Assembly (NCBI RefSeq): GCF_001953305.1
Contig: NZ_MTFE01000010.1
Location: 2,682,284 to 2,746,283, forward strand
Direction of reading: 5' to 3'
Origin: Cnuella takakiae
Lineage (GTDB): Bacteria; Bacteroidota; Bacteroidia; Chitinophagales; Chitinophagaceae
DNA: 64,000 nucleotides
Every line of letters begins with the position of its first letter. Position 1 is the stretch's first letter. Of the stretch, positions 1 through 64,000 are shown in pieces. The notes under the pieces were generated by a model. It had not been told where the DNA came from. It ran no database searches and was given only the letters and a program-made list of their open reading frames with translations. A program made the translations under genes and the position numbers.

Positions 1-47
1 AGGCCCTTCTTTAACCTCCGCTTTTGCCGCTTTTCATAACCTAAGCC

Positions 48-266
48 ATGATCACCTTAAGCCGTTGTCCCATTTGCCATGACGAGCCCGCTAATATCAT
101 CTGTCCCGATTGCGGCCATCCACCAGTACAACCGGATGCTTACCCTGAAGAGGCCCGGGAGTTCCGCAGGTTCAAGCGGTTTGTGATCGCGGTTGTGATT
201 TGTGCTTTGGTAGGCCTCGCTATAGCCCTTTACTTCTTTCTCTCTTCATTCTATAACCATCAATAA
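48..266 (+). CDS. Small zinc-ribbon protein with one membrane segment
   Basis: A 72-residue protein with two CxxC pairs near the N terminus (CPIC at 7-10, CPDC at 19-22), the usual ligand set of a zinc ribbon. A single hydrophobic helix follows at about 46-67. It lies 6 bp before the ATPase gene and is probably co-transcribed with it. The architecture suggests a small membrane-anchored metal-binding protein; its job in the phage is unknown. A similar plan (zinc ribbon plus C-terminal helix) recurs in the gene at 28950-29405, but the two do not look like close relatives. Confidence 0.7.
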   Translation: MITLSRCPICHDEPANIICPDCGHPPVQPDAYPEEAREFRRFKRFVIAVVICALVGLAIALYFFLSSFYNHQ

Positions 267-272
267 CCAACC

Positions 273-1133
273 ATGCAACTCAGAAAAGCAACCCGCAAAA
301 AAGCAAAGATTCGCCTCGGCCTCTCCGCTGTATCCGGAGGCGGCAAAACCTACAGTGCCCTTCTTATTGCCTACGGCATTTGCGGCGACTGGTCAAAGGT
401 TGCCATCGTAGACAGTGAAAACAACAGCGCTGACCTGTACGCCCACTTAGGTGACTTCAATGTGCTGCCGCTGGAGGCGCCTTTCTCTCCTGAAAAATAC
501 ATTGATGCCATACACACTTGCGAAAAGGCAGGAATGGAGGTAATCATTGTTGACTCTATAACCCACGAGTGGGATGGCAAAGGTGGTTGCCTTGAAATCG
601 TTGAAAGTTTTGGAGGTAAATACCAGGACTGGGCAAAGGTTACACCCCGCCACCAGGCCTTTATTGAAGCAATTGTTCAGAGCCCTTGCCACATGATCAC
701 CACTGTACGCCGTAAGCAGGACTATGAAATGACAAAGGACAGCAGCGGCAAAATCAAAGTAGAAAAAGGTGGGCTCAAAGAAATCACCAGAGAGGGGTTT
801 GAATATGAGCTGACGGTGAACCTTGAACTGGATATGCGGCACAATGCCACGGCATCAAAAGACCGTACCGGCCTGTTTATGGGCAAGCCCGCCTTCGTGC
901 CTTCGGAAGATACAGGCAAAATAATCGTTGAGTGGAGCGAAAGCGGAGAGGATCCTGTTGCAGCCCTGCACCAAGCAATTGCCAACCTTGCCAACTGCAA
1001 GAACAATGAGGAGCTTGCAGATTTCGGTAGTGTTCTGCCCGACTACATAAAGACCGATGTGCGCTTCCGCGAGGCTGCAAGTAAGCAGCGTAAAACCTTT
1101 TCTACCGCACCAGCTGCTACCACGGCCGGCTAA
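273..1133 (+). CDS. Phage RecA-like ATPase (AAA_24 type)
   Basis: A 286-residue P-loop ATPase. The Walker A motif is SAVSGGGKTYS at about 19-29 and a Walker B-like strand, EVIIVDSITHEW, lies near 89-100. This layout fits the RecA-fold nucleotide-binding proteins (AAA_24 family) that phages place in early replication or recombination operons, often beside single-strand annealing or binding proteins. The C terminus is low in complexity (repeated Ala/Thr). It starts 6 bp after the zinc-ribbon gene and is followed by a conserved-looking gene of unknown role. The precise substrate, probably DNA during replication or recombination, is inferred from family and position only. Confidence 0.85.
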   Translation: MQLRKATRKKAKIRLGLSAVSGGGKTYSALLIAYGICGDWSKVAIVDSENNSADLYAHLGDFNVLPLEAPFSPEKYIDAIHTCEKAGMEVIIVDSITHEWDGKGGCLEIVESFGGKYQDWAKVTPRHQAFIEAIVQSPCHMITTVRRKQDYEMTKDSSGKIKVEKGGLKEITREGFEYELTVNLELDMRHNATASKDRTGLFMGKPAFVPSEDTGKIIVEWSESGEDPVAALHQAIANLANCKNNEELADFGSVLPDYIKTDVRFREAASKQRKTFSTAPAATTAG

Positions 1134-1184
1134 GCCTTCCACTTCAGTAACAATCCTTTTTAATCAATCAAACCAACTACAATT

Positions 1185-1826
1185 ATGTACCACGCCAAAC
1201 ACAAAAAGGCCACAACGCAAGAACTCGCCGGTCGGCCCAACACCCAGCCATCTCATCAGGATATTGTAATGGATGCCACTGACGCCTTTTTGGATGGAGA
1301 GGAGCACTTGGTTGAACAGGATGCTGAAAAGGAAAGTTATGTCGCGTTGATGGAAGCAGAACGTGCACTTGTGGAAAGCTCTGGCTTCAACCTTCTGCCC
1401 ATCAACAAGGAGCACCTTGAAATTTATATCGCTGACTGCAAAAACCAAATCCTTGAAGGCCAAGTGGACTTCCGCGAAGCCCTTCGCCGCAAAAAGCTGA
1501 TGGACATGGTATTGGAGCAGGTGTTTAAGGATCCTGAGGTAAAGCGCCACCTGGAGGATGAATACGCCAAGCATGGTCAGAAGAAGATCATGTGGCATGG
1601 TGCCGAGATCAGCTTCAGCAGCCGCAAGTCCTACACCTACGACCAGTGCAGTGATAGTGAACTAGCCAGCCTGGAAGCAACTGCCAAGGAAGCGGACGGC
1701 AAGCTGAAGGCCCGGCAGAAGTTCCTGCAAAACCTCACCAAGCCGATGGCTGATCCTGAGTCTGGTGAGCTGATCTACCCGGCAGCATTTACCACTACTG
1801 ATTACTTCACCGTAAGCATCAAATAG
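1185..1826 (+). CDS. Early phage protein of unknown function
   Basis: A 213-residue soluble protein rich in charged residues, with a helical, possibly coiled-coil central part (about 45-130). The C-terminal segment, containing SSRKSYTYDQCSDSELASLE and a TTTDYFTVSIK ending, resembles proteins I associate with RecA-like ATPases in Bacteroidota phages. I cannot name a family. It lies between the ATPase and small DNA-metabolism genes, so a role in recombination or nuclease control is plausible but unproven. No membrane segment or signal peptide is visible. Confidence 0.75.
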   Translation: MYHAKHKKATTQELAGRPNTQPSHQDIVMDATDAFLDGEEHLVEQDAEKESYVALMEAERALVESSGFNLLPINKEHLEIYIADCKNQILEGQVDFREALRRKKLMDMVLEQVFKDPEVKRHLEDEYAKHGQKKIMWHGAEISFSSRKSYTYDQCSDSELASLEATAKEADGKLKARQKFLQNLTKPMADPESGELIYPAAFTTTDYFTVSIK

Positions 1827-1827
1827 C

Positions 1828-2046
1828 ATGACAACCTATTGCCAGTACCGGGATGGTACCCTAAGTCCTCCGCTGATTGAGGATCTGGATGTAAAGACCT
1901 TCTGCAGCTCGATGGACAAAGCGATAGGCTACGGTGTTGTAGCCATTTTCAAAGTGAGAGAGAAAAGTGATGAAAGAAACGACCTACCACAACACGACAA
2001 ACCTGAGTGCACAGGAACTGATGGCCCGGGTACAGCGGGCCAGTAA
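1828..2046 (+). CDS. Short hypothetical early protein
   Basis: A 72-codon frame whose ATG comes one base after the previous stop. The first 45 or so residues look like ordinary protein (alternating hydrophobic and acidic positions). The last 25, rich in Asp, Gly, Pro and Thr, overlap the start of the next gene by 77 bp and may simply be read-on. The tight spacing supports translation; nothing in the sequence suggests a function. Confidence 0.5.
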   Translation: MTTYCQYRDGTLSPPLIEDLDVKTFCSSMDKAIGYGVVAIFKVREKSDERNDLPQHDKPECTGTDGPGTAGQ

Positions 2047-2317
2047 GCAGAAAGATGCGGTGCTGCTGATCTTCCTTGCAAAGCGCGGACAGAAGTATGC
2101 CGCAAGCCAAGTGCACCGCTCCTTTACCAAAGCAGGCAAGACCTGGCCAATTACCTCCATCCGCAGGGCAATGACCGACCTGATGAATGAAGGCCATCTG
2201 GTGAAGTTGGATGAAACCAGGATAGGACCCTACAATGACCCTGAGCACCTGTACACTCTCAATATCCGGAAGTATCCCACGCCTCAAGACACTATACAAT
2301 CAAACCTTTTTCAATAA
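1970..2317 (+). CDS. Small winged-helix-like protein
   Basis: A 115-residue protein. I use the ATG at 1970; a GTG lies one codon earlier. Residues about 15-80 read as three helices followed by a beta hairpin: YAASQVHRSF, then SIRRAMTDLMNEGHLVKL as a likely recognition helix and wing. That is the pattern of a small winged-helix DNA-binding domain. It overlaps the previous frame by 77 bp and stops 7 bp before the next gene, typical of a compact early operon. Whether it regulates transcription or acts in replication cannot be told. Confidence 0.7.
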   Translation: MKETTYHNTTNLSAQELMARVQRASKQKDAVLLIFLAKRGQKYAASQVHRSFTKAGKTWPITSIRRAMTDLMNEGHLVKLDETRIGPYNDPEHLYTLNIRKYPTPQDTIQSNLFQ

Positions 2318-2324
2318 ACCAACT

Positions 2325-2936
2325 ATGGGACGTACAAAAACAATCAACATCACTCCAGAGCTGCTGGATAAGGCAGCCGAGAACATGAAGGCCAAAGCAA
2401 TCGAGGTGCGAGGCGCCACCCTTAAGGACCTGTTCTGTAACTACAGCTACAATCACAAGCTGGCGCCCGGTACCGTAAACACCGTATCCACCAAGTCGCA
2501 GGTGCCCGTGCACGATGACCTGAAAGCCGCCTTTCGCAAGCTGGATGCACACCTCGCTGTGATCTGCGAAGAGATCCCTGCAGATGCCATCTCCAACATG
2601 GACGACCTGCTGCCTTACGATGAAGATGTGCATGCGACCGGCAGCATTGAGCACAAAGTGTCCATGTTCACCGTGAACTCCTTCCGCCTGGAAGGTGACA
2701 GCGACAACCAGTCGGTGATTCTGGTAGGAGAGAAGCAGCTCACCACCGGCGACTTCGTGAAGCTGGAAACACCCAAGACGCACCTGGACAGCAGCTATCC
2801 CTTTGCCCATGAACTCAACATCGCACTCATTGACTTGGTGGGTGAGGTGGAAGAGTACATGCAGGGTAAGCAGGCCCCGCCGGTGCAGCAGGAGTTGTTT
2901 GCCGGTGAAGATGATTATGCCGAGGCAGACAGGTAA
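2325..2936 (+). CDS. Early phage protein with acidic C terminus
   Basis: A 203-residue protein. The frame is open upstream, but the ATG at 2325 (MGRTKTINIT) follows the previous stop by 7 bp and is the sensible start. It has no recognised family. The last residues (QELFAGEDDYAEADR) are strongly acidic, a feature of single-strand DNA-binding proteins that recruit partners through an acidic tail, although I cannot see a clear OB fold. Its position between an ATPase and a helicase is compatible with such a role. This is inference from composition and context only. Confidence 0.75.
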   Translation: MGRTKTINITPELLDKAAENMKAKAIEVRGATLKDLFCNYSYNHKLAPGTVNTVSTKSQVPVHDDLKAAFRKLDAHLAVICEEIPADAISNMDDLLPYDEDVHATGSIEHKVSMFTVNSFRLEGDSDNQSVILVGEKQLTTGDFVKLETPKTHLDSSYPFAHELNIALIDLVGEVEEYMQGKQAPPVQQELFAGEDDYAEADR

Positions 2937-2999
2937 TTAACCGCCGGCCGCGTGGCCATTCACCGGCCGGCAATTTCCCAACCCACAGAACAGGATCAA

Positions 3000-4694
3000 A
3001 TGACCATTACAGAAAACCATAGCGGATTTGAGATTGCCTTCCCTTTCGACCGCAGGAAGGTGGACGAGGTGCGCGCCATCCCGGGTGCCAAGTTTCTGGG
3101 TGTGAAAAAGGTATGGTGGGTACCCAAGTTCCGCGAGCGTGATGTGGAAGCCCTCCGCTCCAAATACTGCGTGGATGAAGAGGGGCAGATCGTTGCCAAC
3201 CTCCCGGAGAGCTTCGACACCATTCCGACCATGCCGGAACTGGATGTAGAACTCGACCTGCCCCGCACCCTGTTTCCCTACCAACTGAAAGGGGTTGCCT
3301 ACAACCGGCTAAACAAACGCACCATCATCGGCGACCAACCTGGCCTTGGCAAAACCACCCAGCTTATTGCGTCCATCGTAAGCCTTAATGCATTTCCCTG
3401 CCTGATCATCTGTCCCGCATCCCTGAAGCTTAACTGGGAAAAGGAGTGGAAAGATGTTGCCGGCCGAAAAGCCATGGTGCTTACCGACAGCATCCGCAAC
3501 ACATGGCACCAGTACTGGCGCACCGGCATGTGTGATGTGTTCATTGTGAACTACGAAAGCCTGAAGAAGTTCTTTGTTGCGCCAGGCTGGACAAAGCCAA
3601 AGGATGGCAGCTTTCGCGCCAACCAGATCCCTTACCGTGAAACGGTGCAGTTGTTCAAGTCGGTTGCCATCGACGAAAGCCACAAGTGCAAGGATGGCCA
3701 GACCCAGCAGACCAAGTTTGTAATTGGTATTGCCAAGGGCAAGGAGTATGTGTTTGAGCTTACCGGTACCCCGGTGGTAAACAAACCCAAAGACCTGATC
3801 CCTCAGCTGGTGATCATTAACCGCCTGCGTGATATTGTATCGCACATCCCTGATCACTCCGGAAAGGATGCCAGCGGGTACAAGCGCTTTATTGCCCGCT
3901 ACTGCGGTGGTGGTACCGGTCAGGGCTCCATCAACACCAAGGAGCTGAACTACCTGCTCAACAAATACTGCTTCTACCGCCGCGAGAAAACGGAGGTGCT
4001 AAAGGACCTGCCGGCCAAAATGCGCCAGGTGGTGCTCTGCGAAGTCTCCAACCGCTCCGAGTACCAGAAGGCTCAGAACGACTTTGTTACCTACCTCAAA
4101 AGCGTAAAGGGCTGCGATGATGCAGAAGTGATGCGGAAGCTAAAAGGAGAGGTGATGGTGAAGATGGGTATCCTGAAGCAGATATCTGCCCGGGGAAAGA
4201 TGGAAGCCGCTCAGGAGCAGATCGATGAGATCGTTGAAGGTGGGGAAAAGGTAGTTGTGTTCTGTTCCCTGCGCGAGGTCGGTGATGAACTCAAGAAGCT
4301 ATACCCCGCAGCGGTAATGATCCGTGGCGGCATGACACCTGAGGACAAGGACACCAGTGTGCAGAAGTTCCAGAAGGACCCGAAAACGCAAGTGATCATC
4401 TGCTCCATCAAAGCTGCAGGTGTGGGCCTTACCCTTACCGCCTCCTCCAATGTGCTGTTTATCGAGTTTCCATGGACAGACGCTGACTGCGAGCAGTGCG
4501 AAGACCGAACCCACCGCATTGGCCAGGTAAACAGCGTGACAGCGAAGTACCTGCTGGGGCAAAACACCATCGACCAGTACTGCTATGAGCTGATTCTTAA
4601 GAAGCGTTCCATAGCTAGGGCAGTGACTGGTGCGCAGGACGAAGTGCAGGAGGAGATTGTAGACGAACTGCTCAACCTGTTTAACCAGAAGTAA
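3000..4694 (+). CDS. SNF2-family DEAD-like helicase of the prophage
   Basis: A 564-residue superfamily 2 ATPase. Motif I reads GDQPGLGKTT, motif II is the DESH box (AIDESHK), motif III-like LTGTPV follows, and motif VI appears as EDRTHRIGQ near the C terminus, the SNF2 signature. The first 90 residues form a separate N-terminal part of the HARP/SMARCAL1-like kind (a F-x-x-x-K-x-W-W pattern), so annealing-helicase-like remodelling of forked DNA is a reasonable guess. I start at the ATG at 3000; the frame extends 16 codons further up without a convincing start. It belongs to the early operon and most likely acts in phage DNA replication or recombination. Confidence 0.88.
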   Translation: MTITENHSGFEIAFPFDRRKVDEVRAIPGAKFLGVKKVWWVPKFRERDVEALRSKYCVDEEGQIVANLPESFDTIPTMPELDVELDLPRTLFPYQLKGVAYNRLNKRTIIGDQPGLGKTTQLIASIVSLNAFPCLIICPASLKLNWEKEWKDVAGRKAMVLTDSIRNTWHQYWRTGMCDVFIVNYESLKKFFVAPGWTKPKDGSFRANQIPYRETVQLFKSVAIDESHKCKDGQTQQTKFVIGIAKGKEYVFELTGTPVVNKPKDLIPQLVIINRLRDIVSHIPDHSGKDASGYKRFIARYCGGGTGQGSINTKELNYLLNKYCFYRREKTEVLKDLPAKMRQVVLCEVSNRSEYQKAQNDFVTYLKSVKGCDDAEVMRKLKGEVMVKMGILKQISARGKMEAAQEQIDEIVEGGEKVVVFCSLREVGDELKKLYPAAVMIRGGMTPEDKDTSVQKFQKDPKTQVIICSIKAAGVGLTLTASSNVLFIEFPWTDADCEQCEDRTHRIGQVNSVTAKYLLGQNTIDQYCYELILKKRSIARAVTGAQDEVQEEIVDELLNLFNQK

Positions 4695-4710
4695 ACCCAC
4701 CACCGAACCC

Positions 4711-5616
4711 ATGGCACGTATACGAACTATAAAACCCACCTTTTTTAAAAACGAGGACCTGGCCGAACTGCCAATGGTTGCCCGGCTGCTCTTTATTGGG
4801 TTGTGGTGCCTGGCTGATAGGGAAGGAAGATTGGAAGACCGGCCCAAACGCATCAAGGCAGAACTATTCCCTTTTGACAACGTGGAAGTGGAACAACAGC
4901 TATCACGGCTTCAAAGTGCAGGCTTCATTATGAGATATGAAGTTGGCGACCTGAAAGTGATACAAGTCCACAAATTCACAAAACATCAGCGAATAAGCGG
5001 CACTGAAGCAAAGACCGAATCCGAATTGCCTGAATATCAGCAAGAAAATGGTGTGGAAAATTCTGGAAGCACTGTGGAAGCACTAAGGAAGCACTCTGGA
5101 AGCACCTTGGACGACAGGAAAGGATTAATGGATAATGGAATAATGGATAATGGATTAAAGGAAGAAACAACAGCGCCGGCTACGCCGCCGGGGACTTCCG
5201 GTGATGATAAAACCATTCCTCTACAAACCGAAAAAAACAGCCAACAGCCCCAGGGCACCCCGCGCCGCGAATTGCAGCACCCGTTCTCCCCGGCTTTTGA
5301 TAGTCACTGGTCCCGTTGGATCGGATACAAAAAAGCGCAACACCGGTTTACCCACAAGGGCGAAAGCGAACAACAGGCCATTTCCCACCTGGTACACCTT
5401 AGCGGAAACGATGAAGCAAAAGCCATCCGCATCATCGATCAAAGTATAGCACAGGGCTGGAAGGGCCTGTTTGAACTCAAAAAAACAGACAATGGCAATG
5501 CAAACAATCGGCAGCCTACTGCCTCAGGCGGTGGGGCTGCAAAAGGAAATTCAGCAGGTGCAGCCCGGCTTGCCAGCATGGTACGGGAGCAACTTGGAGC
5601 AGCTTCCGGAGCATGA
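4711..5616 (+). CDS. Replisome-organiser-like replication protein
   Basis: A 301-residue protein. Its N-terminal domain (about 1-100) carries the RTIKPTFFKNEDLAELP...RLLFIGLWCLADREGRLEDRPKRIK pattern typical of phage replication initiators with a winged-helix DnaA/DnaD-like domain. The middle (about 105-185) is a low-complexity linker containing short tandem duplications (SGST twice, MDNG twice). A C-terminal block (about 190-260; HWSRWIGYKK, AIRIIDQSIAQGWKGLF) matches what is usual in this family. It probably binds the phage origin and recruits the helicase loader. No DnaC-like or DnaB-like gene is seen next to it. Confidence 0.85.
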   Translation: MARIRTIKPTFFKNEDLAELPMVARLLFIGLWCLADREGRLEDRPKRIKAELFPFDNVEVEQQLSRLQSAGFIMRYEVGDLKVIQVHKFTKHQRISGTEAKTESELPEYQQENGVENSGSTVEALRKHSGSTLDDRKGLMDNGIMDNGLKEETTAPATPPGTSGDDKTIPLQTEKNSQQPQGTPRRELQHPFSPAFDSHWSRWIGYKKAQHRFTHKGESEQQAISHLVHLSGNDEAKAIRIIDQSIAQGWKGLFELKKTDNGNANNRQPTASGGGAAKGNSAGAARLASMVREQLGAASGA

Positions 5617-5623
5617 GCAAAAG

Positions 5624-6082
5624 ATGCTGGTGAAGAAATACGCTAAGCCTCAGTTCAGGCACCTGGGCAAAGCGGATATGTACACAACCTGCGAGTTGTT
5701 GCTGATCAAAATCCATGTCATTACCGGCTGGCCTATTCCGGATAATGAAGACCTCATGACTGTGCTCACCGACCAGTTTATGCAGCTGCTACTGGAAGAC
5801 TACCCGGAAATGAACGCAGACGAGGTAGAGTATGCCTTCCGCCACTATGGCGCCACCGGTGAGATCAAGGACTGGGGTAAGAGCATGAACCTGACCCTTA
5901 TTCAGCAGGTGCTGATCCCTTACCTGAACAAGCGCTACGACCTGGGGCAGGTGGAGCGGAGGGCAAAGGAGCAACCGCAAGAGGTGCCGAAGTGGGAGTG
6001 TGAACTAAACTGGGCACTGATGTATTTGGAACAAATTGATAAAGACCCCTGCCGGGTGATCCGGTACAAGAAGCGAAGATGA
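5624..6082 (+). CDS. Conserved phage protein of unknown function
   Basis: About 152 residues from the ATG at 5624 (MLVKKYAKPQ). The frame runs back to 5471 inside the previous gene, so the true start is uncertain. I prefer 5624 because the upstream residues only appear as an out-of-frame reading of the preceding linker. The protein has a recognisable phage pattern: KYAKPQFRHL, a helix ending ITGWPIPD, and DEVEYAFRHYG...WGKSMNLTLI. Such proteins commonly sit between the replication initiator and nuclease genes in Bacteroidota prophages. No catalytic motif is visible. Confidence 0.7.
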   Translation: MLVKKYAKPQFRHLGKADMYTTCELLLIKIHVITGWPIPDNEDLMTVLTDQFMQLLLEDYPEMNADEVEYAFRHYGATGEIKDWGKSMNLTLIQQVLIPYLNKRYDLGQVERRAKEQPQEVPKWECELNWALMYLEQIDKDPCRVIRYKKRR

Positions 6083-6486
6083 AAGGCAAAGCATTTACCC
6101 TTGACGACCTCAAAAACACCCCTTGCGCGGCACTTAACCAGCATCTGTGGGGCGATGCACCCAAAGAGCAGCGAAAGTCGAAGTACGGGGCCAAAAAGGT
6201 GGTAATCGACGGCATTACGTTCGACAGCACCAAGGAAGGTGGCCGGTACCTGGAGCTGAAGATGCTGGAAAGGGCCGGACTGGTTACTGAGCTGGAGTTG
6301 CAGGTGCCTTATGAACTCAACCCCGGCGGCACCCATTCGCTCAAGTACATCGCTGATTTCCGGTACCGCGATGGAATGACGGGCCAGCTGGTGGTGGAAG
6401 ACTGTAAGGGCTACAAAACCAAGGAGTACATCAAGAAGCGCAAACTGATGCGCGAGGTGTACGGAATCATCATCAAAGAAACCTGA
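6079..6486 (+). CDS. DUF1064 nuclease-like protein
   Basis: A 135-residue protein of the DUF1064 type. The N-terminal part holds SKYGAKKV, then IDGITFDSTKEGGRYLELK, where the conserved Glu begins the helix of a PD-(D/E)XK-like fold. YIADFRY and VVEDCKGYKTKEYIKKRKL supply the metal-binding Asp, the Glu and the Lys of the active site. Family members are thought to be Holliday-junction or endonuclease-like enzymes of phages. The gene overlaps its neighbours by 4 bp upstream and 1 bp downstream, so it is translationally coupled in the early operon. The biochemical role is inferred from the fold. Confidence 0.85.
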   Translation: MKGKAFTLDDLKNTPCAALNQHLWGDAPKEQRKSKYGAKKVVIDGITFDSTKEGGRYLELKMLERAGLVTELELQVPYELNPGGTHSLKYIADFRYRDGMTGQLVVEDCKGYKTKEYIKKRKLMREVYGIIIKET

Positions 6487-6656
6487 TGCAGCCTGACAAA
6501 CTACTCAACCTCCAACGCCTGCAGCAGTTGCTCAAAGACAAGGATAAGCGCATAGAGCAGTTGCTGCACGAGCGGAACCGGTACAAACAGATGTACGATC
6601 ACTTAAAAGCCAAGAAGTCAAATGCAGCTACCACCATCCATAAGCAAAAAGATTAG
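6486..6656 (+). CDS. 56-residue coiled-coil protein
   Basis: A short gene whose ATG shares a base with the previous stop (TGATG), a classic coupled start. The product has a heptad-like run of Leu, Gln and Lys residues (LLNLQRLQQLLKDKDKRIEQ), followed by a basic segment, and is probably a single coiled-coil helix. It ends inside the next gene, overlapping it by 35 bp in another frame. The tight coupling at both ends argues for a real gene; its partner protein is unknown. Confidence 0.6.
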   Translation: MQPDKLLNLQRLQQLLKDKDKRIEQLLHERNRYKQMYDHLKAKKSNAATTIHKQKD

Positions 6657-7629
6657 CAAACGCTACCCTGGCTGCCAGGACAAAAAGAAACTGGCAAAAT
6701 CTTTAGGCATAAGCCTGTATAAACTGGAACTGGAAGCTAGGCGCCTGGGTATTTACCAGGCCTGCAGGGCTGGCCGAAAGGTGACTGCCCGTAAGCCTAA
6801 AGGCAAACACAAGACAGAGAAGCAGAAGCGCCAGGATAAGGTGCGCAAGCTGTATCCCACCTGCCCTGACCGCAGAGGCCTTGCAGCAAGCCTTGGCATT
6901 TCCTACAGCACCCTCCGTGATGATGTACGCCAAATGGGCTTAAAGCGGCTGGTAAAAACCAAGTGGCACTTCAAGGAGCGGGAGGAGCGACTGCAGCGGA
7001 TACTGAAAGAGTATTCTTCAGCAAAGACATTGGCTACCCGAAATGCTTTGGCAAAGGACTTGGGCATAACTGCTTACCACATGAACCGGGTTGCCCGCAC
7101 CCATGGCATTTACTTCTTTATCGGCAAGGATGCCAACACCACCCATGACGCTTTCCTTATTGCCAATATGGGCACTATGACCTCCATCCAGATTGCAAAA
7201 GCGATAGGCATGGGCAAAACATGGGTGCGGGACCGGTTCAAAGCATTAGGCATCAGTAAGCCGCATCCACCCAGGCCAAACAAGAAGCCCCCTAAACCCA
7301 AACCCGCCGGCCCGCGTAAGCAGTACCCCTCGGATTACAAAAAGCTGAGTCCTGCCGAACTGCAAAAGCGGAAGGATGAACGGGACCAGAAGCGGATAGC
7401 GGAGCGGGAACTGAAGATCAAGGTGCGCCAGGCTGCGGCATCACAGCAAGCAAGCCGGAAGAAAGCGCCGGTAAAGCTGGCTACCCTCCAGCGGGATCCG
7501 TCCAAGTTCCGGAGGGTGAAGGCAGATGGACGCACCTGGATTGAGGTGCCGGTGGGAGTGGACCCGCAGCCTTATATCGATCGGTACCTGGCCAATAAAC
7601 CACTTAATAAACTCAAAACAGCAGCATAG
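6622..7629 (+). CDS. DNA-binding protein with four HTH-like repeats
   Basis: A 335-residue basic protein made of four related modules of about 38 residues at 11-48, 74-111, 127-167 and 178-215. Each has the core LAKSLGIS-type turn (LAASLGIS, LAKDLGIT, IAKAIGMG), then a second helix and a Leu/Ile-Gly ending (RLGIYQ, QMGLKR, THGIYF, ALGISK). This is the shape of a helix-turn-helix of the resolvase/homeodomain-like kind. Basic linkers separate the modules and the C-terminal 110 residues are Lys/Arg/Pro-rich. It closes the early operon and could bind several DNA sites at once, as a regulator or organiser. No known family is recognised. Confidence 0.75.
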   Translation: MQLPPSISKKISKRYPGCQDKKKLAKSLGISLYKLELEARRLGIYQACRAGRKVTARKPKGKHKTEKQKRQDKVRKLYPTCPDRRGLAASLGISYSTLRDDVRQMGLKRLVKTKWHFKEREERLQRILKEYSSAKTLATRNALAKDLGITAYHMNRVARTHGIYFFIGKDANTTHDAFLIANMGTMTSIQIAKAIGMGKTWVRDRFKALGISKPHPPRPNKKPPKPKPAGPRKQYPSDYKKLSPAELQKRKDERDQKRIAERELKIKVRQAAASQQASRKKAPVKLATLQRDPSKFRRVKADGRTWIEVPVGVDPQPYIDRYLANKPLNKLKTAA

Positions 7630-7641
7630 GCTGAGTTTATT

Positions 7642-7890
7642 CTATATAGTCATCCAAAATTCACCTGAGTCCTCCTGAATGGGGACGTAAGAGAAAACAA
7701 CTTGTGCACCGTACTTGGAACAAGCCTGAAAGATTTGATCATCCGTAAAATCTCCTGTTATGGTGCATTCACGGGATAATACTTCAGTTCCGCTGATTCT
7801 CTCAATTAAAAGGAAGCGGATAATACTGCTTAAATCGGGAAATACAAGTTGAACATCATCCATATTCATCGGCTGCAACATTACAGCCAA
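7642..7890 (-). CDS. Small hypothetical protein, opposite strand
   Basis: An 82-residue frame convergent with the early operon and ending 12 bp from its last stop. The sequence looks protein-like (alternating hydrophobic segments, IIRFLLIERISG, and a VVFSYVP strand) and has no obvious counter-gene on the other strand. Methionines at residues 4, 8 and 10 are alternative starts. Nothing identifies a function. It marks the switch from the early module to the accessory block. Confidence 0.5.
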   Translation of the reverse strand: MAVMLQPMNMDDVQLVFPDLSSIIRFLLIERISGTEVLSRECTITGDFTDDQIFQACSKYGAQVVFSYVPIQEDSGEFWMTI

Positions 7891-7996
7891 ACATTTTTCA
7901 ACTAAAGATTACTATTTCACAGCCCTCCTGACGAACAAAAACAATAGGGCTGTGAGTGTGTGTGGATAACAAATCAAACTAAAACAGCAGCGTAGT

Positions 7997-8317
7997 ATGA
8001 ACAAGAATCAATTTGAAACAATCACAAAGTGGCAAGATCGAGTCTTTACAAAGGCCACACCTCTGTCCTGCATCAATCACCTTGAAGAGGAGGTGAAAGA
8101 GCTTAAAACCGACGTGGAGCAAGGCAAATACAGTTACGATGAAATAGCTGACTGTTTTCTCCTACTGTTTGCGGTCTGCAATAAGTGTGGGCTGGAGTAT
8201 GAGGATGTAGTTGCGGCCATCGATGCTAAAATGCAGGTCAATTACAAGCGACAATGGGGGCAAGCAAATGAAAAAGGGTATGTAAAACATGTTGTAAGGC
8301 CGGAGGAGGGAGCATGA
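7997..8317 (+). CDS. MazG-like nucleotide pyrophosphohydrolase
   Basis: A 106-residue all-alpha protein. The conserved acidic pattern of MazG-like enzymes is present: HLEEEVKEL (ExxE), followed by YDEIADCFLLLF (ExxD), which together bind Mg2+ and the nucleotide triphosphate. Family members hydrolyse (d)NTPs to monophosphates and pyrophosphate. Phage versions (DUF550 type) probably adjust nucleotide pools or remove alarmone-type signals during infection. It stands alone after a 107-bp gap with a short A+T-rich leader, and is followed by a 255-bp gap. Confidence 0.82.
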   Translation: MNKNQFETITKWQDRVFTKATPLSCINHLEEEVKELKTDVEQGKYSYDEIADCFLLLFAVCNKCGLEYEDVVAAIDAKMQVNYKRQWGQANEKGYVKHVVRPEEGA

Positions 8318-8572
8318 CACAGGAAAAAACAATCTAAAAGCCAACGTAAAAGCGCAAAAGCTAGTTCCATTTAATGTACATAAGTTGTACGATTAGGGAA
8401 AAATACCTATCCTTTCAAATTAAATGTGTATCAAGTACGCATTATTTAAAATCCTACTATATTTGCGCCGCCAAAGGGTTTTTAAGTTTAGGCTCGAATG
8501 AATTGGCACTCAGCCTATGATGCTTGAAATATCCACCTATTTTATTTTAGTCAAGTTCATATAGCTATAATC
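8318..8572 (+). promoter_or_regulatory. Gene-free stretch with a -7 promoter element
   Basis: This A+T-rich gap contains TATATTTG at 8458-8465, a perfect match to the Bacteroidota -7 consensus TAnnTTTG, about 107 bp before the receiver gene at 8573. No clear TTG is seen 19-21 bp upstream of it. Two TGTAC words lie at 8375-8379 and 8386-8390 and could be part of an operator. No RNA gene or terminator is visible. Confidence 0.45.
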
Positions 8573-8992
8573 ATGAGGGGAGAAGGTCCTAGGTGTGTTG
8601 TTTTTTATGCTAGTAGAGATGAGGCAAATATTCAATGCTTCCAAAACCATTTGCAAAAAGTATATCCAACCATTAAAGTGATAGCTGTTTCGGACGGAAC
8701 TGATGCTGTAAAGTACTTTTCCACGGGTGAGGATCAACATGAAGTTCCATGCCTTATTATTATGGATGTTGTTATGCCATCCAAAACAGGGATAGAAGCT
8801 TTGGAAGAAATAAGAAGGCATCCAATACATTGTTATACACCTGCTGTTTTGATTTCCAAAGCACCATTTCACTACGAACATGTTGTTGAAGAAAAACTCA
8901 AAGCTAAACTTGTAATAAGGCCTAATTGCGATCAGAAAAAAAAGGAGTTAATAAAAGATGTATTTACTTCTTTTTGTCCCGGAATCTGTTAA
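8573..8992 (+). CDS. Degenerate single-domain receiver protein
   Basis: A 139-residue CheY-like receiver with no output domain. The phospho-acceptor Asp is kept (IIMDVVMPS, D65). The acidic pair that holds Mg2+ is replaced (VVFYASRDE, where the paralogues read VVEDD or MVEDD), and the conserved Lys is Arg (VIRPN). Such receivers often cannot be phosphorylated normally and may instead bind a partner constitutively. It is the first of three receivers in this block, upstream of the convergent histidine kinase at 12155-14056. Its A+T content is higher than that of the phage structural genes. Confidence 0.75.
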   Translation: MRGEGPRCVVFYASRDEANIQCFQNHLQKVYPTIKVIAVSDGTDAVKYFSTGEDQHEVPCLIIMDVVMPSKTGIEALEEIRRHPIHCYTPAVLISKAPFHYEHVVEEKLKAKLVIRPNCDQKKKELIKDVFTSFCPGIC

Positions 8993-9129
8993 TACAGTTT
9001 GTAGTTACTGGTTTGAGCTAGCATTGCTAGGCTTGGTACTTTGGGGAACAATGAAGGGTAGAAGGTGATGGAAGATGCCTACTAGCATTTACCTGCTTCC
9101 AGATGGTAACAATTATTTCAGCACCTAAC

Positions 9130-9357
9130 CTACCGATCCAACCAGCCTTGGATAAAGTGGGCGACTGCAACGGACCGGATATGTGATTGCTGGGAAATGC
9201 ACTCTTTCTCTGATATAGGTGCACTTAAATCGTAAAGAAACTGCTCAGCACATCCATTTTCACTTAGGATGTTGAACTCATAGATGTGATTGGTTAACCA
9301 GGAGACTTGTACCTGATCCTTTCCTTCGCGGAGTGTAAAAGTATATGGCAGCAGCAT
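9130..9357 (-). CDS. Small hypothetical protein, opposite strand
   Basis: A 75-residue frame with convincing protein character: strands such as PYTFTLREG and DQVQVSWL, then IYEFNIL and a C-terminal helix (HIRSVAVAHFIQGWLD). It looks like a small alpha/beta protein of the kind found scattered in Chitinophagaceae genomes, but I cannot name a family. It is transcribed away from the hairpin element at 9479 and lies between two receiver genes. Confidence 0.6.
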   Translation of the reverse strand: MLLPYTFTLREGKDQVQVSWLTNHIYEFNILSENGCAEQFLYDLSAPISEKECISQQSHIRSVAVAHFIQGWLDR

Positions 9358-9429
9358 GATGGCTGAAAATATAAAAATAATGCCGGCCCTTGCCAGGATT
9401 TACTTTCTCTTTAGTTCAAATCACGCTTT

Positions 9430-9475
9430 GTAGTACAACTACTACCCGGCATGTCAAGTAATACTACCATCTTTG
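9430..9475 (+). promoter_or_regulatory. Promoter-like block with GTAGT-N6-ACTAC dyad
   Basis: A dyad GTAGT (9430-9434), six bases, ACTAC (9441-9445) precedes a -7-like CATCTTTG (9468-9475). The same arrangement occurs at 11614-11659. Aligned without gaps over 48 bp, the two blocks share 37 bases, and both dyad arms and the -7 element are identical. The other copy has a good -33 TTG; here that position reads CCG, so this copy may be weaker or need an activator. The dyad is a candidate operator. Confidence 0.5.
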
Positions 9476-9478
9476 AAT

Positions 9479-9543
9479 CTGCTTATACCCGTAAGCAGTT
9501 AGTTTTGGTTGCGGGCCCTGTTTCCACAGGGCCTTATTTTTTG
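9479..9543 (+). ncRNA. Two-hairpin RNA-like element, copy 1
   Basis: Hairpin A has a 7-bp stem CTGCTTA/TAAGCAG (9479-9498) with a 6-nt loop. A conserved linker follows (AGTTAGTTTTGGTTGCGG). Hairpin B has a 7-bp stem GGCCCTG/CAGGGCC (9514-9533) with loop TTTCCA, then TTATTTTTT, as in a rho-independent terminator. Two related copies lie at 10840-10902 and 11664-11727. The element begins a few bases after a -7-like motif, so a transcript of about 65 nt ending here is expected. It also precedes the receiver gene at 9584 by 41 bp, so it could instead be a leader attenuator. Confidence 0.5.
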
Positions 9544-9583
9544 CCCCTCGCATCGGTATGGCTTTTGTAATGCTTTTCCCTAT

Positions 9584-10006
9584 ATGGACAACGGCTTACC
9601 CTTTTCTGTTTTGATGGTTGAAGATGATGAGGACGATCGTGCGATTATTGATGAGGCTTTTCTTGACCTTCATTTTGCTCAAGAAGTAAAGAAGTTCAAA
9701 GGGGGCAAGATGCTCCTCGACTACTTAAGCAAAATTGAACCTAACCTTTACCCATCGTTAATTATCCTGGACAGTTCCATTCCTGGAATGGATGGACTGC
9801 AGATCCTTAAGTTGCTAAAGGAAAATCCAAACTACAATCAAATTCCCGTTCTCATAGTAAGCACTTTTATCTCTCCGGCAAAACAGTCGGAGTTTGTGGC
9901 TGCAGGTGCTTATGGCTGCATTCAGAAAGGGAACAACTATGATGAAGTGATAAGGATGGCCGAAAAAATTAAAAACATTTCACAAAGCAATGTGCCAAGG
10001 CTGTAA
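9584..10006 (+). CDS. Single-domain response regulator (receiver)
   Basis: A 140-residue CheY-like protein. It has the full set of receiver residues: acidic pair in MVEDDEDD (E13, D14), phospho-acceptor D63 in LIILDSSIPGMDG, T94 in VST, and K115 in CIQKG. There is no output domain, so it passes phosphate or signals through protein contact. The frame is open 25 codons upstream, across the terminator hairpin, but the ATG at 9584 (MDNGLPFSVL) starts the domain correctly. A likely partner is the PAS histidine kinase encoded at 12155-14056. Stand-alone receivers beside PAS kinases are common in Bacteroidota but unusual inside a prophage. Confidence 0.88.
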   Translation: MDNGLPFSVLMVEDDEDDRAIIDEAFLDLHFAQEVKKFKGGKMLLDYLSKIEPNLYPSLIILDSSIPGMDGLQILKLLKENPNYNQIPVLIVSTFISPAKQSEFVAAGAYGCIQKGNNYDEVIRMAEKIKNISQSNVPRL

Positions 10007-10027
10007 GGACTGGCGCTTTGAGAACAC

Positions 10028-10150
10028 TTATTTCTTTATTCGATCTCCTAAAGCCCCGCCAGCACCACTACCTCTTTTCTTCCCTTTGTTTGGCTGGTTC
10101 AACAGCATCCCCCGGCACCTCCGGAAAGGGCGTAAAGAGAGGAGGTGTAA
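10028..10150 (-). pseudogene. Remnant of a copy of the 11717-12103 gene
   Basis: Read on the minus strand, this stretch gives MLLNQPNKGKKRG followed after a few residues by LGDRIKK and a stop at 10028-10030. The intact gene at 11717-12103 ends MLLNQPNQRKKGEG...LGDRTKK and stop. Upstream, the DNA still matches (ACCTCC..., CCTTTCC, CCGG), but no N-terminal coding part remains. It is a truncated duplicate lying directly after a receiver gene. Confidence 0.6.
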
Positions 10151-10193
10151 ATTTTTACTGCAACTTTACGGAGGCAATCTTCACCTTTACGTC

Positions 10194-10254
10194 ATGGTTT
10201 CCCTTGGCACAGATGTAAGGGCTGTTGCAATGGCCGCACAATGTTATTGAGATT
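10194..10254 (+). pseudogene. Remnant of a copy of the 11259-11462 gene
   Basis: The sequence begins ATGGTTTCCCTTGGCACAGA, matching the start of the gene at 11259 (ATGGTACCCATTGGAACAGA). After about 30 bp it jumps to TGGCCGCACAATGTTATTGA, matching that gene's end (TGGCCGCACAACGTTATTGA). The middle of the gene, roughly 140 bp, is missing. This is an internal deletion of a duplicated small gene, 50 bp before the receiver gene at 10304. Confidence 0.6.
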
Positions 10255-10303
10255 GGTGGAGCGTAGGGAAATAGGGCACTTTTTTTAATATTCGTAGGCA
10301 AAA

Positions 10304-10732
10304 ATGAACAAAATGACGAAAGGACCAATAGTAATTGTAGAAGATGATGAAGATGACCGGGAAATTTATGCAGAGGCTATAAAGGAGCTAGGGATCACAA
10401 ATGAATTGATCTTTTTTGAGAATGGCCAAAAGGCCCTTGAATACCTATCTGAAACAGAAGACCAGCCATTTATTATCATTTCGGACATCAATATGCCAGT
10501 GATGAATGGATTGGAGCTAAAAAAGCAAATTCAAGATGACTCCTACCTCAGTGCAAAAGGTATCCCTTTTGTCTTTATATCCACCAACTCCTCCAACGTG
10601 TCTGTTCGTCACGCACATGCTTTAAGTGTCCAGGGGTTCTTTCAAAAGCCACTCAATATTACTGATTGGAACTTGGCACTAAGAACCTTATTTAACTATT
10701 GGGGGTTATGCAAACACATAAATAACACCTAA
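10304..10732 (+). CDS. Single-domain response regulator (receiver)
   Basis: A 142-residue CheY-like receiver with all key residues: E13/D14 (IVEDDEDD), phospho-acceptor D61 (IIISDINMPVMNG), T94 (FIST) and K115 (FFQKP). A second ATG three codons in is an alternative start. It has no output domain. Its closest relative in the window is the host receiver at 59264-59697, which shares PIVI(V/I)EDD, SDINMP.(L/M)NG and QGFF.KP, rather than the prophage receiver at 9584. That suggests exchange between phage and host receivers. Probable partner: the kinase at 12155-14056. Confidence 0.88.
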   Translation: MNKMTKGPIVIVEDDEDDREIYAEAIKELGITNELIFFENGQKALEYLSETEDQPFIIISDINMPVMNGLELKKQIQDDSYLSAKGIPFVFISTNSSNVSVRHAHALSVQGFFQKPLNITDWNLALRTLFNYWGLCKHINNT

Positions 10733-10839
10733 AAGCCTGCACTAACTACCAACTTGCTTTGCAAGAAGGATGTTGACTAATTAAAGATTGAAGGTTAAAA
10801 GGTGTTTACATATTATTTTTCCCTTTTCCTCTGAAAATT

Positions 10840-10902
10840 CTTACTCATTTAAGCAGTTAGTTTTGGTTGCGGCGCTGGTTTCTACCGGAACTTATTTTTT
10901 TG
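10840..10902 (+). ncRNA. Two-hairpin RNA-like element, copy 2 (weaker)
   Basis: The linker TAAGCAGTTAGTTTTGGTTGCGG is shared exactly with copy 3 (11664-11727). Hairpin A is reduced to CTTA/TAAG with a 6-nt loop CTCATT. Hairpin B keeps the loop TTTCTA and the T tract (TTATTTTTTT), but only four inner pairs of its stem remain (CTGG/CCGG with one G-T pair), plus an outer G-C. The upstream GTAGT dyad is not present. The copy looks decayed. It lies 84 bp before the small gene at 10986. Confidence 0.4.
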
Positions 10903-10985
10903 CCCTGCCGTCAAAGCGACATTATTAGACTCCGCAACTTTACGGATGTAAAATCTACATTTGTGCGAAATACGTATCTGCCGAA

Positions 10986-11195
10986 ATGCAATACCTGATT
11001 AAAACACACCCAGCATATCCTACACTCACACCAATTTTGCAGGAGATAGCAGTTTCACCTTCTTACCTGGAATGGCTGCAAACCTTATTAAATATAGCTA
11101 GGCGTGACACGGATGCAGCTTTGCGGACAATAGCTGAAAACCAGCATGTAAACCCAGTTGTAAAAGTGATTTACTCAGATATTGTAAGAGCCTAA
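10986..11195 (+). CDS. 69-residue hypothetical protein
   Basis: A short helical protein (EWLQTLLNIARRDTDAALRT) without recognisable motifs. It follows the second hairpin element and precedes another small gene by 63 bp. Amino-acid composition and lack of competing frames make it a plausible gene, but no function can be suggested. Confidence 0.5.
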   Translation: MQYLIKTHPAYPTLTPILQEIAVSPSYLEWLQTLLNIARRDTDAALRTIAENQHVNPVVKVIYSDIVRA

Positions 11196-11258
11196 ATGGG
11201 CAGTGGTATATAGGGTTTATTCTAACGCTTGCTACTCTTTGACCAGTACCTTCGCTCC

Positions 11259-11462
11259 ATGGTACCCATTGGAACAGAAGTAATCCTCAACAAAGACATC
11301 TTGGAAGAATCCGACCGTAAGCAAAATTTCTTCGTCTACGAGCGCTACATAAACGGAAAAATATCAGGAAAGGTTAAGAGCCATGAGCCGGATGGCCGTA
11401 TATGGGTGACCTTCCCGGGCAATGGCCTGTTGCTGTGGCCGCACAACGTTATTGAGATTTGA
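11259..11462 (+). CDS. 67-residue SH3-like small protein
   Basis: Starting at the ATG at 11259 (a TTG lies ten codons earlier), the product reads as a chain of beta strands: GTEVILN, FFVYERYINGKISGKVK, RIWVTFPG, LLLWPHNVIEI. This resembles a small SH3-like barrel, though no family is certain. A deleted copy of this gene lies at 10194-10254, where the shared first and last codons flank a gap; that supports the ATG used here. It is followed by a clear terminator at 11488-11516. Confidence 0.65.
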   Translation: MVPIGTEVILNKDILEESDRKQNFFVYERYINGKISGKVKSHEPDGRIWVTFPGNGLLLWPHNVIEI

Positions 11463-11487
11463 CCTTAACCCAGCAGCCCGCATAAAG

Positions 11488-11516
11488 CAAAGCCCTTCAA
11501 AACTGAAGGGCTTTTG
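11488..11516 (+). terminator. Rho-independent terminator
   Basis: Perfect 8-bp stem AGCCCTTC/GAAGGGCT with loop AAAACT, flanked by AAA before and TTT after, 26 bp past the stop at 11462. Confidence 0.8.
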
Positions 11517-11613
11517 TCGTTTTGGTTACGACCTCATTTAATTTGGAAAGTATCACGCCGAATTAGGCGCACTAAAGTTCATCAATATTGGGCTAGAAAC
11601 AAATTTTTGTTCT

Positions 11614-11659
11614 GTAGTTCAAATACTACTTGAATTGTCAGATACAATTACCATCTTTG
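11614..11659 (+). promoter_or_regulatory. Promoter with GTAGT-N6-ACTAC dyad
   Basis: GTAGT (11614-11618), six bases, ACTAC (11625-11629) sits right against a -33 TTG (11630-11632). A 19-bp spacer leads to CATCTTTG (11652-11659), one base off the Bacteroidota -7 consensus TAnnTTTG. The matching block at 9430-9475 shares 37 of 48 bases, with both dyad arms unchanged. The dyad's place next to the -33 element suggests an operator. The promoter points at the hairpin element that starts about 5 bp downstream. Confidence 0.6.
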
Positions 11660-11663
11660 AAAA

Positions 11664-11727
11664 GCTTATTCATTTAAGCAGTTAGTTTTGGTTGCGGTCC
11701 CGGTTTCTACTGGGACCTATTTTTTTG
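11664..11727 (+). ncRNA. Two-hairpin RNA-like element, copy 3
   Basis: Hairpin A: GCTTA/TAAGC (11664-11679), loop TTCATT. After the shared linker comes hairpin B: an 8-bp stem GGTCCCGG/CTGGGACC (11696-11717), loop TTTCTA, then TATTTTTTT. Compared with copy 1, the stem bases differ but still pair, and the 6-nt loop lengths are kept. That is the signature of a structured RNA. No plus-strand gene follows; the next gene is convergent and its stop codon touches the hairpin. This copy therefore argues for an independent RNA of about 65 nt rather than a leader. Confidence 0.55.
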
Positions 11728-12103
11728 TCCGGTCCCCAAGGTTTGGCCCGCCACCTTCACCTTTCTTCCGTTGGTTAGGTTGATTTAAAAGCATTCGCGC
11801 CGGTAAATCAGGAAAGGTTGATGGAGGTGGAGGTGGGGGAGGTGGGCCCGCCAAATGATCTTCAATGGCTTTGCATACTTTGGCCAGTGCCTTTTCATCC
11901 TTCACTTCGCCTTCAACAACTTTCCAAGTGAGTGGCTTTTTCTTGAGCCCTCTGGCCATGAGCATCGGCCGGTTACTTTGCAGAACCACAACCTTGGTGC
12001 CTGCAGTCAGGCGCCAGCGCTCAAAGGATTTGTCCTTACCTGACAACTCCACATCAAAGCGGAAGGTGTAGATGCCATGGGTTATATTGAGGGGGAAGTG
12101 CAT
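11717..12103 (-). CDS. Hypothetical protein with polyproline linker
   Basis: A 128-residue protein. The first 90 residues look like a small folded domain (strands GIYTFRFDVEL and TKVVVLQ, then a helix KVCKAIEDHL). Eight consecutive prolines follow, then a Gly/Lys-rich tail. A truncated duplicate of the tail is found at 10028-10150. It lies 51 bp downstream of the histidine kinase gene on the same strand, so the two may share a transcript. It could be a small partner or substrate of the signalling module; no family is recognised. Confidence 0.65.
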   Translation of the reverse strand: MHFPLNITHGIYTFRFDVELSGKDKSFERWRLTAGTKVVVLQSNRPMLMARGLKKKPLTWKVVEGEVKDEKALAKVCKAIEDHLAGPPPPPPPPSTFPDLPARMLLNQPNQRKKGEGGGPNLGDRTKK

Positions 12104-12154
12104 GCCTGTGCTATCAATTAATTCAATTTAAAAGGGTGTGCAATGCAAGCATTT

Positions 12155-14056
12155 CTACTCATCTTCCGTTGGCAGCAGAATTTTAAAGGTTGATCCTTCA
12201 CCCGGCGTGCTTTCTGCCCAAATGTAGCCGCTATGGTTCTCTACAACTTTTTTGACAATGGATAAGCCTACTCCAGTACCACTGTATTCTGCTTTTCCAT
12301 GGAGCCTTGTAAACACATTGAAGATTCTTTCGGCATCCTCCTGGTTGAAACCTATACCATTATCACGCACTTCCAACAGGTGGTATGCTTTCCCACTTTC
12401 ATTCAGCGGCAAGTCTGATTTAACCTTGCCCCCAATAACAATCTGGGCGTTGATATTTACTATTGGTTTTTGGCCAGCTTTGCTATATTTTATGGCATTG
12501 CTGATCAGGTTTTGAAACAGCTGCTGAAACTGCCTACGATTTCCTTTTACAATTGGAAGGGCGCCCACATTGATAATTGCATGCTTCTCCTGTAACTCTA
12601 GCTCAAGATCTTCCAAGACAAGTTGCATCTTTTTCTTTAGATCAATTTGTTCCACCTCGATCACCCCTTCAGCTACGTGGGAATAAGCAAGCAGGTCATC
12701 AATCAGGGTAGACATGCGCTTACTTGCCCTTTCAAGTTTTTCAAACATGCGGAAGTCTTCGCCGTCCATTTTTTCTGCAAGCCGCACCTTAAGCCGATCA
12801 GAAAAGAAATGAATCTTCCTTATTGGCTCCTTCATGTCGTGGGAGGCTGCATAGGCAAACTGCTCCAGGTTTTTGTTTGATCGGTCGAGCTCCTCTACTT
12901 TTTGCTCAATTTGGAATTGCAATTGCTTGATTGGTGTGTAATCCGTAAAGGTGACAAGCAATCCCCCATCAAAATGGGTACACTGAATGTCTAGCCAGGC
13001 ATCAATACCTTCACTCTTATAGTGGAAATCAAAGCGATTCGGCCGCTTTTTTTCAAAAGATGCTTTGTAAATATCAAAGAGCCCATTTGTAAGGTAGGAG
13101 GTGAAATACTTACTTGCCAACTCGCCTTTAAGTGCTTCCGGATCTTGGTTAACATAAGCTGCAAGTGCTTTATTGACCACGTCAAAACGAAAGTCAATGA
13201 CCTCGCTTCTTTCATTGCACACCGGTTCCAGGGTAAAAATTCCAGATTGGGTTCTGTTGATAATATCCTCCAATTGAGCAGATGAGCGCTCCATTGCGAG
13301 TTGTGCATTTTTGATGGAAGTGATGTCTGTGAAGTTGTGGATCAGCCGGTTTTCATCCATTCTTGATACGGTTACCTCCAGCCACCTGTTTGTTGGCAAC
13401 AGGTTATATTGGGTAATAAAGGCCTCGCCTGTATCCAGCGTATGCAGGCATTTTTTATAATAAGAAGATTGCAGGAAGCCTGGGTCTATTTCTCCTCCAG
13501 TTTTTGAAAGGTAAATGTCTTTGGAAATACCAGTAAGCTTTAGAGCCGCATCGTTTACAGTGATAGTCCGAACATCTACTACCTGGCCCTGTTCGTCCCT
13601 GACGGCCTCTCCGACGGTAATTCCATTAGAAGAATAACGCAGAAGGTTATCCATAAACCTCTTTTGTTCTTCCATCTGTTGTATCAATAGGTGCTCTTCA
13701 GTACGATCCTGGAGCACAGTGAGCACACCACCACTAACCTTGTTCCGGGTGTAGCTGTAATACCGGTTTAGGTCAGGGTTGTTTATCCTTGCGATTGTTT
13801 TTTTTCCAGTTGTATAAACATTCAGCAACTCGCCAATGAGCTTCTTTCTAGACTCTTGATTGGATATAACAGGGCTACAGGAAACATATTTGCCTATTAT
13901 CTGTTCGGGTGTAATCCGGGTATATTCATAAAACTCTAAGTTGCAGTATCTATATTCAAAGTCGGTAATCTCTCCGCCTTCGTTTGTAACGGGTGTCATC
14001 CAAAAAGCAGGCTGAGGCATGAGGGCAAATAGGGTATCGGCCAAGTTTTCTATCAT
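12155..14056 (-). CDS. Triple-PAS cytoplasmic histidine kinase
   Basis: A 633-residue sensor kinase. Three PAS-like domains occupy about 5-120, 130-250 and 260-375. They lead into a HisKA dimerisation helix with phospho-acceptor H406 (AASHDMKEP). The ATP-binding HATPase_c domain follows, with N box (QNLISNAIKYSK), G1 (RDNGIGF) and G2 (GTGVGLS). No membrane helix is seen, so it should sense an internal cue. There is no attached receiver; the phosphate would go to the single-domain receivers encoded nearby (9584-10006 and 10304-10732). It is transcribed against the phage operons. A complete sensor kinase between the replication and packaging genes of a prophage is rare; the cue is unknown. Confidence 0.9.
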   Translation of the reverse strand: MIENLADTLFALMPQPAFWMTPVTNEGGEITDFEYRYCNLEFYEYTRITPEQIIGKYVSCSPVISNQESRKKLIGELLNVYTTGKKTIARINNPDLNRYYSYTRNKVSGGVLTVLQDRTEEHLLIQQMEEQKRFMDNLLRYSSNGITVGEAVRDEQGQVVDVRTITVNDAALKLTGISKDIYLSKTGGEIDPGFLQSSYYKKCLHTLDTGEAFITQYNLLPTNRWLEVTVSRMDENRLIHNFTDITSIKNAQLAMERSSAQLEDIINRTQSGIFTLEPVCNERSEVIDFRFDVVNKALAAYVNQDPEALKGELASKYFTSYLTNGLFDIYKASFEKKRPNRFDFHYKSEGIDAWLDIQCTHFDGGLLVTFTDYTPIKQLQFQIEQKVEELDRSNKNLEQFAYAASHDMKEPIRKIHFFSDRLKVRLAEKMDGEDFRMFEKLERASKRMSTLIDDLLAYSHVAEGVIEVEQIDLKKKMQLVLEDLELELQEKHAIINVGALPIVKGNRRQFQQLFQNLISNAIKYSKAGQKPIVNINAQIVIGGKVKSDLPLNESGKAYHLLEVRDNGIGFNQEDAERIFNVFTRLHGKAEYSGTGVGLSIVKKVVENHSGYIWAESTPGEGSTFKILLPTEDE

Positions 14057-14246
14057 AAGGTTAAAAGGTATATAGAAAAGGGTGCTGTTTTACTTAGGCT
14101 AAAAATAGCTCAAAGGATGATTCTTTCTTCCAAGTACTCCATTATTGCCCAATAATGATGAGCTGTCAATCCACACCTCTTTTCTTACCTTTACAACACT
14201 GTTCTACTTCTTGTAGCTTATTAATCCACCAGATAAGCTACCATCC

Positions 14247-14471
14247 ATGACTTTTACCTCGTTTGAGCGCCTGCTCATTTCCTTTGCCATAGCCGGCTTT
14301 ACCATCAAGGAAATAGCACACGAAGTGGGCAAGAATGAAGACGCCATCGAAAGCACGCTACGCCGTGCCCGCACCCGTATCGGTGCCAAAACCCTCACTC
14401 AACTCTGTTGCATGTACCTCACCGGTAGCGGAATACCGTCGAATGCAACAACCCCTTCCCAAGCATGCTAA
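14247..14471 (+). CDS. LuxR/sigma-region-4-like HTH protein
   Basis: A 74-residue protein. Residues about 10-55 form a GerE-like helix-turn-helix: GFTIKEIAHEVGKNEDAIES followed by TLRRARTRIGA. This is the DNA-binding half of LuxR-type regulators or sigma region 4, without any regulatory domain. It is divergent from the histidine kinase across a 190-bp gap and stands just before the packaging genes. That makes it a candidate late-gene activator or an output of the signalling block. Confidence 0.75.
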   Translation: MTFTSFERLLISFAIAGFTIKEIAHEVGKNEDAIESTLRRARTRIGAKTLTQLCCMYLTGSGIPSNATTPSQAC

Positions 14472-14486
14472 TTTTACCTGAACAGC

Positions 14487-14939
14487 ATGCAAGCATCATC
14501 ATCATACGGACGCAAGCAACTGCTTATAATCGGTAAGGCCCTGGCCTTCTATCAACCCGACCTCGCAGCCCAGATGCTTGCAGATAACTACCTCCCGCCA
14601 GTGGAAACAGACCTCTCCAAACTCCCGCTACTGTTGGAGCAGTTCAAGCAGGCGGAAAGGACAGCACAACTATCCACCGACCAGCGCCGTGTATTCATCG
14701 GCATTGCACTCCGGCTTTACAAACCACACCTGTACACCGTACACCGCAAACTCATTTCAGCAAAGGACCAATCAGGATTTTCTATAGCCCTTGCCAAACT
14801 GCTGGCAATGAAAGAGTCGAATGTGTCCGTAGCAATACGCCAGGTGATCTTCTGGGAGCAAACAAACTTCGAAGGAATGGGCGAAAGGGTGCAGCGCATC
14901 ATGGCTAAAATGAAAGGAGGGGAAGTTGGGAGCACCTAA
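14487..14939 (+). CDS. Hypothetical protein before terminase
   Basis: A 150-residue, mostly helical protein with no recognised domain. The sequence has repeated Leu-rich helices (LLLEQFKQAERTAQ, FIGIALRLYKP). It overlaps the terminase small subunit gene by 14 bp, so both are translated from one message; a packaging-related role is possible from position alone. Confidence 0.7.
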   Translation: MQASSSYGRKQLLIIGKALAFYQPDLAAQMLADNYLPPVETDLSKLPLLLEQFKQAERTAQLSTDQRRVFIGIALRLYKPHLYTVHRKLISAKDQSGFSIALAKLLAMKESNVSVAIRQVIFWEQTNFEGMGERVQRIMAKMKGGEVGST

Positions 14940-15459
14940 AGGCAATCAGTTTTGGAAGCTCCGCTCAAAGCATGGGCAGGATAAGCTGTTTGCATCCCCG
15001 AAACTGCTATTGGATGCCGCATACGAATACTTCGCCTGGTGTGATGAAAACCCATGGATGAAGAAAGAGCAGGTGAAGAAGCCTTACGAGAAGAAACAGG
15101 GCAGGGGAAAGGTGCTGGTGACGATGGTTGACATACCGACTCAAAGGCCTTATAGCTTGTCAGGACTGGGCATTTACTGCCATGTGAGCGAACGGTTTAT
15201 TCTGGACTTCGAGAAGAGACTACAAGAGAAGGGCGATGAAGAGGCAAAAGGTTTTCTCGCAGTCACTACACACATACGCGAAGTGATCTCCACCCAGCAG
15301 CTGGAAGGGGCCACCGTGGGCGCTTTCAATGCCAACATTGTTGCTCGCAAGTTGGGCCTCACCGATAAGAAGGACATCACCACGGACGGCGAGAGCCTGA
15401 ACAAGGGGTATTACGATCTGCTGAAACAGCGGAAGATGAAACAATCAAATCAACAATAA
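14926..15459 (+). CDS. terS: Terminase small subunit
   Basis: A 177-residue DNA-packaging protein. The start MGAPKGNQFWKLRSKHG with LLDAAYEYFAWCDENP and the later YSLSGLGIYCHVSERFI (helix-turn-helix) is the usual layout of terminase small subunits, which recognise phage DNA and stimulate the large subunit. The start is a TTG, but it is preceded at 5 bp by AGGAGG-type sequence (14915-14920), unusually strong for Bacteroidota, which fixes this start. It overlaps the preceding gene by 14 bp. Confidence 0.88.
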   Translation: MGAPKGNQFWKLRSKHGQDKLFASPKLLLDAAYEYFAWCDENPWMKKEQVKKPYEKKQGRGKVLVTMVDIPTQRPYSLSGLGIYCHVSERFILDFEKRLQEKGDEEAKGFLAVTTHIREVISTQQLEGATVGAFNANIVARKLGLTDKKDITTDGESLNKGYYDLLKQRKMKQSNQQ

Positions 15460-15463
15460 GCAT

Positions 15464-15724
15464 ATGAGTTTAGGCGAAGTAAAGGCACCAATGGTGCAAG
15501 ATGCCGAACAGGCAAGAAGGTTGGCCGAAAGTAAGCGGTCTGAAAGCTTAAAAATGGCTATGGATACAATACATACCGCAGCCTGGCAGGGCTTTAACGA
15601 GGTTGTTTTGTTTGGCTGCCCTCCGTCATTTGATGTCGTTAAAACCCTGCTTGATAAAGGTTTTTCTGTTAATGAATTTGTTCACCCACTTGAGCAGCGC
15701 AAACTGGTAAAAGTAAGCTGGTAA
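15464..15724 (+). CDS. Small phage protein between terminase genes
   Basis: An 86-residue protein lying between the terminase subunit genes and ending on the base before TerL starts. The second half (GFNEVVLFGCPPSFDVVKTLLDKGFSVNEFV, seen in shorter pieces) reads as an alternating strand-helix-strand. No family is recognised. Similar small genes often interrupt terminase pairs in prophages. Its exact fit in the operon supports expression. Confidence 0.65.
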   Translation: MSLGEVKAPMVQDAEQARRLAESKRSESLKMAMDTIHTAAWQGFNEVVLFGCPPSFDVVKTLLDKGFSVNEFVHPLEQRKLVKVSW

Positions 15725-17359
15725 TTGACAACCGACCTCACCATACAGGAAGTGGAGCAGCTTGGGCTGGAGCAGGTGGATGATCACCTGCAGGATTGGT
15801 GCGTCTTCGCTGAAGAGGTCTTTGGCGTGTACCTGGATGAAGAGCAAAAAGCAATTCTCCGATCGGTACAGCACAACCCAAAGACGGTGGTTAAGTCCGG
15901 TACCGCTCGAGGTAAGGACTTCGTAACCGCTGTTGCCGTCTCCTGCTTCCTTTACCTCACCCCAGAATGGAACGACACAGGCGAGTTGATTGGTAACACA
16001 AAGGTGGCAATGACTGCGCCCACCGACCGCCAGGTGGGCAACATCATGTACCCTGAAGTGGTAAAGCTGGTGAGCCGTGCCCGCAAGCGTGGCTTCAACC
16101 TGCCCGGCCGCCTCACTGGGTACGATATCCGGATGGAGGACAAAGAATGGTTCCTTACCGGATTTAAAGCCGATGATAAAGCCACAGAAGCCTGGACGGG
16201 CTTCCATGCCGTAAATGTAATGTTTGCCGTTACGGAGGCTTCCGGTATGTCTGAGGAGGTATTCAATGCCATTGAGGGCAACCTGCAGGGCAATAGCCGC
16301 CTACTCATAGTCTTCAACGACAACACCGGCACCGGCTATGCCGCCAATGCCATGAAAAAGCCCGAGTGGGCAAAGTTCCGCCTCGATAGCCTTAATGCAC
16401 CCAACGTGGTGAATTGGGGCCGGGTTGTACGCGGCGAGATCACTGAAGCGACCTACCATAGCACCCACATACCCGGCCAGGTTGACTGGCAGTGGGTGGA
16501 TGCCCGGGTAAAGGACTGGTGCGAGATCATTGCGCCTTCCGACTTCCTGGAAACAGAAGGCGACTTCTGGTGGCAGAACGAAACCGGAAAACACTGCTAT
16601 CGGCCTAATGACCTGTTTCGCGTTAAGGTGCGCGGTATGGCGCCCAAAACCGCACAGGACATCCTTGTGCCCCTCGAATGGATCGAAGCAGCCCAGGAGC
16701 GGTGGAAGGAAGGAAAGCGCAACCCTATGAAGCCACTACGGCTGGGTGTCGATGTGGCCGGCATGGGCCGCGACTCATCTTCTTTCTGCCACCGATATGG
16801 CGACTACGTGGAAAAGTTCGACCTGATCCAATCCGGTGGCGTTGCCAACCACATGCAGGTGGCAGGGCTTACCAAGACAAAGCTGGAAGCAGTTACCAAC
16901 ACCTTCAACGGTGTGTACCCGCAGGCCTTCATTGATACCATTGGTGAAGGTGCCGGCGTGTACTCCCGCCTCCTGGAGTTAGACATCAAAGGCGTGTTCT
17001 CTGTCAAAGCAGGCGAGGCTGCCAAAGATGGTCTCGGTAACCCCTACAAAGATGTTACCGGCGTGTACACCTTCAAAAACATGCGCTCTTACCTCTACTG
17101 GGCGGTACGCGACTGGCTAAACCCACGGAATGGGTCCAATGCCATGCTGCCACTGGGAGCCGACTACCGTGGATTAACAGACCTCAAATGGAATATGCGA
17201 TCGGACGGCTCCATAGAGCTGGAAAGCAAGGACGACCTCAAAAAGCGCATCGGCAAGTCTCCCGACGAAGAGGACAGCCTGGCCATCACCTTCTACCCGG
17301 TGGCAGACATAGACGGCACCGTAAAACGGAGCAAAACAGATAACTACTATCCCCTTTAA
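15725..17359 (+). CDS. terL: Terminase large subunit
   Basis: A 544-residue packaging motor. The ATPase part carries a Walker A-like VVKSGTARGKDF at about 57-68 and a Walker B region ending in acidic residues (VMFAVTEASG). The C-terminal nuclease domain begins LGVDVAGMGRDSS, giving the first metal-binding Asp of an RNase H-like fold, with further acidic residues in FIDTIGEGAG. It pumps DNA into the prohead and cuts it. Translation starts at a TTG directly after the previous stop (15722-15724). The next gene, portal, follows after 2 bp. Confidence 0.92.
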   Translation: MTTDLTIQEVEQLGLEQVDDHLQDWCVFAEEVFGVYLDEEQKAILRSVQHNPKTVVKSGTARGKDFVTAVAVSCFLYLTPEWNDTGELIGNTKVAMTAPTDRQVGNIMYPEVVKLVSRARKRGFNLPGRLTGYDIRMEDKEWFLTGFKADDKATEAWTGFHAVNVMFAVTEASGMSEEVFNAIEGNLQGNSRLLIVFNDNTGTGYAANAMKKPEWAKFRLDSLNAPNVVNWGRVVRGEITEATYHSTHIPGQVDWQWVDARVKDWCEIIAPSDFLETEGDFWWQNETGKHCYRPNDLFRVKVRGMAPKTAQDILVPLEWIEAAQERWKEGKRNPMKPLRLGVDVAGMGRDSSSFCHRYGDYVEKFDLIQSGGVANHMQVAGLTKTKLEAVTNTFNGVYPQAFIDTIGEGAGVYSRLLELDIKGVFSVKAGEAAKDGLGNPYKDVTGVYTFKNMRSYLYWAVRDWLNPRNGSNAMLPLGADYRGLTDLKWNMRSDGSIELESKDDLKKRIGKSPDEEDSLAITFYPVADIDGTVKRSKTDNYYPL

Positions 17360-17361
17360 AC

Positions 17362-18756
17362 ATGGAACTGGAACAAATCATATCAGGCCTCGAAGACTAC
17401 GGCAAGCTGGTGACACAGATCAAAGCCGGCAGGGCTGATTACGAATACGAAAAGCTGAAAAAGCAGTACGACCCCTTGCTCCATGAGGTTATGGACAGGC
17501 CTGATAAGATTGTTTCCGATGGTCCGCCCGTCAAGCGGGCAAAGCTGCCGGTGCCCATGCAAAAGCTGATCGTAGAGTATGCAGTTATGATGGCCGTGGG
17601 CAATCCTATTCAATACGTGGCGGCCGCAAAGGAAGGTGCTGAGAAGAGCCTCAAGGAGGTGCTGGATATCACTACCGAAAAGAACAGGCTTGCAACCCTT
17701 GATAAGCAGATCCTGCGCATGCTTAAATCGGAGTGCGAGGTGGCGGAACTGTGGCACAGCGAAAAGGCACCGGAAGGCTACTGGGATGGTACCGCCAATG
17801 ACGGTACACCCTCCAAGCTGCGGGTTAAGCTCCTGGCGCCCTCCCTTGGTGATACGCTCATTCCCATCTGGAACATGTACGGCGATATGATCGCCTTTGG
17901 CCGGGGCTACCTGGTTACCGTTGCCCGCGGTAAAAAGGAAGAGCATTTTGATATCTATACTGATACAACTTACTACCTGGGCAAAAAGAATGGCGAAGCG
18001 TGGGAGTTTAAGCCAGAGAAAGCTCAGTTCGGCAAGATACCGGTGGTATACCACACCCAAGAGCATACGGAGTGGCGGGATGTGCAGCGGCTGATTGAGC
18101 AAAAGGAAATGCTGATGTCCCGGCATGCGGACAACAACGCCTACTTCGCTTTCCCTTTTATGGTAGCAAGCGGTGAGATCGAAAAGTTTGCAGATAAAGG
18201 GGAAGACGGCAAGGTGCTGACCCTGAAAGGTGGCGGTGATGTAAAGATGATGACCTGGGACAATGCCCCTGCCAGTTTGGAACTGGAAAAGAAGACCCTC
18301 GATGATGAGATCTTCTTAAACACCATGACACCCCGACTGAGCGAAGAGCAGGTGAAAGGCCTTGGCAACTATTCGGGTGTAGCCCTTAAGATGCTGTTCC
18401 TCCCCGCCCACATGAAGGCAGCCAAGACGGAAGAGGTGTTTGGCCCGGGCGTGTCCCGCCGCATATCGCTGCTAAAGGCATGGGCGGTTATGAATAACCC
18501 CGCACTGAAGCCTGCCGAGCGCATGGAGATCACGCCCCGCTTTACCTTCTTCGTTCCCAAGAACGAACTGGAAGCGGTACAGACCCTTACCAATGCCCTG
18601 AGCGGTGAGCGGCCGATCATGAGCCAGGAGACGGCTGTAGGCCTCAATCCCCTTGTGAGTGATCCGGAGGCGGAGTGGGAACGGATGCAAAAAGAGCAGG
18701 AGAGCGCCGATACCCTGCCTTCCGGACTCGACAGGCAGATGAGAGCAGTTATTTAA
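17362..18756 (+). CDS. Portal protein
   Basis: A 464-residue protein in the canonical place after TerL, with the layout of SPP1 gp6-like portals. It has an N-terminal helical part, a central domain with LIPIWNMYGDMIAFGRGYLV and VYHTQEHTEWRDV, and a long C-terminal helix region (ALKMLFLPAHMKAAKTEE). It would form the dodecameric ring at one capsid vertex through which DNA passes. Starts 2 bp after the terminase stop. Confidence 0.88.
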   Translation: MELEQIISGLEDYGKLVTQIKAGRADYEYEKLKKQYDPLLHEVMDRPDKIVSDGPPVKRAKLPVPMQKLIVEYAVMMAVGNPIQYVAAAKEGAEKSLKEVLDITTEKNRLATLDKQILRMLKSECEVAELWHSEKAPEGYWDGTANDGTPSKLRVKLLAPSLGDTLIPIWNMYGDMIAFGRGYLVTVARGKKEEHFDIYTDTTYYLGKKNGEAWEFKPEKAQFGKIPVVYHTQEHTEWRDVQRLIEQKEMLMSRHADNNAYFAFPFMVASGEIEKFADKGEDGKVLTLKGGGDVKMMTWDNAPASLELEKKTLDDEIFLNTMTPRLSEEQVKGLGNYSGVALKMLFLPAHMKAAKTEEVFGPGVSRRISLLKAWAVMNNPALKPAERMEITPRFTFFVPKNELEAVQTLTNALSGERPIMSQETAVGLNPLVSDPEAEWERMQKEQESADTLPSGLDRQMRAVI

Positions 18757-18767
18757 ACACCTATCAT

Positions 18768-18920
18768 ATGGCAGAGAAGAAAGCGGCCAAAGAGCCCACA
18801 ATGACCAAAGAGCAGGCTGAGGCCATTATCGCCCAGCATGCCGGTAAGAATTACGAAGAGAAGCCTGTAGTGCTGGTGGAAGCCGAAAAGGTAGTGGCCA
18901 GCGAGAAAGCTAGTGATTAA
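18768..18920 (+). CDS. 50-residue Lys/Glu-rich protein
   Basis: A short protein starting MAEKKAAKEPTMTKEQAEAI, 11 bp after the portal gene. It is rich in Ala, Glu and Lys and probably helical or disordered. The longer frame upstream overlaps the portal gene and is not convincing. Comparable small charged proteins are common after portals; function unknown. Confidence 0.55.
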   Translation: MAEKKAAKEPTMTKEQAEAIIAQHAGKNYEEKPVVLVEAEKVVASEKASD

Positions 18921-18979
18921 TGTAAACGGCCTGCCACCCGGTGGGCCCTTTTTCGAACCAAGCAAACAACCTATATACA

Positions 18980-20179
18980 GTGGCAACGATAATCATCAAA
19001 AAGACAACCGGTGGTGTTACCTACCAGCGTAATGGGGGCGAGATCATTTCCCTTTTCGGCACACCGGACCAGCTGCAAACGCAAGGGAGCAAGGTGATCC
19101 TGCGGGAGAATGGCAACGACCTTGACTTTGTGGCAAGCGATACCATCACCATCAACGATGTGTCGTTCACCGGCACTGCCGCACAGATCGCAGACAAACT
19201 CAGAGATGAGGTTTTTTTTTTAGAGGATGATGGTACCGGCGGTACGCCTGAAACAACATCCTCTATTCTGGGGAAGATTGGTGATGGTAGCACCATTGAC
19301 CCGGATTACTTGCCCGGCTTTCCATTTAGCGGGGCACAGTTCGAAATTGAGGCGGGAACGGGTCTTTTCCGTTTTAAGGATAGCTACCTGATTGCCCTTA
19401 TTCAGGCTAATAGTGGAGGTAGTTCAAATGTTGCACCTACTGTAAACAGTGGTACCGATCAGAATTTAGCCAGCGGCACCACTTCGACTACACTTACTGC
19501 AACGGCTTCCGATAGCGATGGCACAATTGCCTCTTACGCATGGACCCGGGTAAGCGGTCCAAATACACCAACCATTGCAAGCCCTTCGGCTGCAACAACC
19601 AATGTAACGGGGATGGTTGCCGGCACTTACGTTTTCCGGTGCACGGTAACTGATAATGCAGGCGGAACTAAAACTGATGACATAAGTGTAACAATTGCAT
19701 CTGCAAGCGCTGTAACCTCCAAGTTTGTGGATGTGGGCCTTACTTCAGGTACTACCACCTTCAACGGACAAGTGTTTGAAGCGGATACCTACGCTTCAGG
19801 TGGTAGTACCTACACGGATGCAGGCGCAGTTACCGGCACTTCTTATCAGGATGCCTATAAATCTGTACGCTTTGCAACATCCAATGCAATCACACACTCT
19901 TTCCCATCCATTCTGAACGGCAACTACACGGTACATATCCACTACCGGTCATTCAACACCAATGCAAACGGGGTGAATGTTACCATCAACGGAACGGCGG
20001 TAGATACCAACCTGAACGTGTACGGCACAGCAGGAGCGGCCAACAAAGCCCTGATACGCAGCCACAACGTTGTAGTGAGTAACGGGCAAATAACCATACT
20101 TCACACTGTTGTATTTGACCAGGTGAACATTGCTGCAATTGAAATCGTAGCACAAGGCACCGCTTCTAAACTGGCATAA
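18980..20179 (+). CDS. Virion protein with PKD and malectin-like domains
   Basis: About 399 residues from a GTG at 18980; a GTG at 18941 would add 13 residues. The N-terminal 150 residues are phage-like. Then comes a PKD/Ig-like domain (about 155-245), with TLTATASDSDGTIASYAWT and GTYVFRCTVTDNAGGTKTD. A malectin-like carbohydrate-binding domain follows (about 250-395; FVDVGLTSGTTTFNGQVF, INGNYTVHIHYRS-like strands). Such domains bind glycans or polymers. The position between portal and head-morphogenesis genes suggests a head-exposed adhesin that could attach virions to a surface or polysaccharide. No signal peptide is seen, which fits a virion part. Confidence 0.75.
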   Translation: MATIIIKKTTGGVTYQRNGGEIISLFGTPDQLQTQGSKVILRENGNDLDFVASDTITINDVSFTGTAAQIADKLRDEVFFLEDDGTGGTPETTSSILGKIGDGSTIDPDYLPGFPFSGAQFEIEAGTGLFRFKDSYLIALIQANSGGSSNVAPTVNSGTDQNLASGTTSTTLTATASDSDGTIASYAWTRVSGPNTPTIASPSAATTNVTGMVAGTYVFRCTVTDNAGGTKTDDISVTIASASAVTSKFVDVGLTSGTTTFNGQVFEADTYASGGSTYTDAGAVTGTSYQDAYKSVRFATSNAITHSFPSILNGNYTVHIHYRSFNTNANGVNVTINGTAVDTNLNVYGTAGAANKALIRSHNVVVSNGQITILHTVVFDQVNIAAIEIVAQGTASKLA

Positions 20180-20180
20180 C

Positions 20181-20852
20181 ATGGCAATAAACTACGGAGG
20201 TAAAAGGGTTGCGTTCATGGGTGACAGCCGCACGGCAGGCGTGGGCGCCTCCAATTATACAAAGCGGTGGGCTTTCCTCCATGCCAGCGAAAGCAACGGC
20301 GTGGAGTACAACTATGGGGTAAGTGGCATGTACCTGCAAAATGTTGGCGGCACCAACCCCTTTGACCAAACAACTATCCCGGCAAAAGGGACCGAGTTTG
20401 GCAAGCTATGGATTGCCTTTGGCTCCAATGACCTGAGAGGCAACCCGGCAAGCTACGCCACTACAGCCTTTCAGACAAAGCTCTCGGAGGTGGTAGATTA
20501 TGCGGTTAGCAGTAAGGGGTGGGCTTATGCCGATATTATTTTGCCCACCGTAAACTACATAGCCCCGACAGGTTACGGCACTCACGGCACTGTTTCACGC
20601 CATGAGGCATACAATGAAGCCATCAGGCAGGTAGCACTCGCAAAGGGTACTATCTACATTGATGTGTACACCGCTTTTAAAGCCTTGTCCAATAGAGACA
20701 GCCTGTTTGTAGATGGGCTGCATGAAAGCGATGCTGGCTACCGTGCAGCGGCAGACATAATGAATGCGGCCACCTACTCGGTTTATACCGAACCTGAACA
20801 GCAGCCGGAAACACCCTTGATGATCAGCGGTAGAAACTTCATAATAGGATAG
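20181..20852 (+). CDS. SGNH/GDSL-type hydrolase
   Basis: A 223-residue enzyme. Block I GDS (VAFMGDSRTAG) supplies the nucleophilic Ser, a later Gly and block III FGSNDLRGN supply the oxyanion residues, and DGLHESDAGY near the C terminus holds the Asp-x-x-His pair. This is a complete SGNH catalytic set. These enzymes remove acyl groups from lipids or polysaccharides. It starts 1 bp after the PKD/malectin protein, so the two are co-expressed and could act together: one binds and the other deacetylates a surface polymer. The C-terminal tail (EPEQQPETPLMISGRNF) may anchor it to the virion. Confidence 0.85.
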   Translation: MAINYGGKRVAFMGDSRTAGVGASNYTKRWAFLHASESNGVEYNYGVSGMYLQNVGGTNPFDQTTIPAKGTEFGKLWIAFGSNDLRGNPASYATTAFQTKLSEVVDYAVSSKGWAYADIILPTVNYIAPTGYGTHGTVSRHEAYNEAIRQVALAKGTIYIDVYTAFKALSNRDSLFVDGLHESDAGYRAAADIMNAATYSVYTEPEQQPETPLMISGRNFIIG

Positions 20853-20932
20853 TTCATATGCTATCCTTAAGAATTAGTGGCATTATAAATGCGAATGGAG
20901 GCAGCCGCGATTATTGATAAGCTTGAAAATCC

Positions 20933-21049
20933 ATGCGGTTCGTTTTAAAAAATGCCTCAATGAAATGGAACAAATACAAAATAGCCGCGCTGATTTTAGG
21001 TGTCTTGTTGTGGCTGCTGATCATTCTACTTGTAATGCGAATTTATTAA
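20933..21049 (+). CDS. 38-residue single-pass membrane peptide
   Basis: ATG at 20933 (a second ATG at 20960 gives 29 residues) leads to a short basic stretch, then one strongly hydrophobic helix (IAALILGVLLWLLIILLVM) and a stop one base before the head-morphogenesis gene. The spacing and the clean transmembrane pattern suggest a real gene. Possible roles are membrane interference or superinfection exclusion, but nothing proves either. Confidence 0.5.
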   Translation: MRFVLKNASMKWNKYKIAALILGVLLWLLIILLVMRIY

Positions 21050-21050
21050 C

Positions 21051-22088
21051 ATGCCCGACCTGCAAGATCAATATGAACAAGAGCATCTGCGCTCGGTTAG
21101 AAACACCGAGCGCAGGATCCGCCAGGCCTTCGAGTCCGCAATCCTCGAAGTGACACCGCTTGCCTCTACCATCACGGCTGCAGACGGTACCGTTTTCCAG
21201 TTGGCAGATTATCCCGGCCTTTCCAATCGCATCAGCCGCATCATCCAGCGCCTGCATGCATCCGTGTATGCCACAACCATCAACGGCATCAACCTGGGAT
21301 GGGACCTGAGTAGCGAAAAGAACGATATCCTGGTGGATAGAAGGCTTGCAGGCAGGAAACCGAGCGAGGCTGCCAAGCAGATACTCTTTGATGCTAATGA
21401 CGGGGCACGGCGTGCCTTTGTGGAGCGCACGGATAATGGCCTGAACCTGTCCGACCGGGTATGGAACACGCTGGACAACTTCCGCACGGAGATGGAAGCA
21501 GCTTTGGGGCTGGGTGTGTCGGAAGGTAAGAGTGCCACTGCCATGGCCAGTGACCTGCGTAAGTACCTCAATGAGCCGGATCGCCTTTTTCGTCGGGTGC
21601 GCGACCACCAAGGCAGGCTCCAGCTGTCGGAGGCTGCCCGGAACTATAAGCCGGGTAGGGGTGTGTACCGTAGTTCCTATAAGAATGCACTTCGCGTAGC
21701 CAGGACGGAACAAAACATGGCCTACCGCACTGCTGATCACGTACGCTGGCAGCAGATCCCGTTTGTGACAGGCATTGAGATCAGGCTATCAAATAACCAC
21801 CCTGTTTACGATATCTGCGATGAGTTGAAGGGCAAGTATCCAAAAGAGTTTAAGTGGTCAGGCTGGCACCCCCAATGTCTCTGCCATGCCGTTGCCGTGC
21901 AGATGAGCGATGCGGAGTACGACAAGTATGAAGACTCCATCCTTGGCTTGGGTGAGGCGCCGGAAGTGAAAAAGATAGAAACACCCCCGGCTGGCCTTGG
22001 CGAATGGCTGGAAAAGAACCGGGAGCGGGTGAAAGGGTGGGGTAGTGAGCCTTATTGGATGCAGGATAATCCGCAATATGTAGAATAA
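21051..22088 (+). CDS. Head morphogenesis protein (gpF/SPP1 gp7-like)
   Basis: A 345-residue protein. The N-terminal 180 residues are helical. The C-terminal domain carries the minor-head signature: ARTEQNMAYRTADHVRW, then SNNHPVYDICDELKGKYPKE and WHPQCLCHAV, with Cys and His residues placed as in the Mu gpF-like domain. It is a minor capsid component associated with the portal and needed for prohead assembly. It follows the small membrane peptide by 1 bp. Confidence 0.85.
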   Translation: MPDLQDQYEQEHLRSVRNTERRIRQAFESAILEVTPLASTITAADGTVFQLADYPGLSNRISRIIQRLHASVYATTINGINLGWDLSSEKNDILVDRRLAGRKPSEAAKQILFDANDGARRAFVERTDNGLNLSDRVWNTLDNFRTEMEAALGLGVSEGKSATAMASDLRKYLNEPDRLFRRVRDHQGRLQLSEAARNYKPGRGVYRSSYKNALRVARTEQNMAYRTADHVRWQQIPFVTGIEIRLSNNHPVYDICDELKGKYPKEFKWSGWHPQCLCHAVAVQMSDAEYDKYEDSILGLGEAPEVKKIETPPAGLGEWLEKNRERVKGWGSEPYWMQDNPQYVE

Positions 22089-22102
22089 TAGCTAATGTTA
22101 CT

Positions 22103-22408
22103 CTACCCTTCAATAATCATCTCCCTAAGCCTCGTGGGACTTGTGTTTTTTTGTTGATTCTCAAAGAAGTCAATGCCGGAAAAAATAAAAACCCCATCAT
22201 TGTCAGTTGCGCCTCGGTAATAAAAAAAATAATCCAAATCAACAGCCTCTGTTAGACTAAGTTCTGCAACGAAGTTCCCTTTGTCATTTTTGAACAATCT
22301 GCTTGTACCTACTTGTTTGTACCCATTACTGGTTCCAATATAAACATCACTGTAAATAGTGTACTGCAATGATTCCTTGCGATCTAAAAGGCTTAGTCTT
22401 ACAATCAT
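22103..22408 (-). CDS. Hypothetical protein, opposite strand
   Basis: A 101-residue protein on the strand opposite to the head genes. It reads as a beta-rich small domain (LQYTIYSDVYIGTSNGYKQV, NFVAELSLTEAVDLDYFFYY). It has its own A+T-rich upstream stretch and differs from its structural-gene neighbours in base composition. Such reversed genes within a late operon are typical of accessory 'moron' genes expressed in the lysogen. No family is recognised. Confidence 0.65.
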   Translation of the reverse strand: MIVRLSLLDRKESLQYTIYSDVYIGTSNGYKQVGTSRLFKNDKGNFVAELSLTEAVDLDYFFYYRGATDNDGVFIFSGIDFFENQQKNTSPTRLREMIIEG

Positions 22409-22433
22409 ATGAATAATTAGTTTTTAGCTTTTT

Positions 22434-22625
22434 TTATTCCTCCTGATCATTATCCACATACAGCCACTGGCCATCCACTAGGTAAAACTCTACATGCTTC
22501 ACCTTTCCTGTGGGCAGGTCCTTATAGGGCACCTTACACACTTCACCCTTCTTGTAAATCGGTATGTACTTCCTTGCAGCCTCTGCAAGCTCCCATTCGT
22601 CAAAATCACCGGCACGTTGTAGCAT
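22434..22625 (-). CDS. 63-residue hypothetical protein, opposite strand
   Basis: A small protein with an N-terminal helix (EWELAEAARKYIP) and a beta part (VCKVPYKDLPTGKVKHVEFYLVDGQWLYV cut into short strands). It lies directly upstream of the reversed gene at 22103-22408 with a 25-bp gap, so the pair probably forms a two-gene operon. The arrangement (small gene followed by a slightly larger one) is compatible with toxin-antitoxin or immunity pairs, but there is no motif to support that. Confidence 0.55.
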   Translation of the reverse strand: MLQRAGDFDEWELAEAARKYIPIYKKGEVCKVPYKDLPTGKVKHVEFYLVDGQWLYVDNDQEE

Positions 22626-22723
22626 AGCTTAAATGTAAGAAGCGTCGGTCTTATACCCATCACAAAAAAGCCCACATATGCCCTGTATAGCTTTGGAATT
22701 GAAACAAAGCTCTTTACAAGGAC

Positions 22724-23374
22724 ATGAAGGACAAGATCAAAGCACGACTGAAGGAACTCTTCCCAGGCGTGAACCTATCACAAGCCAGGCTGGACGCCAT
22801 TGCGGACAAACTGAGCGCGAAGATCACGGACGAAGCAGGGATTGATGAGCAGCTGAACTTTCTGAACGAGGTGCAACCCTTTCAGGAGATCGCAGCCTTT
22901 GACGATTACCAGCGGGCAAAAGCCGCACGGGACCGCCAACAGCAGCAGAACAACCAGCAGCAATCTTCCCAGCAAAACAATCAGCAACAGCAAGGCCAGC
23001 AGAGCAACCAGCAAGGTGCCACCCAAACGGACGACACCCCAGCCTGGGCAAAAGCACTGCTCGACAAAGTATCGGCACTTGAAACCAAGGACCGTACCCA
23101 GTCGATGCAACAGCGCCTGCAGGGCCATGATAAGCTGAAGTCCGTGCCGCAATCCTTCTACCGTGGCCGCCCCCTTCCTTCTAAGGACGATGAATTTGAC
23201 AGCTTCGTGGATACGATCGCTGCCGACTTTGCGGACTTCCAGAAGGAAACCAACGCCACCACTCTTACCGGAGGGCAGCCGCCCATCGCTGGCACTCCTG
23301 CAGCTACAACCGCTGCCGTAGATGCCGCAATCGACGCATGGGCCGGTCCAAGCAAAAAAACAGATAAAACTTAA
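22724..23374 (+). CDS. Probable scaffold protein
   Basis: A 216-residue protein with a helical N-terminal part (KIKARLKELFPGVNLSQARL), a Gln/Asn-rich disordered stretch at about 70-100, and a helical C-terminal half. It stands immediately before the decoration and capsid genes, where scaffold proteins are encoded, and its size and low-complexity composition fit. No protease motif is visible, so capsid maturation cleavage, if any, must come from elsewhere. Confidence 0.7.
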   Translation: MKDKIKARLKELFPGVNLSQARLDAIADKLSAKITDEAGIDEQLNFLNEVQPFQEIAAFDDYQRAKAARDRQQQQNNQQQSSQQNNQQQQGQQSNQQGATQTDDTPAWAKALLDKVSALETKDRTQSMQQRLQGHDKLKSVPQSFYRGRPLPSKDDEFDSFVDTIAADFADFQKETNATTLTGGQPPIAGTPAATTAAVDAAIDAWAGPSKKTDKT

Positions 23375-23382
23375 TTCAAACA

Positions 23383-23730
23383 ATGGGACTTCAACCTGTT
23401 AAAACAACTTTTTCCAGCGGCGTTCCCGTATGGCAGAAGGTAGACCAGACCGCCCAAGGTGGTTTTGTGCTGGATACTACTGGCCTTACTTTGGGCAACA
23501 CCATTGCCGCCGGTACCGCCATCGTAATCGATGAGGCTACCCGCAAGGCGAAGCCTACCACCGCCGACACCGACACCCCCGCAGGTCTCCTGTATGAGGA
23601 TGTGAAGATCGAAGTAGGTGCCACCCTCGATGTAGTGATCGCCGGTACCATCTACGCCCGCCGTGGACCTGCAGTATCTGCAGCCCTTAAGGCCAAGATG
23701 CCCCGCATCACCTTCTCCAATTCATTCTAA
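23383..23730 (+). CDS. Head decoration-like protein
   Basis: A 115-residue beta-rich protein (GNTIAAGTAIVIDEATRKAK, LDVVIAGTIYARRG). It has the layout of small capsid-stabilising proteins that are encoded just before the major capsid protein. It would bind capsid lattice positions after expansion. The assignment rests on size, fold pattern and position 32 bp before the capsid gene. Confidence 0.7.
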   Translation: MGLQPVKTTFSSGVPVWQKVDQTAQGGFVLDTTGLTLGNTIAAGTAIVIDEATRKAKPTTADTDTPAGLLYEDVKIEVGATLDVVIAGTIYARRGPAVSAALKAKMPRITFSNSF

Positions 23731-23762
23731 ACCCCGAAAAACGTATACGGAGGAACTAAACA

Positions 23763-24851
23763 ATGAGTACCGCAGTTAAATCTATTTTCGGGGCTTACGC
23801 AGACCGCATGCAGCTGATGATCGACCGTTCGCTCGATCAGTTTGCACAGCCCTGGTACACCCGATACTTTGGTTTTGCGCCCCCGCAGATGGGCCTGACC
23901 TACACAAGCGCCATTGGCCGCAGCCGCATTGAAGCTGCCGCCTCTGTAATCTCCACCGATGCCGCTGCGCCCTTGCGTAGCCGCCCCGCCCTTGAGAAGT
24001 ACAGCGGTGAGGTTGCCAAAATCTCTGAAAAGGTAAAAATGTCGGAAAGCGATTACCGCGATTTCCTGACCCTGCAATCACTTACCGGCGTAGATGATGC
24101 CACCAAGCAACGCCAGTTGCTGGACTTCATGTTCGGCGATATCAAGCGTGTTGGTGATTCCGTTGACAGCCGTGTGGACATGATGTGCCTGCAGGCTGTA
24201 TCAACCGGCAAGGTGAAGGTAGACGCCACCACCAACCCCGACGGTCTGGTGTATGACGATATCGACCTGTTGATGCCTGCCGGCAACAAGGTGAATGCTT
24301 CTGTTACCTGGGCAACTGCAGCCTCTGCAAAGCCCTTGAGCGAAGACATCCCTGCCATCGTGCAGGCAGCGTCTACCCGTGGTATCACCTTCGAAAAGAT
24401 GCTGATGGATGTTTCCCTGTGGTGGAAGTTCATCCAGATCGCAGAGGTAAAGAGCCTGGTGAGTAACGCTATGGGCACCAAGCAAGCCGGCAACGTGCTG
24501 ATCTCTTTGGAAGCTGTAAACAGCCTCCTGGCTGCCAACGGCTGGCCTGTGATCGAGCTGGTAAACCGCAAGATCGGTGTAGAGAAAGACGGCGCTATCA
24601 CTACCGTAAACCCCTTCGATACCAGCGTCGTGTCGTTTGTGCCCGCCGGCCAGCTTGGTGAGATCAAGAATGCCGTTTCTATCGAGCGCATTTCGCCGAT
24701 TCCCCAGGTAGTGTATGCCAACTACAACCGTGCGCTGATCTCCAAGTGGAAGCAAAACGAACCCTTTGGCGAGTATACCAAGGCGGAGCTGATCGCATTC
24801 CCTGCGTTCACCACCATCGACAGTGTGTACCTGCTCAAAGCAATCCTGTAA
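23763..24851 (+). CDS. Major capsid protein
   Basis: A 362-residue protein in the canonical place between decoration and connector genes. N-terminal helices, a segment SAIGRSRIEAAASVISTD, and a C-terminal part with SVERISPIPQVVYANYNRAL-like strands are compatible with an HK97 fold, though the sequence is not close to lambda or HK97 types. A strong ribosome-binding site (GGAGGA, about 8 bp before the ATG) is unusual in Bacteroidota and fits the high expression expected of a capsid gene. Confidence 0.85.
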   Translation: MSTAVKSIFGAYADRMQLMIDRSLDQFAQPWYTRYFGFAPPQMGLTYTSAIGRSRIEAAASVISTDAAAPLRSRPALEKYSGEVAKISEKVKMSESDYRDFLTLQSLTGVDDATKQRQLLDFMFGDIKRVGDSVDSRVDMMCLQAVSTGKVKVDATTNPDGLVYDDIDLLMPAGNKVNASVTWATAASAKPLSEDIPAIVQAASTRGITFEKMLMDVSLWWKFIQIAEVKSLVSNAMGTKQAGNVLISLEAVNSLLAANGWPVIELVNRKIGVEKDGAITTVNPFDTSVVSFVPAGQLGEIKNAVSIERISPIPQVVYANYNRALISKWKQNEPFGEYTKAELIAFPAFTTIDSVYLLKAIL

Positions 24852-24872
24852 GGATAACCCCCTTTTACTAGC

Positions 24873-25184
24873 ATGACCATCATTCAGGCCTTTATCGCAG
24901 AAATGGAAGACGTACCGGTAAGTAATACACTTGCGGGCAAGATCCTTTCCGATAAGGGCCTTGATGCTTCCGCTACCTACAGTGCAGCAGTGCATGAGCA
25001 GGCAGTGGATATGGCCGTTGCGGCAGCTCTTACAAAGGCGCTTGCGCGGCCGTCTGTTAGCGAGGGCGGGTATTCGGTTCGCTTCGATGCGGGTGCTATC
25101 CAGGCCCGTATTGCTGCCATCTATACCAAGTGGAACGTTGCTGATCCCGGAGCGCCAACAATCAAAGCCGTAAACCCATGGTAA
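24873..25184 (+). CDS. Head-tail connector-like protein
   Basis: A 103-residue helical protein following the capsid gene by 21 bp. The N-terminal helix region (IIQAFIAEMEDVPV) and a C-terminal segment (IQARIAAIYTKWNVADP) resemble the small adaptor proteins that bind beneath the portal. It overlaps the next gene by 7 bp. Function inferred from size and order. Confidence 0.7.
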   Translation: MTIIQAFIAEMEDVPVSNTLAGKILSDKGLDASATYSAAVHEQAVDMAVAAALTKALARPSVSEGGYSVRFDAGAIQARIAAIYTKWNVADPGAPTIKAVNPW

Positions 25185-25510
25185 GCCAATACCCCGACCT
25201 GATATCCTTTACGCCCTCCGCTACCGCTACCCGCGATGGCCAGGGCAACTGGGTGGAAGGTGTGGCGGGTGAGGCAGTGCAAAGCTCCTGCAGGTGTGAG
25301 CCTGCTTCCGGCAATGCGCAGATCATGGGTGTGGACGGGGCGCTGATCTCTTACGCCTCCGCTGTTTACCTGCCGCAAAGGTGCCCGGAGCTTCCGCAAG
25401 GGGCTTCGGTAACGGTTACCATCCAAAGGGATGGCCAGGATCCGGAGATATTCACAGGTACTGTTAAACGCTTTTCCCGGGGCCAGTTAAATGCAAGGGC
25501 ATGGCTATAA
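25178..25510 (+). CDS. Head closure-like protein
   Basis: A 110-residue beta-rich protein (DLISFTPSATATRDGQGNWV, SVTVTIQRDGQDPEIF, GTVKRFSRG), typical in length and strand pattern of head-closure (stopper) proteins. It overlaps the connector gene by 7 bp and the next gene by 10 bp, as is common in the head-tail joining cluster. Confidence 0.7.
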   Translation: MVSQYPDLISFTPSATATRDGQGNWVEGVAGEAVQSSCRCEPASGNAQIMGVDGALISYASAVYLPQRCPELPQGASVTVTIQRDGQDPEIFTGTVKRFSRGQLNARAWL

Positions 25511-25941
25511 CACCTAAGTTCAACAATGCCCAGATCAGGGCGGAGTTGGAAAGGCGCATGGCAGAAATCGAGGCTAAGGTTATTTCTGCCCTTGAAAGTG
25601 TAGGCGAATACTTCATTGCCGATGCAAGAACCGATGGTTCATACGAAGATCAGAGCTCAGATTTGCGCAACTCTATTGGTTACATTATCATGAAAAACGG
25701 CCAGCAAATCCGTTACGCCGGCCCAAGGGAAGGTGGAAAAGCAAGTGCTGATCGAGTTCTCGCAGAGCTGGCTCTTAAATACCCGAAAGGGTATGTGCTC
25801 ATAGCTGTAGCCGGCATGGATTACGCTGCAGCAGTGGAAAGCAAAGGCTATGATGTTTTAAGTGGATCAGCACCAGCAGCTGTGGCCAGGTTGAAGGAAG
25901 CAATGGAAAGGATCACTAAGAAAACTGCTGAGGGAAGATGA
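25501..25941 (+). CDS. HK97 gp10-like tail completion protein
   Basis: A 146-residue protein. It starts with a long helix (IRAELERRMAEIEAKVISAL), then carries GYVLIAVAGMDYAAAVESKG, the core of HK97 gp10-type proteins where the M-D-Y-A-x-x-V-E-x-K-G pattern is typical. It helps to complete the tail-to-head interface. It overlaps both neighbours by a few bases. Confidence 0.85.
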   Translation: MAITPKFNNAQIRAELERRMAEIEAKVISALESVGEYFIADARTDGSYEDQSSDLRNSIGYIIMKNGQQIRYAGPREGGKASADRVLAELALKYPKGYVLIAVAGMDYAAAVESKGYDVLSGSAPAAVARLKEAMERITKKTAEGR

Positions 25942-26348
25942 AAACAACACTACACTTTGTCGATAAGGCATATGAGCGCGTAAAGGCTTCCCAGCTGGCC
26001 CAGGTGGTAAGTGGTAGCGTGTTCAAATACCAAAAGCCGAAAGGCTGGGCAGGTGAGGCTGTTGTGATCAATTCCCTTCCGGTAAGCGCAGAACAGGTGC
26101 AAACGGGTTTGATCAACATCAATGTGTTTGTACCCGACCTGAAGCTCACCATTGGCGCCCAAGGCCCCGAACTGCAGCCCAACACGGCAAGGCTCTCCGA
26201 GCTGGCTGATATGGCCGTTGAGACGCTCAAAAGCTGGTACCAGGATGGAACGGACTACAGCATCGAAGCACAAAGCCTGATAAAGGACGATGAAGGCGAC
26301 AATCATTACATCAATTTCCGGGTGCGGGTGTACGCACTCAACCCATAA
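25938..26348 (+). CDS. Tail terminator-like protein
   Basis: A 136-residue alpha/beta protein with the order helix, strand (GEAVVINSLP), strand (GLININVFVPDL), helix (RLSELADMAVETLKSWY), strand (HYINFRVRVYAL). This is what is seen in tail-terminator proteins of siphoviruses. Position just before the major tail protein supports this. No motif is diagnostic, so the call is by pattern and order. Confidence 0.7.
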   Translation: MKTTLHFVDKAYERVKASQLAQVVSGSVFKYQKPKGWAGEAVVINSLPVSAEQVQTGLININVFVPDLKLTIGAQGPELQPNTARLSELADMAVETLKSWYQDGTDYSIEAQSLIKDDEGDNHYINFRVRVYALNP

Positions 26349-26380
26349 CAACATTTACAACTCTTTAAAGCATATCCAAA

Positions 26381-26896
26381 ATGGCTAATTACTCCCAAGG
26401 CCTTGCAAAAGTAGAACTGGCACCCCTTGCCGGTGATGGCGGTCTCGGAACTGCATTTACCGAACTGGGTTCCACATCCATCGGCTCCATGTCGATCGCC
26501 AATGAGCAGGGCGAAACCACAGATATTTTTGTGGAGGAAAAAACCGACCCGGTAATTTCTAACCGCACCAGTGGCGCCATGCGCGTAAACTGGGAAATCC
26601 TGGATGTTGCACCTGATACTTTGGTAAAGCTCTTTGGCGGCACCAAGACTGGCACCGGCACTATCGCCGATCCTTATGTGTACACCCTGCCCGATAAGAT
26701 TGAAGCAAAGGATTGGACGGTACGCCTGACGGACTCCACCGGCATCAAGCTGCTGTTTGCCCGCCTGAATGTCTTCCCTGCATTTAACTGGGTAATGACC
26801 AAAGCAGACGCCGGCAAGGTTACCCTGTCCGGTACCGTGCTCACACCTACCAAAGCGGGTGTAAAGGCAATGACCATCACTTATCCAGGATCGTAA
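26381..26896 (+). CDS. Major tail protein
   Basis: A 171-residue protein with repeated beta segments (GSTSIGSMSIANEQGETTDI, VRLTDSTGIKLLFARLNVF, GKVTLSGTVL). This fits a tail-tube subunit. It precedes the tail-assembly chaperone genes and is followed by a hairpin at 26921-26950, which may raise the ratio of this structural protein over the downstream genes. Confidence 0.8.
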   Translation: MANYSQGLAKVELAPLAGDGGLGTAFTELGSTSIGSMSIANEQGETTDIFVEEKTDPVISNRTSGAMRVNWEILDVAPDTLVKLFGGTKTGTGTIADPYVYTLPDKIEAKDWTVRLTDSTGIKLLFARLNVFPAFNWVMTKADAGKVTLSGTVLTPTKAGVKAMTITYPGS

Positions 26897-26920
26897 GGCT
26901 TCCCGCCAATACATCACAAC

Positions 26921-26950
26921 CAAAGCCCCTCCATCAGTGCAGGGGCTTTG
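26921..26950 (+). terminator. Terminator-like hairpin after major tail gene
   Basis: Perfect 10-bp stem CAAAGCCCCT/AGGGGCTTTG with a 10-nt loop, 24 bp after the major tail gene and 15 bp before the chaperone gene. The T run is short (TTT), so it is probably leaky and sets relative expression. Confidence 0.6.
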
Positions 26951-26965
26951 CCGTAAACCAACTAT

Positions 26966-27502
26966 ATGAGTGAGATACCTACCAACCACGGCCAGGTACT
27001 GGCGCAGGAGCCAATAGAGATCACCTTTGAGGTGGCGCCCCGCACCAGGTTTCAAAAGCTGCTGAGCCGGTATTTACCAAAGCACTTCAAGAAGACAAGG
27101 ACCTACACCATTCCTTCCACCACACTTGGCAACCTGGTGCGCATTTCTGAAATACTGCTGTCAATAAAGAAAAAAGAAGATAGCGGTGAGCCTTTGGAAA
27201 TCACCCACCAGGTAGTACAGGAACATGCATTCGACTTTTGCCGCATTGTTGCCATTGCCATCACCAACACCAAAGCTGGCCCTAAAAGAAGCCTTGCTGA
27301 AACCATACACTGGAGCTTGGACACCAACGAGCTATTGGCTGTTGTAATGATGGTGATGAAGCAGATGAACGTTCAGGCTTTTTTACATACTATCGTCTTG
27401 ATGCGCGGAGCGAACGTATTAGACAGCGGGACGCAAAAAAGCGAAAGCCCCGCCCCCGCGATGACGAGCCCACAAGTCCCTGGGAACAGTGCGGAAGTGT
27501 AG
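26966..27502 (+). CDS. Tail assembly chaperone, zero-frame product
   Basis: A 178-residue protein starting MSEIPTNHGQVL. The first 140 residues are shared with the frameshifted form; the last 38 (after 27385) are low-complexity, as expected for a short tail read in the default frame. Its helical body (about 55-135; IRISEILLSIKKKE, RSLAETIHWSLDTNE) would coat the tape measure before tube assembly. Confidence 0.8.
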   Translation: MSEIPTNHGQVLAQEPIEITFEVAPRTRFQKLLSRYLPKHFKKTRTYTIPSTTLGNLVRISEILLSIKKKEDSGEPLEITHQVVQEHAFDFCRIVAIAITNTKAGPKRSLAETIHWSLDTNELLAVVMMVMKQMNVQAFLHTIVLMRGANVLDSGTQKSESPAPAMTSPQVPGNSAEV

Positions 27503-27708
27503 CCGCCCATTTCCACTGGACGCTTGATTATGTCCTTTGGGAGTTGTCTTGGGCAAATGTCCAGCTGCTGCTTGCCACCATGCCGGAGTATGACTTTGGC
27601 GATGATGAGGAAGAGCAGGTGCAGGTACAAAAAGGAAAGACTACCGGTTTTGGTAGTCTCGAAGAGTTTATGGGCATGGCCAGTGGGATGATGGGGAAGG
27701 GGCAATAA
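26966..27708 (+). CDS. Tail assembly chaperone, -1 frameshift product
   Basis: The zero-frame gene (178 residues, 26966-27502) contains T TTT TTA at 27379-27385, in the correct phase for a -1 slip (codons GCT TTT TTA). After the slip, the reading continues ACA TAC TAT CGT... without a stop to TAA at 27706-27708, giving a fusion of 247 residues. The extension is protein-like, with WTLDYVLWELSWANVQLLLA and GFGSLEEFMGMASGM. This matches the gpG/gpGT arrangement of lambda-like tails, in which a small share of the longer form is needed with the tape measure. The order major tail, chaperones, tape measure is the standard one, although an accessory island now separates the last two. Confidence 0.85.
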
Positions 27709-27775
27709 AAAAGCACTGCGCGAACAGTGCTCAACTAAAAAGGAAATGACTGATTAAAATTACAAAGTATCAGTC

Positions 27776-28051
27776 ATGAAAAGAATATTGTATTTGGTTT
27801 TTGTTCTGGCACTTACTAGTTGCAATAAGGATGTACAGCCAGATTCTAAATTGTATCGGCAAGTATTACCTTCTGGAATGATTATATATCACACATCGGA
27901 TACTAAACATATTTGCGTGTACCCTGATGACTTTGAGAGGGTTCAGACAAAATGTATGTACCGCAATTCGATTCCAGTGCCAAAGTTCAAAAAATACGTA
28001 ACGCCTTCAGGGATCGCTGTGTATTATGTCGATACTTTGATTTTTTTCTGA
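27776..28051 (+). CDS. Small lipoprotein, accessory
   Basis: A 91-residue protein with a lipoprotein signal: MKRILYLVFVLALTSC, with Cys at residue 16 as lipidation site, followed by NKDVQ. The mature part has a repeated element, seen as YRQVLPSGMIIYHTSD and later KKYVTPSGIAVYYVD, so it seems to consist of two copies of a short beta motif. A+T-rich and set between chaperone and tape-measure genes, it is probably a lysogenic-conversion gene. A lipoprotein on the host envelope could block superinfection, as known for some phages; this is inference. Confidence 0.75.
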   Translation: MKRILYLVFVLALTSCNKDVQPDSKLYRQVLPSGMIIYHTSDTKHICVYPDDFERVQTKCMYRNSIPVPKFKKYVTPSGIAVYYVDTLIFF

Positions 28052-28052
28052 T

Positions 28053-28850
28053 TTAACCTTTCAAAATTTCCTTTAATTTCTTTACATATTCAAAGTGCTC
28101 CTTTTTATCTGCTTCAGAGTTGTAATGAACTTCAATGCCATATTTATTAGGATTTACCATAGCATCTAAAGAAGAATCAATTTTCAGAAACTTGAACGTG
28201 CTAAGCCAAGTTATCGAGTTTAAAGGAGTGATATTAATAACAGCTATGGGACCTCCCACAGTCTTTGTTTTGTTTTTCTGTTTTGCATAACTGTAAATTG
28301 ATTGTTCAATCATTTGGGCAACTTCTTTAGTGTTTCTTTCCCAATACCTAGTTGGCCTAAAGTCGTAAGTGCGGTCGTTAGTAACAAATGCTTGGGGCCC
28401 TGTAAACCCTCGATTAGGTCCATCTAAAATTCCAATCTGAGGCTGACCTTGTTCATACTTGGCAAATAAAACTGAAATTTTTAAAGCCCCACCACCTAAA
28501 TTCTTTCTTGCATAATCCTCCCATTGTTTTATGCGTTCAGGAATATTGCCTTTTTCTGGAATTGATTTTTGAAATTGCTGAACGTAATGGCTAATTGTAA
28601 GCCAATTAAATGATGTCTGGTTGCTAAAAATGGCAGCAAAGTCTTTGATAATAAAAGCCTTTTGAAACCTATCATAATAGGCAACATCATGGGGCTTGCC
28701 ATTTTTGTCATATGCAATCGAAGCTCGGGAATCCACTCCTAAAACAATACCATTTTTGCAAGATGCAACTATAAAAAAGGTGCCTCTTAAATACTGAGCA
28801 TTTACAAGGAAAGGAAAAGCAAGTAGTAGCGAAAGGGTGAACTTTTTCAT
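28053..28850 (-). CDS. Secreted proteasome-like Ntn hydrolase
   Basis: A 265-residue protein with a signal peptide (MKKFTLSLLLAFPFLVNAQ). Just after it comes RGTFFIVASCKNGIVLGVDS, closely matching the start of proteasome beta-type subunits, in which Gly-Thr is cleaved to expose the N-terminal Thr nucleophile and the Asp and Lys/Arg residues follow. Further strands and helices (IGILDGPN, GPQAFVTNDRTYDFR) fit the same sandwich fold. It would act in the periplasm or outside the cell. It lies opposite to the tail genes and is richer in A+T. Small exported proteasome-like proteins are known from Bacteroidota genomes, but their substrates are not established; activity is not proven here. Confidence 0.75.
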   Translation of the reverse strand: MKKFTLSLLLAFPFLVNAQYLRGTFFIVASCKNGIVLGVDSRASIAYDKNGKPHDVAYYDRFQKAFIIKDFAAIFSNQTSFNWLTISHYVQQFQKSIPEKGNIPERIKQWEDYARKNLGGGALKISVLFAKYEQGQPQIGILDGPNRGFTGPQAFVTNDRTYDFRPTRYWERNTKEVAQMIEQSIYSYAKQKNKTKTVGGPIAVINITPLNSITWLSTFKFLKIDSSLDAMVNPNKYGIEVHYNSEADKKEHFEYVKKLKEILKG

Positions 28851-28949
28851 GGTTTTGGTATGGTTAAGTGTTAACTAGCTTTATTCATCAACTGCAGCAC
28901 CTTCTCTCTTCTCTTCACCCAGTCCTCCACCTGGTGCAGCTACAAATAA

Positions 28950-29405
28950 TTAGTAATAAATAAGGTAAAATATAATCGCTAAGACAATAAGGCCAAAACA
29001 GACATAAACACCATTAGTGAAGGCCTCCAGGCGATCTTCAGTTTTCTTCTGGGCTGCATACTCAATTTCAAGGCTCCAGCCTTCTCGAGGCTCTCCATAT
29101 TTCTTTTCATAAATAGCGTGTGCTTTTTCCAAGTCTTTCGCCTCAAAAGCCGCAATAAATGATTTTCGCCATTCCCGTTCAACACCCATCTGTCTTAATT
29201 CTTGATCCTTGGCAAGTTGCACAGGGTTCCATGTATTGCCGCAGGCAAGACATGTGATATCCACTTTATTTTTGCCAATAGCTCCAGCTGCCAATCCAAC
29301 CGGCCCGGCAAGGACGGCTCCAGCAACAGCTTTACCGGCTGAAAACCCTTTTTTGTTAGCAGATATTTGGTTGCTTCCGCATTTAGGGCACTTTACTTCG
29401 CTCAT
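28950..29405 (-). CDS. Zinc-ribbon, glycine-zipper membrane protein
   Basis: A 151-residue protein. Two Cys pairs (CPKCGS at 5-10, CLACGN at 52-57) form a zinc ribbon, split by a Gly/Ala-rich stretch (AGKAVAGAVLAGPVGLAAGA). A soluble helical region follows, and a C-terminal membrane helix at about 131-149. Proteins with this plan often handle membrane stress or bind nucleic acid at the membrane. It is reversed relative to the tail genes, together with the Ntn hydrolase, and may be transcribed with it. Confidence 0.75.
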   Translation of the reverse strand: MSEVKCPKCGSNQISANKKGFSAGKAVAGAVLAGPVGLAAGAIGKNKVDITCLACGNTWNPVQLAKDQELRQMGVEREWRKSFIAAFEAKDLEKAHAIYEKKYGEPREGWSLEIEYAAQKKTEDRLEAFTNGVYVCFGLIVLAIIFYLIYY

Positions 29406-29487
29406 AAGAGTTGTCTGTTTTGGTAAGTAGGGTTTGAGTTATAAATGTAATATTCCAGCCGAAAATATGGCGTTATAGTTTGCAGTC

Positions 29488-32400
29488 ATGGCACTACAGA
29501 TAAACGGCGGCCCATTAGCCTTTGAGAGTTCCATTGATGGAACTCAGTTCGATGCTGAGATGAAAAAGATGGAAGCCCAACTTAAGAATATAACGGGCGG
29601 TGTTAAAAAGCAGGGAGCTGAAATTGAAAACTATGCCCGAAAGACTGCTGTTGCTATTGGTTCCTACCTATCCCTGCAAGCTGGCACTCAGTTTATCAGC
29701 GACCTGGTACGGGTTCGGGGGGAGTTCCAGAAACTTGAGGCCGTGCTTACCAACTCCATGGGTGATGCTGACATGGCAAGGAATGCACTTGGTATGCTTT
29801 CGGATTATGCAGCAAAAACGCCATTTCAACTTCAGGAGGTAGCCGGCGCTTACGTGAAGCTAGTAAACCAAGGCTTTACGCCTACCCGAAAGGAATTGGA
29901 AAAGATCGGCGATTTGGCAGCTTCCACCGGTCAGAATTTCGATCAGTTGGCTGAGGCCATTCTGGATGCCCAAACAGGCGAGTTCGATCGATTAAAAAGC
30001 GTGGGCATTAGAGCTGAAAAAGCAGGCGATCAGGTTCTCTTTACCTTCAAAGGAGTACAGACGCAGGTAGATTTCACTTCAGCCTCAATCCGCGAATACA
30101 TTACCTCACTGGGTGATCTCCAAGGAGTGTCCGGCTCCACTGACGCAATCAGTAAAACCCTTGTAGGCCAACTGTCTAATCTGTCAGATGCATGGGATCG
30201 CATGCTTAACGAGATTGGCCAGAGCAATGAGGGTGTGTTCTCTGGAGCGATCAGTGCAGCAACAGGGTTGGTTGAAAGCTATGAGACGGTGCTTAATATT
30301 ATCAAGGTGCTTGTTATTACTTATGGCACCTACCGGGCAGCCCTCATGGTAACCAATGTTGCCGCTACTACTTTAGGGGTTACTACAAGAAGCCTCACCG
30401 CTGCTCAAATACTTCAAGCAGGAGCTTCGGGGATCGCCCAGAAAGCAATGGCATTCCTAAATAGCACAATGCTTGCAAATCCGGCAGTTGCAGTTGCGGC
30501 TTTGGTTGCAGGCGTTGCTGCTTCATTATATGTTTTCTCCAAATCTGCAAGCACAGCTGCCAAGTCTCAGGAAGATCTAAATAAGATCAGCAACGAAGCG
30601 GCCGCAGCAATAGCTAAGGAAAAGGACTCACTGAATAGCCTTGTTGCCATTGCTAAAGATGAAACCCAGAGCAAGGCCGACCGGGAAGCGGCCATGCGCA
30701 AGATCAATGCGCTTTCTCCAGAGTACCTTGGCAATCTTGACCTGGACAAACTCAAAACCAAAGAAGGTACCGAGGCCATCAATCTGTACGTAGCAGCACT
30801 TGACCGCAAAGCCAAGGCGCAGGCAGTTGGCCGGGCAAAGGATAAGATCGAAGATGAAAGGGCACAGGAACTGCTGGACTTGCAGGACAAGCTCAGTAAG
30901 CGCCAAACAGCTACCAAGGCCCTGCCCGTCAATGTCAGGGCACAGGATCCTGTTCTCAAGGAATTGCAATCGCAGATCAGCGAAACCAACCAGGCCTTTG
31001 ATGATCGTATAAAGCAAATCAACACCGCCTATGCCGATGTGATCAAGGAGCAGCTGATTGGGGACCAGAAAAACCAGGCAAGTAAAGCGCGTACTGTTGC
31101 CATCATCGATGCGGAGATTAAAGCTCAAAAAGAACTGCAAAGCAACGCATCCACCAGCAGGGCCCAGTATGAGCAGTTCCAAAAGAAGATCAACGACCTG
31201 GAAGCTGAAAAGCTCCGCATCACTGGCAACCAGAAGGCTGCCGCTAAGCAGGCACAGACGGAACAGAAGAAAGAAAATCAGCTTTTGGAGGAGCGCAAAG
31301 ACCTGTTGCAGGTTATTTCAGATATGCGCAGGGATGCCGCCCAGACGGGAATGCTGAAGGAGCAGTCGGAATTGGATGCTATAATTCAGCGTTATGATGC
31401 CATGTTCCGCAAGATTGCCGAGTTCAACGAAAAGGCAAAGAAGGCCAAAACCGCAGGCATTGGCCAGTCTGATGTGCAAGCTTTGGAGCGGTCCCGCCAA
31501 CTTGAACTTTCCAACCAGAACCTGAAGGAAGATGCTGCCCGCTATGCTAAAAGCCTGGAGGCAAAGAAGGTCATTTTCGAGCGGTATGAGGAAGCCAAAA
31601 AAGAGATAGGCGATCTGGCCGCAGCCGATATGTACCGCGACCAGGCGCAGGGCTTTTCCACTTACCTGGAACTGTTGCAGGCCGAATTTAAGAAGGTGGC
31701 ACCCAAAGTAGTTTTAGGGGTTGCCAATGTGGGCGATATGGAAAAGTACAAGACTTTGGCCGCCCAGATTGCCGATGCCCAGCGCAAAGAACAGAATAAG
31801 TTGTACCAGGAGGAGATTGATAAGCTTTCCCGCATTCTCCAGATATCTGCTACTTATAAACAAAGGGCCGCTGCAATCGAGATGCAGTACAATGAGCGGG
31901 TCGCCATCGCCAAAAAGGGACTGCAAGGCGAAGAACTAAAAAACGCACTGGCAGCCCTGGCCACTCAGCGGGAGACAGCACTACGTGACGCACAGGCGGT
32001 CGTGATTCAAAACGGCGCACTGTACCAGAAGCTCGGACAAAACCTGATTTCCTTCAACCGGGCAGACCTCAAGCAACGTATTGCGGAACTGAAGCAGGAA
32101 CTGGAAGGTACCACCCTTACCCCCAAGATGAAGCTCGATGTCGAGAGCTCCATCCAGGAAGCGGAAGGCCTGCTGCAGGCAACGGCCGATGGGGTAGATG
32201 AAGCAAACAAGTTTGGCAGCAGTGTGGATAAACTCCGCCAGGGCTTCGATGCTGTGGCATCTTCCGTGGAAGGTATCAATGGTGGGCTTGCAGCATCTGT
32301 CCGTTTGCTTGCAAATGTTTCGGGCAACCTGGTGAATGCCGCCTCCCAATACAAGGCTTTCAAGCAGGCACAGGAAACCGGCGACACGGTAGGGCAGGTG

Positions 32401-33507
32401 GGCGCAGGCCTTGGCATTGCCGGTGCCGCCATAGGTGTGGTGACCTCCATTGTTTCCTTTTTCAAAACCGCCAAGGAGCAGCGCAAGGCCGCTCAGGCGG
32501 ATGCGCAAAGCTGGATGGATGCCATAAAGAAGGGAGAGCAGGAGATTAATGCCATCTACCGCGAAAGGGCCCGCGAGCAAGCCCGCATTAATGACCTGAA
32601 GGTGCAGGGACTCACAAAAGAGAAGGACCTGCTGGAGGCGCAGCAAAAGGCAGTATCCAAGCAGTACCAGGACCTGTTTAAGCAACTGCAGAACCAAACG
32701 GCAGTAATTGGTAAGACCGTCGAGCGGGGCGGCTTCCTTGGTCTTGGTACCCGCACCCGCGATATCACCGCTTCCCTTGCCGGCAAATCTTTCGAGGAGC
32801 TGGAAAAGCTATTCACCCAGGGCCAACTGACAGGCAAGGCAAAGGAACTCTTTGAGCAACTGCAGAAGATCAAGCAGGAAGGCGTTGATATAGACAGGCT
32901 GCTGGACGAAAACAGGGCAGAGGCTGCACAGATATTCACCGGGACCACGGCCGACAGCATTACCGATACCATCGTTGACGGCTTTGCTAATGGCTTTACC
33001 GCTGTGGAGCAGTTCGCAGACAGCACAGAGGATATTATCCGCAAGGCCATGCTCAATGCCCTGAAGTACCAGGCATTAGAGGGGCCGATCAAAAAGCTGT
33101 ATGAACAGTTTGCAAAGGATGCGGAGAGCGGTGGTGGTCTTGATACAGGCGAGGTGCAATCCTTTACCGACAGCATTAATAAAACCATCCAGGATGCAGC
33201 CCTGTTTGCAGAGCAAATCCAAAAGGCCACAGGGGTAAGCCTTGCAGGTGTTGCCGGCGGCGCATCAGGTCCCAACTCGCTCACCGGTGCAGTAAAAGGC
33301 ATCACTGAACAGCAGGCGGACCTTTTGGCTGGTCAGTTTGGCGGCCTTCGCATTACCAACCTGGAGATGCTGAAAGTGGGCCAGATGGCGCTTGCCGTAC
33401 ACCAGCAGATCGAGATCAATACTGCATCGGCTGCATCGGAATTAAGAACGCTTGTGCGCAAGTTTGACCAATACGAAACCGGTGCCCGCACCATTCACAT
33501 TACCTAA
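29488..33507 (+). CDS. Tape measure protein
   Basis: At 1339 residues, this is the longest gene in the window. It begins with a tail-assembly domain (QFDAEMKKMEAQLKNITGG, FQKLEAVLTNSMGDADMARN, GFTPTRKELEKIGDLAASTG). Two hydrophobic segments follow at about 270-360 (VLVITYGTYRAALMV, ANPAVAVAALVAGVAASLYV). Then come long coiled-coil stretches, a second Gly/Ala-rich hydrophobic region at about 960-990, and a C-terminal part. Such proteins set tail length and pass with the DNA into the cell. By the usual rule of about 1.5 angstroms per residue, a tail near 200 nm would be expected, so a siphovirus. Confidence 0.9.
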   Translation: MALQINGGPLAFESSIDGTQFDAEMKKMEAQLKNITGGVKKQGAEIENYARKTAVAIGSYLSLQAGTQFISDLVRVRGEFQKLEAVLTNSMGDADMARNALGMLSDYAAKTPFQLQEVAGAYVKLVNQGFTPTRKELEKIGDLAASTGQNFDQLAEAILDAQTGEFDRLKSVGIRAEKAGDQVLFTFKGVQTQVDFTSASIREYITSLGDLQGVSGSTDAISKTLVGQLSNLSDAWDRMLNEIGQSNEGVFSGAISAATGLVESYETVLNIIKVLVITYGTYRAALMVTNVAATTLGVTTRSLTAAQILQAGASGIAQKAMAFLNSTMLANPAVAVAALVAGVAASLYVFSKSASTAAKSQEDLNKISNEAAAAIAKEKDSLNSLVAIAKDETQSKADREAAMRKINALSPEYLGNLDLDKLKTKEGTEAINLYVAALDRKAKAQAVGRAKDKIEDERAQELLDLQDKLSKRQTATKALPVNVRAQDPVLKELQSQISETNQAFDDRIKQINTAYADVIKEQLIGDQKNQASKARTVAIIDAEIKAQKELQSNASTSRAQYEQFQKKINDLEAEKLRITGNQKAAAKQAQTEQKKENQLLEERKDLLQVISDMRRDAAQTGMLKEQSELDAIIQRYDAMFRKIAEFNEKAKKAKTAGIGQSDVQALERSRQLELSNQNLKEDAARYAKSLEAKKVIFERYEEAKKEIGDLAAADMYRDQAQGFSTYLELLQAEFKKVAPKVVLGVANVGDMEKYKTLAAQIADAQRKEQNKLYQEEIDKLSRILQISATYKQRAAAIEMQYNERVAIAKKGLQGEELKNALAALATQRETALRDAQAVVIQNGALYQKLGQNLISFNRADLKQRIAELKQELEGTTLTPKMKLDVESSIQEAEGLLQATADGVDEANKFGSSVDKLRQGFDAVASSVEGINGGLAASVRLLANVSGNLVNAASQYKAFKQAQETGDTVGQVGAGLGIAGAAIGVVTSIVSFFKTAKEQRKAAQADAQSWMDAIKKGEQEINAIYRERAREQARINDLKVQGLTKEKDLLEAQQKAVSKQYQDLFKQLQNQTAVIGKTVERGGFLGLGTRTRDITASLAGKSFEELEKLFTQGQLTGKAKELFEQLQKIKQEGVDIDRLLDENRAEAAQIFTGTTADSITDTIVDGFANGFTAVEQFADSTEDIIRKAMLNALKYQALEGPIKKLYEQFAKDAESGGGLDTGEVQSFTDSINKTIQDAALFAEQIQKATGVSLAGVAGGASGPNSLTGAVKGITEQQADLLAGQFGGLRITNLEMLKVGQMALAVHQQIEINTASAASELRTLVRKFDQYETGARTIHIT

Positions 33508-33516
33508 ATACTCACA

Positions 33517-34014
33517 ATGGTTGATTTATCCGGATACTACTACCTCGATGGAGTGGATCTATGGCAGGCGTACGGCCTGATTATTCAATTGGGCAGTGCC
33601 GACTTTCTCCGCTTTCCCGCGGCAAAGCCTGCCATCTCCCACGACTGGCCAGACCAGAACGGCATCGATGTGGACCTCTCCAAAGTGTACCTGCAGGCAC
33701 GTACCGGTACGCTGCAGTGCGTAATGGTGGCAGACAGTGAAGCGCAGTTCTTCCAAAAGCACCAGGCGCTGCTGGCAAGGCTTATCCAGCCGGGGCTCCG
33801 CAGGCTTTCCATCACTGCACATGGCGGCCGCAGCTACTTTGTGTACTACAAAGAATGCACAACCTACCAGCAGCTGCCCGGTGGTAAGCTCAATGGTCTG
33901 GGTGATGGCGGTGTGCTGCATTCCTTTGGCATCACATTCACCGAGGCCAATCCAACCATCGATGGCAAGGACACCCACATAATTGCCGATGACGGCGCAT
34001 TCATAATCACTTAA
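33517..34014 (+). CDS. Distal tail-like protein
   Basis: A 165-residue beta-rich protein placed right after the tape measure, where the distal tail (Dit) or an equivalent baseplate hub is encoded. GYYYLDGVDLWQAYGLIIQL at the start and HSFGITFTEANPTIDGKD near the end are compatible with the Dit N-terminal domain of siphoviruses. It starts 9 bp after the tape-measure stop. Confidence 0.75.
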   Translation: MVDLSGYYYLDGVDLWQAYGLIIQLGSADFLRFPAAKPAISHDWPDQNGIDVDLSKVYLQARTGTLQCVMVADSEAQFFQKHQALLARLIQPGLRRLSITAHGGRSYFVYYKECTTYQQLPGGKLNGLGDGGVLHSFGITFTEANPTIDGKDTHIIADDGAFIIT

Positions 34015-34018
34015 GGGC

Positions 34019-35551
34019 ATGGACAAAATAGAAGTTAAAAGAGGTGCTGACCTTTTTACCGTGATCAAGCCGGAAGAGAGCAGCACTGTTAACCAGGCGC
34101 TCATGCAGCCGGGCGCAATATCGCTGCAGTTCCGGCTTTCCTACCTGGCACAGTTTCAAATCAGCGACTGGTGCGAGGTGTTTGGCGTGCGCTATACCTT
34201 ACACACCCTGCCACAGATCAAAAAGCGGGGCACCAACCTGTATGAGTACACCATGCAGATGCAGGACAGCGCCTATGATCTCTCGAGGGTGCAGTTCCTG
34301 TTTCTTGGATCAGTAAACACGCTCACGGAGACGGACTTCACCCTTCGCGGTACGGCGCAAGACTTTCTGCAACTGCTGGTGGGCAATATGAACCGGGTAT
34401 TCACCGGGTGGCAAGCGGGTGCCTGTCCTGCCACCATTCATGTAAACCTGTCTTTTGCAAAGGAAACAGTGTGGAATGCCCTTGCCAGGGTTGCTGAGGC
34501 TTTTGGTACCGAGTTCTGGGTTGATGGCGGCATTATCAACCTGGGTAAGTTGGAGCGAAGGACGGGGCACACCTACCGCCAGGGCATGAACCAAGGCCTT
34601 AGAGAGCTTTCCCGCATCAATGCCAGCGAGGGTGGCCTGATCACCCGCCTGTATGCCTACGGATCAGAGAAAAACCTGCCAGCGGCATACCGCAACTTCT
34701 CTTCCCGCCTCCGCATGTTTGGCGCAGATGATTACATAGAGCAAAACACCGCGGCCTTTGGCATCCGCGAAGGAGTGGTGGTGTTTGAAGATATCTACCC
34801 AAACAGAACCGGTACTGTTACAGGCGTAAATGCGCTCAACCCGTTTGAGTTTTCCGATACAACCATGGACTTTGACCTGAATACGCAGCTGCCGCCAGGC
34901 CTTACCGCGAAGGTTACCTTCAACACTGGCCAGCTACAGGGCTACACCTTCGACCTTTCAACCTATAACCACACAACCAGGCGCTTTACTTTTCTTAAAA
35001 ACAAGCAGGAAGGAAAGATGGATGTGCCATCAACCCTGCTCCGACCACAGGTGGGCGATCAGTACGTGCTGGTGGATATCCTCATGCCCGCGACCTATGT
35101 GGAGGCGGCGGAGAAGAAGCTTTTGGAGGCTGCCCGGCAAACCCTTGACGCGAGCGCATCGCCATTGGTAAAGCTTTCCGCCCTTTCTGATCCCAAGTTC
35201 CTGAAACACCGTGACCGGGTGCTCCTCGTTGGCGATGTTGTGTTTGTTGAAGACACCGACTTAAGCATCAGCAGGCTTATCCGCATCACAGCCCTTACCC
35301 GCAACATTGTAAACGAGTGGGACTACGACCTTACCCTTTCTGATGCTACCGGAATGGTAACAGCAGGCCGCATCGAACAGATCGTGCAGGCGGCACAGGC
35401 GACCGGGCGGGAAGTGACTGACCTTGGCAGGACCCTTGCCAACAACGCCACCCTCAATGGCTTTGCATTCCTGCCAACAACACCAGGCGGTGCGGGTTTC
35501 GCTGAGGTTCTTGTGGAAACAGCAACGGGGAAGCTGTATCGAAAGCAATAA
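34019..35551 (+). CDS. Tail hub / tip protein
   Basis: A 510-residue protein following Dit by 4 bp. The first 380 residues have the pattern of gp27-like or Tal-type tail hubs (FRLSYLAQFQISDWCEVFGV, LHTLPQIKKRGTNLYEYTMQ, VAEAFGTEFWVDGGIINLG). The C-terminal part contains a helix region and repeated Thr/Gly-rich strands that could hold the following fibre. No peptidase motif was identified. A terminator-like hairpin (35577-35594) separates it from the next gene. Confidence 0.8.
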   Translation: MDKIEVKRGADLFTVIKPEESSTVNQALMQPGAISLQFRLSYLAQFQISDWCEVFGVRYTLHTLPQIKKRGTNLYEYTMQMQDSAYDLSRVQFLFLGSVNTLTETDFTLRGTAQDFLQLLVGNMNRVFTGWQAGACPATIHVNLSFAKETVWNALARVAEAFGTEFWVDGGIINLGKLERRTGHTYRQGMNQGLRELSRINASEGGLITRLYAYGSEKNLPAAYRNFSSRLRMFGADDYIEQNTAAFGIREGVVVFEDIYPNRTGTVTGVNALNPFEFSDTTMDFDLNTQLPPGLTAKVTFNTGQLQGYTFDLSTYNHTTRRFTFLKNKQEGKMDVPSTLLRPQVGDQYVLVDILMPATYVEAAEKKLLEAARQTLDASASPLVKLSALSDPKFLKHRDRVLLVGDVVFVEDTDLSISRLIRITALTRNIVNEWDYDLTLSDATGMVTAGRIEQIVQAAQATGREVTDLGRTLANNATLNGFAFLPTTPGGAGFAEVLVETATGKLYRKQ

Positions 35552-35576
35552 TATAAGTACTGCTCTACTTACGCCA

Positions 35577-35598
35577 GCCGCCCAATGAGGCGGCTTTT
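35577..35598 (+). terminator. Terminator after tail hub gene
   Basis: Stem GCCGCC/GGCGGC with loop CAATGA followed by TTTTC, 25 bp past the stop at 35551 and 22 bp before the next ATG. Possibly partial, since fibre genes follow on the same strand. Confidence 0.65.
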
Positions 35599-35619
35599 CA
35601 TTTTCCAACTTTACCGGCG

Positions 35620-36972
35620 ATGCCTTTATCGCCACAACTGGAAAGTGAAATAGCAGCCTACGTGCAGTCCCTAATGCGGAAGGTGCGCATCCCTGAGCTG
35701 CCCCAGTACACGCTCTTTGGTGAGCTGTCGCTCGATGATCGACTACCCCTTTGGATGAGCGGTGCAGATAAGACCGTATGGCTGAAAGCACAGGACCTGC
35801 GCACACTAATCCTTACCGGTGGCTCCCAGACTGTTACCCCAGTGTTGGAAGGTGACCCGATGATCTACATCGTGCCGCTGGCAGATGCGGGCACACAGAC
35901 GGCATCTATTCCTTCTCTTGCGGGCAAAAGGTTTTTCCTCCGCAGGGACGGCCGACCGCTTACCTCCGCGGAGTTCGATGTACTGGCAGGTGGTGGCTTT
36001 AAGCTCAAACAATCCGGCGACATTTTGCAGGAAGGGGAGCGGTACGACTACCAGCTGTACCGTATGGAAGGCTCCGACCCCGGCGCCCCGGTAGTAACCG
36101 GTACCGGCGGTGGCCTGTTTACCGGTGTGGAAGAGGTGACTGCAAACAAGACCCTTACCCCCGAAAGCGCAGGTAAACTGCAGCAACTCCGCTCCGGTGC
36201 AACTCAGGTTACGCTTACCCTCACCGATATCGCTTCCCAGCCCGCCAACAGCGTGGTAGTGGTGGAAGCCTCTATCTCCAATAATGTTCAAAACAGGATC
36301 GCAGCCCCTGCAGGTGGTTACATCTACATGAATGGCGCGGCCTTCACCGAGCTGTGGCTTTCGCCCGGCGAAAGTGTATGGTTGTTCCGTGATGCGGATG
36401 GCTACTACGTGATTGGCGGCGACCTGTCAAACGCATACAGAAGCCTGGCAAAGCCCTACGCTTCTTACAATATAGCCCAGGATGAACTTCGATGTAACGG
36501 CCAGGTGGTACTCCGACAGCAGTACCCCCGGCTGTGGGCTATAATCCAAACACTTGGCCCGGCTGTGATCACCGAGCAGCAACTGGCGCAGGATCCGGTA
36601 AATAAAGCTGGCTGCTTCACTACAGGCGATGGCTCAACAACTTTTCGTTTGCCCAACCTCGATGGGGTTTTCCTACGTGGCATAAAACCGGGCGACACCG
36701 AAAGGGCGTACAACAATCCCGGTGGCTACCAGGGGGATCAAAACAAGAAGCATAATCACGTTGAGGCGCCATTCAATAAAGCCGCTGCAAGGGCTTCTGA
36801 CCTGTCCGGCGGTGCGGGCACCACTGCAACAGTGGATAGCACTGGCGCTGCAGGTGAATACCGGGTGGCCTCTATGAGCGATGCGCAATGGACAGCAGCT
36901 ACAATAGAAGATGAAGGCGGAAGCGAAGCCCGGCCAAAGAACGTGGGCATTTACTGGGTGGTAAAATTTTAA
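35620..36972 (+). CDS. Tail fibre with phage collar domain
   Basis: A 450-residue protein. The N-terminal part would attach to the tail (LESEIAAYVQSLMRKVRIPE). The C-terminal 175 residues carry a phage tail collar domain: AQDELRCNGQVVLRQQYPRL, then FRLPNLDGVFLRGIKPGDTE, HNHVEAPFN with metal-binding His residues, and a final RPKNVGIYWVVKF. Such fibres bind receptors as trimers. There is no signal peptide, in contrast to the next four genes. Confidence 0.85.
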   Translation: MPLSPQLESEIAAYVQSLMRKVRIPELPQYTLFGELSLDDRLPLWMSGADKTVWLKAQDLRTLILTGGSQTVTPVLEGDPMIYIVPLADAGTQTASIPSLAGKRFFLRRDGRPLTSAEFDVLAGGGFKLKQSGDILQEGERYDYQLYRMEGSDPGAPVVTGTGGGLFTGVEEVTANKTLTPESAGKLQQLRSGATQVTLTLTDIASQPANSVVVVEASISNNVQNRIAAPAGGYIYMNGAAFTELWLSPGESVWLFRDADGYYVIGGDLSNAYRSLAKPYASYNIAQDELRCNGQVVLRQQYPRLWAIIQTLGPAVITEQQLAQDPVNKAGCFTTGDGSTTFRLPNLDGVFLRGIKPGDTERAYNNPGGYQGDQNKKHNHVEAPFNKAAARASDLSGGAGTTATVDSTGAAGEYRVASMSDAQWTAATIEDEGGSEARPKNVGIYWVVKF

Positions 36973-36976
36973 CTAC

Positions 36977-38989
36977 ATGAAACGACTGAAAATACTATTG
37001 CTGTTTTTGCTGGCTTACGCTGGCGCATATGCACAGAAGGCGCAGCGCATACCTACCTGGTATGAGTACGATTACAACCAGTTTTCCAAAGGCCTAGCCA
37101 TCCCTTCCGGCAGTTGGCAGATACCTGTTGAATATCAAAACCGTGTACACCTCAAGGGCTCAGCATCGGATAGCACCCTTGAAGTATGGGTGCCAACACT
37201 TGGCAGGTGGGCGAAGGTTGGGGGAGGGTTCAACAAAAGCGATACATCTACAGCGCTCGGTGTTCCTTTTGTTGCTCCTGGTCAGTGGGTACAGCAGCAG
37301 ATTGCAGCACTGCCTTCACAGCAGGAGCCATATTATGTGAATGGAGAGCTTGCCGGTATAGATTTCAAAGATGCCAATGGGAATGTGTATTTCAGGTGGT
37401 TATTTGATACCGGAGATGAGCAGGCAGCTGTAGAATATTTGCGCAGGGTAAATGCAGGCTATGGCCTGACCCCTGTTAATGACAGCACACCCAGGGTTGA
37501 TACTTTTGCCATTGCCACAAGGGGCAGGTTATATAAAACACTGGACAGCTTAAAGGCCACCATACCTCAGGGCAATACGTACACTGCAGGGTTGCCCATT
37601 ATCCTGAATGGTTCAACTTTCACCGCTGACACCACAGGGGCCACTTCTGGCCTGGCTACCAAGGGACGGTTATACAAGTCCCTGGATAGTTTAAAGGCAA
37701 CATTGCAACCAAGCTTTACCGCGCAGGCTGCAAAGACATTCTTTCGGGGGCCGTATTCAGGGGCTGCTGCACCACCTTCATGGGGCCTTATTGACAGCAC
37801 CGACCTGCCGCCTATTCCTTCCCGGTATTTGGTAGGGCCTATTTCGGCTCCTGGTGATGGTAATACGGTTCACATTTCAACGCTGGATGGGGATACAGTT
37901 ATTAATATGTACAGCGGTGGAATCTTGCGCTACAGGCTGACAAATAATGGCCTTGGCGAATGGTATTTCCGTTCAGGCTCCGAAGTTGGATCCTTCAGAT
38001 TTGGAACGCCTTCAAACCTGCCCGGTATGCAACTTTTTAACGCATCCGGTACAGGCAGAACACAGGCACGCATGCTTGGCAGTTCCGGAGGATGGGCATT
38101 TGGTAGTACTACGGGTAGCGGCATTCCTACCGATCATTTTACGCTGACAACAGCAGGCAAAGCAACCTTTACAAATGATGTGGAAGCAGCAAGCTTCACT
38201 TTTACCCCTACAGGATCGGTTGGCACATTGGCTGATGGGCAAATCAAAAAAGGTGCAGATGGTGAATATTATGCAGGTAAAGGAGGGGCAAACCATAAGT
38301 TTATCACGGCGGACGCTTCAAACAATGTTTACATAGAAGGCCGCCTAGGAGTGGGTACGAATGCCCCGCAGCAAAAGTTTGCAGTAGCTACAAGCGGTGC
38401 CAACACCCTAGAATTTGGCTACTCCGCAACGTATAACATGAACGTAATAGAAAGTATTGACCGGGCTACAAATACAGGTAAAGACTTTGGATTGTATTCC
38501 CCAAATGCAACCGCTATACGGTTCCACACCAACACCTTTGAGCGCATGCGGGTGGGAGGTGATGGCAAGGTGGGGATAGGAACCAACAACCCCTTTTCCA
38601 TGCTGCACGTTGCAGGTAGTGTGCAAATAGAAGATAGCCTGACGGTAAAAACATTGACACCTAACCGGGTTGTGGTATCTAACGGCACCAAAGGGCTTGC
38701 AAGTGGCCCGCTCATGGGCTATGCTCAAGCTGCAATCAACACCACCCAAACTATTACGATAACATCCGGGGCATTGGAGCAGATCGTGTTTTTGGGTGGC
38801 ACCACCACCTCGGTTGCATTCCCTGCCCCACAGGATCAGTTGAAGCTAAGGGTTCGCAACACAACATCTTCCCCCATTTCAATCACTTCCAATCAACCCC
38901 TTAACGATGCTGTCACCATGACTAGCATCCCGGCTAATACGTTCTATGAGTTCGTAAAAGACGGTTCATCCTGGCGCAGACTCGATTAG
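36977..38989 (+). CDS. Tail fibre-like protein with signal peptide
   Basis: A 670-residue protein. It starts with a Sec signal (MKRLKILLLFLLAYAGAYAQ). The body resembles trimeric fibres of Bacteroidota phages: repeated segments (ATRGRLYKTLDSLKATI, LATKGRLYKSLDSLKATL), LGVGTNAPQQKFAV, KVGIGTNNPFSMLHVAGSV and a C-terminal beta domain ending YEFVKDGSSWRRLD. It follows the collar fibre by 4 bp. A signal peptide on a virion fibre is odd, because virions assemble in the cytoplasm. The protein may be exported, or the N terminus may serve as a hydrophobic tail-attachment segment. Confidence 0.8.
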   Translation: MKRLKILLLFLLAYAGAYAQKAQRIPTWYEYDYNQFSKGLAIPSGSWQIPVEYQNRVHLKGSASDSTLEVWVPTLGRWAKVGGGFNKSDTSTALGVPFVAPGQWVQQQIAALPSQQEPYYVNGELAGIDFKDANGNVYFRWLFDTGDEQAAVEYLRRVNAGYGLTPVNDSTPRVDTFAIATRGRLYKTLDSLKATIPQGNTYTAGLPIILNGSTFTADTTGATSGLATKGRLYKSLDSLKATLQPSFTAQAAKTFFRGPYSGAAAPPSWGLIDSTDLPPIPSRYLVGPISAPGDGNTVHISTLDGDTVINMYSGGILRYRLTNNGLGEWYFRSGSEVGSFRFGTPSNLPGMQLFNASGTGRTQARMLGSSGGWAFGSTTGSGIPTDHFTLTTAGKATFTNDVEAASFTFTPTGSVGTLADGQIKKGADGEYYAGKGGANHKFITADASNNVYIEGRLGVGTNAPQQKFAVATSGANTLEFGYSATYNMNVIESIDRATNTGKDFGLYSPNATAIRFHTNTFERMRVGGDGKVGIGTNNPFSMLHVAGSVQIEDSLTVKTLTPNRVVVSNGTKGLASGPLMGYAQAAINTTQTITITSGALEQIVFLGGTTTSVAFPAPQDQLKLRVRNTTSSPISITSNQPLNDAVTMTSIPANTFYEFVKDGSSWRRLD

Positions 38990-39015
38990 AAACACAACTT
39001 ATTTAAATACGAACC

Positions 39016-39504
39016 ATGAAATACCTGATCACTCTTTTGCTCCTTTCAGTTTGCCACCTATTTGCAAACTCCCAATCTGACACTTTAGCGGTACCGGAAC
39101 ATGACTACAGCAAAGACACCATGCACATCACTGGACTGAAGCTGTGGGAGTACGGCTATGTGTCCGACCTTATAAAGTCTACTGATCCGCAACAGCAGGC
39201 ATATGAGCGGAGGGTTGCAACTAAGTGGGACGGGGTAGACTCCAACCAAGTGATTAAAGTGGCCACTACCTACGGGCAATTCATCGCCACCTATGCTTTT
39301 CTGCTATCAAAGCCTGATGGCATTGTTGCTGACTTCAATGCAACGCTACTGCAGGAGGTGTTCCCCGATGCAATGCGACACCCTTGGATCATGGAGCAGA
39401 TCATGCTGCTCAGGGCAAAGTATGCAGCCTACCGCCAGCAGATCAAAGAAGCGGGCATCAAGCGCCTGCAGGAAATCAAGCAATCAACCTTACTGGACGA
39501 GTAA
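39016..39504 (+). CDS. Exported hypothetical protein in fibre cluster
   Basis: A 162-residue protein with a signal peptide (MKYLITLLLLSVCHLFANSQ) and a mostly helical mature part (GQFIATYAFLLSKPDGIVAD, IKEAGIKRLQEIKQS). There is no sign of a fibre repeat, so it could be a chaperone or adaptor for its exported neighbours. It lies 26 bp after the fibre gene. Confidence 0.7.
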   Translation: MKYLITLLLLSVCHLFANSQSDTLAVPEHDYSKDTMHITGLKLWEYGYVSDLIKSTDPQQQAYERRVATKWDGVDSNQVIKVATTYGQFIATYAFLLSKPDGIVADFNATLLQEVFPDAMRHPWIMEQIMLLRAKYAAYRQQIKEAGIKRLQEIKQSTLLDE

Positions 39505-39517
39505 AACACTTAAGCAC

Positions 39518-40168
39518 ATGAAAAAGCTATTGCCTATACTGTTGCTCATGTCTTTGCCATTCCTGGCAGATGCTCAGTCAGGAACACTACCTTCCGAGCC
39601 TACAACTTTTCCCATCCCTGTAGGGCGTGGTGGTGCTGGCCTCTCACAGGCAGACAAAACCACCATCGACAGCTTCCGGCTGATCAGGGCAAGTATTGTA
39701 CTTGCTGAAGCTGGCTTTGGACTGCTTTCCGATGCTGAAAGACAGATGATCCTGTCTGCTTACAACAGGCCAGTGCCTAATTTGGATAGCTTTCGTAGGA
39801 AAACTGACCTGATAAAGGCTGAAGAAATACCAGGCAAAGTGGCCATAAGCCAGCAATCCCTTTCGCGAACGCCTACCGGTGCAGTAAACTATCACCTGAT
39901 GTACACCGCTGACACCATCACAGTGCTGGATGTACGGGAAGTGCTGCAAGGCACCACACCTTCAGTAACCTATAGGATTGAATACGGTGTAAATAGGGGT
40001 GTTGCAGACGGTACCATTGTGGCCAGTCATGCTGCCACCAGCACAAGCGGTGCAGCTGCTACACTCACCGCATCCACTACCATTCTGCCGGGCCGCTTCA
40101 TCTGGGTGGTGATAACCGCAATCAGCGGAACCCTCACTGATTTTGGTGTAACGATTACTTACAATTAA
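39518..40168 (+). CDS. Exported hypothetical protein in fibre cluster
   Basis: A 216-residue protein starting at the ATG at 39518 (MKKLLPILLLMSLPFLADAQ, a signal peptide), 13 bp after the preceding stop; the frame upstream is only a shadow. The mature part has a short fibre-like lead (FPIPVGRGGAGLSQADK) and a C-terminal beta-sandwich-like domain (YRIEYGVNRG, RFIWVVITAISGTLTDFGVT). It is probably an adsorption-related or surface protein; no named family. Confidence 0.7.
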   Translation: MKKLLPILLLMSLPFLADAQSGTLPSEPTTFPIPVGRGGAGLSQADKTTIDSFRLIRASIVLAEAGFGLLSDAERQMILSAYNRPVPNLDSFRRKTDLIKAEEIPGKVAISQQSLSRTPTGAVNYHLMYTADTITVLDVREVLQGTTPSVTYRIEYGVNRGVADGTIVASHAATSTSGAAATLTASTTILPGRFIWVVITAISGTLTDFGVTITYN

Positions 40169-40171
40169 CTG

Positions 40172-43018
40172 ATGCGCCTCCTTACTACCATCCTTCTTCT
40201 TTTTGGCCTCCACAGCCAGGCTGCAACTTATTATGTGAGCTACTGGGGCAGTGCAACAAACAGCGGTACCAGCCCTACATCGCCATGGACATTAAGTAAG
40301 GTTTCTTCCGAGATTGCAAAAACCTCAGGCAACATCTTTGGCGCAAGTGACAGTGTACTATTCCGCCGAGGAGAGCCGGCATTGTATGGAAGTCTTTCAA
40401 TTGGCAGGTCCGGTGGCAGCCTGTCTGCACCGCTATACTTTGGTACCTACGGATGGGGAAGCCAGCCGGTAATTAGTGGCTTTCGGAAGGTGGAAAGCTG
40501 GGAGGAGATCAGCCCCAATATCTGGCGCAGTACTCTTGCGGTGAGTGGCTTGAATACTGCCCACATGGTTACTGTACGGGGTGAAAACACGCCTATGGGC
40601 AGGTACCCGAATGCAGATGCCGCTCGTTATGGATGGCTTTTCATAGACGCGCATCCAGCCGGCAGCAAAACAACTCTGTATGATACTGCCCTTTCTGCCT
40701 CACCCAATTGGACAGGTGCAAGGCTTGTTTCAAAAGGGCAGCGGTGGTCAAGTGACACAGGCACCATTACCAGCCATACGCATGATGGATTCAGGTCAAC
40801 GATTGTAACCAGCGGCCAGGAGTACGAAATGCGCAACAACTGGGGCTATTATATTCTGAATCACCCTGCCACCCTTGATCAGCAGTGGGAATGGTGGTAC
40901 AATGGAGCCTTTGACAAAAAGCTATGGATGTACAGCACCTACAACCCGGTAGGTGACTCGGTGAAGATCGCAACGGTTGATAATGCTTTGTCCATTGCCG
41001 GCCGCTCTTACCTGAAGTTCGAGGACCTGGTGTTTGAAGGGCCCAATTTGGATGGTATCTCCTTTTCAGGAACCTCCACTTTCAACACCTTTGACAGCGT
41101 TACTGTTCGCTACTGCGGTTCCAAGGGTGTTGACGCCATGCAACAGGCGAACGTTTCTGATATCACCTTCATTGACTTCACTGCTATCGATTGCCAGAAC
41201 TTCGGCATAGACGCAAACAGCACGGGTAGCAGGTGGACCCTGATCCGGCCCCTAACAAAGCGCATAGGTTTGTTTTTCGGCATGCAAGGGCAAGAGCAGG
41301 GAGGTAGCATGATGACCGGCATACGCTTACGTGGCGGCGTTGGCGGCCATTATATAGGAGGTGCCCGCGTGGACTCCGTTGGGTGGGCAGGTATAAGATT
41401 CAACTCACGTAACTGCCTTTTTGAAAACAACTTCATCACCAACTTTGCCATGCGCAATGATGATGTTGCGGGCCTGTACACGTTTGATTCTACCAGCAAG
41501 GAAGGGACAATTGTCAGGTACAATTTTGTTGATGGCGCAGGTGTATACCCAAGCTTTCAAGGAACCGAGTTTACTGCAAGCCGTGCTGCTTATGGTGGAT
41601 ACACTGATGATGGAAGCGGCGGCAGGCCGGGAAACCCCCTGAGGTTTTACGGTAATGTATTTACCAACTGCAGCCGGGGTGGCTTTTACCTGCACAATAA
41701 TCACAACATTGAATTTACGGGCAACTTCCTGGTAGGGAACGGCAGTTCGCAGTTGAAACTGGAGAACGATGCCAACGTTATAAATACCGCAGCTGCACTG
41801 GCCTTCAAGTTGGACGATTCCACCAACAACCTGGTGATAAAAGGCAACCTCTTTGTTTCCTACAGTGAAACTGATCTCATTGCATACTTCCGCACTCTTT
41901 GGGACGATACGGCTGTGATCAGGAAGTTGGATGAGCCAAGGGGAACGGACCGTTTTTTCAACTCCGGAAACAATATTGATTCAAACTGGTACATACGGCC
42001 TACATCACTGGATGCCGAACTGATCAACGTTATATGGAACTGGCGGAAGGTGGGCAACCCAGCAGCAAGCGAAAAAGCCAGGGACTACAGCCTGTCACAA
42101 TGGAGCACACTGTTCGGCCATGATAAAAACAGCCGCGGAGCTGTACTGAAATTTGCAGCTGGAACACCCATCGCAAGCGCCTTCCGCTTTATCTATAATC
42201 CAAATGGGAAGGATAGCAACATTGTGCTTCCGCGGAGCTACATGCGGCATAATGGCGAAGTGATCAGTGCCGGCCCGATGAAGTTGGGTGCTTATGAGTC
42301 TATGGCGCTCTTCGTATATGATCCGCCGCCGAACGTGCGGCCGCCGGCTGGCTATGCCGGTGTGATCCCTCTAAAACACCGTAGCACCACAGGCAATGCC
42401 CGGAAAAAAAGCCTTGCATCAGGTCCGGTGCTGCTAAAGCTCCGACCCGTCATTCCGGAAAATGGCGTATTGTACTCCGAGGAGTTTGATAATCCGGTAT
42501 GGAGCAAAACAAACGTTCCCATTACTGCCAATGCAAGCACAGCGCCTGATGGCACCACAACCGCTGACAGGGCCACAACACTCATCAACACCAGCAGCAA
42601 GCATATTGTCCAGGGTACTGCAACAGTAGCGGGCAATAACTACACCTATGCGGTTTATGTAAAAGATGTGAACCGCAGGTACGTGCAGCTCTTCCTGGGC
42701 AACAGCGGTTTCGGCAGCCAGGCCTTTGCCAACTTCGACCTGCAAACAAGCACAATCACTGCCTTTGGCTCATCCCTGATCGATAAAGGAATTGAGGATG
42801 CGGGAAGTGGCTGGAAGCGCATTTGGATCACGGCGCCCGCTACCACTACCCAGGTGAGTGGTGTAAACAACACCATAGGTCTTATACCCAGTGGAACACA
42901 TCCAAGGGCGGGCGGGTACACTACAGATGCGGCATACAGCGTCGATCTGTGGGGCGCCCAGTATAATAAAGGGTACAAGCAGGATTATGTTCTAACTACT
43001 TCAACGACTGTGCAATGA
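40172..43018 (+). CDS. Exported beta-helix protein, tailspike-like
   Basis: A 948-residue protein with a signal peptide (MRLLTTILLLFGLHSQAA). Residues about 20-600 carry a right-handed parallel beta-helix: YYVSYWGSATNSGTSPTSPW, typical of pectate-lyase-like proteins, then many short turns (GISFSGTSTFNTFDSVTVRY, FENNFITNFAM, FYGNVFTNCSRGGFYLHNN). After a linker at about 700-760 comes a carbohydrate-binding-like domain (VLYSEEFDNPVWSKTNV, NYTYAVYVKDVNRRYVQLFL). This layout is known for phage depolymerases that cut surface polysaccharide and for secreted polysaccharide lyases. The catalytic residues cannot be identified by eye. Confidence 0.8.
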   Translation: MRLLTTILLLFGLHSQAATYYVSYWGSATNSGTSPTSPWTLSKVSSEIAKTSGNIFGASDSVLFRRGEPALYGSLSIGRSGGSLSAPLYFGTYGWGSQPVISGFRKVESWEEISPNIWRSTLAVSGLNTAHMVTVRGENTPMGRYPNADAARYGWLFIDAHPAGSKTTLYDTALSASPNWTGARLVSKGQRWSSDTGTITSHTHDGFRSTIVTSGQEYEMRNNWGYYILNHPATLDQQWEWWYNGAFDKKLWMYSTYNPVGDSVKIATVDNALSIAGRSYLKFEDLVFEGPNLDGISFSGTSTFNTFDSVTVRYCGSKGVDAMQQANVSDITFIDFTAIDCQNFGIDANSTGSRWTLIRPLTKRIGLFFGMQGQEQGGSMMTGIRLRGGVGGHYIGGARVDSVGWAGIRFNSRNCLFENNFITNFAMRNDDVAGLYTFDSTSKEGTIVRYNFVDGAGVYPSFQGTEFTASRAAYGGYTDDGSGGRPGNPLRFYGNVFTNCSRGGFYLHNNHNIEFTGNFLVGNGSSQLKLENDANVINTAAALAFKLDDSTNNLVIKGNLFVSYSETDLIAYFRTLWDDTAVIRKLDEPRGTDRFFNSGNNIDSNWYIRPTSLDAELINVIWNWRKVGNPAASEKARDYSLSQWSTLFGHDKNSRGAVLKFAAGTPIASAFRFIYNPNGKDSNIVLPRSYMRHNGEVISAGPMKLGAYESMALFVYDPPPNVRPPAGYAGVIPLKHRSTTGNARKKSLASGPVLLKLRPVIPENGVLYSEEFDNPVWSKTNVPITANASTAPDGTTTADRATTLINTSSKHIVQGTATVAGNNYTYAVYVKDVNRRYVQLFLGNSGFGSQAFANFDLQTSTITAFGSSLIDKGIEDAGSGWKRIWITAPATTTQVSGVNNTIGLIPSGTHPRAGGYTTDAAYSVDLWGAQYNKGYKQDYVLTTSTTVQ

Positions 43019-43710
43019 TATATAAGCAGCTAACCATTGCACAACTGTCAGCGGCTTTAGGTTGGTCAATCATCTTTTTGTATGGCCTGGTGAAGTGCGT
43101 AAAGGACTTCAAAGAGGTTAAGGAGTCCATCCTGTACTGCTTCACCTATATAAAAACCGTATGGCTGTGGACGGTTAAGAAAATGATGTGGCGCAAGCAG
43201 TTTTCCGAGCTTCTGGTGGGCCAAAAAATCCTACTTGAAAAGATCAGCATTGAACAAGAAAGCATAAAAAAGGAGCTGGCCTACAATGGCGGCAGCTCCA
43301 CGAAGGATGCCGTGCGCAGGATTGAAAACACCCTGGCCCTTGTGCAGGATGTGCTGACAGAGAATAAGGCCCTAAGGAAGGCGCAGGAGCTATGCAGCGC
43401 ACAGATGGTGTTCAGGATGGATGAGCAGGGGGCGTGCATATTTATCTCCGATGCATTCCTGAAGTTCTTTGCCTGCCAGTTGAGCGAGGTGCGGGAGTTT
43501 GGCTATGAGAACCTGGTGCATGAAGAGGACCTGTTGGAGATGCGTTCCAAATGGAACAAGGCAATCAGCACAAAGACGGCATTCAAGGATGAGCAAAGGA
43601 TAAGGCATGGCAACTCGGGCAAGTACTATACGGCTTTCGTGCAGGCACACCCCGTGATCATCGCCGACCAGCTTAAGTACTTCTACGGAACCATTGAAAT
43701 CGTAAACTAA
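43015..43710 (+). CDS. Membrane protein with PAS domain
   Basis: A 231-residue protein whose ATG overlaps the previous stop by 4 bp. It has one membrane helix at about 12-30 (LGWSIIFLYGLVKCV), a coiled-coil-like linker (about 60-130) and a C-terminal PAS fold at about 130-231: QMVFRMDEQGACIFISDAFL, FGYENLVHEEDLLEMRSKW, DEQRIRHGNSGKYY. No kinase or other output domain is attached. In the lysis cassette next to the holin, it might sense a small molecule or redox state and control lysis timing. That role is a guess from context. Confidence 0.8.
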   Translation: MIYKQLTIAQLSAALGWSIIFLYGLVKCVKDFKEVKESILYCFTYIKTVWLWTVKKMMWRKQFSELLVGQKILLEKISIEQESIKKELAYNGGSSTKDAVRRIENTLALVQDVLTENKALRKAQELCSAQMVFRMDEQGACIFISDAFLKFFACQLSEVREFGYENLVHEEDLLEMRSKWNKAISTKTAFKDEQRIRHGNSGKYYTAFVQAHPVIIADQLKYFYGTIEIVN

Positions 43711-43720
43711 ACAACGCAAT

Positions 43721-44086
43721 ATGACAACCATCCTTTTCCTCAAGTGTGTACTGGCTGGTGTGCTAGGCATCGCCTTTCACATCGCAGTGATCAAGCTGCC
43801 GGCACTCAAGCAGCGCAGCGAGGCTGCAAACAAGCCATTCAGTGCCCTCGATTACTTCAAAGATGATTGGGTGACCATTCTGGGATCGGTGCTCACTGTG
43901 GCCATCTTCCTGTTGATCCTGGACGAAGTGGTGCACTTCAACCCGATCATCATGGATTACGTGAAGTTCTTCTTTGCCTTCGTGGGCTTTGTAGGCTCAT
44001 CCATCCTGCAAAAGGCATTCAGCAAAACGGAAAAGAAGATCCTGCAGGTGATCGATGTGAAGACTGATATCGCCGATGGCAAGTAA
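43721..44086 (+). CDS. Holin-like membrane protein
   Basis: A 121-residue protein with three hydrophobic segments at about 3-25, 48-68 and 72-96, and a charged C-terminal tail (KTEKKILQVIDVKTDIADGK). Size, topology and position before the spanin and endolysin genes fit a holin. No family signature is certain. Confidence 0.7.
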   Translation: MTTILFLKCVLAGVLGIAFHIAVIKLPALKQRSEAANKPFSALDYFKDDWVTILGSVLTVAIFLLILDEVVHFNPIIMDYVKFFFAFVGFVGSSILQKAFSKTEKKILQVIDVKTDIADGK

Positions 44087-44150
44087 GGGTACCGGGCGAT
44101 TGTACCTATACATAGCCCGGCACCTTTCATTTCACCCCTTAAAGTAAAAT

Positions 44151-44828
44151 ATGCAACTACATAAAATACCAGCAAAGACCTGGCTACTATTGACAGTACT
44201 TGCCTGTGCTGCCTTCGTTGTTATGTCCTTTGCCAGCTGCACCACCCCGCGAGGTGCAGAAAGGTACTATAACAAGCATCCGGATAAGCTGATGGCCCAT
44301 GCGGCCAGGCTGGCGCCCAACATTGACAGTGTTGGTACTCCATATATCGAGCAGCACACCCCTGCAAACAATATCGACTACACCGGGCAGATCGACAGCC
44401 TGGAACAGGAAGCGCAAAAGGCAAAGGACCTTGTGGATAGTTTACTTGGTGCCGTGAATACCCAGAACCCGGTACCATCGATCGATCAGGGCAAAGCAAA
44501 GCTGCAGAAGCAGGTAGGTAGCCTGCTTGCTCAGGTTCAGCAGTTAAAGGCCCAATACAAACCGTGTGAGCCCGACACCGCAAAGATTATCCAACCCATT
44601 TACCGGGAGTTGGGTTACAAGCTGGCAGACCTACGGTACCAGTTGGGAGCGGAAGTAAAAAGGAGGGAAGGGGTGCAGTTAGAACTGCAGACGGCCGTTG
44701 TAAAAGGAGATAAGTGGAAGGCTCAGCGCGACCAGCTGCTCTGGATCCTGATTATGATCGCCGGCGGTGTGGTCATCTGGGGCTTTATCAAGCTGCGCCC
44801 CAAAATCCCGATCCTAGGGAGACTCTAA
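44151..44828 (+). CDS. Candidate unimolecular spanin
   Basis: A 225-residue protein. The N terminus is a lipoprotein signal ending FASC with Cys30 as the likely lipidation site (another Cys at 19 is possible). A long helical, coiled-coil-prone periplasmic part follows (QIDSLEQEAQKAKDLVDSLL, KLQKQVGSLLAQVQQLKAQY). The C terminus has one transmembrane helix at about 196-215 and a short basic tail. An outer-membrane lipid anchor plus an inner-membrane helix in one chain is the definition of a unimolecular spanin, which fuses the two membranes at the end of lysis. Position between holin and endolysin supports this. Confidence 0.75.
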   Translation: MQLHKIPAKTWLLLTVLACAAFVVMSFASCTTPRGAERYYNKHPDKLMAHAARLAPNIDSVGTPYIEQHTPANNIDYTGQIDSLEQEAQKAKDLVDSLLGAVNTQNPVPSIDQGKAKLQKQVGSLLAQVQQLKAQYKPCEPDTAKIIQPIYRELGYKLADLRYQLGAEVKRREGVQLELQTAVVKGDKWKAQRDQLLWILIMIAGGVVIWGFIKLRPKIPILGRL

Positions 44829-44884
44829 ACTTATAAGTTAACTATGATCCCGACATCCATGTCGGTAACAACAAAGCAGGTATT

Positions 44885-45490
44885 ATGAACCTTAGCCAAT
44901 TCACCAGCCTTGTGCAGATACCCAACGAGCAGGAGTGGGGCACCCATTTTCTACCGGCACTGGCAAAGTATGAAATCAACACGCCTCTGCGTCAGTCTTA
45001 CTTCTTTGCCCAGATCCTGCACGAAAGCATGGGCCTGACCCAGGTGGAGGAGAATCTGAACTACAGTGCAAAGCGCCTGGTGGAGGTCTTTCCTAAGTAC
45101 TTCGCCAATATCGGTGTAGCCCACCGGTACGCACACCAGCCCGAGAAGATCGCCAACCGGGTGTATGCAAACAGGATGAAGAACGGCAACGAGTGGAGCG
45201 GTGATGGTTACAAGTTCCGCGGCCGTGGCCCCTTGCAGATCACCGGTAAAAGCAACTACACCGCAGTAAGCAAAACGCTGCTTGGTGATGACAGTTTTGT
45301 CGATGATCCGGATTTGCTGCTGCTGCCGAAGTGGGGCGCCATGGCTGCCTGTTGGTGGTGGGACAATGCAGGTTGCAACCAGCTGGCAGATGACAGGCTT
45401 TTCAAAGCAGTAACAAGGCGCGTGAATGGTGCGTTGAATGGTTACAGTGACCGCCTCAAGTGGCTGGCCAGGATCAGAGCGCTTGCTTAA
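44885..45490 (+). CDS. GH19-type endolysin
   Basis: A 201-residue enzyme of the glycoside hydrolase family 19 (chitinase/lysozyme-like). SYFFAQILHESMGLTQVEEN holds the two catalytic Glu residues (E47 and probably E56), and EENLNYSAKRLVEVFPKYF and RGPLQITGKSNY are typical of phage endolysins of this family. CWWWDNAGCN supplies the aromatic core. It cuts peptidoglycan glycan strands. No signal peptide is seen, so release depends on the holin. The gene-free hairpin array starts about 30 bp after its stop. Confidence 0.9.
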   Translation: MNLSQFTSLVQIPNEQEWGTHFLPALAKYEINTPLRQSYFFAQILHESMGLTQVEENLNYSAKRLVEVFPKYFANIGVAHRYAHQPEKIANRVYANRMKNGNEWSGDGYKFRGRGPLQITGKSNYTAVSKTLLGDDSFVDDPDLLLLPKWGAMAACWWWDNAGCNQLADDRLFKAVTRRVNGALNGYSDRLKWLARIRALA

Positions 45491-45523
45491 TATAGCTTTT
45501 CTCCTTAGTTATTTTTGTATTAT

Positions 45524-46263
45524 GCCCTGGCATTCTTGTTTGGGCTTTCCTATTTGGGCAGGGTTATTGTTCCTTAGAAAGAAACTTCTTAGTTTCATAC
45601 TTTGGACGCCCCTGCTTTCTAGTAGGGGCTCTTTTTTTGGCAAAAAACTTGTTCAAAATAAAATAGAAACATTTTGTGTAATCCACGTTTTTCTATCGCC
45701 CTGGCAGTCTTGCCGGGGCTTTTGTTTGGCAAGGTGATTGATAAAACCCTAACGATTGATCTAATACATTCTTTATGGCGTTGCCCCTGTTTTCCAGCAG
45801 GGGCTTTTTTACGTTTTCTAAGATTGATACCTTTGTCCAAGAGTTCATTAGGAGCTCGTTTCGTTTAAGGCTCCTGTGTCTACAGGAGCCTTTTTTAGTC
45901 AGTAAGCTTGTATTCTAGCTTTATAGTTGGGGTAGATAATTTTCGAATTTTGCCCTTGCATTCCAGTAGATGCTTTTTTATCTTACTATTATCTTCTGCT
46001 TTCTAGTAATACGCGGCCCAGGCATTCTTGCCAGGGCTTTTCTTTTGGCAAAAAGATTGTAATTCCTTTTCCATCACAATCGCATAAACAATAGTACACG
46101 CCCTGGCTTTCTAGCCGGGGTTTTTTAGCTAAACTATTGTGAGGGACTTAATACACCTTATTACATTTTTTTACAGATTGCCCTTGTTTCCGCAAGGGCA
46201 TTTATATTTGACTTGGTAAGTAAATTTATGAATAAGGGTGAAGCCCCTGCTTTTCAGCGGGGC
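45524..46263 (+). repeat. Array of about ten terminator-like hairpins
   Basis: Between endolysin and integrase, hairpins follow at 45524-45545 (weak), 45608-45629, 45698-45719, 45783-45804, 45869-45890, 45952-45973 (decayed), 46016-46037, 46100-46121, 46180-46199 and 46243-46263, with a half-lost one near 45993-46014. Distances between starts are 84, 90, 85, 86, 83, 64, 84, 80 and 63 bp. Good members have a 7-8 bp stem of the form GCCCCTG.../...CAGGGGC, a 6-nt loop (TTTCTA, TTTCCA, AGTCTT, TGTCTA, ATTCTT, TTTCCG) and a T tract on the plus strand. After three of them (45608, 45698, 46016) the sequence TTTGGCAA...TTG is shared. Stem bases differ between members while pairing is kept. No reading frame runs through the array. 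Confidence 0.8.
45828..45897 (+). ncRNA. Possible short RNA unit in the hairpin array
   Basis: TACCTTTG at 45828-45835 matches the Bacteroidota -7 element exactly. A transcript starting about 45841 would run 50-57 nt to the perfect terminator GGCTCCTG/CAGGAGCC (45869-45890, loop TGTCTA) and TTTTTT. Within this RNA, AGGAGC at 45850-45855 could pair with the GCTCCT of the terminator's left arm, which would break the terminator. It is the best promoter match of the array; other units have weaker ones. Confidence 0.4.
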
Positions 46264-46337
46264 ATTTTCTTTTCATACAGTACCTTGCACTCGTGCACCA
46301 GTACCATTACTAGGGGAGAGGGTGTACAAATAAAGGA

Positions 46338-46362
46338 GGGCACCCCACGTGCATGGGTGCCC
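46338..46362. terminator. Bidirectional hairpin downstream of integrase
   Basis: Stem GGGCACCC/GGGTGCCC with a 9-nt loop, 28 bp past the integrase stop. It differs from the array hairpins in stem length, loop and sequence. T-rich on both sides (TTCAGTTTT on the plus strand, TTTATTTG on the minus), it could end the integrase transcript and any read-through from the array. Confidence 0.65.
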
Positions 46363-46390
46363 TTCAGTTTTCAGGGAGGGTGTAATATGG

Positions 46391-47662
46391 TTAGAAGGCG
46401 TTGTTTGCCCGCTTCAGCCGTTCGTGCTCCCGCTGTTTTCTTGAGTGGTCATATATCGAAACAACCATTGCAGTTGATGTATGGCCAGCTTGCTGGGCAG
46501 CTGCTTCATCGCCAAGGCTGTCTACCAGTTCGGAAGTGTTGCCATGTTTCAGCGTGTAGAAATCTGAGGTAATACCCAGCGGTGATTTAACCCACCGGCG
46601 CCAACGCTTATCAATCTGGTCTTCACGGATCATGGCCGGGCCAGGTACTAACCTACGGCTGAATACATAGTCATCAGGGAGGGCCTCTTTGATCTGTTCC
46701 CGCCACAGCGGCACAGCGATGTTCTTGATGGTTCGCTCCTGGTACTTGTACAGACCTCCTTTTTTAACCAGCACCCGGTAGGTCTGGTTGATGAGGTCCA
46801 CATCCTTCACCTTCATAGCCAGCAACTCCGTACGGCGGCCGGAGGAGTGGAAGAAGATTTCCACGAACCTGCCAAAAACAGGGTTTTCCTCCGCCAAATG
46901 TGTCTTGATCCGTTTGCGCTCTTCTTTTGTCAATACCTGACGCACCTCTTTTGCCACCTTCCTTTCTTCCACATCTTCGCCAGTGATTGGATTGTGTTTA
47001 ATGGCGCCATACTTTTTGAGCACTTTGAACGCCAGCTGCAGATTAGCCCGGTACCGGTTGTACTTCGCATCTGAAAAGGGGCCGGGCTTGGCCTTGTTGA
47101 CATATGTCTTTTCACCCAGTCGGTTGATCACCTTCCATTCTTTTTGCATGCCGTCCAGAAGGGCTACAATGTGATGCGACTCAACCTCCTGTATTTCCAT
47201 GATGTCCATGCGAAAGTGGCGGAGGGCAGGTAATACGTAGTTTAAGACGCAACGCAGATCTCTTCTGGTGCTGTCAGCGCCTTGCATCTTTTCCATCGCC
47301 ATAAGCAGGGCTGTATCAAATGGCGTATCGCGGGGGATGGTTATAACCAGGGCAGGGGTAGCAACTTCCTTTTTTACTGGGTGGTAACTCTCCCGTGTCA
47401 GCATGTGCACAGTGTCTTCAATCAGGAACTGTGTTGCAGCCTGGCGCTGTTTCAGGTCCGTGTATTTGTTCATGGACTGGATGGTAACCTGTTTGGGTTT
47501 CACTTTACCAGTCTTTGGATCAGTAATCTTTGGATCGTAGAACCGGTAATGGATGCGCCAGGCTTTGCGGATGCTTGCCTTTGCTGTTTTCCAGTTGTCA
47601 GGTGTGACAGAGGGGTAACTGCACCAGCAGCCGCCAGAGAGGAAGAGTTTTTTGGGTTGCAT
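46391..47662 (-). CDS. int: Tyrosine-type integrase of the prophage
   Basis: About 423 residues from the ATG at 47662 (MQPKKLFLSGG); an ATG at 47704 would add 14. The central SAM-like domain is followed by a catalytic domain with the first Arg in SSGRRTELLAMKV and the nucleophilic Tyr in HTSTAMVVSIYDHS near the C terminus. The usual H-x-x-R box reads YTLKHGNTS, so His is Tyr and Arg is Lys, a variant known from many Bacteroidota integrases. The gene lies next to tRNA-His, pointing away from it, as expected for an enzyme that recombines the phage into that tRNA. Confidence 0.88.
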   Translation of the reverse strand: MQPKKLFLSGGCWCSYPSVTPDNWKTAKASIRKAWRIHYRFYDPKITDPKTGKVKPKQVTIQSMNKYTDLKQRQAATQFLIEDTVHMLTRESYHPVKKEVATPALVITIPRDTPFDTALLMAMEKMQGADSTRRDLRCVLNYVLPALRHFRMDIMEIQEVESHHIVALLDGMQKEWKVINRLGEKTYVNKAKPGPFSDAKYNRYRANLQLAFKVLKKYGAIKHNPITGEDVEERKVAKEVRQVLTKEERKRIKTHLAEENPVFGRFVEIFFHSSGRRTELLAMKVKDVDLINQTYRVLVKKGGLYKYQERTIKNIAVPLWREQIKEALPDDYVFSRRLVPGPAMIREDQIDKRWRRWVKSPLGITSDFYTLKHGNTSELVDSLGDEAAAQQAGHTSTAMVVSIYDHSRKQREHERLKRANNAF

Positions 47663-47726
47663 TTGTGAGCGCTTTATTGTGATGAATTTTGTGATGAAAT
47701 TCAAAAGCGCTACAGGGATAGAACAG

Positions 47727-47767
47727 AAGAAAAAAACCGGAAACCCGCTACTGTATTGGGTTTCCGG
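47727..47767 (-). terminator. Terminator of tRNA-His
   Basis: Perfect 10-bp stem CCGGAAACCC (47737-47746) and GGGTTTCCGG (47758-47767), 11-nt loop. Read on the minus strand it begins 4 bases past the tRNA end and is followed by TTTTTTTCTTC, so it is a rho-independent terminator for the tRNA transcript. It may have been brought in with the phage, as the attachment site lies in the tRNA. Confidence 0.8.
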
Positions 47768-47771
47768 CTAG

Positions 47772-47846
<75 letters not shown>

Positions 47847-47859
47847 GTTTTGTGGAGTG

Positions 47860-47889
47860 CAAATGTAGGTGTATTTGTGAATTTGCCAA
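47860..47889 (-). promoter_or_regulatory. Promoter of tRNA-His
   Basis: On the minus strand, TTG (47887-47889), exactly 19 bp, then TACATTTG (47860-47867). Both elements and spacing match the Bacteroidota housekeeping promoter. The start of transcription would be just before the tRNA's first base at 47846. Confidence 0.8.
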
Positions 47890-48118
47890 AAATCGCAAAA
47901 TATTTTTTTACAAAAGCCTGCTGTTGAAGCGTGTACGAGCCCTTAAATACTGTTTGGCATTATTATCCATTCTTTAGTACAGGCAGGTTCATTATTTGCA
48001 TCAGGTATTAGAATCCATCCTTCCGGAAACTTGTTGTTTAAACCTTATTTGCATTTTCCGCTCATCAAAAACGTTTGTTAAACGGGAATGCCCATTCTGC
48101 AATCGCTATTTTTTGCCC

Positions 48119-48126
48119 TAAATTTG
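48119..48126 (+). promoter_or_regulatory. -7 element before the S41 protease gene
   Basis: TAAATTTG is a perfect -7 consensus, 36 bp before the ATG at 48163. No clean TTG is seen at the -33 distance; TTCTG at about 48095 is the nearest candidate. Confidence 0.5.
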
Positions 48127-48162
48127 AGACATATGCCCCAGGCAATCAAATACCTAACAAAC

Positions 48163-50316
48163 ATGAAGAGATTACCCTTAGTGCTGCTGATGCTGGCCGC
48201 TGGCATTTTCCTGGCCTTTCGTTCCCTGGGCACCACCGGCAAAACCGATCCGCCCTCCAAATACGAACGCATCCTGCAAAGCATTGGAGAGATGCTGGCA
48301 CAGGGTCACTACCAGCCCAAAGCCATCGACGACAAATTCTCCAAGCAGGTGTTTCAGAAATATTTTGAAGAACTGGACCCCGAAAAGAATATCCTGATGC
48401 AGGAAGATGTGGAATCCCTGCGTCGTTTTGATTCTAAACTGGATGATGAGATCAAGGGCGCTCCTGTAAGTTTCTTTCTTGAGGTTTCAAAAGTTTTCAA
48501 CAAGCGTATCGGCGAAGCCGAACAAATCACCAAGGACCTGCTGGCAAAACCTTTCGACTTTACCAAGGAGGAAAGTATTGTCACTGATACCAAGAAACTC
48601 AACTTCCCCAGCAACCAGGCCCAACGCATTGACTCCTGGCGCAAACGCCTGAAGTATATGACGCTGGAACGCTTTGTTGAGCTTCAGGACCTGCGCGAGA
48701 AGGCGAAAGACAGCACCGCAAAGAAAACAGACGCCCAACTGGAAAAAGAAGCCCGCGATAAAGTGGTAAGGGCTATGAACCGCACTTTTGAGCGCTACCG
48801 TTACAAGTTCAACGACGATGATAAGTTTGCTGTTTATGTAAACACCGTTACGCAGTTGATGGACCCTTATACAGAGTTCTTCCCGCCTGCCGACAAGCGT
48901 TATTTTGATGAGCAGCTGAGTGGTGAATTTTACGGTATTGGCGCTTCGCTGCAGTACGATGACGGCAACATCAAAATCGCCAGCCTGATTACCGGCAGTC
49001 CCGCCTGGAAATCGCAAAAAATTGAAGTGGGCGATGTGGTTATGAAAGTAGCCCAGGGTGAAGGTACCCCTGCAGAACTCACCGGCTTTGCAGTTGAGGA
49101 TGCAGTAAAACTGATTCGTGGCAAGCAGGGTTCGGAAGTAAGGCTCACCCTTAAGAAAAAAGACGGCACACAGGAAACAATTGCCCTGGTTCGGGAGAAG
49201 ATCGTACAGGACGAAGTATTTGCACGCAGTGCTGTAATTGATAATGGTCCCGGTGGCAAGATCGGCTACATATTCTTACCTGAATTTTACGCCAACTTCA
49301 ACGACCCCAATGGCAGCCGCAGTGCAGTGGATGTAGCCAAAGAGGTAATGAAATTGAAAACAGCCAAGGTAGATGGTATTGTAATCGACCTGCGGAATAA
49401 TGGCGGCGGTTCGCTCTACGACGTGGTACAGATGGCAGGCCTGTTCATCGACGAAGGTCCCATTGTGCAGGTTAAAGACCGCGAAGGCAAACCTACCGTT
49501 ATGCGCGATAAGGATGGTGCGGTGTTGTATGATGGCCCGCTGGCGGTGATGGTAAATGAATTCAGTGCTTCGGCCTCGGAGATCTTTGCTGCCGCTATTC
49601 AGGACTATGGTCGCGGTGTGGTGATTGGCAGTACCAGCACCTATGGCAAAGGCACGGTGCAGCGCAGCATTGGTTTGGATCCTGAAAACTTCATGAACCA
49701 GAACTCCGAACTGGGCAGTGTGAAACTTACCCTCCAGAAGTTCTATCGTGTAAATGGTGGTTCTACCCAGCTGAAAGGTGTCGTGCCCGATGTGGTGCTT
49801 CCCGACCAGTACGAGTACCTGCGTTTCCGCGAGAAAGACAATACCAATGCCCTTGCTTGGGATGAAATTACCAAGGCAAACTATCGTACCTGGAATGGCG
49901 ATTATGACCTGAGTACCATCAAAAACCTAAGCAACGCACGGGTAAATACTTTGCCTGCCTTCCAAACCATTAAGCAAACAACGGAGTGGATGAGCAAGCA
50001 AAATGATAAGGAATACCCCCTCAACATTGAAAAGTACCGCTCGGAACAAAAGGTGCTGAAGGCTAAAGTGCAACAGCTGGATAGCCTGCTGAAACTGCCC
50101 CAGGCCAGTGCATTGAATATCTCTTACCTCGCACAGGATAAAGAGCGTTTCACTGCCGATAAAGACCGCTCGGAGCGCTATGCACAGTGGCTGAAAAACC
50201 TGAGCCGCGATATTTATCTGGACCAGGCTGTAAAAGTGGTAGGCGATATCCGCAACCAGCAGGCCATGGCCCGCAGCGGTCAGCCCAAAAAGGAGAAAGA
50301 AGCAAAAGCTTTCTAA
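48163..50316 (+). CDS. prc: Prc-like C-terminal processing protease (S41)
   Basis: A 717-residue periplasmic protease. From the ATG at 48163 it has a signal peptide or anchor (MKRLPLVLLMLAAGIFLAF). A helical N-terminal domain (about 30-220) is followed by a PDZ domain (about 225-320; FYGIGASLQYDDGNIKIASL). The S41 catalytic core has the nucleophilic Ser in VNEFSASASEIFAAAI and the general-base Lys in STYGKGTVQR. A long C-terminal domain follows, ending in a Lys-rich tail. This is the Prc/Tsp architecture that degrades or trims envelope proteins. It is the first chromosomal gene beyond the prophage and has its own promoter and terminator. Confidence 0.92.
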   Translation: MKRLPLVLLMLAAGIFLAFRSLGTTGKTDPPSKYERILQSIGEMLAQGHYQPKAIDDKFSKQVFQKYFEELDPEKNILMQEDVESLRRFDSKLDDEIKGAPVSFFLEVSKVFNKRIGEAEQITKDLLAKPFDFTKEESIVTDTKKLNFPSNQAQRIDSWRKRLKYMTLERFVELQDLREKAKDSTAKKTDAQLEKEARDKVVRAMNRTFERYRYKFNDDDKFAVYVNTVTQLMDPYTEFFPPADKRYFDEQLSGEFYGIGASLQYDDGNIKIASLITGSPAWKSQKIEVGDVVMKVAQGEGTPAELTGFAVEDAVKLIRGKQGSEVRLTLKKKDGTQETIALVREKIVQDEVFARSAVIDNGPGGKIGYIFLPEFYANFNDPNGSRSAVDVAKEVMKLKTAKVDGIVIDLRNNGGGSLYDVVQMAGLFIDEGPIVQVKDREGKPTVMRDKDGAVLYDGPLAVMVNEFSASASEIFAAAIQDYGRGVVIGSTSTYGKGTVQRSIGLDPENFMNQNSELGSVKLTLQKFYRVNGGSTQLKGVVPDVVLPDQYEYLRFREKDNTNALAWDEITKANYRTWNGDYDLSTIKNLSNARVNTLPAFQTIKQTTEWMSKQNDKEYPLNIEKYRSEQKVLKAKVQQLDSLLKLPQASALNISYLAQDKERFTADKDRSERYAQWLKNLSRDIYLDQAVKVVGDIRNQQAMARSGQPKKEKEAKAF

Positions 50317-50335
50317 GGTTTTTGAATGAATAAAT

Positions 50336-50365
50336 AAAAAGCCACCTCTTGGGGTGGCTTTTTTT
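50336..50365 (+). terminator. Terminator after prc
   Basis: AAAAAGCCACC, loop TCTTGG, GGTGGCTTTTTTT: a 6-bp G+C core (50341-50346 and 50353-50358) extended by A-T pairs. It lies 20 bp after the stop. Confidence 0.85.
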
Positions 50366-50471
50366 ATGAACTATGATAATGCCTGAATGAGTAAGACGAA
50401 ATAGCAATGGATAGGGTAGAATTAGCTAGTATAGCCTTTATACTGGTTTTGAGGTGTCCTGCCTGCAGCGG

Positions 50472-51311
50472 CTATTTCAGTTGATAATAGTAAAGGAAAA
50501 CATCGTTGCCAATCAATTTTTCACTCAAGGTAAAATAGCCTTTGCCATCCTGCCGGAAGCATATGGCCTCACCCTGGGGTTCCTGTTCGTAGGGCAGTTC
50601 TGTTGGCGAGGTCTTGAGTGCAGCGGCAATACTTTCGCCTGTTGCACGCGAATAGCGGTAAATTTTATTATAGGTTTTTACAATTACGCTTTTCCCATCC
50701 GGAGCAAGACATGCACTCACCACGCCGTTGTAAGGCAATATGCCTGCTTCGGCCGCAATATTTTGCTGGCTGAGGCTATAGTTTGCTGCCAGGCGAAAAA
50801 TTTTGCTTTGGCTGTCCCTTTTGGTAATGAGGAAAATATCACCGGAATCAGGGTCGACCAGGAAAGCCTCGGCATCATGTGCCTGGTCGGCATAGCGGAA
50901 GCGGATGGCTGCAACCTGGGGTACCGTGCTGGCGCCTGCTTCAGGTTCGGGAAAACGGTACAAGGTATAATTGTTATGCGCGGCATCGTTGTCGCCAATT
51001 TCTCCGATAAACAACTGGTTGCCGGCCAACACCAGGTCTTCCCAGTCGCGGTTGGTTGCGCTTGCAATGGGTATTTTTTCCTTTACTTTTCCATCATGAC
51101 CCAGCACAATGAGTTGGGCTGGATTTCCACCGTCTTCAATTACCCAAAGGTTGCCCGGGCGGCTTTTGCTATCGGCAATGCCTGAAGCTTCCTGTATCAG
51201 GGGCACAACAGTATGCTGCTCGGGTTTGGTTGCTTTTGCCGGGTCAGATTTCTTCTGGCACTGGGAAGCTGCCAGCGGTAACATCAATAAAGAAAAAAGA
51301 AAAGGTTTCAC
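50472..51311 (-). CDS. Beta-propeller-like lipoprotein
   Basis: A 279-residue protein with a lipoprotein signal (MKPFLFSLLMLPLAASQC, Cys at 18) followed by a Lys-rich linker. The mature part has repeated strand groups (LWVIEDGGNPAQLIVLGHDG, DWEDLVLAGNQLFIGEIGDN, AEAFLVDPDSGDIFLITKRD, VVSACLAPDGKSVIVKTYNK). They look like the blades of a beta-propeller, as in TolB/SdiA-regulated-type proteins. Substrate unknown. It lies 18 bp downstream of the DinB-like gene on the same strand. Confidence 0.75.
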   Translation of the reverse strand: MKPFLFSLLMLPLAASQCQKKSDPAKATKPEQHTVVPLIQEASGIADSKSRPGNLWVIEDGGNPAQLIVLGHDGKVKEKIPIASATNRDWEDLVLAGNQLFIGEIGDNDAAHNNYTLYRFPEPEAGASTVPQVAAIRFRYADQAHDAEAFLVDPDSGDIFLITKRDSQSKIFRLAANYSLSQQNIAAEAGILPYNGVVSACLAPDGKSVIVKTYNKIYRYSRATGESIAAALKTSPTELPYEQEPQGEAICFRQDGKGYFTLSEKLIGNDVFLYYYQLK

Positions 51312-51329
51312 TGCTTTGTTTTTGGGGTA

Positions 51330-51854
51330 TCAAACCGTTTCGGGTTGGAGGTAGCGTTCTTTAAGTATCTGCAGGTGGTGCAATGCATGACCAGCAATGG
51401 TAAACCCGATGCCGGCAACATAAACCAGGTTGCCATTGGCTACTCCCGAAGTCTCCAACTGCTGTTGGGTAAAGCTGTCAAAAAGGAATCGGGTGCTGCG
51501 GTGCACAGCGGCAAATTCATCCAGCAGGCTTTGCTTGCTGCGGTAGTCGGCACTGGCATTTTGTGCGTATTCGTTTTCATCAAAACCAGGCAGGCTTTGT
51601 TTTTCGCCCCGTGCAAAGCAAAGGGCACGGTAGGCAAAGATTCTTTCCGTATCGGTAATATGCTGTACCACTTCCTTGATGCTCCATTTGCCCGGCGCAT
51701 AACGGTAATTCCAGCGACTTTCAGGAATAGCTTCCAGCAAGGAAGACAATTCAATGGCATAGTGTTGTAGCGCTGCCTCCAGGCTATACTGCGCTACCTG
51801 TTGCAGGTATTTGTGGTAAAATGGCGGGACCCGGTCAAAATCGATATAGGCCAT
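51330..51854 (-). CDS. DinB-like metal-binding protein
   Basis: A 174-residue four-helix protein starting at MAYIDFDRV (six codons downstream of the first ATG). It shows the DinB/YfiT pattern: WSIKEVVQHITDTERIFAYR with the first metal-binding His, and HALHHLQILKERYL near the C terminus with the other two. Bacteroidota carry many such proteins, some of which are bacillithiol- or mycothiol-dependent transferases; the role here is unknown. Confidence 0.85.
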   Translation of the reverse strand: MAYIDFDRVPPFYHKYLQQVAQYSLEAALQHYAIELSSLLEAIPESRWNYRYAPGKWSIKEVVQHITDTERIFAYRALCFARGEKQSLPGFDENEYAQNASADYRSKQSLLDEFAAVHRSTRFLFDSFTQQQLETSGVANGNLVYVAGIGFTIAGHALHHLQILKERYLQPETV

Positions 51855-51877
51855 ACAGGAAATTTGGTTCAAAATAA

Positions 51878-51900
51878 AGAACCCCGGCCAAAGCCGGGGC
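51878..51900 (-). terminator. Terminator downstream of the S8 protease
   Basis: Stem CCCCGGC/GCCGGGG (51882-51888, 51893-51899), 4-nt loop, followed on the minus strand by TTCTTTATTTT. It separates the protease transcript from the DinB-like gene. Confidence 0.7.
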
Positions 51901-52023
51901 TAAATATTGACAGAAATAAGGAATGGGTTATGAGGAATAAATTGTGAGACGGAGCCAATTAACGGGTTACGAAAGCGTAACTGCTCTTAATTACTCATCA
52001 TTCATCATTCCTTACTCATCATC

Positions 52024-53700
52024 TTAGAAAGCCTTTTTACCATTAGCTGTATTGCCGGGAACGCTAACTTTTCCGCTGCTCACCTGGTCGGCCAGGCGTA
52101 CTGCTTCGTAAGCGTTTATCACGCCTCCTGTTACACTCAACTCGCTGAGCGGAGCAGCTTGCTGCGTTTCGGGGTTTTTACCTTCAATGGCAGGCTTGGT
52201 CACACTGTTTTCCAGCACATACTTGATCTGCTGAGGCGTAAGCGATGGATAATATGATTTTACCAGTGCAGCTACACCGGCTACAACGGGCGATGCCATG
52301 GATGTGCCCTGGAGATTGCCGTATTTGTTGCCGCCAGGCAGGGTAGCGTAAATGGCTACACCGGGAGCAAAAAGGTCTACTTCTTTTTTACCAAAATTGG
52401 AGAAATAAGCTACCAGGCCGCCACCTTTGGGGTCGCCGCTGGCGCCAACAGTGATCCAGTTGGGAGCATAGCTGCTATCGAGTAACATGCTGCTGGGATA
52501 ATTGAATTCCTTATCCAGGTTTTCGCCATCATTACCTGCAGCATGTACCAGCAGTACACCCTTGGATGCGGCATATTTCACGGCATCATCCACCCAATTT
52601 TTTTCGGGTGAGTAACCTTTACCAAAGCTCATGTTGATCACCTTGGCGCCATTGTCCACCGCGTAACGGATGGCCAGTGCCACATCTTTGTCATGTTCGT
52701 CACCATCGGGCACGGCGCGCACCATCATGATCTTCACGTTGTCGGCAACACCGTCCATACCTTTACCATTGTTGCGTACCGCGCCAATGATACCGGATAC
52801 GTGGGTGCCATGCCTTGAGTCGGAAGCCATCACATCGGCATTACCATAATAGCGGTCGTTGATGTCTTCGTAGTTGTCTTTTACAATTTCGGCGCGGTAA
52901 GCTTTCGGCGCCTTGGTGCCTGCCTCGGCTTTTGCTTCTTCCTTATCAATCTCCGCTTTGAACTCTTCCAGCAACTCCTTATTGGACATTTCCATCAGGT
53001 TGTTGGCCGTAAAGAAGTAGAGGAATGCCTGGCGCGAACGGCGCAGTTCTTCCGAATCGGGTTTGTATTCATCCAGTTCCTTACCGGTGTAGGTAGCTTT
53101 GCCGATGCCTTTCTGCAGCAGGGAATCGCCCTTGCTCACCATTTGGAAGGTGCGGCGGAGCATCATCATCTGCATGGCATCGGTAGGCTCGCCGCCTGCC
53201 ACCTGCTCCTTGGCTCTTTTCCAGCTGGCATAGTGAAAACGGTCAATGCTGCTCAGCGAAGCGGAATCGGTGAGCTTTTCAAAACGGTCTTTGTACTTGT
53301 GGTAAACGCGGGAAGCCTCATCGGAGTCCTTGCCCACATTGCGGCCGTCTTTGCCTCCCAGGAAGTTCCAGCCATAAATGTCATCTACATAGCCGTTGCC
53401 ATCATCGTCTTTACCGTTACCGGGAATTTCTTTGGCATTGCGCCACAGCACGGGGCGAAGGTCTTCGTGAGCAGTATCAATACCCGAGTCGATAACGGCT
53501 ACAATAACAGGGGTACTTTTCTTATTCTTTAAAAAATCATAAGCCTTGTCAACGCTGATGCCATAGAGGCCATCGGTCTGCAAGTCGCGGGTGTGCCAGC
53601 CTTTGGGAACGCTTTCCCGGGTAGCGGTTTGTGCACCTGCCGAAAGGGTGGTACCAGCCAGAAGGGCAGCAACCGCAAGGTGTTTCATTGTATGATTCAT
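52024..53700 (-). CDS. Subtilisin-like secreted protease (S8)
   Basis: A 558-residue protease with a signal peptide (MKHLAVAALLAGTTLSAGAQ from residue 5; an ATG there is an alternative start). The catalytic triad is complete: D71 in VIAVIDSGIDTAHEDL, H297 in DSRHGTHVSG, S467 in GTSMASPVVAG, and oxyanion N390 in HAAGND. Between D71 and H297 lies an insertion of roughly 190 residues, mostly charged helices, that ordinary subtilisins lack. It may act as a lid or a substrate-binding part. No C-terminal sorting domain is seen. A separate transcript with its own terminator is likely. Confidence 0.92.
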   Translation of the reverse strand: MNHTMKHLAVAALLAGTTLSAGAQTATRESVPKGWHTRDLQTDGLYGISVDKAYDFLKNKKSTPVIVAVIDSGIDTAHEDLRPVLWRNAKEIPGNGKDDDGNGYVDDIYGWNFLGGKDGRNVGKDSDEASRVYHKYKDRFEKLTDSASLSSIDRFHYASWKRAKEQVAGGEPTDAMQMMMLRRTFQMVSKGDSLLQKGIGKATYTGKELDEYKPDSEELRRSRQAFLYFFTANNLMEMSNKELLEEFKAEIDKEEAKAEAGTKAPKAYRAEIVKDNYEDINDRYYGNADVMASDSRHGTHVSGIIGAVRNNGKGMDGVADNVKIMMVRAVPDGDEHDKDVALAIRYAVDNGAKVINMSFGKGYSPEKNWVDDAVKYAASKGVLLVHAAGNDGENLDKEFNYPSSMLLDSSYAPNWITVGASGDPKGGGLVAYFSNFGKKEVDLFAPGVAIYATLPGGNKYGNLQGTSMASPVVAGVAALVKSYYPSLTPQQIKYVLENSVTKPAIEGKNPETQQAAPLSELSVTGGVINAYEAVRLADQVSSGKVSVPGNTANGKKAF

Positions 53701-53820
53701 GTAAACTTGTTTAAGCCTTTTAAGGGCGAATGGTAAAAATAAACCCGGTGGCTCATAGAATTATGTGAAAAGGATAAACGGTCGGCGGGTTAGGTCAGTT
53801 TTTAACGGTTTTTAGCGTTG

Positions 53821-53861
53821 GGCAACACCCAACAGGTCTCCAAGACCTGTTGGGTGTTGCC
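53821..53861. repeat. Perfect 19-bp palindrome (REP-like)
   Basis: Two perfectly complementary 19-base arms beginning GGCAACACCCAACAGGTCT, with the central loop CCA. It ends 2 bp before the stop of the aldehyde dehydrogenase gene and could end that transcript. Long palindromes with the words CAACA and AGGT.T are frequent between genes in Bacteroidota, so this is probably a member of a dispersed family. Confidence 0.8.
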
Positions 53862-53862
53862 T

Positions 53863-55389
53863 TTACAAGTCAAATTTAATACCCTGGGCCAGTGGCAACT
53901 GGTTGCTGTAGTTGATGGTGTTGGTTTGCCTGCGCATATACACCCGCCATGCATCCGAACCACTTTCGCGGCCACCGCCGGTTTCTTTTTCTCCGCCAAA
54001 AGCGCCGCCGATTTCCGCACCCGACGTGCCGATGTTGACATTGGCGATGCCGCAATCAGAACCTGCATGGGACAAAAATTGTTCGGCTTCCCGCAAATTA
54101 AGCGTCATGATTGCAGATGACAGCCCCTGCGGCACACCGTTCTGGATGGCGATGGCTTCCTCGAAGGTGTGATACCGCATCAAATAAAGAATCGGTGCAA
54201 AAGTTTCGTGCTGCACCATGCTGTGGTGGGGTTCGGCTTCGGCAATACAGGGCTTGACATAACAGCCGCTTTCGTATCCGGCACCTTCCAGCACCCCGCC
54301 TTCAACGATAAAATGGCCGCCTTCCTTTTTCGACTGCTCAATGGCAGCCAGGTAGTGGGAAACCGCATCGGTATCAATCAAGGGGCCTACATGGTTGGCT
54401 GCATCCAGGGGATTGCCAATGCGCAGTTGCCCATAAGCTGCTACCAGCTTTTCTTTAAACGTATCGTAAATGCTGTTGTGAATAATGAGGCGGCGGGTAG
54501 TGGTACAGCGCTGCCCAGCCGTACCCACAGCACCGAACATACAGGCAGTGATGGCTATTTTGAGGTCGGCATCAGGGGTGATGATGATGGCATTGTTGCC
54601 ACCCAACTCCAGCAGGGAGCGGCCCAGGCGGGCGCCAACAGCAGCACCGACGGCTTTACCCATGCGGGTACTGCCCGTAGCCGAAACCAGCGGGATGCGG
54701 TTGTCTGCCGAAATGCGTTCGCCCAGGTCCCGCTCGCCAATTACAAGGGTGGATACCCCTTCGGGGACCCCATTGCGGGCAAACACTTCCGAAACAATAT
54801 TCTGGCAGGCAAGGGCACAAAGCGGAGTTTTTTCCGATGGCTTCCATATACATACATCACCACAAACCCAGGCAAGGGCAGCGTTCCAGCTCCATACCGC
54901 TACCGGAAAGTTGAAGGCCGAAATAATGCCTACGATGCCCAGCGGGTGCCACTGTTCGTACATGCGGTGGCCGGGGCGCTCGCTGTGCATGGTGAGGCCA
55001 TGCAACTGTCGGCTGAGGCCAAGTGCAAAGTCGCAGATATCGATCATTTCCTGTACTTCGCCCAAACCTTCCTGCAGGCTTTTGCCCATCTCATAGGACA
55101 CCAGTTTGCCCAAGGCTTCTTTCTTTTCACGAAGGGCATCGCCCAACTGCCGCACTACCTCGCCGCGTTTGGGTGAGGGCCACATCCGCCATTCCAGGAA
55201 CCCCTGTTGCGTCGTGGTGATGGCTTTTTCATAAGCGGCCTCATCGGTAGTAATTACCGTGGCCAGTTGTTTATTGTCTACCGGTGAAAAAGAAGCAATG
55301 GTATGTCCACTGCTTTCCACCCAATTGGTGCCTGTTGCTGTTCCGTGGTTTTGGCTCCTGATGCCAAGCTGGTTGAGAATATCCTCCAT
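53863..55389 (-). CDS. ALDH7-type aldehyde dehydrogenase
   Basis: A 508-residue NAD(P)-dependent dehydrogenase. The nucleotide-binding part has IISAFNFPVAVWSWN and KPSEKTPL. The general base is in LLELGGNNAI and the catalytic Cys in AGQRCTTTRR, the ALDH7 (antiquitin/AmaB) form. The C terminus holds GGAFGGEKETGGGRESGSD. Relatives oxidise alpha-aminoadipate semialdehyde in lysine degradation. No other lysine-catabolic gene is adjacent, so the substrate is tentative. Confidence 0.9.
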   Translation of the reverse strand: MEDILNQLGIRSQNHGTATGTNWVESSGHTIASFSPVDNKQLATVITTDEAAYEKAITTTQQGFLEWRMWPSPKRGEVVRQLGDALREKKEALGKLVSYEMGKSLQEGLGEVQEMIDICDFALGLSRQLHGLTMHSERPGHRMYEQWHPLGIVGIISAFNFPVAVWSWNAALAWVCGDVCIWKPSEKTPLCALACQNIVSEVFARNGVPEGVSTLVIGERDLGERISADNRIPLVSATGSTRMGKAVGAAVGARLGRSLLELGGNNAIIITPDADLKIAITACMFGAVGTAGQRCTTTRRLIIHNSIYDTFKEKLVAAYGQLRIGNPLDAANHVGPLIDTDAVSHYLAAIEQSKKEGGHFIVEGGVLEGAGYESGCYVKPCIAEAEPHHSMVQHETFAPILYLMRYHTFEEAIAIQNGVPQGLSSAIMTLNLREAEQFLSHAGSDCGIANVNIGTSGAEIGGAFGGEKETGGGRESGSDAWRVYMRRQTNTINYSNQLPLAQGIKFDL

Positions 55390-55691
55390 TGCAAGCTATT
55401 TGTGGTTACAAGATTAAGGGAAAGTGACAAGATTAAGACGGCATAGCATGGTGGCGGAAGATGAGGTTAAGGTTTAGGCAAAGAGGAGGGAACTGCTTTA
55501 TATTTTTTCAATAAAAGAGAATTGACCGGAATGCGTGTGTTTAAGTTTATAATCCTTACAATATGCAACCATTCCATTGCAGACAGGCGCAATCAACCCA
55601 TGCCGTCCGCAAATACTAAAACGGATAGCATCCCACGAAAAAGGGTTTGGCCCTTTCGAACCAAACCCTAAATTCTTAGAACCTTCAATTT
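55390..55691. other. Gene-free stretch with one terminator
   Basis: Between the divergent ends of the dehydrogenase (start at 55389) and the TonB receptor (stop at 55692). Apart from the terminator at 55638-55668, I see only A+T-rich sequence that would hold the dehydrogenase promoter. No RNA gene or protein is evident. Confidence 0.6.
55638..55668 (-). terminator. Terminator of the TonB receptor gene
   Basis: Stem GGGTTTGG/CCAAACCC (55643-55650 and 55661-55668) with a 10-nt loop, followed on the minus strand by TTTTTCG. It begins 24 bp past the receptor stop. Confidence 0.75.
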
Positions 55692-57605
55692 CTACTTGCT
55701 CCAGTTCACTTTCACTCCACCCATCACCCAGGTGCCGGGCATTACCGATCCCAGCAGGTCGCTGTAGCGGGTGTTGAGGATATTGTCGGCCTGAACAAAA
55801 AGGCGTACCTGCTGGCGGTAAACGGCCGCTTCCGCCACCAAATTCAGCACGAAGTATTCTTTAGTGACTTCGGCATTGATGGCCGCAGCCTTACGTGGTG
55901 CGCGGTTTTTATAGATGCCGTTGGCGGCAACTGCAAAGCCTTTATAGGCATACCGGACATTGAAGTTGGTCATGAATTTGGCGTGGGAGCGCACATAAAA
56001 CATGTCGCGGGTTTCATCTGTTTGCGAGTCCAGCCACACCAGGCCGGCCATCAACAACAGGTTTTGTGCAGGGGCAAGGGCTTTTTGAAACACCAGGTCT
56101 GTTTCAAAACCGCGGGTGGTTACTTCCGAAACATTCCTTGCCAGGGCGTAAGTACCTGTGGGTACAATGTTGGTTTTGCGGGGCATATCGCTGTAAGGCG
56201 TGGTCACAAAATCAATCAGGTCGTTGTGGTTGCGCTGAAAATAGGTTGCCGCTACCCGCAGGTTGTTCGATGCATAAAGGTCGGCACCCAGTTCGTAGCT
56301 AAACGACCGCTCGGCCTTCAGGTCGGGGTTGCCGATGGAACCACGGGTAACAAGGGCTTTGTTGTAGTTGTTGTACCGCTCGGTGAAATCAGCATGGCGG
56401 ATGGTTTTGCCTGCAGCGCCACGCAGTTGCACCATTCCTTTACGATAGGAGAGCGCCATTTGGGGCACCAGCTCTGTGCCGGCACGTTCGTCCCAATCTA
56501 CCCTGATGGCCGGGTTAAACCGAAAGCCCTCGCCAATGGACTGGTTCAGTACCAGGAAGCCGGCAGCCTGTTTAACCGTATGGTTGCCGCGGTCGTTGGA
56601 AGCAATCTTACGGTTTTGAAACTGGCCGCCACCGGTGAGGTAGGAGTTTTCGCCAATGCGGTGTTCGTAGGCGGCAATGGCCTGGAACAGTTTTGATTTA
56701 TTGTTGTTGGGAATGGAAACCGGGTTGAAATAATATTCATCTTCCACCGACTTGTACCCGATATTGGCACTGAGCTTCCCGCGGTTTTTCTGGTAGTTCA
56801 CAGAAGCCTGGTTCCAAAAAGTGCTCACCGTCTCCGACGCAGTATCGGAAGCAAAAGTGGTATAGAAATTCTGCGCGGCAAAGTCGCGGTGGTCGAAGGA
56901 AGAGCGGATGCCTACCTGCAGGTTGTCGTTGATATGCTGGGCAGCAGAAACCGAAACAGTATTGTTGTGGAAATAACCGCGGGTGCCGCGCTGCAGCTGC
57001 CCGTTGCTGTTGTTGGAGATCATGCCGGCGCCAAAGCTGGTTTTGCCATTGCTGTAAAAGCCACCTGCCTGGCCGTTTACCAGGCCATATTCGCCCACGC
57101 CAATCTGCCCGCTGATCTGGCGGCGTTCGCCACGGGAAGCAAACGTTTTGGTGATGATGTGGATCACCCCGCCCACTGCATCCGAGCCATAGATGGCGGA
57201 AGAAGCACCTTTTAATACTTCAATGCGCTCAATTTCAGATGGCGCAATAGGTATATAGGACGAGAAGTGACCGGTGTTGGGGTCGTTGAGGCGAAGACCA
57301 TCCACCACTACCAGCACCTGCTGAAAGGTGCCGCCGCGCAGTACGATATCACTTTGTGCACCCTGCGGACCGCGGGCCTGTACTTCTACGCCGGGAATAT
57401 AACGGAGCAGTTCGTCGATGGAGTTGACAGGCAACTGAGCAAACTGTTCGCCTTTGATGATGACCAGGTTCCGGCCTGTACGCGATGATTTAATGGCATT
57501 CAACGAGGAGGTAACCGTTACCGGGTCCAGGTCCACCTGCTGGCTTTGGGCCTGCAAGGTGAGTGTACCCAGCAAAGCCAGGCTTACAACCGTGGTTTTT
57601 TTCAT
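55692..57605 (-). CDS. TonB-dependent outer-membrane receptor
   Basis: A 637-residue receptor from the ATG at 57605 (MKKTTVVSLALLGTLTLQAQ, signal peptide). The frame extends 52 codons further up, but those lack a signal and cross the promoter. A plug domain follows (IDELLRYIPGVEVQARGPQG, IERIEVLKGASSAIYGSDAV, VIHIITK), then a barrel ending in an aromatic-containing last strand (GTWVMGGVKVNWSK). BtuB-like in length and without the long N-terminal CTD of SusC types, so uptake of a small ligand such as a vitamin or metal chelate is likely. No cobalamin riboswitch was recognised upstream. Confidence 0.92.
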   Translation of the reverse strand: MKKTTVVSLALLGTLTLQAQSQQVDLDPVTVTSSLNAIKSSRTGRNLVIIKGEQFAQLPVNSIDELLRYIPGVEVQARGPQGAQSDIVLRGGTFQQVLVVVDGLRLNDPNTGHFSSYIPIAPSEIERIEVLKGASSAIYGSDAVGGVIHIITKTFASRGERRQISGQIGVGEYGLVNGQAGGFYSNGKTSFGAGMISNNSNGQLQRGTRGYFHNNTVSVSAAQHINDNLQVGIRSSFDHRDFAAQNFYTTFASDTASETVSTFWNQASVNYQKNRGKLSANIGYKSVEDEYYFNPVSIPNNNKSKLFQAIAAYEHRIGENSYLTGGGQFQNRKIASNDRGNHTVKQAAGFLVLNQSIGEGFRFNPAIRVDWDERAGTELVPQMALSYRKGMVQLRGAAGKTIRHADFTERYNNYNKALVTRGSIGNPDLKAERSFSYELGADLYASNNLRVAATYFQRNHNDLIDFVTTPYSDMPRKTNIVPTGTYALARNVSEVTTRGFETDLVFQKALAPAQNLLLMAGLVWLDSQTDETRDMFYVRSHAKFMTNFNVRYAYKGFAVAANGIYKNRAPRKAAAINAEVTKEYFVLNLVAEAAVYRQQVRLFVQADNILNTRYSDLLGSVMPGTWVMGGVKVNWSK

Positions 57606-57637
57606 GATAAGCTTGTTGGTTTTTTTCAAAGTGGGGG

Positions 57638-57645
57638 CAAAGGTA
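57638..57645 (-). promoter_or_regulatory. -7 element of the TonB receptor gene
   Basis: On the minus strand TACCTTTG, a perfect -7 match, 33 bp before the start codon at 57605. No clear TTG lies at the -33 distance. Confidence 0.5.
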
Positions 57646-57770
57646 AAGCGGAACCGCAGATTTGCATGATTAGAAATGATTTGAAAGAATTTGGTGTTGC
57701 CAAATGGTTTTGTACCCTTGGTACTTTGCGGAAAAATTTGATGGGATTTTACATGCTGCATTGACGGGCA

Positions 57771-57830
57771 TTAAGCATAAATGAAACAGTCCTATTCATT
57801 TTTGAATAAGACTGTTTCATTTATGCTTAA
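57771..57830. repeat. 28-bp inverted repeat
   Basis: Arms 57771-57798 and 57803-57830, beginning TTAAGCATAAATGAAACAGT, are complementary at 27 of 28 positions, with the loop TTTT. It lies in the gap between panB (stop at 57956) and the TonB receptor start. With little T-run it could still act as a terminator for panB, but it is much longer than needed and may be a mobile palindromic element. Confidence 0.8.
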
Positions 57831-57955
57831 TAAAGCAAAGTATCTATATACCTAAATCCTGATCACCAAAGCTTAAATGCTATTTCGTTTGCAGCAGCCA
57901 ACCCCACTGAAGTCATAAAAATCATATCTAAACATACAAATTTGCGGTTCTGGTT

Positions 57956-58771
57956 TTAGTACGACTCCGCCATGGAAGGAAAATCATTGCTCCTTACATC
58001 CTTGATGTACTGCTGTGCAGCCTGTGTGATCTGCTCGTGGAGGTTGAGGTATTTGCGCAGGAAGCGGGGTTTAAATTCGGTATTGATGCCCAGCATATCG
58101 TGCATCACCAGCACCTGGCCATCGCAATGCGGGCCGGCGCCAATGCCAATGGTGGGAATGGTGAGGCTTTCGGAAACTTCCTTAGCGAGGGTAGCAGGGA
58201 TTTTTTCCAGTACCACGGCAAAGCAGCCGGCCTCCTGTAAAAGGAGTGCGTCCTTTTTCAATTTCTCCGCTTCGGCTTCTTCACGGGCACGCACACTGTA
58301 AGTGCCGAATTTATAAATGGATTGCGGTGTCAGTCCCAGGTGGGCCATTACCGGTACCCCTGCCGAGATAATGCGGCGCACGGAGTCGAGGATTTCTTCG
58401 CCACCTTCGATCTTGATAGCATGGGCTCCTGTTTCCTTCATGATGCGGATGGCCGAGGCCAGCGCGATATCGCTATTGCTTTGATAGGAGCCAAATGGGA
58501 GGTCTACCACCACCAGGCAGCGGTTGGCGCCCCTGATCACCGAAGATGCATGGTAGATCATATGGTCGAGTGTGATGGGTAGGGTTGTTTCATGACCCGC
58601 CATCACGTTGGAAGCCGAGTCGCCCACCAGTATTACATCCATTCCGGCAGCATCAAAGATGCGGGCAAAGGAATAATCGTAAGCCGTGAGCATCGAGATC
58701 TTCTCTCCCTGCTGTTTCATCTTTTGCAGGGTATGGGTGGTAATGCGCTTTACTTCGGAGGTAACACTCAT
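57956..58771 (-). CDS. panB: 3-methyl-2-oxobutanoate hydroxymethyltransferase
   Basis: A 271-residue enzyme of pantothenate synthesis; it adds a hydroxymethyl group from methylenetetrahydrofolate to 2-oxoisovalerate. The TIM-barrel pattern is clear: [40 protein letters not shown] (metal-binding Asp), [40 protein letters not shown] (catalytic Glu) and [20 protein letters not shown]. Full length, starting [14 protein letters not shown]. panC and panD are not adjacent. Confidence 0.97.
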
Positions 58772-58883
58772 GGTGCGAAGGTAAGCAGTTAGGCGTTTGG
58801 AGTTTGGAGTTCGCAGGATAGAGCAGTTTGCGCGGAAAGTATGGTTTAAGCTTGGGTAAAGCAGCCGTTACCATGGCCCTGCC

Positions 58884-59198
58884 TTAACCACCATATTTTA
58901 GTGCCATCCACTTATCCACGAGGGTAGCATAAAACGAACCTGTGGGCGTGGCCTCACCGTCTTCGTCTACATGGCTTGCCTCCAGTTCAAAGAGGATATC
59001 TAATATTTGTTCTACCTGTTCGGGTTTAAGATCAACCATGTAGTAATGGGTCGCTTTACTAACAGGGCTATTAGGAGTTGCAGGTTGGTCAGCCTTGTTT
59101 TGCTGCAGGATCCGTTCGAGCTCGGCTTGAAGGGCCGCCTCTTTTTTAAAGGCCACTTCTTTCAGGGTAACAGTAAGGGTGGTATAGTCCAACAACAT
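58884..59198 (-). CDS. Hypothetical protein
   Basis: A 104-residue protein with a coiled-coil-like first half (EVAFKKEAALQAELERILQQ) and a compact second half (THYYMVDLKPEQVEQILDIL, FYATLVDKWMALKYGG). It probably forms a small helical domain. It lies between panB and the broken receiver gene on the same strand. No family recognised. Confidence 0.7.
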   Translation of the reverse strand: MLLDYTTLTVTLKEVAFKKEAALQAELERILQQNKADQPATPNSPVSKATHYYMVDLKPEQVEQILDILFELEASHVDEDGEATPTGSFYATLVDKWMALKYGG

Positions 59199-59263
59199 GT
59201 TTATACTTATTTAAGCCTTGTTCTTTTTACTGATAGACCTGGACCCAGTTGATATATAAATAC

Positions 59264-59697
59264 CTACTGTGCATTTTTGATATAGTTGGGCGATTCGCAC
59301 TCCTGCCAGTATTCAACAATTTTGACAATCACTTTTTTCAATTTTTCATAATTACTTGGTTTAACAAAGAACCCCTGGATGGACCTGGAGTAAGCATCAA
59401 TCACATGGCGCTGCTCTGCACTGGTAGAAAAGAAAAGGTAGGGGATTGACTTTAATCTCAGGTCTTCATTGTTGTGGACTTTCTCCCTTAATTCCATGCC
59501 GTTAAGCTTGGGCATATTAATATCGGAAAGTACAAGAAATGGTTCAATATCCGTATCTGTCAGGTATTTCAGCGCTTGCAAACTGTCACCAAAAAAATGA
59601 TTTTATTGCTGTAATTCAGTTCGTTGAAAATTTCGGTTAGTACATCCTGATCATCAAGGTCATCTTCAATAATCACAATTGGTCCAGTCTTATTCAT
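59264..59697 (-). pseudogene. Frameshifted single-domain receiver
   Basis: Starting at the ATG at 59697 the frame reads MNKTGPIVIIEDDLDDQDV... up to IIF, then runs to an early stop. The rest of the receiver (GDSLQALKYL..., LSDINMPKLNG with the phospho-acceptor Asp, and QGFFVKP with the Lys) is in another frame. The break lies at a run of seven A (T on the coding strand) at 59591-59597; one more T would restore one continuous receiver of about 144 residues. The intact protein would have the acidic pair, Asp, Thr and Lys. It is related to the prophage receiver at 10304. Either a real mutation, a sequencing error or slippage. Confidence 0.8.
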
Positions 59698-59780
59698 TGG
59701 TGGTTTTTGGGAATAACTGTTGTAAGGTATACATATGTTTGGTGGAACCTTACGGAAATAATACAGGTATATTAAAATGG

Positions 59781-59809
59781 AACAGCCTAGCCAATCGGGC
59801 CAGGCTGTT
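59781..59809 (-). terminator. Probable terminator of ppx
   Basis: Stem around ACAGCCT/AGGCTGT (59782-59788 and 59802-59808) with additional inner pairs, followed on the minus strand by TTCCATTTTAATAT. It lies about 25 bp past the ppx stop. Confidence 0.5.
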
Positions 59810-59833
59810 GGAAAAGTCGTTTAGGAAGTTTCC

Positions 59834-60730
59834 TTATTCACTTAATGCCTTGCGCACCACATCGTGGTACAGGATATTGATCAGGCCATCGGCTAAACCA
59901 ATTTTGGGTACAAAGATTTCCTCTGTATCGGCCCAGCGCATCACGTTAATATAAATAAGCAGGGCGGGCACAATCACATCGGCCCGGTCTTCGCGGAGCT
60001 TGTACAGGGTGCGCCGCTGTTCCATGTTCAGCGAGCTGAATTCTTTATAATAATTGCGGAGCAGTTCCAGGGTAAGGGGTTTGCCTTCCTTGCGTTTGCT
60101 CAAGGAAAATACCTTGTTGATATTACCACCCGAGCCAATGGCCGTGATATGATGGTACCCGCTTGTTTTGGTACGGATGAAGTTCTTCATTTCATTCCAC
60201 ACCGACTCTTCCACCTGGTCTTTTAGCAGGCGGATGGTACCGATGTTGAAAGATTCTTTTGCTACCAGTTTACCATCGCTGAAGAATGTAAGTTCGGTGC
60301 TGCCACCGCCCACATCTATATAGAGGTAGGATTCATCGCTGTTCAGGTTTTCTGCCACATGGTTCTCGTAAATAAAAGCCGCTTCCTGCTGGCCGGTGAT
60401 GATCTCTATGGAGATGCCGGTTTCCCGCTTGATCCTTTCAATCAGCTCAGGGCCGTTGGCTGCATCGCGCATGGCTGCGGTGGCACATGCTTTCAGATGG
60501 GGCACATCGTACACCTCAAGCAGCAGCTTATATGCCTGGATGCTTTGCACCAGCTTTTCTGCCTTGCCTTCCGAGATGCGCCCGATTTCAAAAACATCCA
60601 TGCCCAGGCGGATGGGTACCCGCACCAGGGATTGTTTTACAAACTCTGGCTGGCCTTCGGGGCCGTCTACCACTTCGCTGATCAGCAGGCGCATGGCATT
60701 ACTTCCGATATCAATGGCTCCTAACTTCAA
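59834..60730 (-). CDS. ppx: Exopolyphosphatase / Ppx-GppA family
   Basis: A 298-residue phosphatase of the ASKHA fold. MKLGAIDIGSNAMRLLISEV starts the first phosphate-binding loop, ATAAMRDAANG lies in the middle, and YLYIDVGGGSTELTFF is the second loop; GSGGNINKVFSL follows. It removes terminal phosphates from polyphosphate or converts pppGpp. At about 300 residues it is the short form without the C-terminal HD-like domain. It overlaps ppk1 by 20 bp, so both ends of polyphosphate metabolism are in one operon. Confidence 0.93.
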   Translation of the reverse strand: MKLGAIDIGSNAMRLLISEVVDGPEGQPEFVKQSLVRVPIRLGMDVFEIGRISEGKAEKLVQSIQAYKLLLEVYDVPHLKACATAAMRDAANGPELIERIKRETGISIEIITGQQEAAFIYENHVAENLNSDESYLYIDVGGGSTELTFFSDGKLVAKESFNIGTIRLLKDQVEESVWNEMKNFIRTKTSGYHHITAIGSGGNINKVFSLSKRKEGKPLTLELLRNYYKEFSSLNMEQRRTLYKLREDRADVIVPALLIYINVMRWADTEEIFVPKIGLADGLINILYHDVVRKALSE

Positions 60731-62801
60731 GGTTTACTCCGGTTTTTTGAAAAAGGTAATGATAGGTATCTTCTTGCGAACGTACATGTTTTTCCCCTTC
60801 GGCAGGTACGTAATGGTTTTGCAGTTTGTTGTCCAAAATGCGGGCCTTTATATTGTCCTGCAACTGTATGTCCAGGATGTCGAGCAATTCTTGCTTCAAC
60901 TCAGGGTCCAAAACAGGACAGGAGCATTCCACACGGTGGTCGAGGTTGCGGGTCATCCAGTCGGCAGATGAGATAAACACACGTTCCTTCCCATCGCAAT
61001 GAAAATACCATACCCTCGCGTGTTCCAGGTACTCGTCTACTATAGAAATGGCTTTTACCGGTTGCACAAACTGCTTGTTTTCCGAATACATACAGAATAT
61101 GCCCCGGATGATGAGCTTGATTGTTACACCAGCACGGGCCGCCGTTGTGAGGGCATCAATCATTTCCTCGTCGGAGAGCGAGTTCATCTTGGCAATGATG
61201 AGGGCCTTCTTGCCTTTGCGGGCATTCTTGATCTCCGTGTCAATCATCTTCAGTACTTCCCTGCGGGCAAATACAGGGCTGGGCAGCAGGGTGGTGCAGG
61301 CCTTCAGAAAATGGGTGCCTGTTTTATAATGCTCTATATAATTGAAAATGCGGTTTACATCGGCCATGATGGCCTTGTTGGCTGTGAGCAGGCAGTGGTC
61401 GGCATAAACCTTGGCTGTGCTTTCATTGAGGTTGCCGGTAGAGACAAAACCATACTGTATGATGCGGTTTTCCAGCCTTTTGCGGATCAGGCAGATTTTT
61501 GCGTGGATCTTCATATTGGGTATACCGATCAGCACTTTTACGCCTTCGTCCTCCAGGCGTTCCTTCCACTCGAGGTTGGCTTCTTCGTCAAAGCGGGCTT
61601 TCAGCTCCAGTACCACCGTTACCTGTTTGCCATTGCGCACTGCGTTGATCAGGGCATTGATTACCTTCGACTGCTTGGCCACCCGGTAGCAGGTAATTTT
61701 TATGGAGGTAACACCCGGGTCGATGGCCGCTTCCCGCAACATGTCAATCAGGGGGTTGAAAGACTGGTAAGGAAAATGGAGCAACAGGTCACGCTCCATC
61801 ACCACATCGGTAACGCGGCGTTCCGTAAGCAGGGGATGGTCGAATGGTTTCCGGCGGCGGCTTTCCTGTTTGAAAATATGGCCGGGAAAGTCCATGAAAT
61901 GCCTGAAGTTATGGATGCGGCCACCGGGAATAAGGTTGTCCCTTTTGCTCAAATTGAGCTTCCGGATCATGAATTCCAGCAGGCCCGGGTCCATTTCTTT
62001 GTCGTAAACAAAACGGGTGGGCTTGCCCTTCCGGCGGTTTTTGAGTCCTTTCTGAATTTTTTGCACCAGGCTGGTGGCTATATCATTGTCAATGTCAATT
62101 TCGGCATCGCGGGTCACCTTAAAAACATGCGAGGTGTACTGGTTGTAGCCAAAATAGGAGAAGATCTCCGGGAGGTTGAAACGGATCACGTCCTCCAAAA
62201 GAATGATATGCTGTTCGCCATCGGGTGAGGGCAGGAGCAGGAACCGACCAAGCACGCGGCTGGGCACTTCTATAAGCGAGTACTTGCGCTGGAGTGCACT
62301 TTCCTTCATCCACATCACCACGCCCAGGTAGATCGATTTTTCCCGCAGGTATGGTGCGCCGGGAATGGTTTCAATCATCAGGGGAATGACGTTGGAACTT
62401 ACCTCTTCTTCATAGTAGCGGGTTACAAATTCCTGTTGCTCGGGGTTGAGGTCCGCTTCGGTAACCAGGAAGATCTTTTCTGACCGCAGTTCCTCCAGGA
62501 TGCTGCTCCAGATGCGGTTGAACTCGCTTTGCTGGTTAAGCACGGTCATCTGGATATCCTGCAGAATATTATCGGCATCGGCCTCATGGTGCATGCGGCC
62601 CTTGGCGCCAAACTGTATCATGCGCTTAAGGGTAGCTACCCTTACACGGAAAAATTCGTCCAGGTTGTTGGAAAAAATGCCTAGGAAACGTATGCGTTGC
62701 AGGAGCGGCACGGTGCGGTCTGCAGCTTCCTGCAGCACGCGGCCGTTGAAAGAAAGCCAGCTTAAATCACGGGGTATGGTCTTGCGTTTCGGATCGGTCA
62801 T
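60711..62801 (-). CDS. ppk1: Polyphosphate kinase 1
   Basis: A 696-residue enzyme that builds polyphosphate from ATP. The four-domain layout is visible: the N-terminal domain begins PRDLSWLSFNGRVLQEAADR, a head domain follows, and two phospholipase D-like domains hold the autophosphorylated His in MKIHAKICLI and the Arg/Asp residues around STGNLNESTAKVYADHCLLT. RVFISSADWMTRNLDHRVEC belongs to the second such domain. Full length. It is followed by ppx with a 20-bp overlap and is probably transcribed from the 107-bp gap at its start. Confidence 0.96.
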   Translation of the reverse strand: MTDPKRKTIPRDLSWLSFNGRVLQEAADRTVPLLQRIRFLGIFSNNLDEFFRVRVATLKRMIQFGAKGRMHHEADADNILQDIQMTVLNQQSEFNRIWSSILEELRSEKIFLVTEADLNPEQQEFVTRYYEEEVSSNVIPLMIETIPGAPYLREKSIYLGVVMWMKESALQRKYSLIEVPSRVLGRFLLLPSPDGEQHIILLEDVIRFNLPEIFSYFGYNQYTSHVFKVTRDAEIDIDNDIATSLVQKIQKGLKNRRKGKPTRFVYDKEMDPGLLEFMIRKLNLSKRDNLIPGGRIHNFRHFMDFPGHIFKQESRRRKPFDHPLLTERRVTDVVMERDLLLHFPYQSFNPLIDMLREAAIDPGVTSIKITCYRVAKQSKVINALINAVRNGKQVTVVLELKARFDEEANLEWKERLEDEGVKVLIGIPNMKIHAKICLIRKRLENRIIQYGFVSTGNLNESTAKVYADHCLLTANKAIMADVNRIFNYIEHYKTGTHFLKACTTLLPSPVFARREVLKMIDTEIKNARKGKKALIIAKMNSLSDEEMIDALTTAARAGVTIKLIIRGIFCMYSENKQFVQPVKAISIVDEYLEHARVWYFHCDGKERVFISSADWMTRNLDHRVECSCPVLDPELKQELLDILDIQLQDNIKARILDNKLQNHYVPAEGEKHVRSQEDTYHYLFQKTGVNLEVRSH

Positions 62802-62907
62802 AAAGTCTGCGGTGTTCGATCAGAAAGTTATGCAAGATTCGTGCTTAGCATTGAAGACCACAGAAATTTAATGTTGGGCTTGAGGGCGTAAAGGCCCTGC
62901 TTTGTGT

Positions 62908-63927
62908 TCAGCTACCAGCGGCCTCCGTGTTTTTGTTTTTGTTGAAATAAGAAAAGAGGGCAAAGAATACCATACCGCCCAGCAGGATGATCAGGGTTTG
63001 AGCCGTCCACAATAGCCAGCCAAGAGCCTTGCCCGTAGCATCGGGAATATGGTAGAGCAACATCAGTTTTTCTACCAGGAAAGGGTAAGCGCCAATTCCA
63101 CCCGGGGTGATGATCATGCCGATACTGCCCACACCCAGGGTGGTGAGGCCGCCACCCAGGCCCAGGTGGGCCGTCTCCTGAAGGGCATAAATACCCGCCG
63201 TGGTGCTGAGCAGGTACATGCCCCAGATCAGTACGGTATGAAATAAAAACCAGCCTTTGTGTTTCACGTACCGGATGCTGCTCAGGCCCTGGCCTATACC
63301 GGTGAAGACTTCCCTGACCTTGCCAATAAAATTGATATGGGCAAAACGCCGGAGCACCCACATCACCAATGCGATGACGGCTATCAGGGCACCGGTAAGC
63401 ACGGCTACCTTGGTAAGGGAGAAACTGCCGCTTTTGTTGCCGAAGAAATTGGCAAAAGTGTCGGCAACATAATCACCAATATAGCGGCCCTCAAACAGCA
63501 GGGCCAGCAGGAAAACCACGGCCAGGCAAACCACATCTACCGCCCTTTCCACAACAATGGTACCCACAAGTTTGTCGGCACGTACCTTTTCATACCGGGC
63601 CAGCAGGGTGCATTTAACAATCTCGCCCAGGCGCGGCACCCCTGCATTTACCAGGTAGCCGATCATTACGGCGGCAAATGTGTTGAAGGTGGAAGGTTTG
63701 TAGCCTAGTGGCTCCATGAGGATTTTCCAGCGAAGGGCCCGGCTGAAATGGCTCAGCAGCAGCATGCCTACCACCGGCACAACCACCCAGTGGCGGGCAT
63801 TGGCAACGGCATAGCGGATGGCCTGCCACTGCTGGTCGTCAATATCCTTAATGGTAAGCCAGGCAAACAGCAGTCCCAACCCAAAGAAAAACCCATATTG
63901 GAGTAACGTACGAAGGGAGCGGAGCAT
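62908..63927 (-). CDS. Flippase-like membrane protein (UPF0104)
   Basis: A 339-residue integral membrane protein with eight or more hydrophobic helices. The family signature of lysylphosphatidylglycerol synthase transmembrane/UPF0104 proteins is visible: ALRWKILMEPLGYK, AVMIGYLVNAGVPRLGEIVK, LARYEKVRADKLVGTIVVER and SIGMIITPGGIGAYPFLVEK. There is no synthetase domain, so it is a stand-alone flippase-like protein for lipids or lipid-linked sugars. The tandem repeat at 63941-64000 lies just upstream of its start. Confidence 0.88.
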   Translation of the reverse strand: MLRSLRTLLQYGFFFGLGLLFAWLTIKDIDDQQWQAIRYAVANARHWVVVPVVGMLLLSHFSRALRWKILMEPLGYKPSTFNTFAAVMIGYLVNAGVPRLGEIVKCTLLARYEKVRADKLVGTIVVERAVDVVCLAVVFLLALLFEGRYIGDYVADTFANFFGNKSGSFSLTKVAVLTGALIAVIALVMWVLRRFAHINFIGKVREVFTGIGQGLSSIRYVKHKGWFLFHTVLIWGMYLLSTTAGIYALQETAHLGLGGGLTTLGVGSIGMIITPGGIGAYPFLVEKLMLLYHIPDATGKALGWLLWTAQTLIILLGGMVFFALFSYFNKNKNTEAAGS

Positions 63928-63940
63928 GGCGTGAAGATAG

Positions 63941-64000
63941 GGAAAGACGGGAAAGACGGGAAAGACGGGAAAGACGGGAAAGACGGGAAAGACGGGAAAG
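63941..64000. repeat. 9-bp tandem repeat, cut by the window end
   Basis: The unit GGAAAGACG is repeated without a mismatch for 60 bp (six full copies and more) and reaches the window end, so its full length is unknown. It begins 14 bp upstream of the start of the flippase-like gene, in the place expected for its promoter or leader. Perfect copies indicate recent expansion. Confidence 0.9.

Follow-up and report, generated by a model that had tools for sequence, protein, structure and literature searches.

The Qrr small RNAs (sRNAs) of Vibrio are under sigma-54 control and have a length of about 100 nt. They are several related short RNAs with a two-component regulator and are encoded by four to five genes at separate places, as described in part of PMC4211561. 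The same part describes OmrA/OmrB, PrrF1/PrrF2 and AbcR1/2 as tandem sRNA genes in two copies, of which OmrA and OmrB have common ends and distinct middle parts. In Listeria, LhrC1-5 are five related sRNAs, each with a promoter of its own, which are activated by the response regulator LisR; contacts with mRNA are made by C+U-rich unpaired parts of these RNAs, among them the loop of the terminator (PMC5880928, in part). GibS of Bacteroides thetaiotaomicron, ~145 nt long, combines a conserved, unpaired 5′ part and an intrinsic terminator, with promoters of the TAnnTTTG type, the Bacteroidota housekeeping promoter word (passages of PMC7366714); the word 'tandem' is absent from the main text of that paper on the intergenic sRNAs of this organism. 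For Flavobacterium psychrophilum, sections of PMC9723704 describe three PF00158 proteins and the motif SM4, which represents -24/-12 sigma-54 promoters in Bacteroidota, one of them tested by mutation; the promoters described there precede protein genes. No sRNA family of Chitinophagaceae, and no prophage array of the form given below, is described in the titles and abstract openings listed in searches of the open-licence literature.

The window, that is the whole stretch of 64,000 nucleotides of Cnuella takakiae DNA analysed here, has an array of ten plus-strand hairpins at 45524-46262, flanked by a phage endolysin and an integrase. Judged from its sequence, the array is probably a tandem row of sibling small-RNA genes, several of them predicted to be transcribed from sigma-54-type promoters. 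It would work like Qrr or LhrC, to which it is likened by description and not filed as a member of either. Several related short RNAs under a two-component regulator and sigma-54 would be the points of likeness to Qrr, but the array is in tandem, on a prophage, and its units have differing leaders and a predicted length of ~60 nt. The predicted sigma-54 control differs from the LisR control of LhrC1-5, and there are ten units rather than the two of the known tandem sRNA genes. In contrast to OmrA/OmrB, the units share a 3′ hairpin type and differ in the 5′ leader. Units of the array resemble GibS in the features listed above, although they would be less than half as long, and unlike the SM4 promoters, those of the array would precede sRNA-type units. 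The features of the array and its prophage are as follows.

45524..45545, plus strand: hairpin 1, with an internal mismatch and a weak T tract (-9.6 kcal/mol)
45555..45569, plus strand: sigma-54-like word TGGGCA-N6-TTG for unit 2, 8/9 fixed bases; predicted start 45581, 27 nt before hairpin 2
45608..45629, plus strand: hairpin 2 with T tract (-16.3 kcal/mol)
45637..45651, plus strand: sigma-54-like -24/-12 word TTGGCA-N6-TTG for unit 3; predicted start 45663, 35 nt before hairpin 3
45698..45719, plus strand: hairpin 3 with T tract (-17.2 kcal/mol)
45726..45740, plus strand: sigma-54-like -24/-12 word TTGGCA-N6-TTG for unit 4; predicted start 45752, 31 nt before hairpin 4
45783..45804, plus strand: hairpin 4 with T tract (-15.1 kcal/mol)
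45828..45835, plus strand: exact -7 box TACCTTTG, 33 nt before hairpin 5
45867..45892, plus strand: hairpin 5 with T tract, 11 bp with flanks, 8-bp core at 45869-45890 (-18.1 kcal/mol)
45896..45910, plus strand: degenerate sigma-54-like word, 7/9, near the same place of the spacer (word scan of spacers)
45952..45973, plus strand: hairpin 6, broken stem (-2.7 kcal/mol)
45989..46012, plus strand: relic of a further unit (CTGCTTTCTAGTA), common to array a of the chromosomal region L020 (sequence comparison)
46016..46037, plus strand: hairpin 7 with T tract (-13.5 kcal/mol)
46045..46059, plus strand: sigma-54-like -24/-12 word TTGGCA-N6-TTG for unit 8; predicted start 46071, 29 nt before hairpin 8
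46060..46099, plus strand: leader of unit 8, conserved with L020:15020-15059 (86% over 83 bp including the word; z 11.5)
46100..46121, plus strand: hairpin 8 with T tract (-16.2 kcal/mol)
46125..46139, plus strand: degenerate sigma-54-like word, 7/9 (word scan of spacers)
46179..46200, plus strand: hairpin 9 (-13.7 kcal/mol)
46203..46210, plus strand: exact -7 box TATATTTG, 31 nt before hairpin 10; the same word lies 32 nt before hairpin a4 (L020)
46227..46277, plus strand: core of unit 10, leader end and hairpin 46242-46262; 81-86% identical to family C in 10/17 other genomes of the genus
44885..45490, plus strand: phage endolysin, upstream of the array (phrog_181, E 7e-74)
46391..47662, minus strand: tyrosine integrase, convergent on the array (PF00589)
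47771..47845, minus strand: tRNA-His; 47771-47816 (46 bp) recurs exactly at 6.7 kb to the left of the window, the two being the inferred attachment sites
9470..9545, plus strand: family A unit in the same prophage, near 9512 (hairpin model and leader)
10835..10904, plus strand: family A unit in the same prophage, near 10869 (hairpin model and leader)
11655..11729, plus strand: family A unit in the same prophage, near 11694 (hairpin model and leader)

The original prediction of about ten hairpins at 63-90 bp was borne out. The hairpins start at 45524, 45608, 45698, 45783, 45869, 45952, 46016, 46100, 46179 and 46242, with start-to-start spacings of 84, 90, 85, 86, 83, 64, 84, 79 and 63 bp. A stable fold was obtained for nine of the ten (-9.6 to -18.1 kcal/mol), the exception being the broken stem at 45952; hairpins at 45524 and 46016 contain an internal mismatch and that at 46242 is shifted. 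The loop of 6 nt, described earlier as conserved and near TTTCTA, matched N[T/G]TC[T/C]N in 9/10 hairpins, and in eight the first and last loop bases are T-A or A-T, which leaves a tetraloop. Between hairpins 6 and 7, the hairpinless relic has its CTGCTTTCTAGTA at 45996, identical to 45612-45624. Covariation was analysed in 17 hairpins, nine from the array and eight from L020, with those at 46242 and L020:3808 omitted. Changes on both sides were seen at all nine model pairs and 91.5% of the cells pair, as had been claimed for stems of differing sequence. None of 500 shuffles reached any of the five measures, a generous control because the 17 hairpins are related and were chosen as hairpins; for the same reason the covariation backs the structure and by itself says nothing of function. 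Hairpins with a T tract were also located by script on the plus strand of the 64 kb, and seven of the 17 found lie in the array's two 1-kb bins. The row of hairpins is more than chance.

The -24/-12 consensus of sigma-54 is YTGGCACGRNNNTTGCW, with GG and TTG(C) blocks and 6 nt between GGCA and TTG. The shared TTTGGCAA...TTG, noticed earlier after three hairpins, is present after hairpins 2, 3 and 7 (TTGGCA at 45637, 45726 and 46045) and reads as TTGGCA-N6-TTG, with the spacing of a sigma-54 -24/-12 promoter. GGCA-N6-TTG also follows hairpin 1 (45557). The word is thus found in only 4/9 array spacers, once without the T before GG, and some units have no visible promoter. In the 811-bp array the plus strand contains four occurrences and the minus strand none, compared with a mean of 0.093 and a maximum of 2 in 1000 dinucleotide shuffles. 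The nine array spacers were then pooled with nine from three L020 clusters. The exact TTGGCA-N6-TTG was present in 6/18 spacers (0.02 in 500 shuffles), at least 8/9 bases of it in 7/18 (0.29) and at least 7/9 in 12/18 (2.58). All six exact words are 6-7 nt behind the stem, and the seven spacers with GGCA-N6-TTG have ~32% identity to one another in the 30 nt after the word; the exact words may descend from one duplicated unit and are in that case not independent events. With the start placed ~12 nt downstream of -12, the predicted sigma-54 starts of all four array units precede the next stem by 27-35 nt. The base after TTG at these four sites is T or A, not the classical C.

The original prediction had read the spacers as carrying -33/-7-like words. 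Its two words TACCTTTG (45828-45835) and TATATTTG (46203-46210) are exact, but the main promoter word of the array is predicted to be sigma-54-like -24/-12, not -33/-7. Exact TAnnTTTG was counted in 3/10 spacers against 0.75 in shuffles (p 0.027). Two of these boxes are 31 and 33 nt from the stem, and the third, just 6 nt from its hairpin, is useless for that hairpin. When one mismatch was allowed in the -7 box no excess was seen (7/10 spacers, 7.0 expected). Taking both types together, a promoter word suitably spaced for use precedes hairpins of units 2, 3, 4, 5, 8 and 10 (6/10). Two sigma-54 genes (2 x PF04552) are present in the genome, and the second (C1:4359782-4361317) adjoins a sigma-54 activator gene. 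PF00158 activator matches number seven in the genome, three of them strong and one of the three beside the second sigma-54 gene; as the control genomes all match PF00158, the four weak matches were not counted.

When the rest of the genome was searched with the array by BLAST, four further matches were returned, at 5.151 and 5.163 Mb; three include spacers (73, 75 and 86%) and one is a 27-bp hairpin match. The region concerned, L020, has three chromosomal clusters that resemble the array in form, namely cluster a of five hairpins, cluster b of four and cluster c of three, the last being a family A unit (see below), plus a pair; each is one-directional. Response regulators and, by eye, decayed genes are found in this region, and genes that by eye resemble response regulators and PAS kinases lie beside the clusters (L020:15297-17198). 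By eye, ~110 bp (GTTCGGAGCGGATAG...) occurs twice, next to cluster b and again next to cluster c (L020:8808-8918 and L020:14775-14893), which suggests that the region around them has been rearranged. The hairpin covariance model (R1) was built from the C. takakiae genome, which favours that genome in counts, and gave 92 hits there at E up to 10. Of these, 88 were classified and the weakest four omitted (4060602, 2649529, 5156476 and 4385595; E 1.48-7.63). GGCA-N6-TTG is near 12 of the 88, ten of the 12 being in arrays or the nearby pair. At E up to 0.01 with stricter filters, 61 hits were obtained here and 40 in the next of 58 genomes. The search of genomes with such a model had been proposed as a check; it returned at least one hit in 55/58 genomes.

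Some R1 hits outside the array carry repeated leaders, and these were sorted into families A-E. Family A (TTTCTCATAAGCAGTTAGTTTTGGTTGCG and hairpin) has 13 copies in the genome by the sorting rule applied. Three are in the prophage, adjoined by its single-domain response regulators and PAS histidine kinase (window 8573-14056). The 23-mer of leader and stem was found in at least 114 stretches of named genomes. The 80 loci listed (L282-L361) are titled Chitinophagaceae or their genera, Chitinophagales, Sphingobacteriia/-ales or Bacteroidetes; of these, flank length left 73 for the leader and stem counts and 72 for the promoter-word count. At the nine positions before the 23-mer, 69-73 of the 73 loci agree, and conservation is far lower further up. 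In the stem 610/612 cells pair, with 68 distinct sequences and three stem positions fixed by the search word. GGCA-N6-TTG lies 45-75 nt upstream of the core in 44/72 loci, and over 300 nt the 10-nt bins outside 50-69 nt contain 0-4 words. The next base at the 46 sites is C in 21, T in 15, A in 8 and G in 2. Of the 13 copies in C. takakiae, just one has the word at a distance of up to 120 nt. Family A is a candidate short conserved RNA gene, widespread in Chitinophagaceae. Pairing of family A with start codons followed by AGA AAA was considered and rejected, as the 12-mer complement occurs once in the genome, at the place of the sRNA itself; the complement has a match in 22/24 genomes. This was the one target proposal examined, and no target of the units came to light.

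Family B (GCAAGCAATCGTTAG and hairpin) numbers nine by a loose rule, and seven have the same 15-nt leader core (C1 1423144, 4606340, 4063496, 3378327, 1383194, 4567171 and 2420789); copies with the core are also present at L262-L265 of genome G005. Most family B units contain the five-codon frame ATG GCA AGC AAT CGT TAG. Family C (GGTTTCGTATGGTTAAGGGTGAAG and hairpin) has one copy in the genome outside the array. Unit 10 of the array matches family C, hairpin included, at 11 places in the genus genomes. In 8/10 family C loci with ORFs listed, a putative hybrid histidine kinase ORF (read by eye) ends upstream. A second hairpin unit with TGTCCTAAT follows family C by 83-131 nt in 11/13 loci read (L090-L100, L059:10311 and L260); a tandem pair is thus conserved in the genus, and the ten-unit row is its extreme form. 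The palindrome TTTCNNCGAAA is seen upstream of the pair in 8/11 of the loci L090-L100. Families D and E have two copies each. In Rfam, no family but tRNA scored above the gathering threshold for the window, L020, L055 and L090-L100; weak hits, for example BTnc231 (25.5 of 80.4 bits), were discarded as chance.

The leaders of 24 units and of the five families were compared in 406 pairs, with three single-base-shuffled runs as controls. At z 4, 11/406 pairs passed (a3-b3, w8-c2, c3-A, b1-A, a3-C, a5-b2, w7-a1, a4-b4, c3-C, b3-C and b1-c3) and one in each shuffled run; the leader windows of a3 and b3 include part of the preceding hairpin, and c3 was already counted as a family A copy. Within the array of the window just units 7 and 8 pass. 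The leader of unit 10 alone (40 nt) gave z 2.7 against family C and z 3.0 against a4, and that of unit 9 gave z -0.95 against a3; units 9-10 match elsewhere by BLAST only with their hairpins included. Units 1-5 share the hairpin type and promoter words only. These scores suggest that the clusters hold several kinds of unit, some from dispersed families, and that most leaders of the window stand on their own.

The 46-bp exact repeat of part of tRNA-His points to a prophage of ~54.5 kb, from window position -6680 to 47816. Among ten proteins searched against PHROGs, portal, head, terminase, tape-measure, endolysin and integrase were named, and a viral record of 53,978 bp with an identical integrase is the same element. 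A PAS-domain protein is encoded among the late genes near the endolysin (43015-43710). No close relative of the phage was found in viral scans with integrase and endolysin or in an endolysin search of 195 genomes. Besides this prophage, the viral scan gave one endolysin relative (38%, L470), and integrase relatives were only distant (38-39%, genomes G009 and G022); no hairpin cluster is present at L470 or beside these integrases (L023 and L024). The array DNA had no match in the phage collection, and pattern scans of viral contigs revealed no second phage-borne array among the matches listed. A terminator-plus-promoter pattern matched 7/394 genomes of the family, with 3/9 matches in C. takakiae. 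With R1, no locus with three units within 500 bp on one strand was seen among the matches listed for 63 pattern-scan loci and for a set of 79 loci taken mostly from viral contigs, nor among the 80 family A loci. Four genomes of the genus have pairs at most, among the matches listed of 191. Clusters of three or more hairpins were seen in the C. takakiae genome alone.

Small proteins as the product of the array were rejected, since the crossing ORFs run through the hairpins, one overlaps the endolysin in another frame, and no coding sign was detected. A CRISPR array was likewise rejected, the repeats being too unlike (six 27-nt copies at 67-85% to the reference copy).

The original reading of the locus, a row of promoter-leader-terminator units making small RNAs, agrees with the short leader/terminator units, the recurrence of the form and the conservation of some leaders, and is limited by a promoter visible in some units only. 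In the proposed mechanism, each of ten head-to-tail units would comprise a short leader, rich in A+T, and a terminator-type hairpin at its end, with the sigma-54-type promoters directly behind the T tract of the previous unit. Transcripts are predicted to be ~55-65 nt, starting 27-35 nt before the stem and ending in the T tract. Triggering of a sigma-54 activator would turn on the sigma-54 units jointly, and two units would use a housekeeping promoter. The unpaired leaders, which differ between units, would base-pair with different messenger RNAs, as Qrr and LhrC do. Growth of the array would be due to units duplicating in tandem and decaying, and one or more of them are already broken.

The array could instead be a stack of terminators that stop late-operon transcription from the endolysin towards the convergent integrase, with functionless words between them. 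Its location between convergent genes and the T tracts on the late-operon strand fit this explanation, and so does the hairpin itself: of the 78 R1 hits classified outside the array, 28 follow an open frame of ~100 or more codons at a distance of 2-51 nt, which indicates that the hairpin is also the clade's ordinary terminator, in line with its presence in nearly all genomes searched. Ten terminators far exceed the need, however, and the genes on either side of cluster b, like those on either side of cluster c, are all in plus-strand orientation. Sigma-54-like words with exact spacing between the hairpins and leaders conserved between clusters are also not accounted for, and we consider this explanation unlikely. 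Stacked termination may nevertheless be a real by-product of the position of the array.

Dispersed near-identical copies, such as the family B places with one leader core (7/9), could point to a small hairpin repeat of the REP or BIME kind, mobile or amplifying and of no service to the cell in which it spreads. REP/BIME hairpins occur near a RAYT (Y1) gene, and the genome does have two Y1 transposase genes, but these are at 0.58 and 2.18 Mb, far from the arrays and with no R1 hit within 10 kb. The common direction of all units in a cluster, the leaders of families A and C conserved between species, and promoter words at near-constant distance make such a repeat very unlikely. Lower still is the probability of cis-acting leader or attenuator elements controlling neighbour genes. 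Some family A copies do adjoin response-regulator genes; the next gene downstream of the array is on the other strand, however, and at several of the 14 loci for which ORFs were listed the gene that a copy faces is opposite or unrelated, which leaves this explanation highly improbable.

A more far-reaching and rather unlikely extension of the sibling small-RNA reading is that the array would be a phage-borne, sigma-54-triggered multiplexed riboregulator, in which ~10 diversified guide-like RNAs are fired on one stress signal, built from an undescribed, Chitinophagaceae-wide minimal sRNA class. The form of the unit (TTGGCA-N6-TTG or TAnnTTTG, 25-35 nt, a C-rich stem, a TTTCTA-type loop and a T tract) would provide a marker for listing sRNA genes. 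A prophage with a row of such units would offer a system in which to study the takeover and diversification of host riboregulators by phages.
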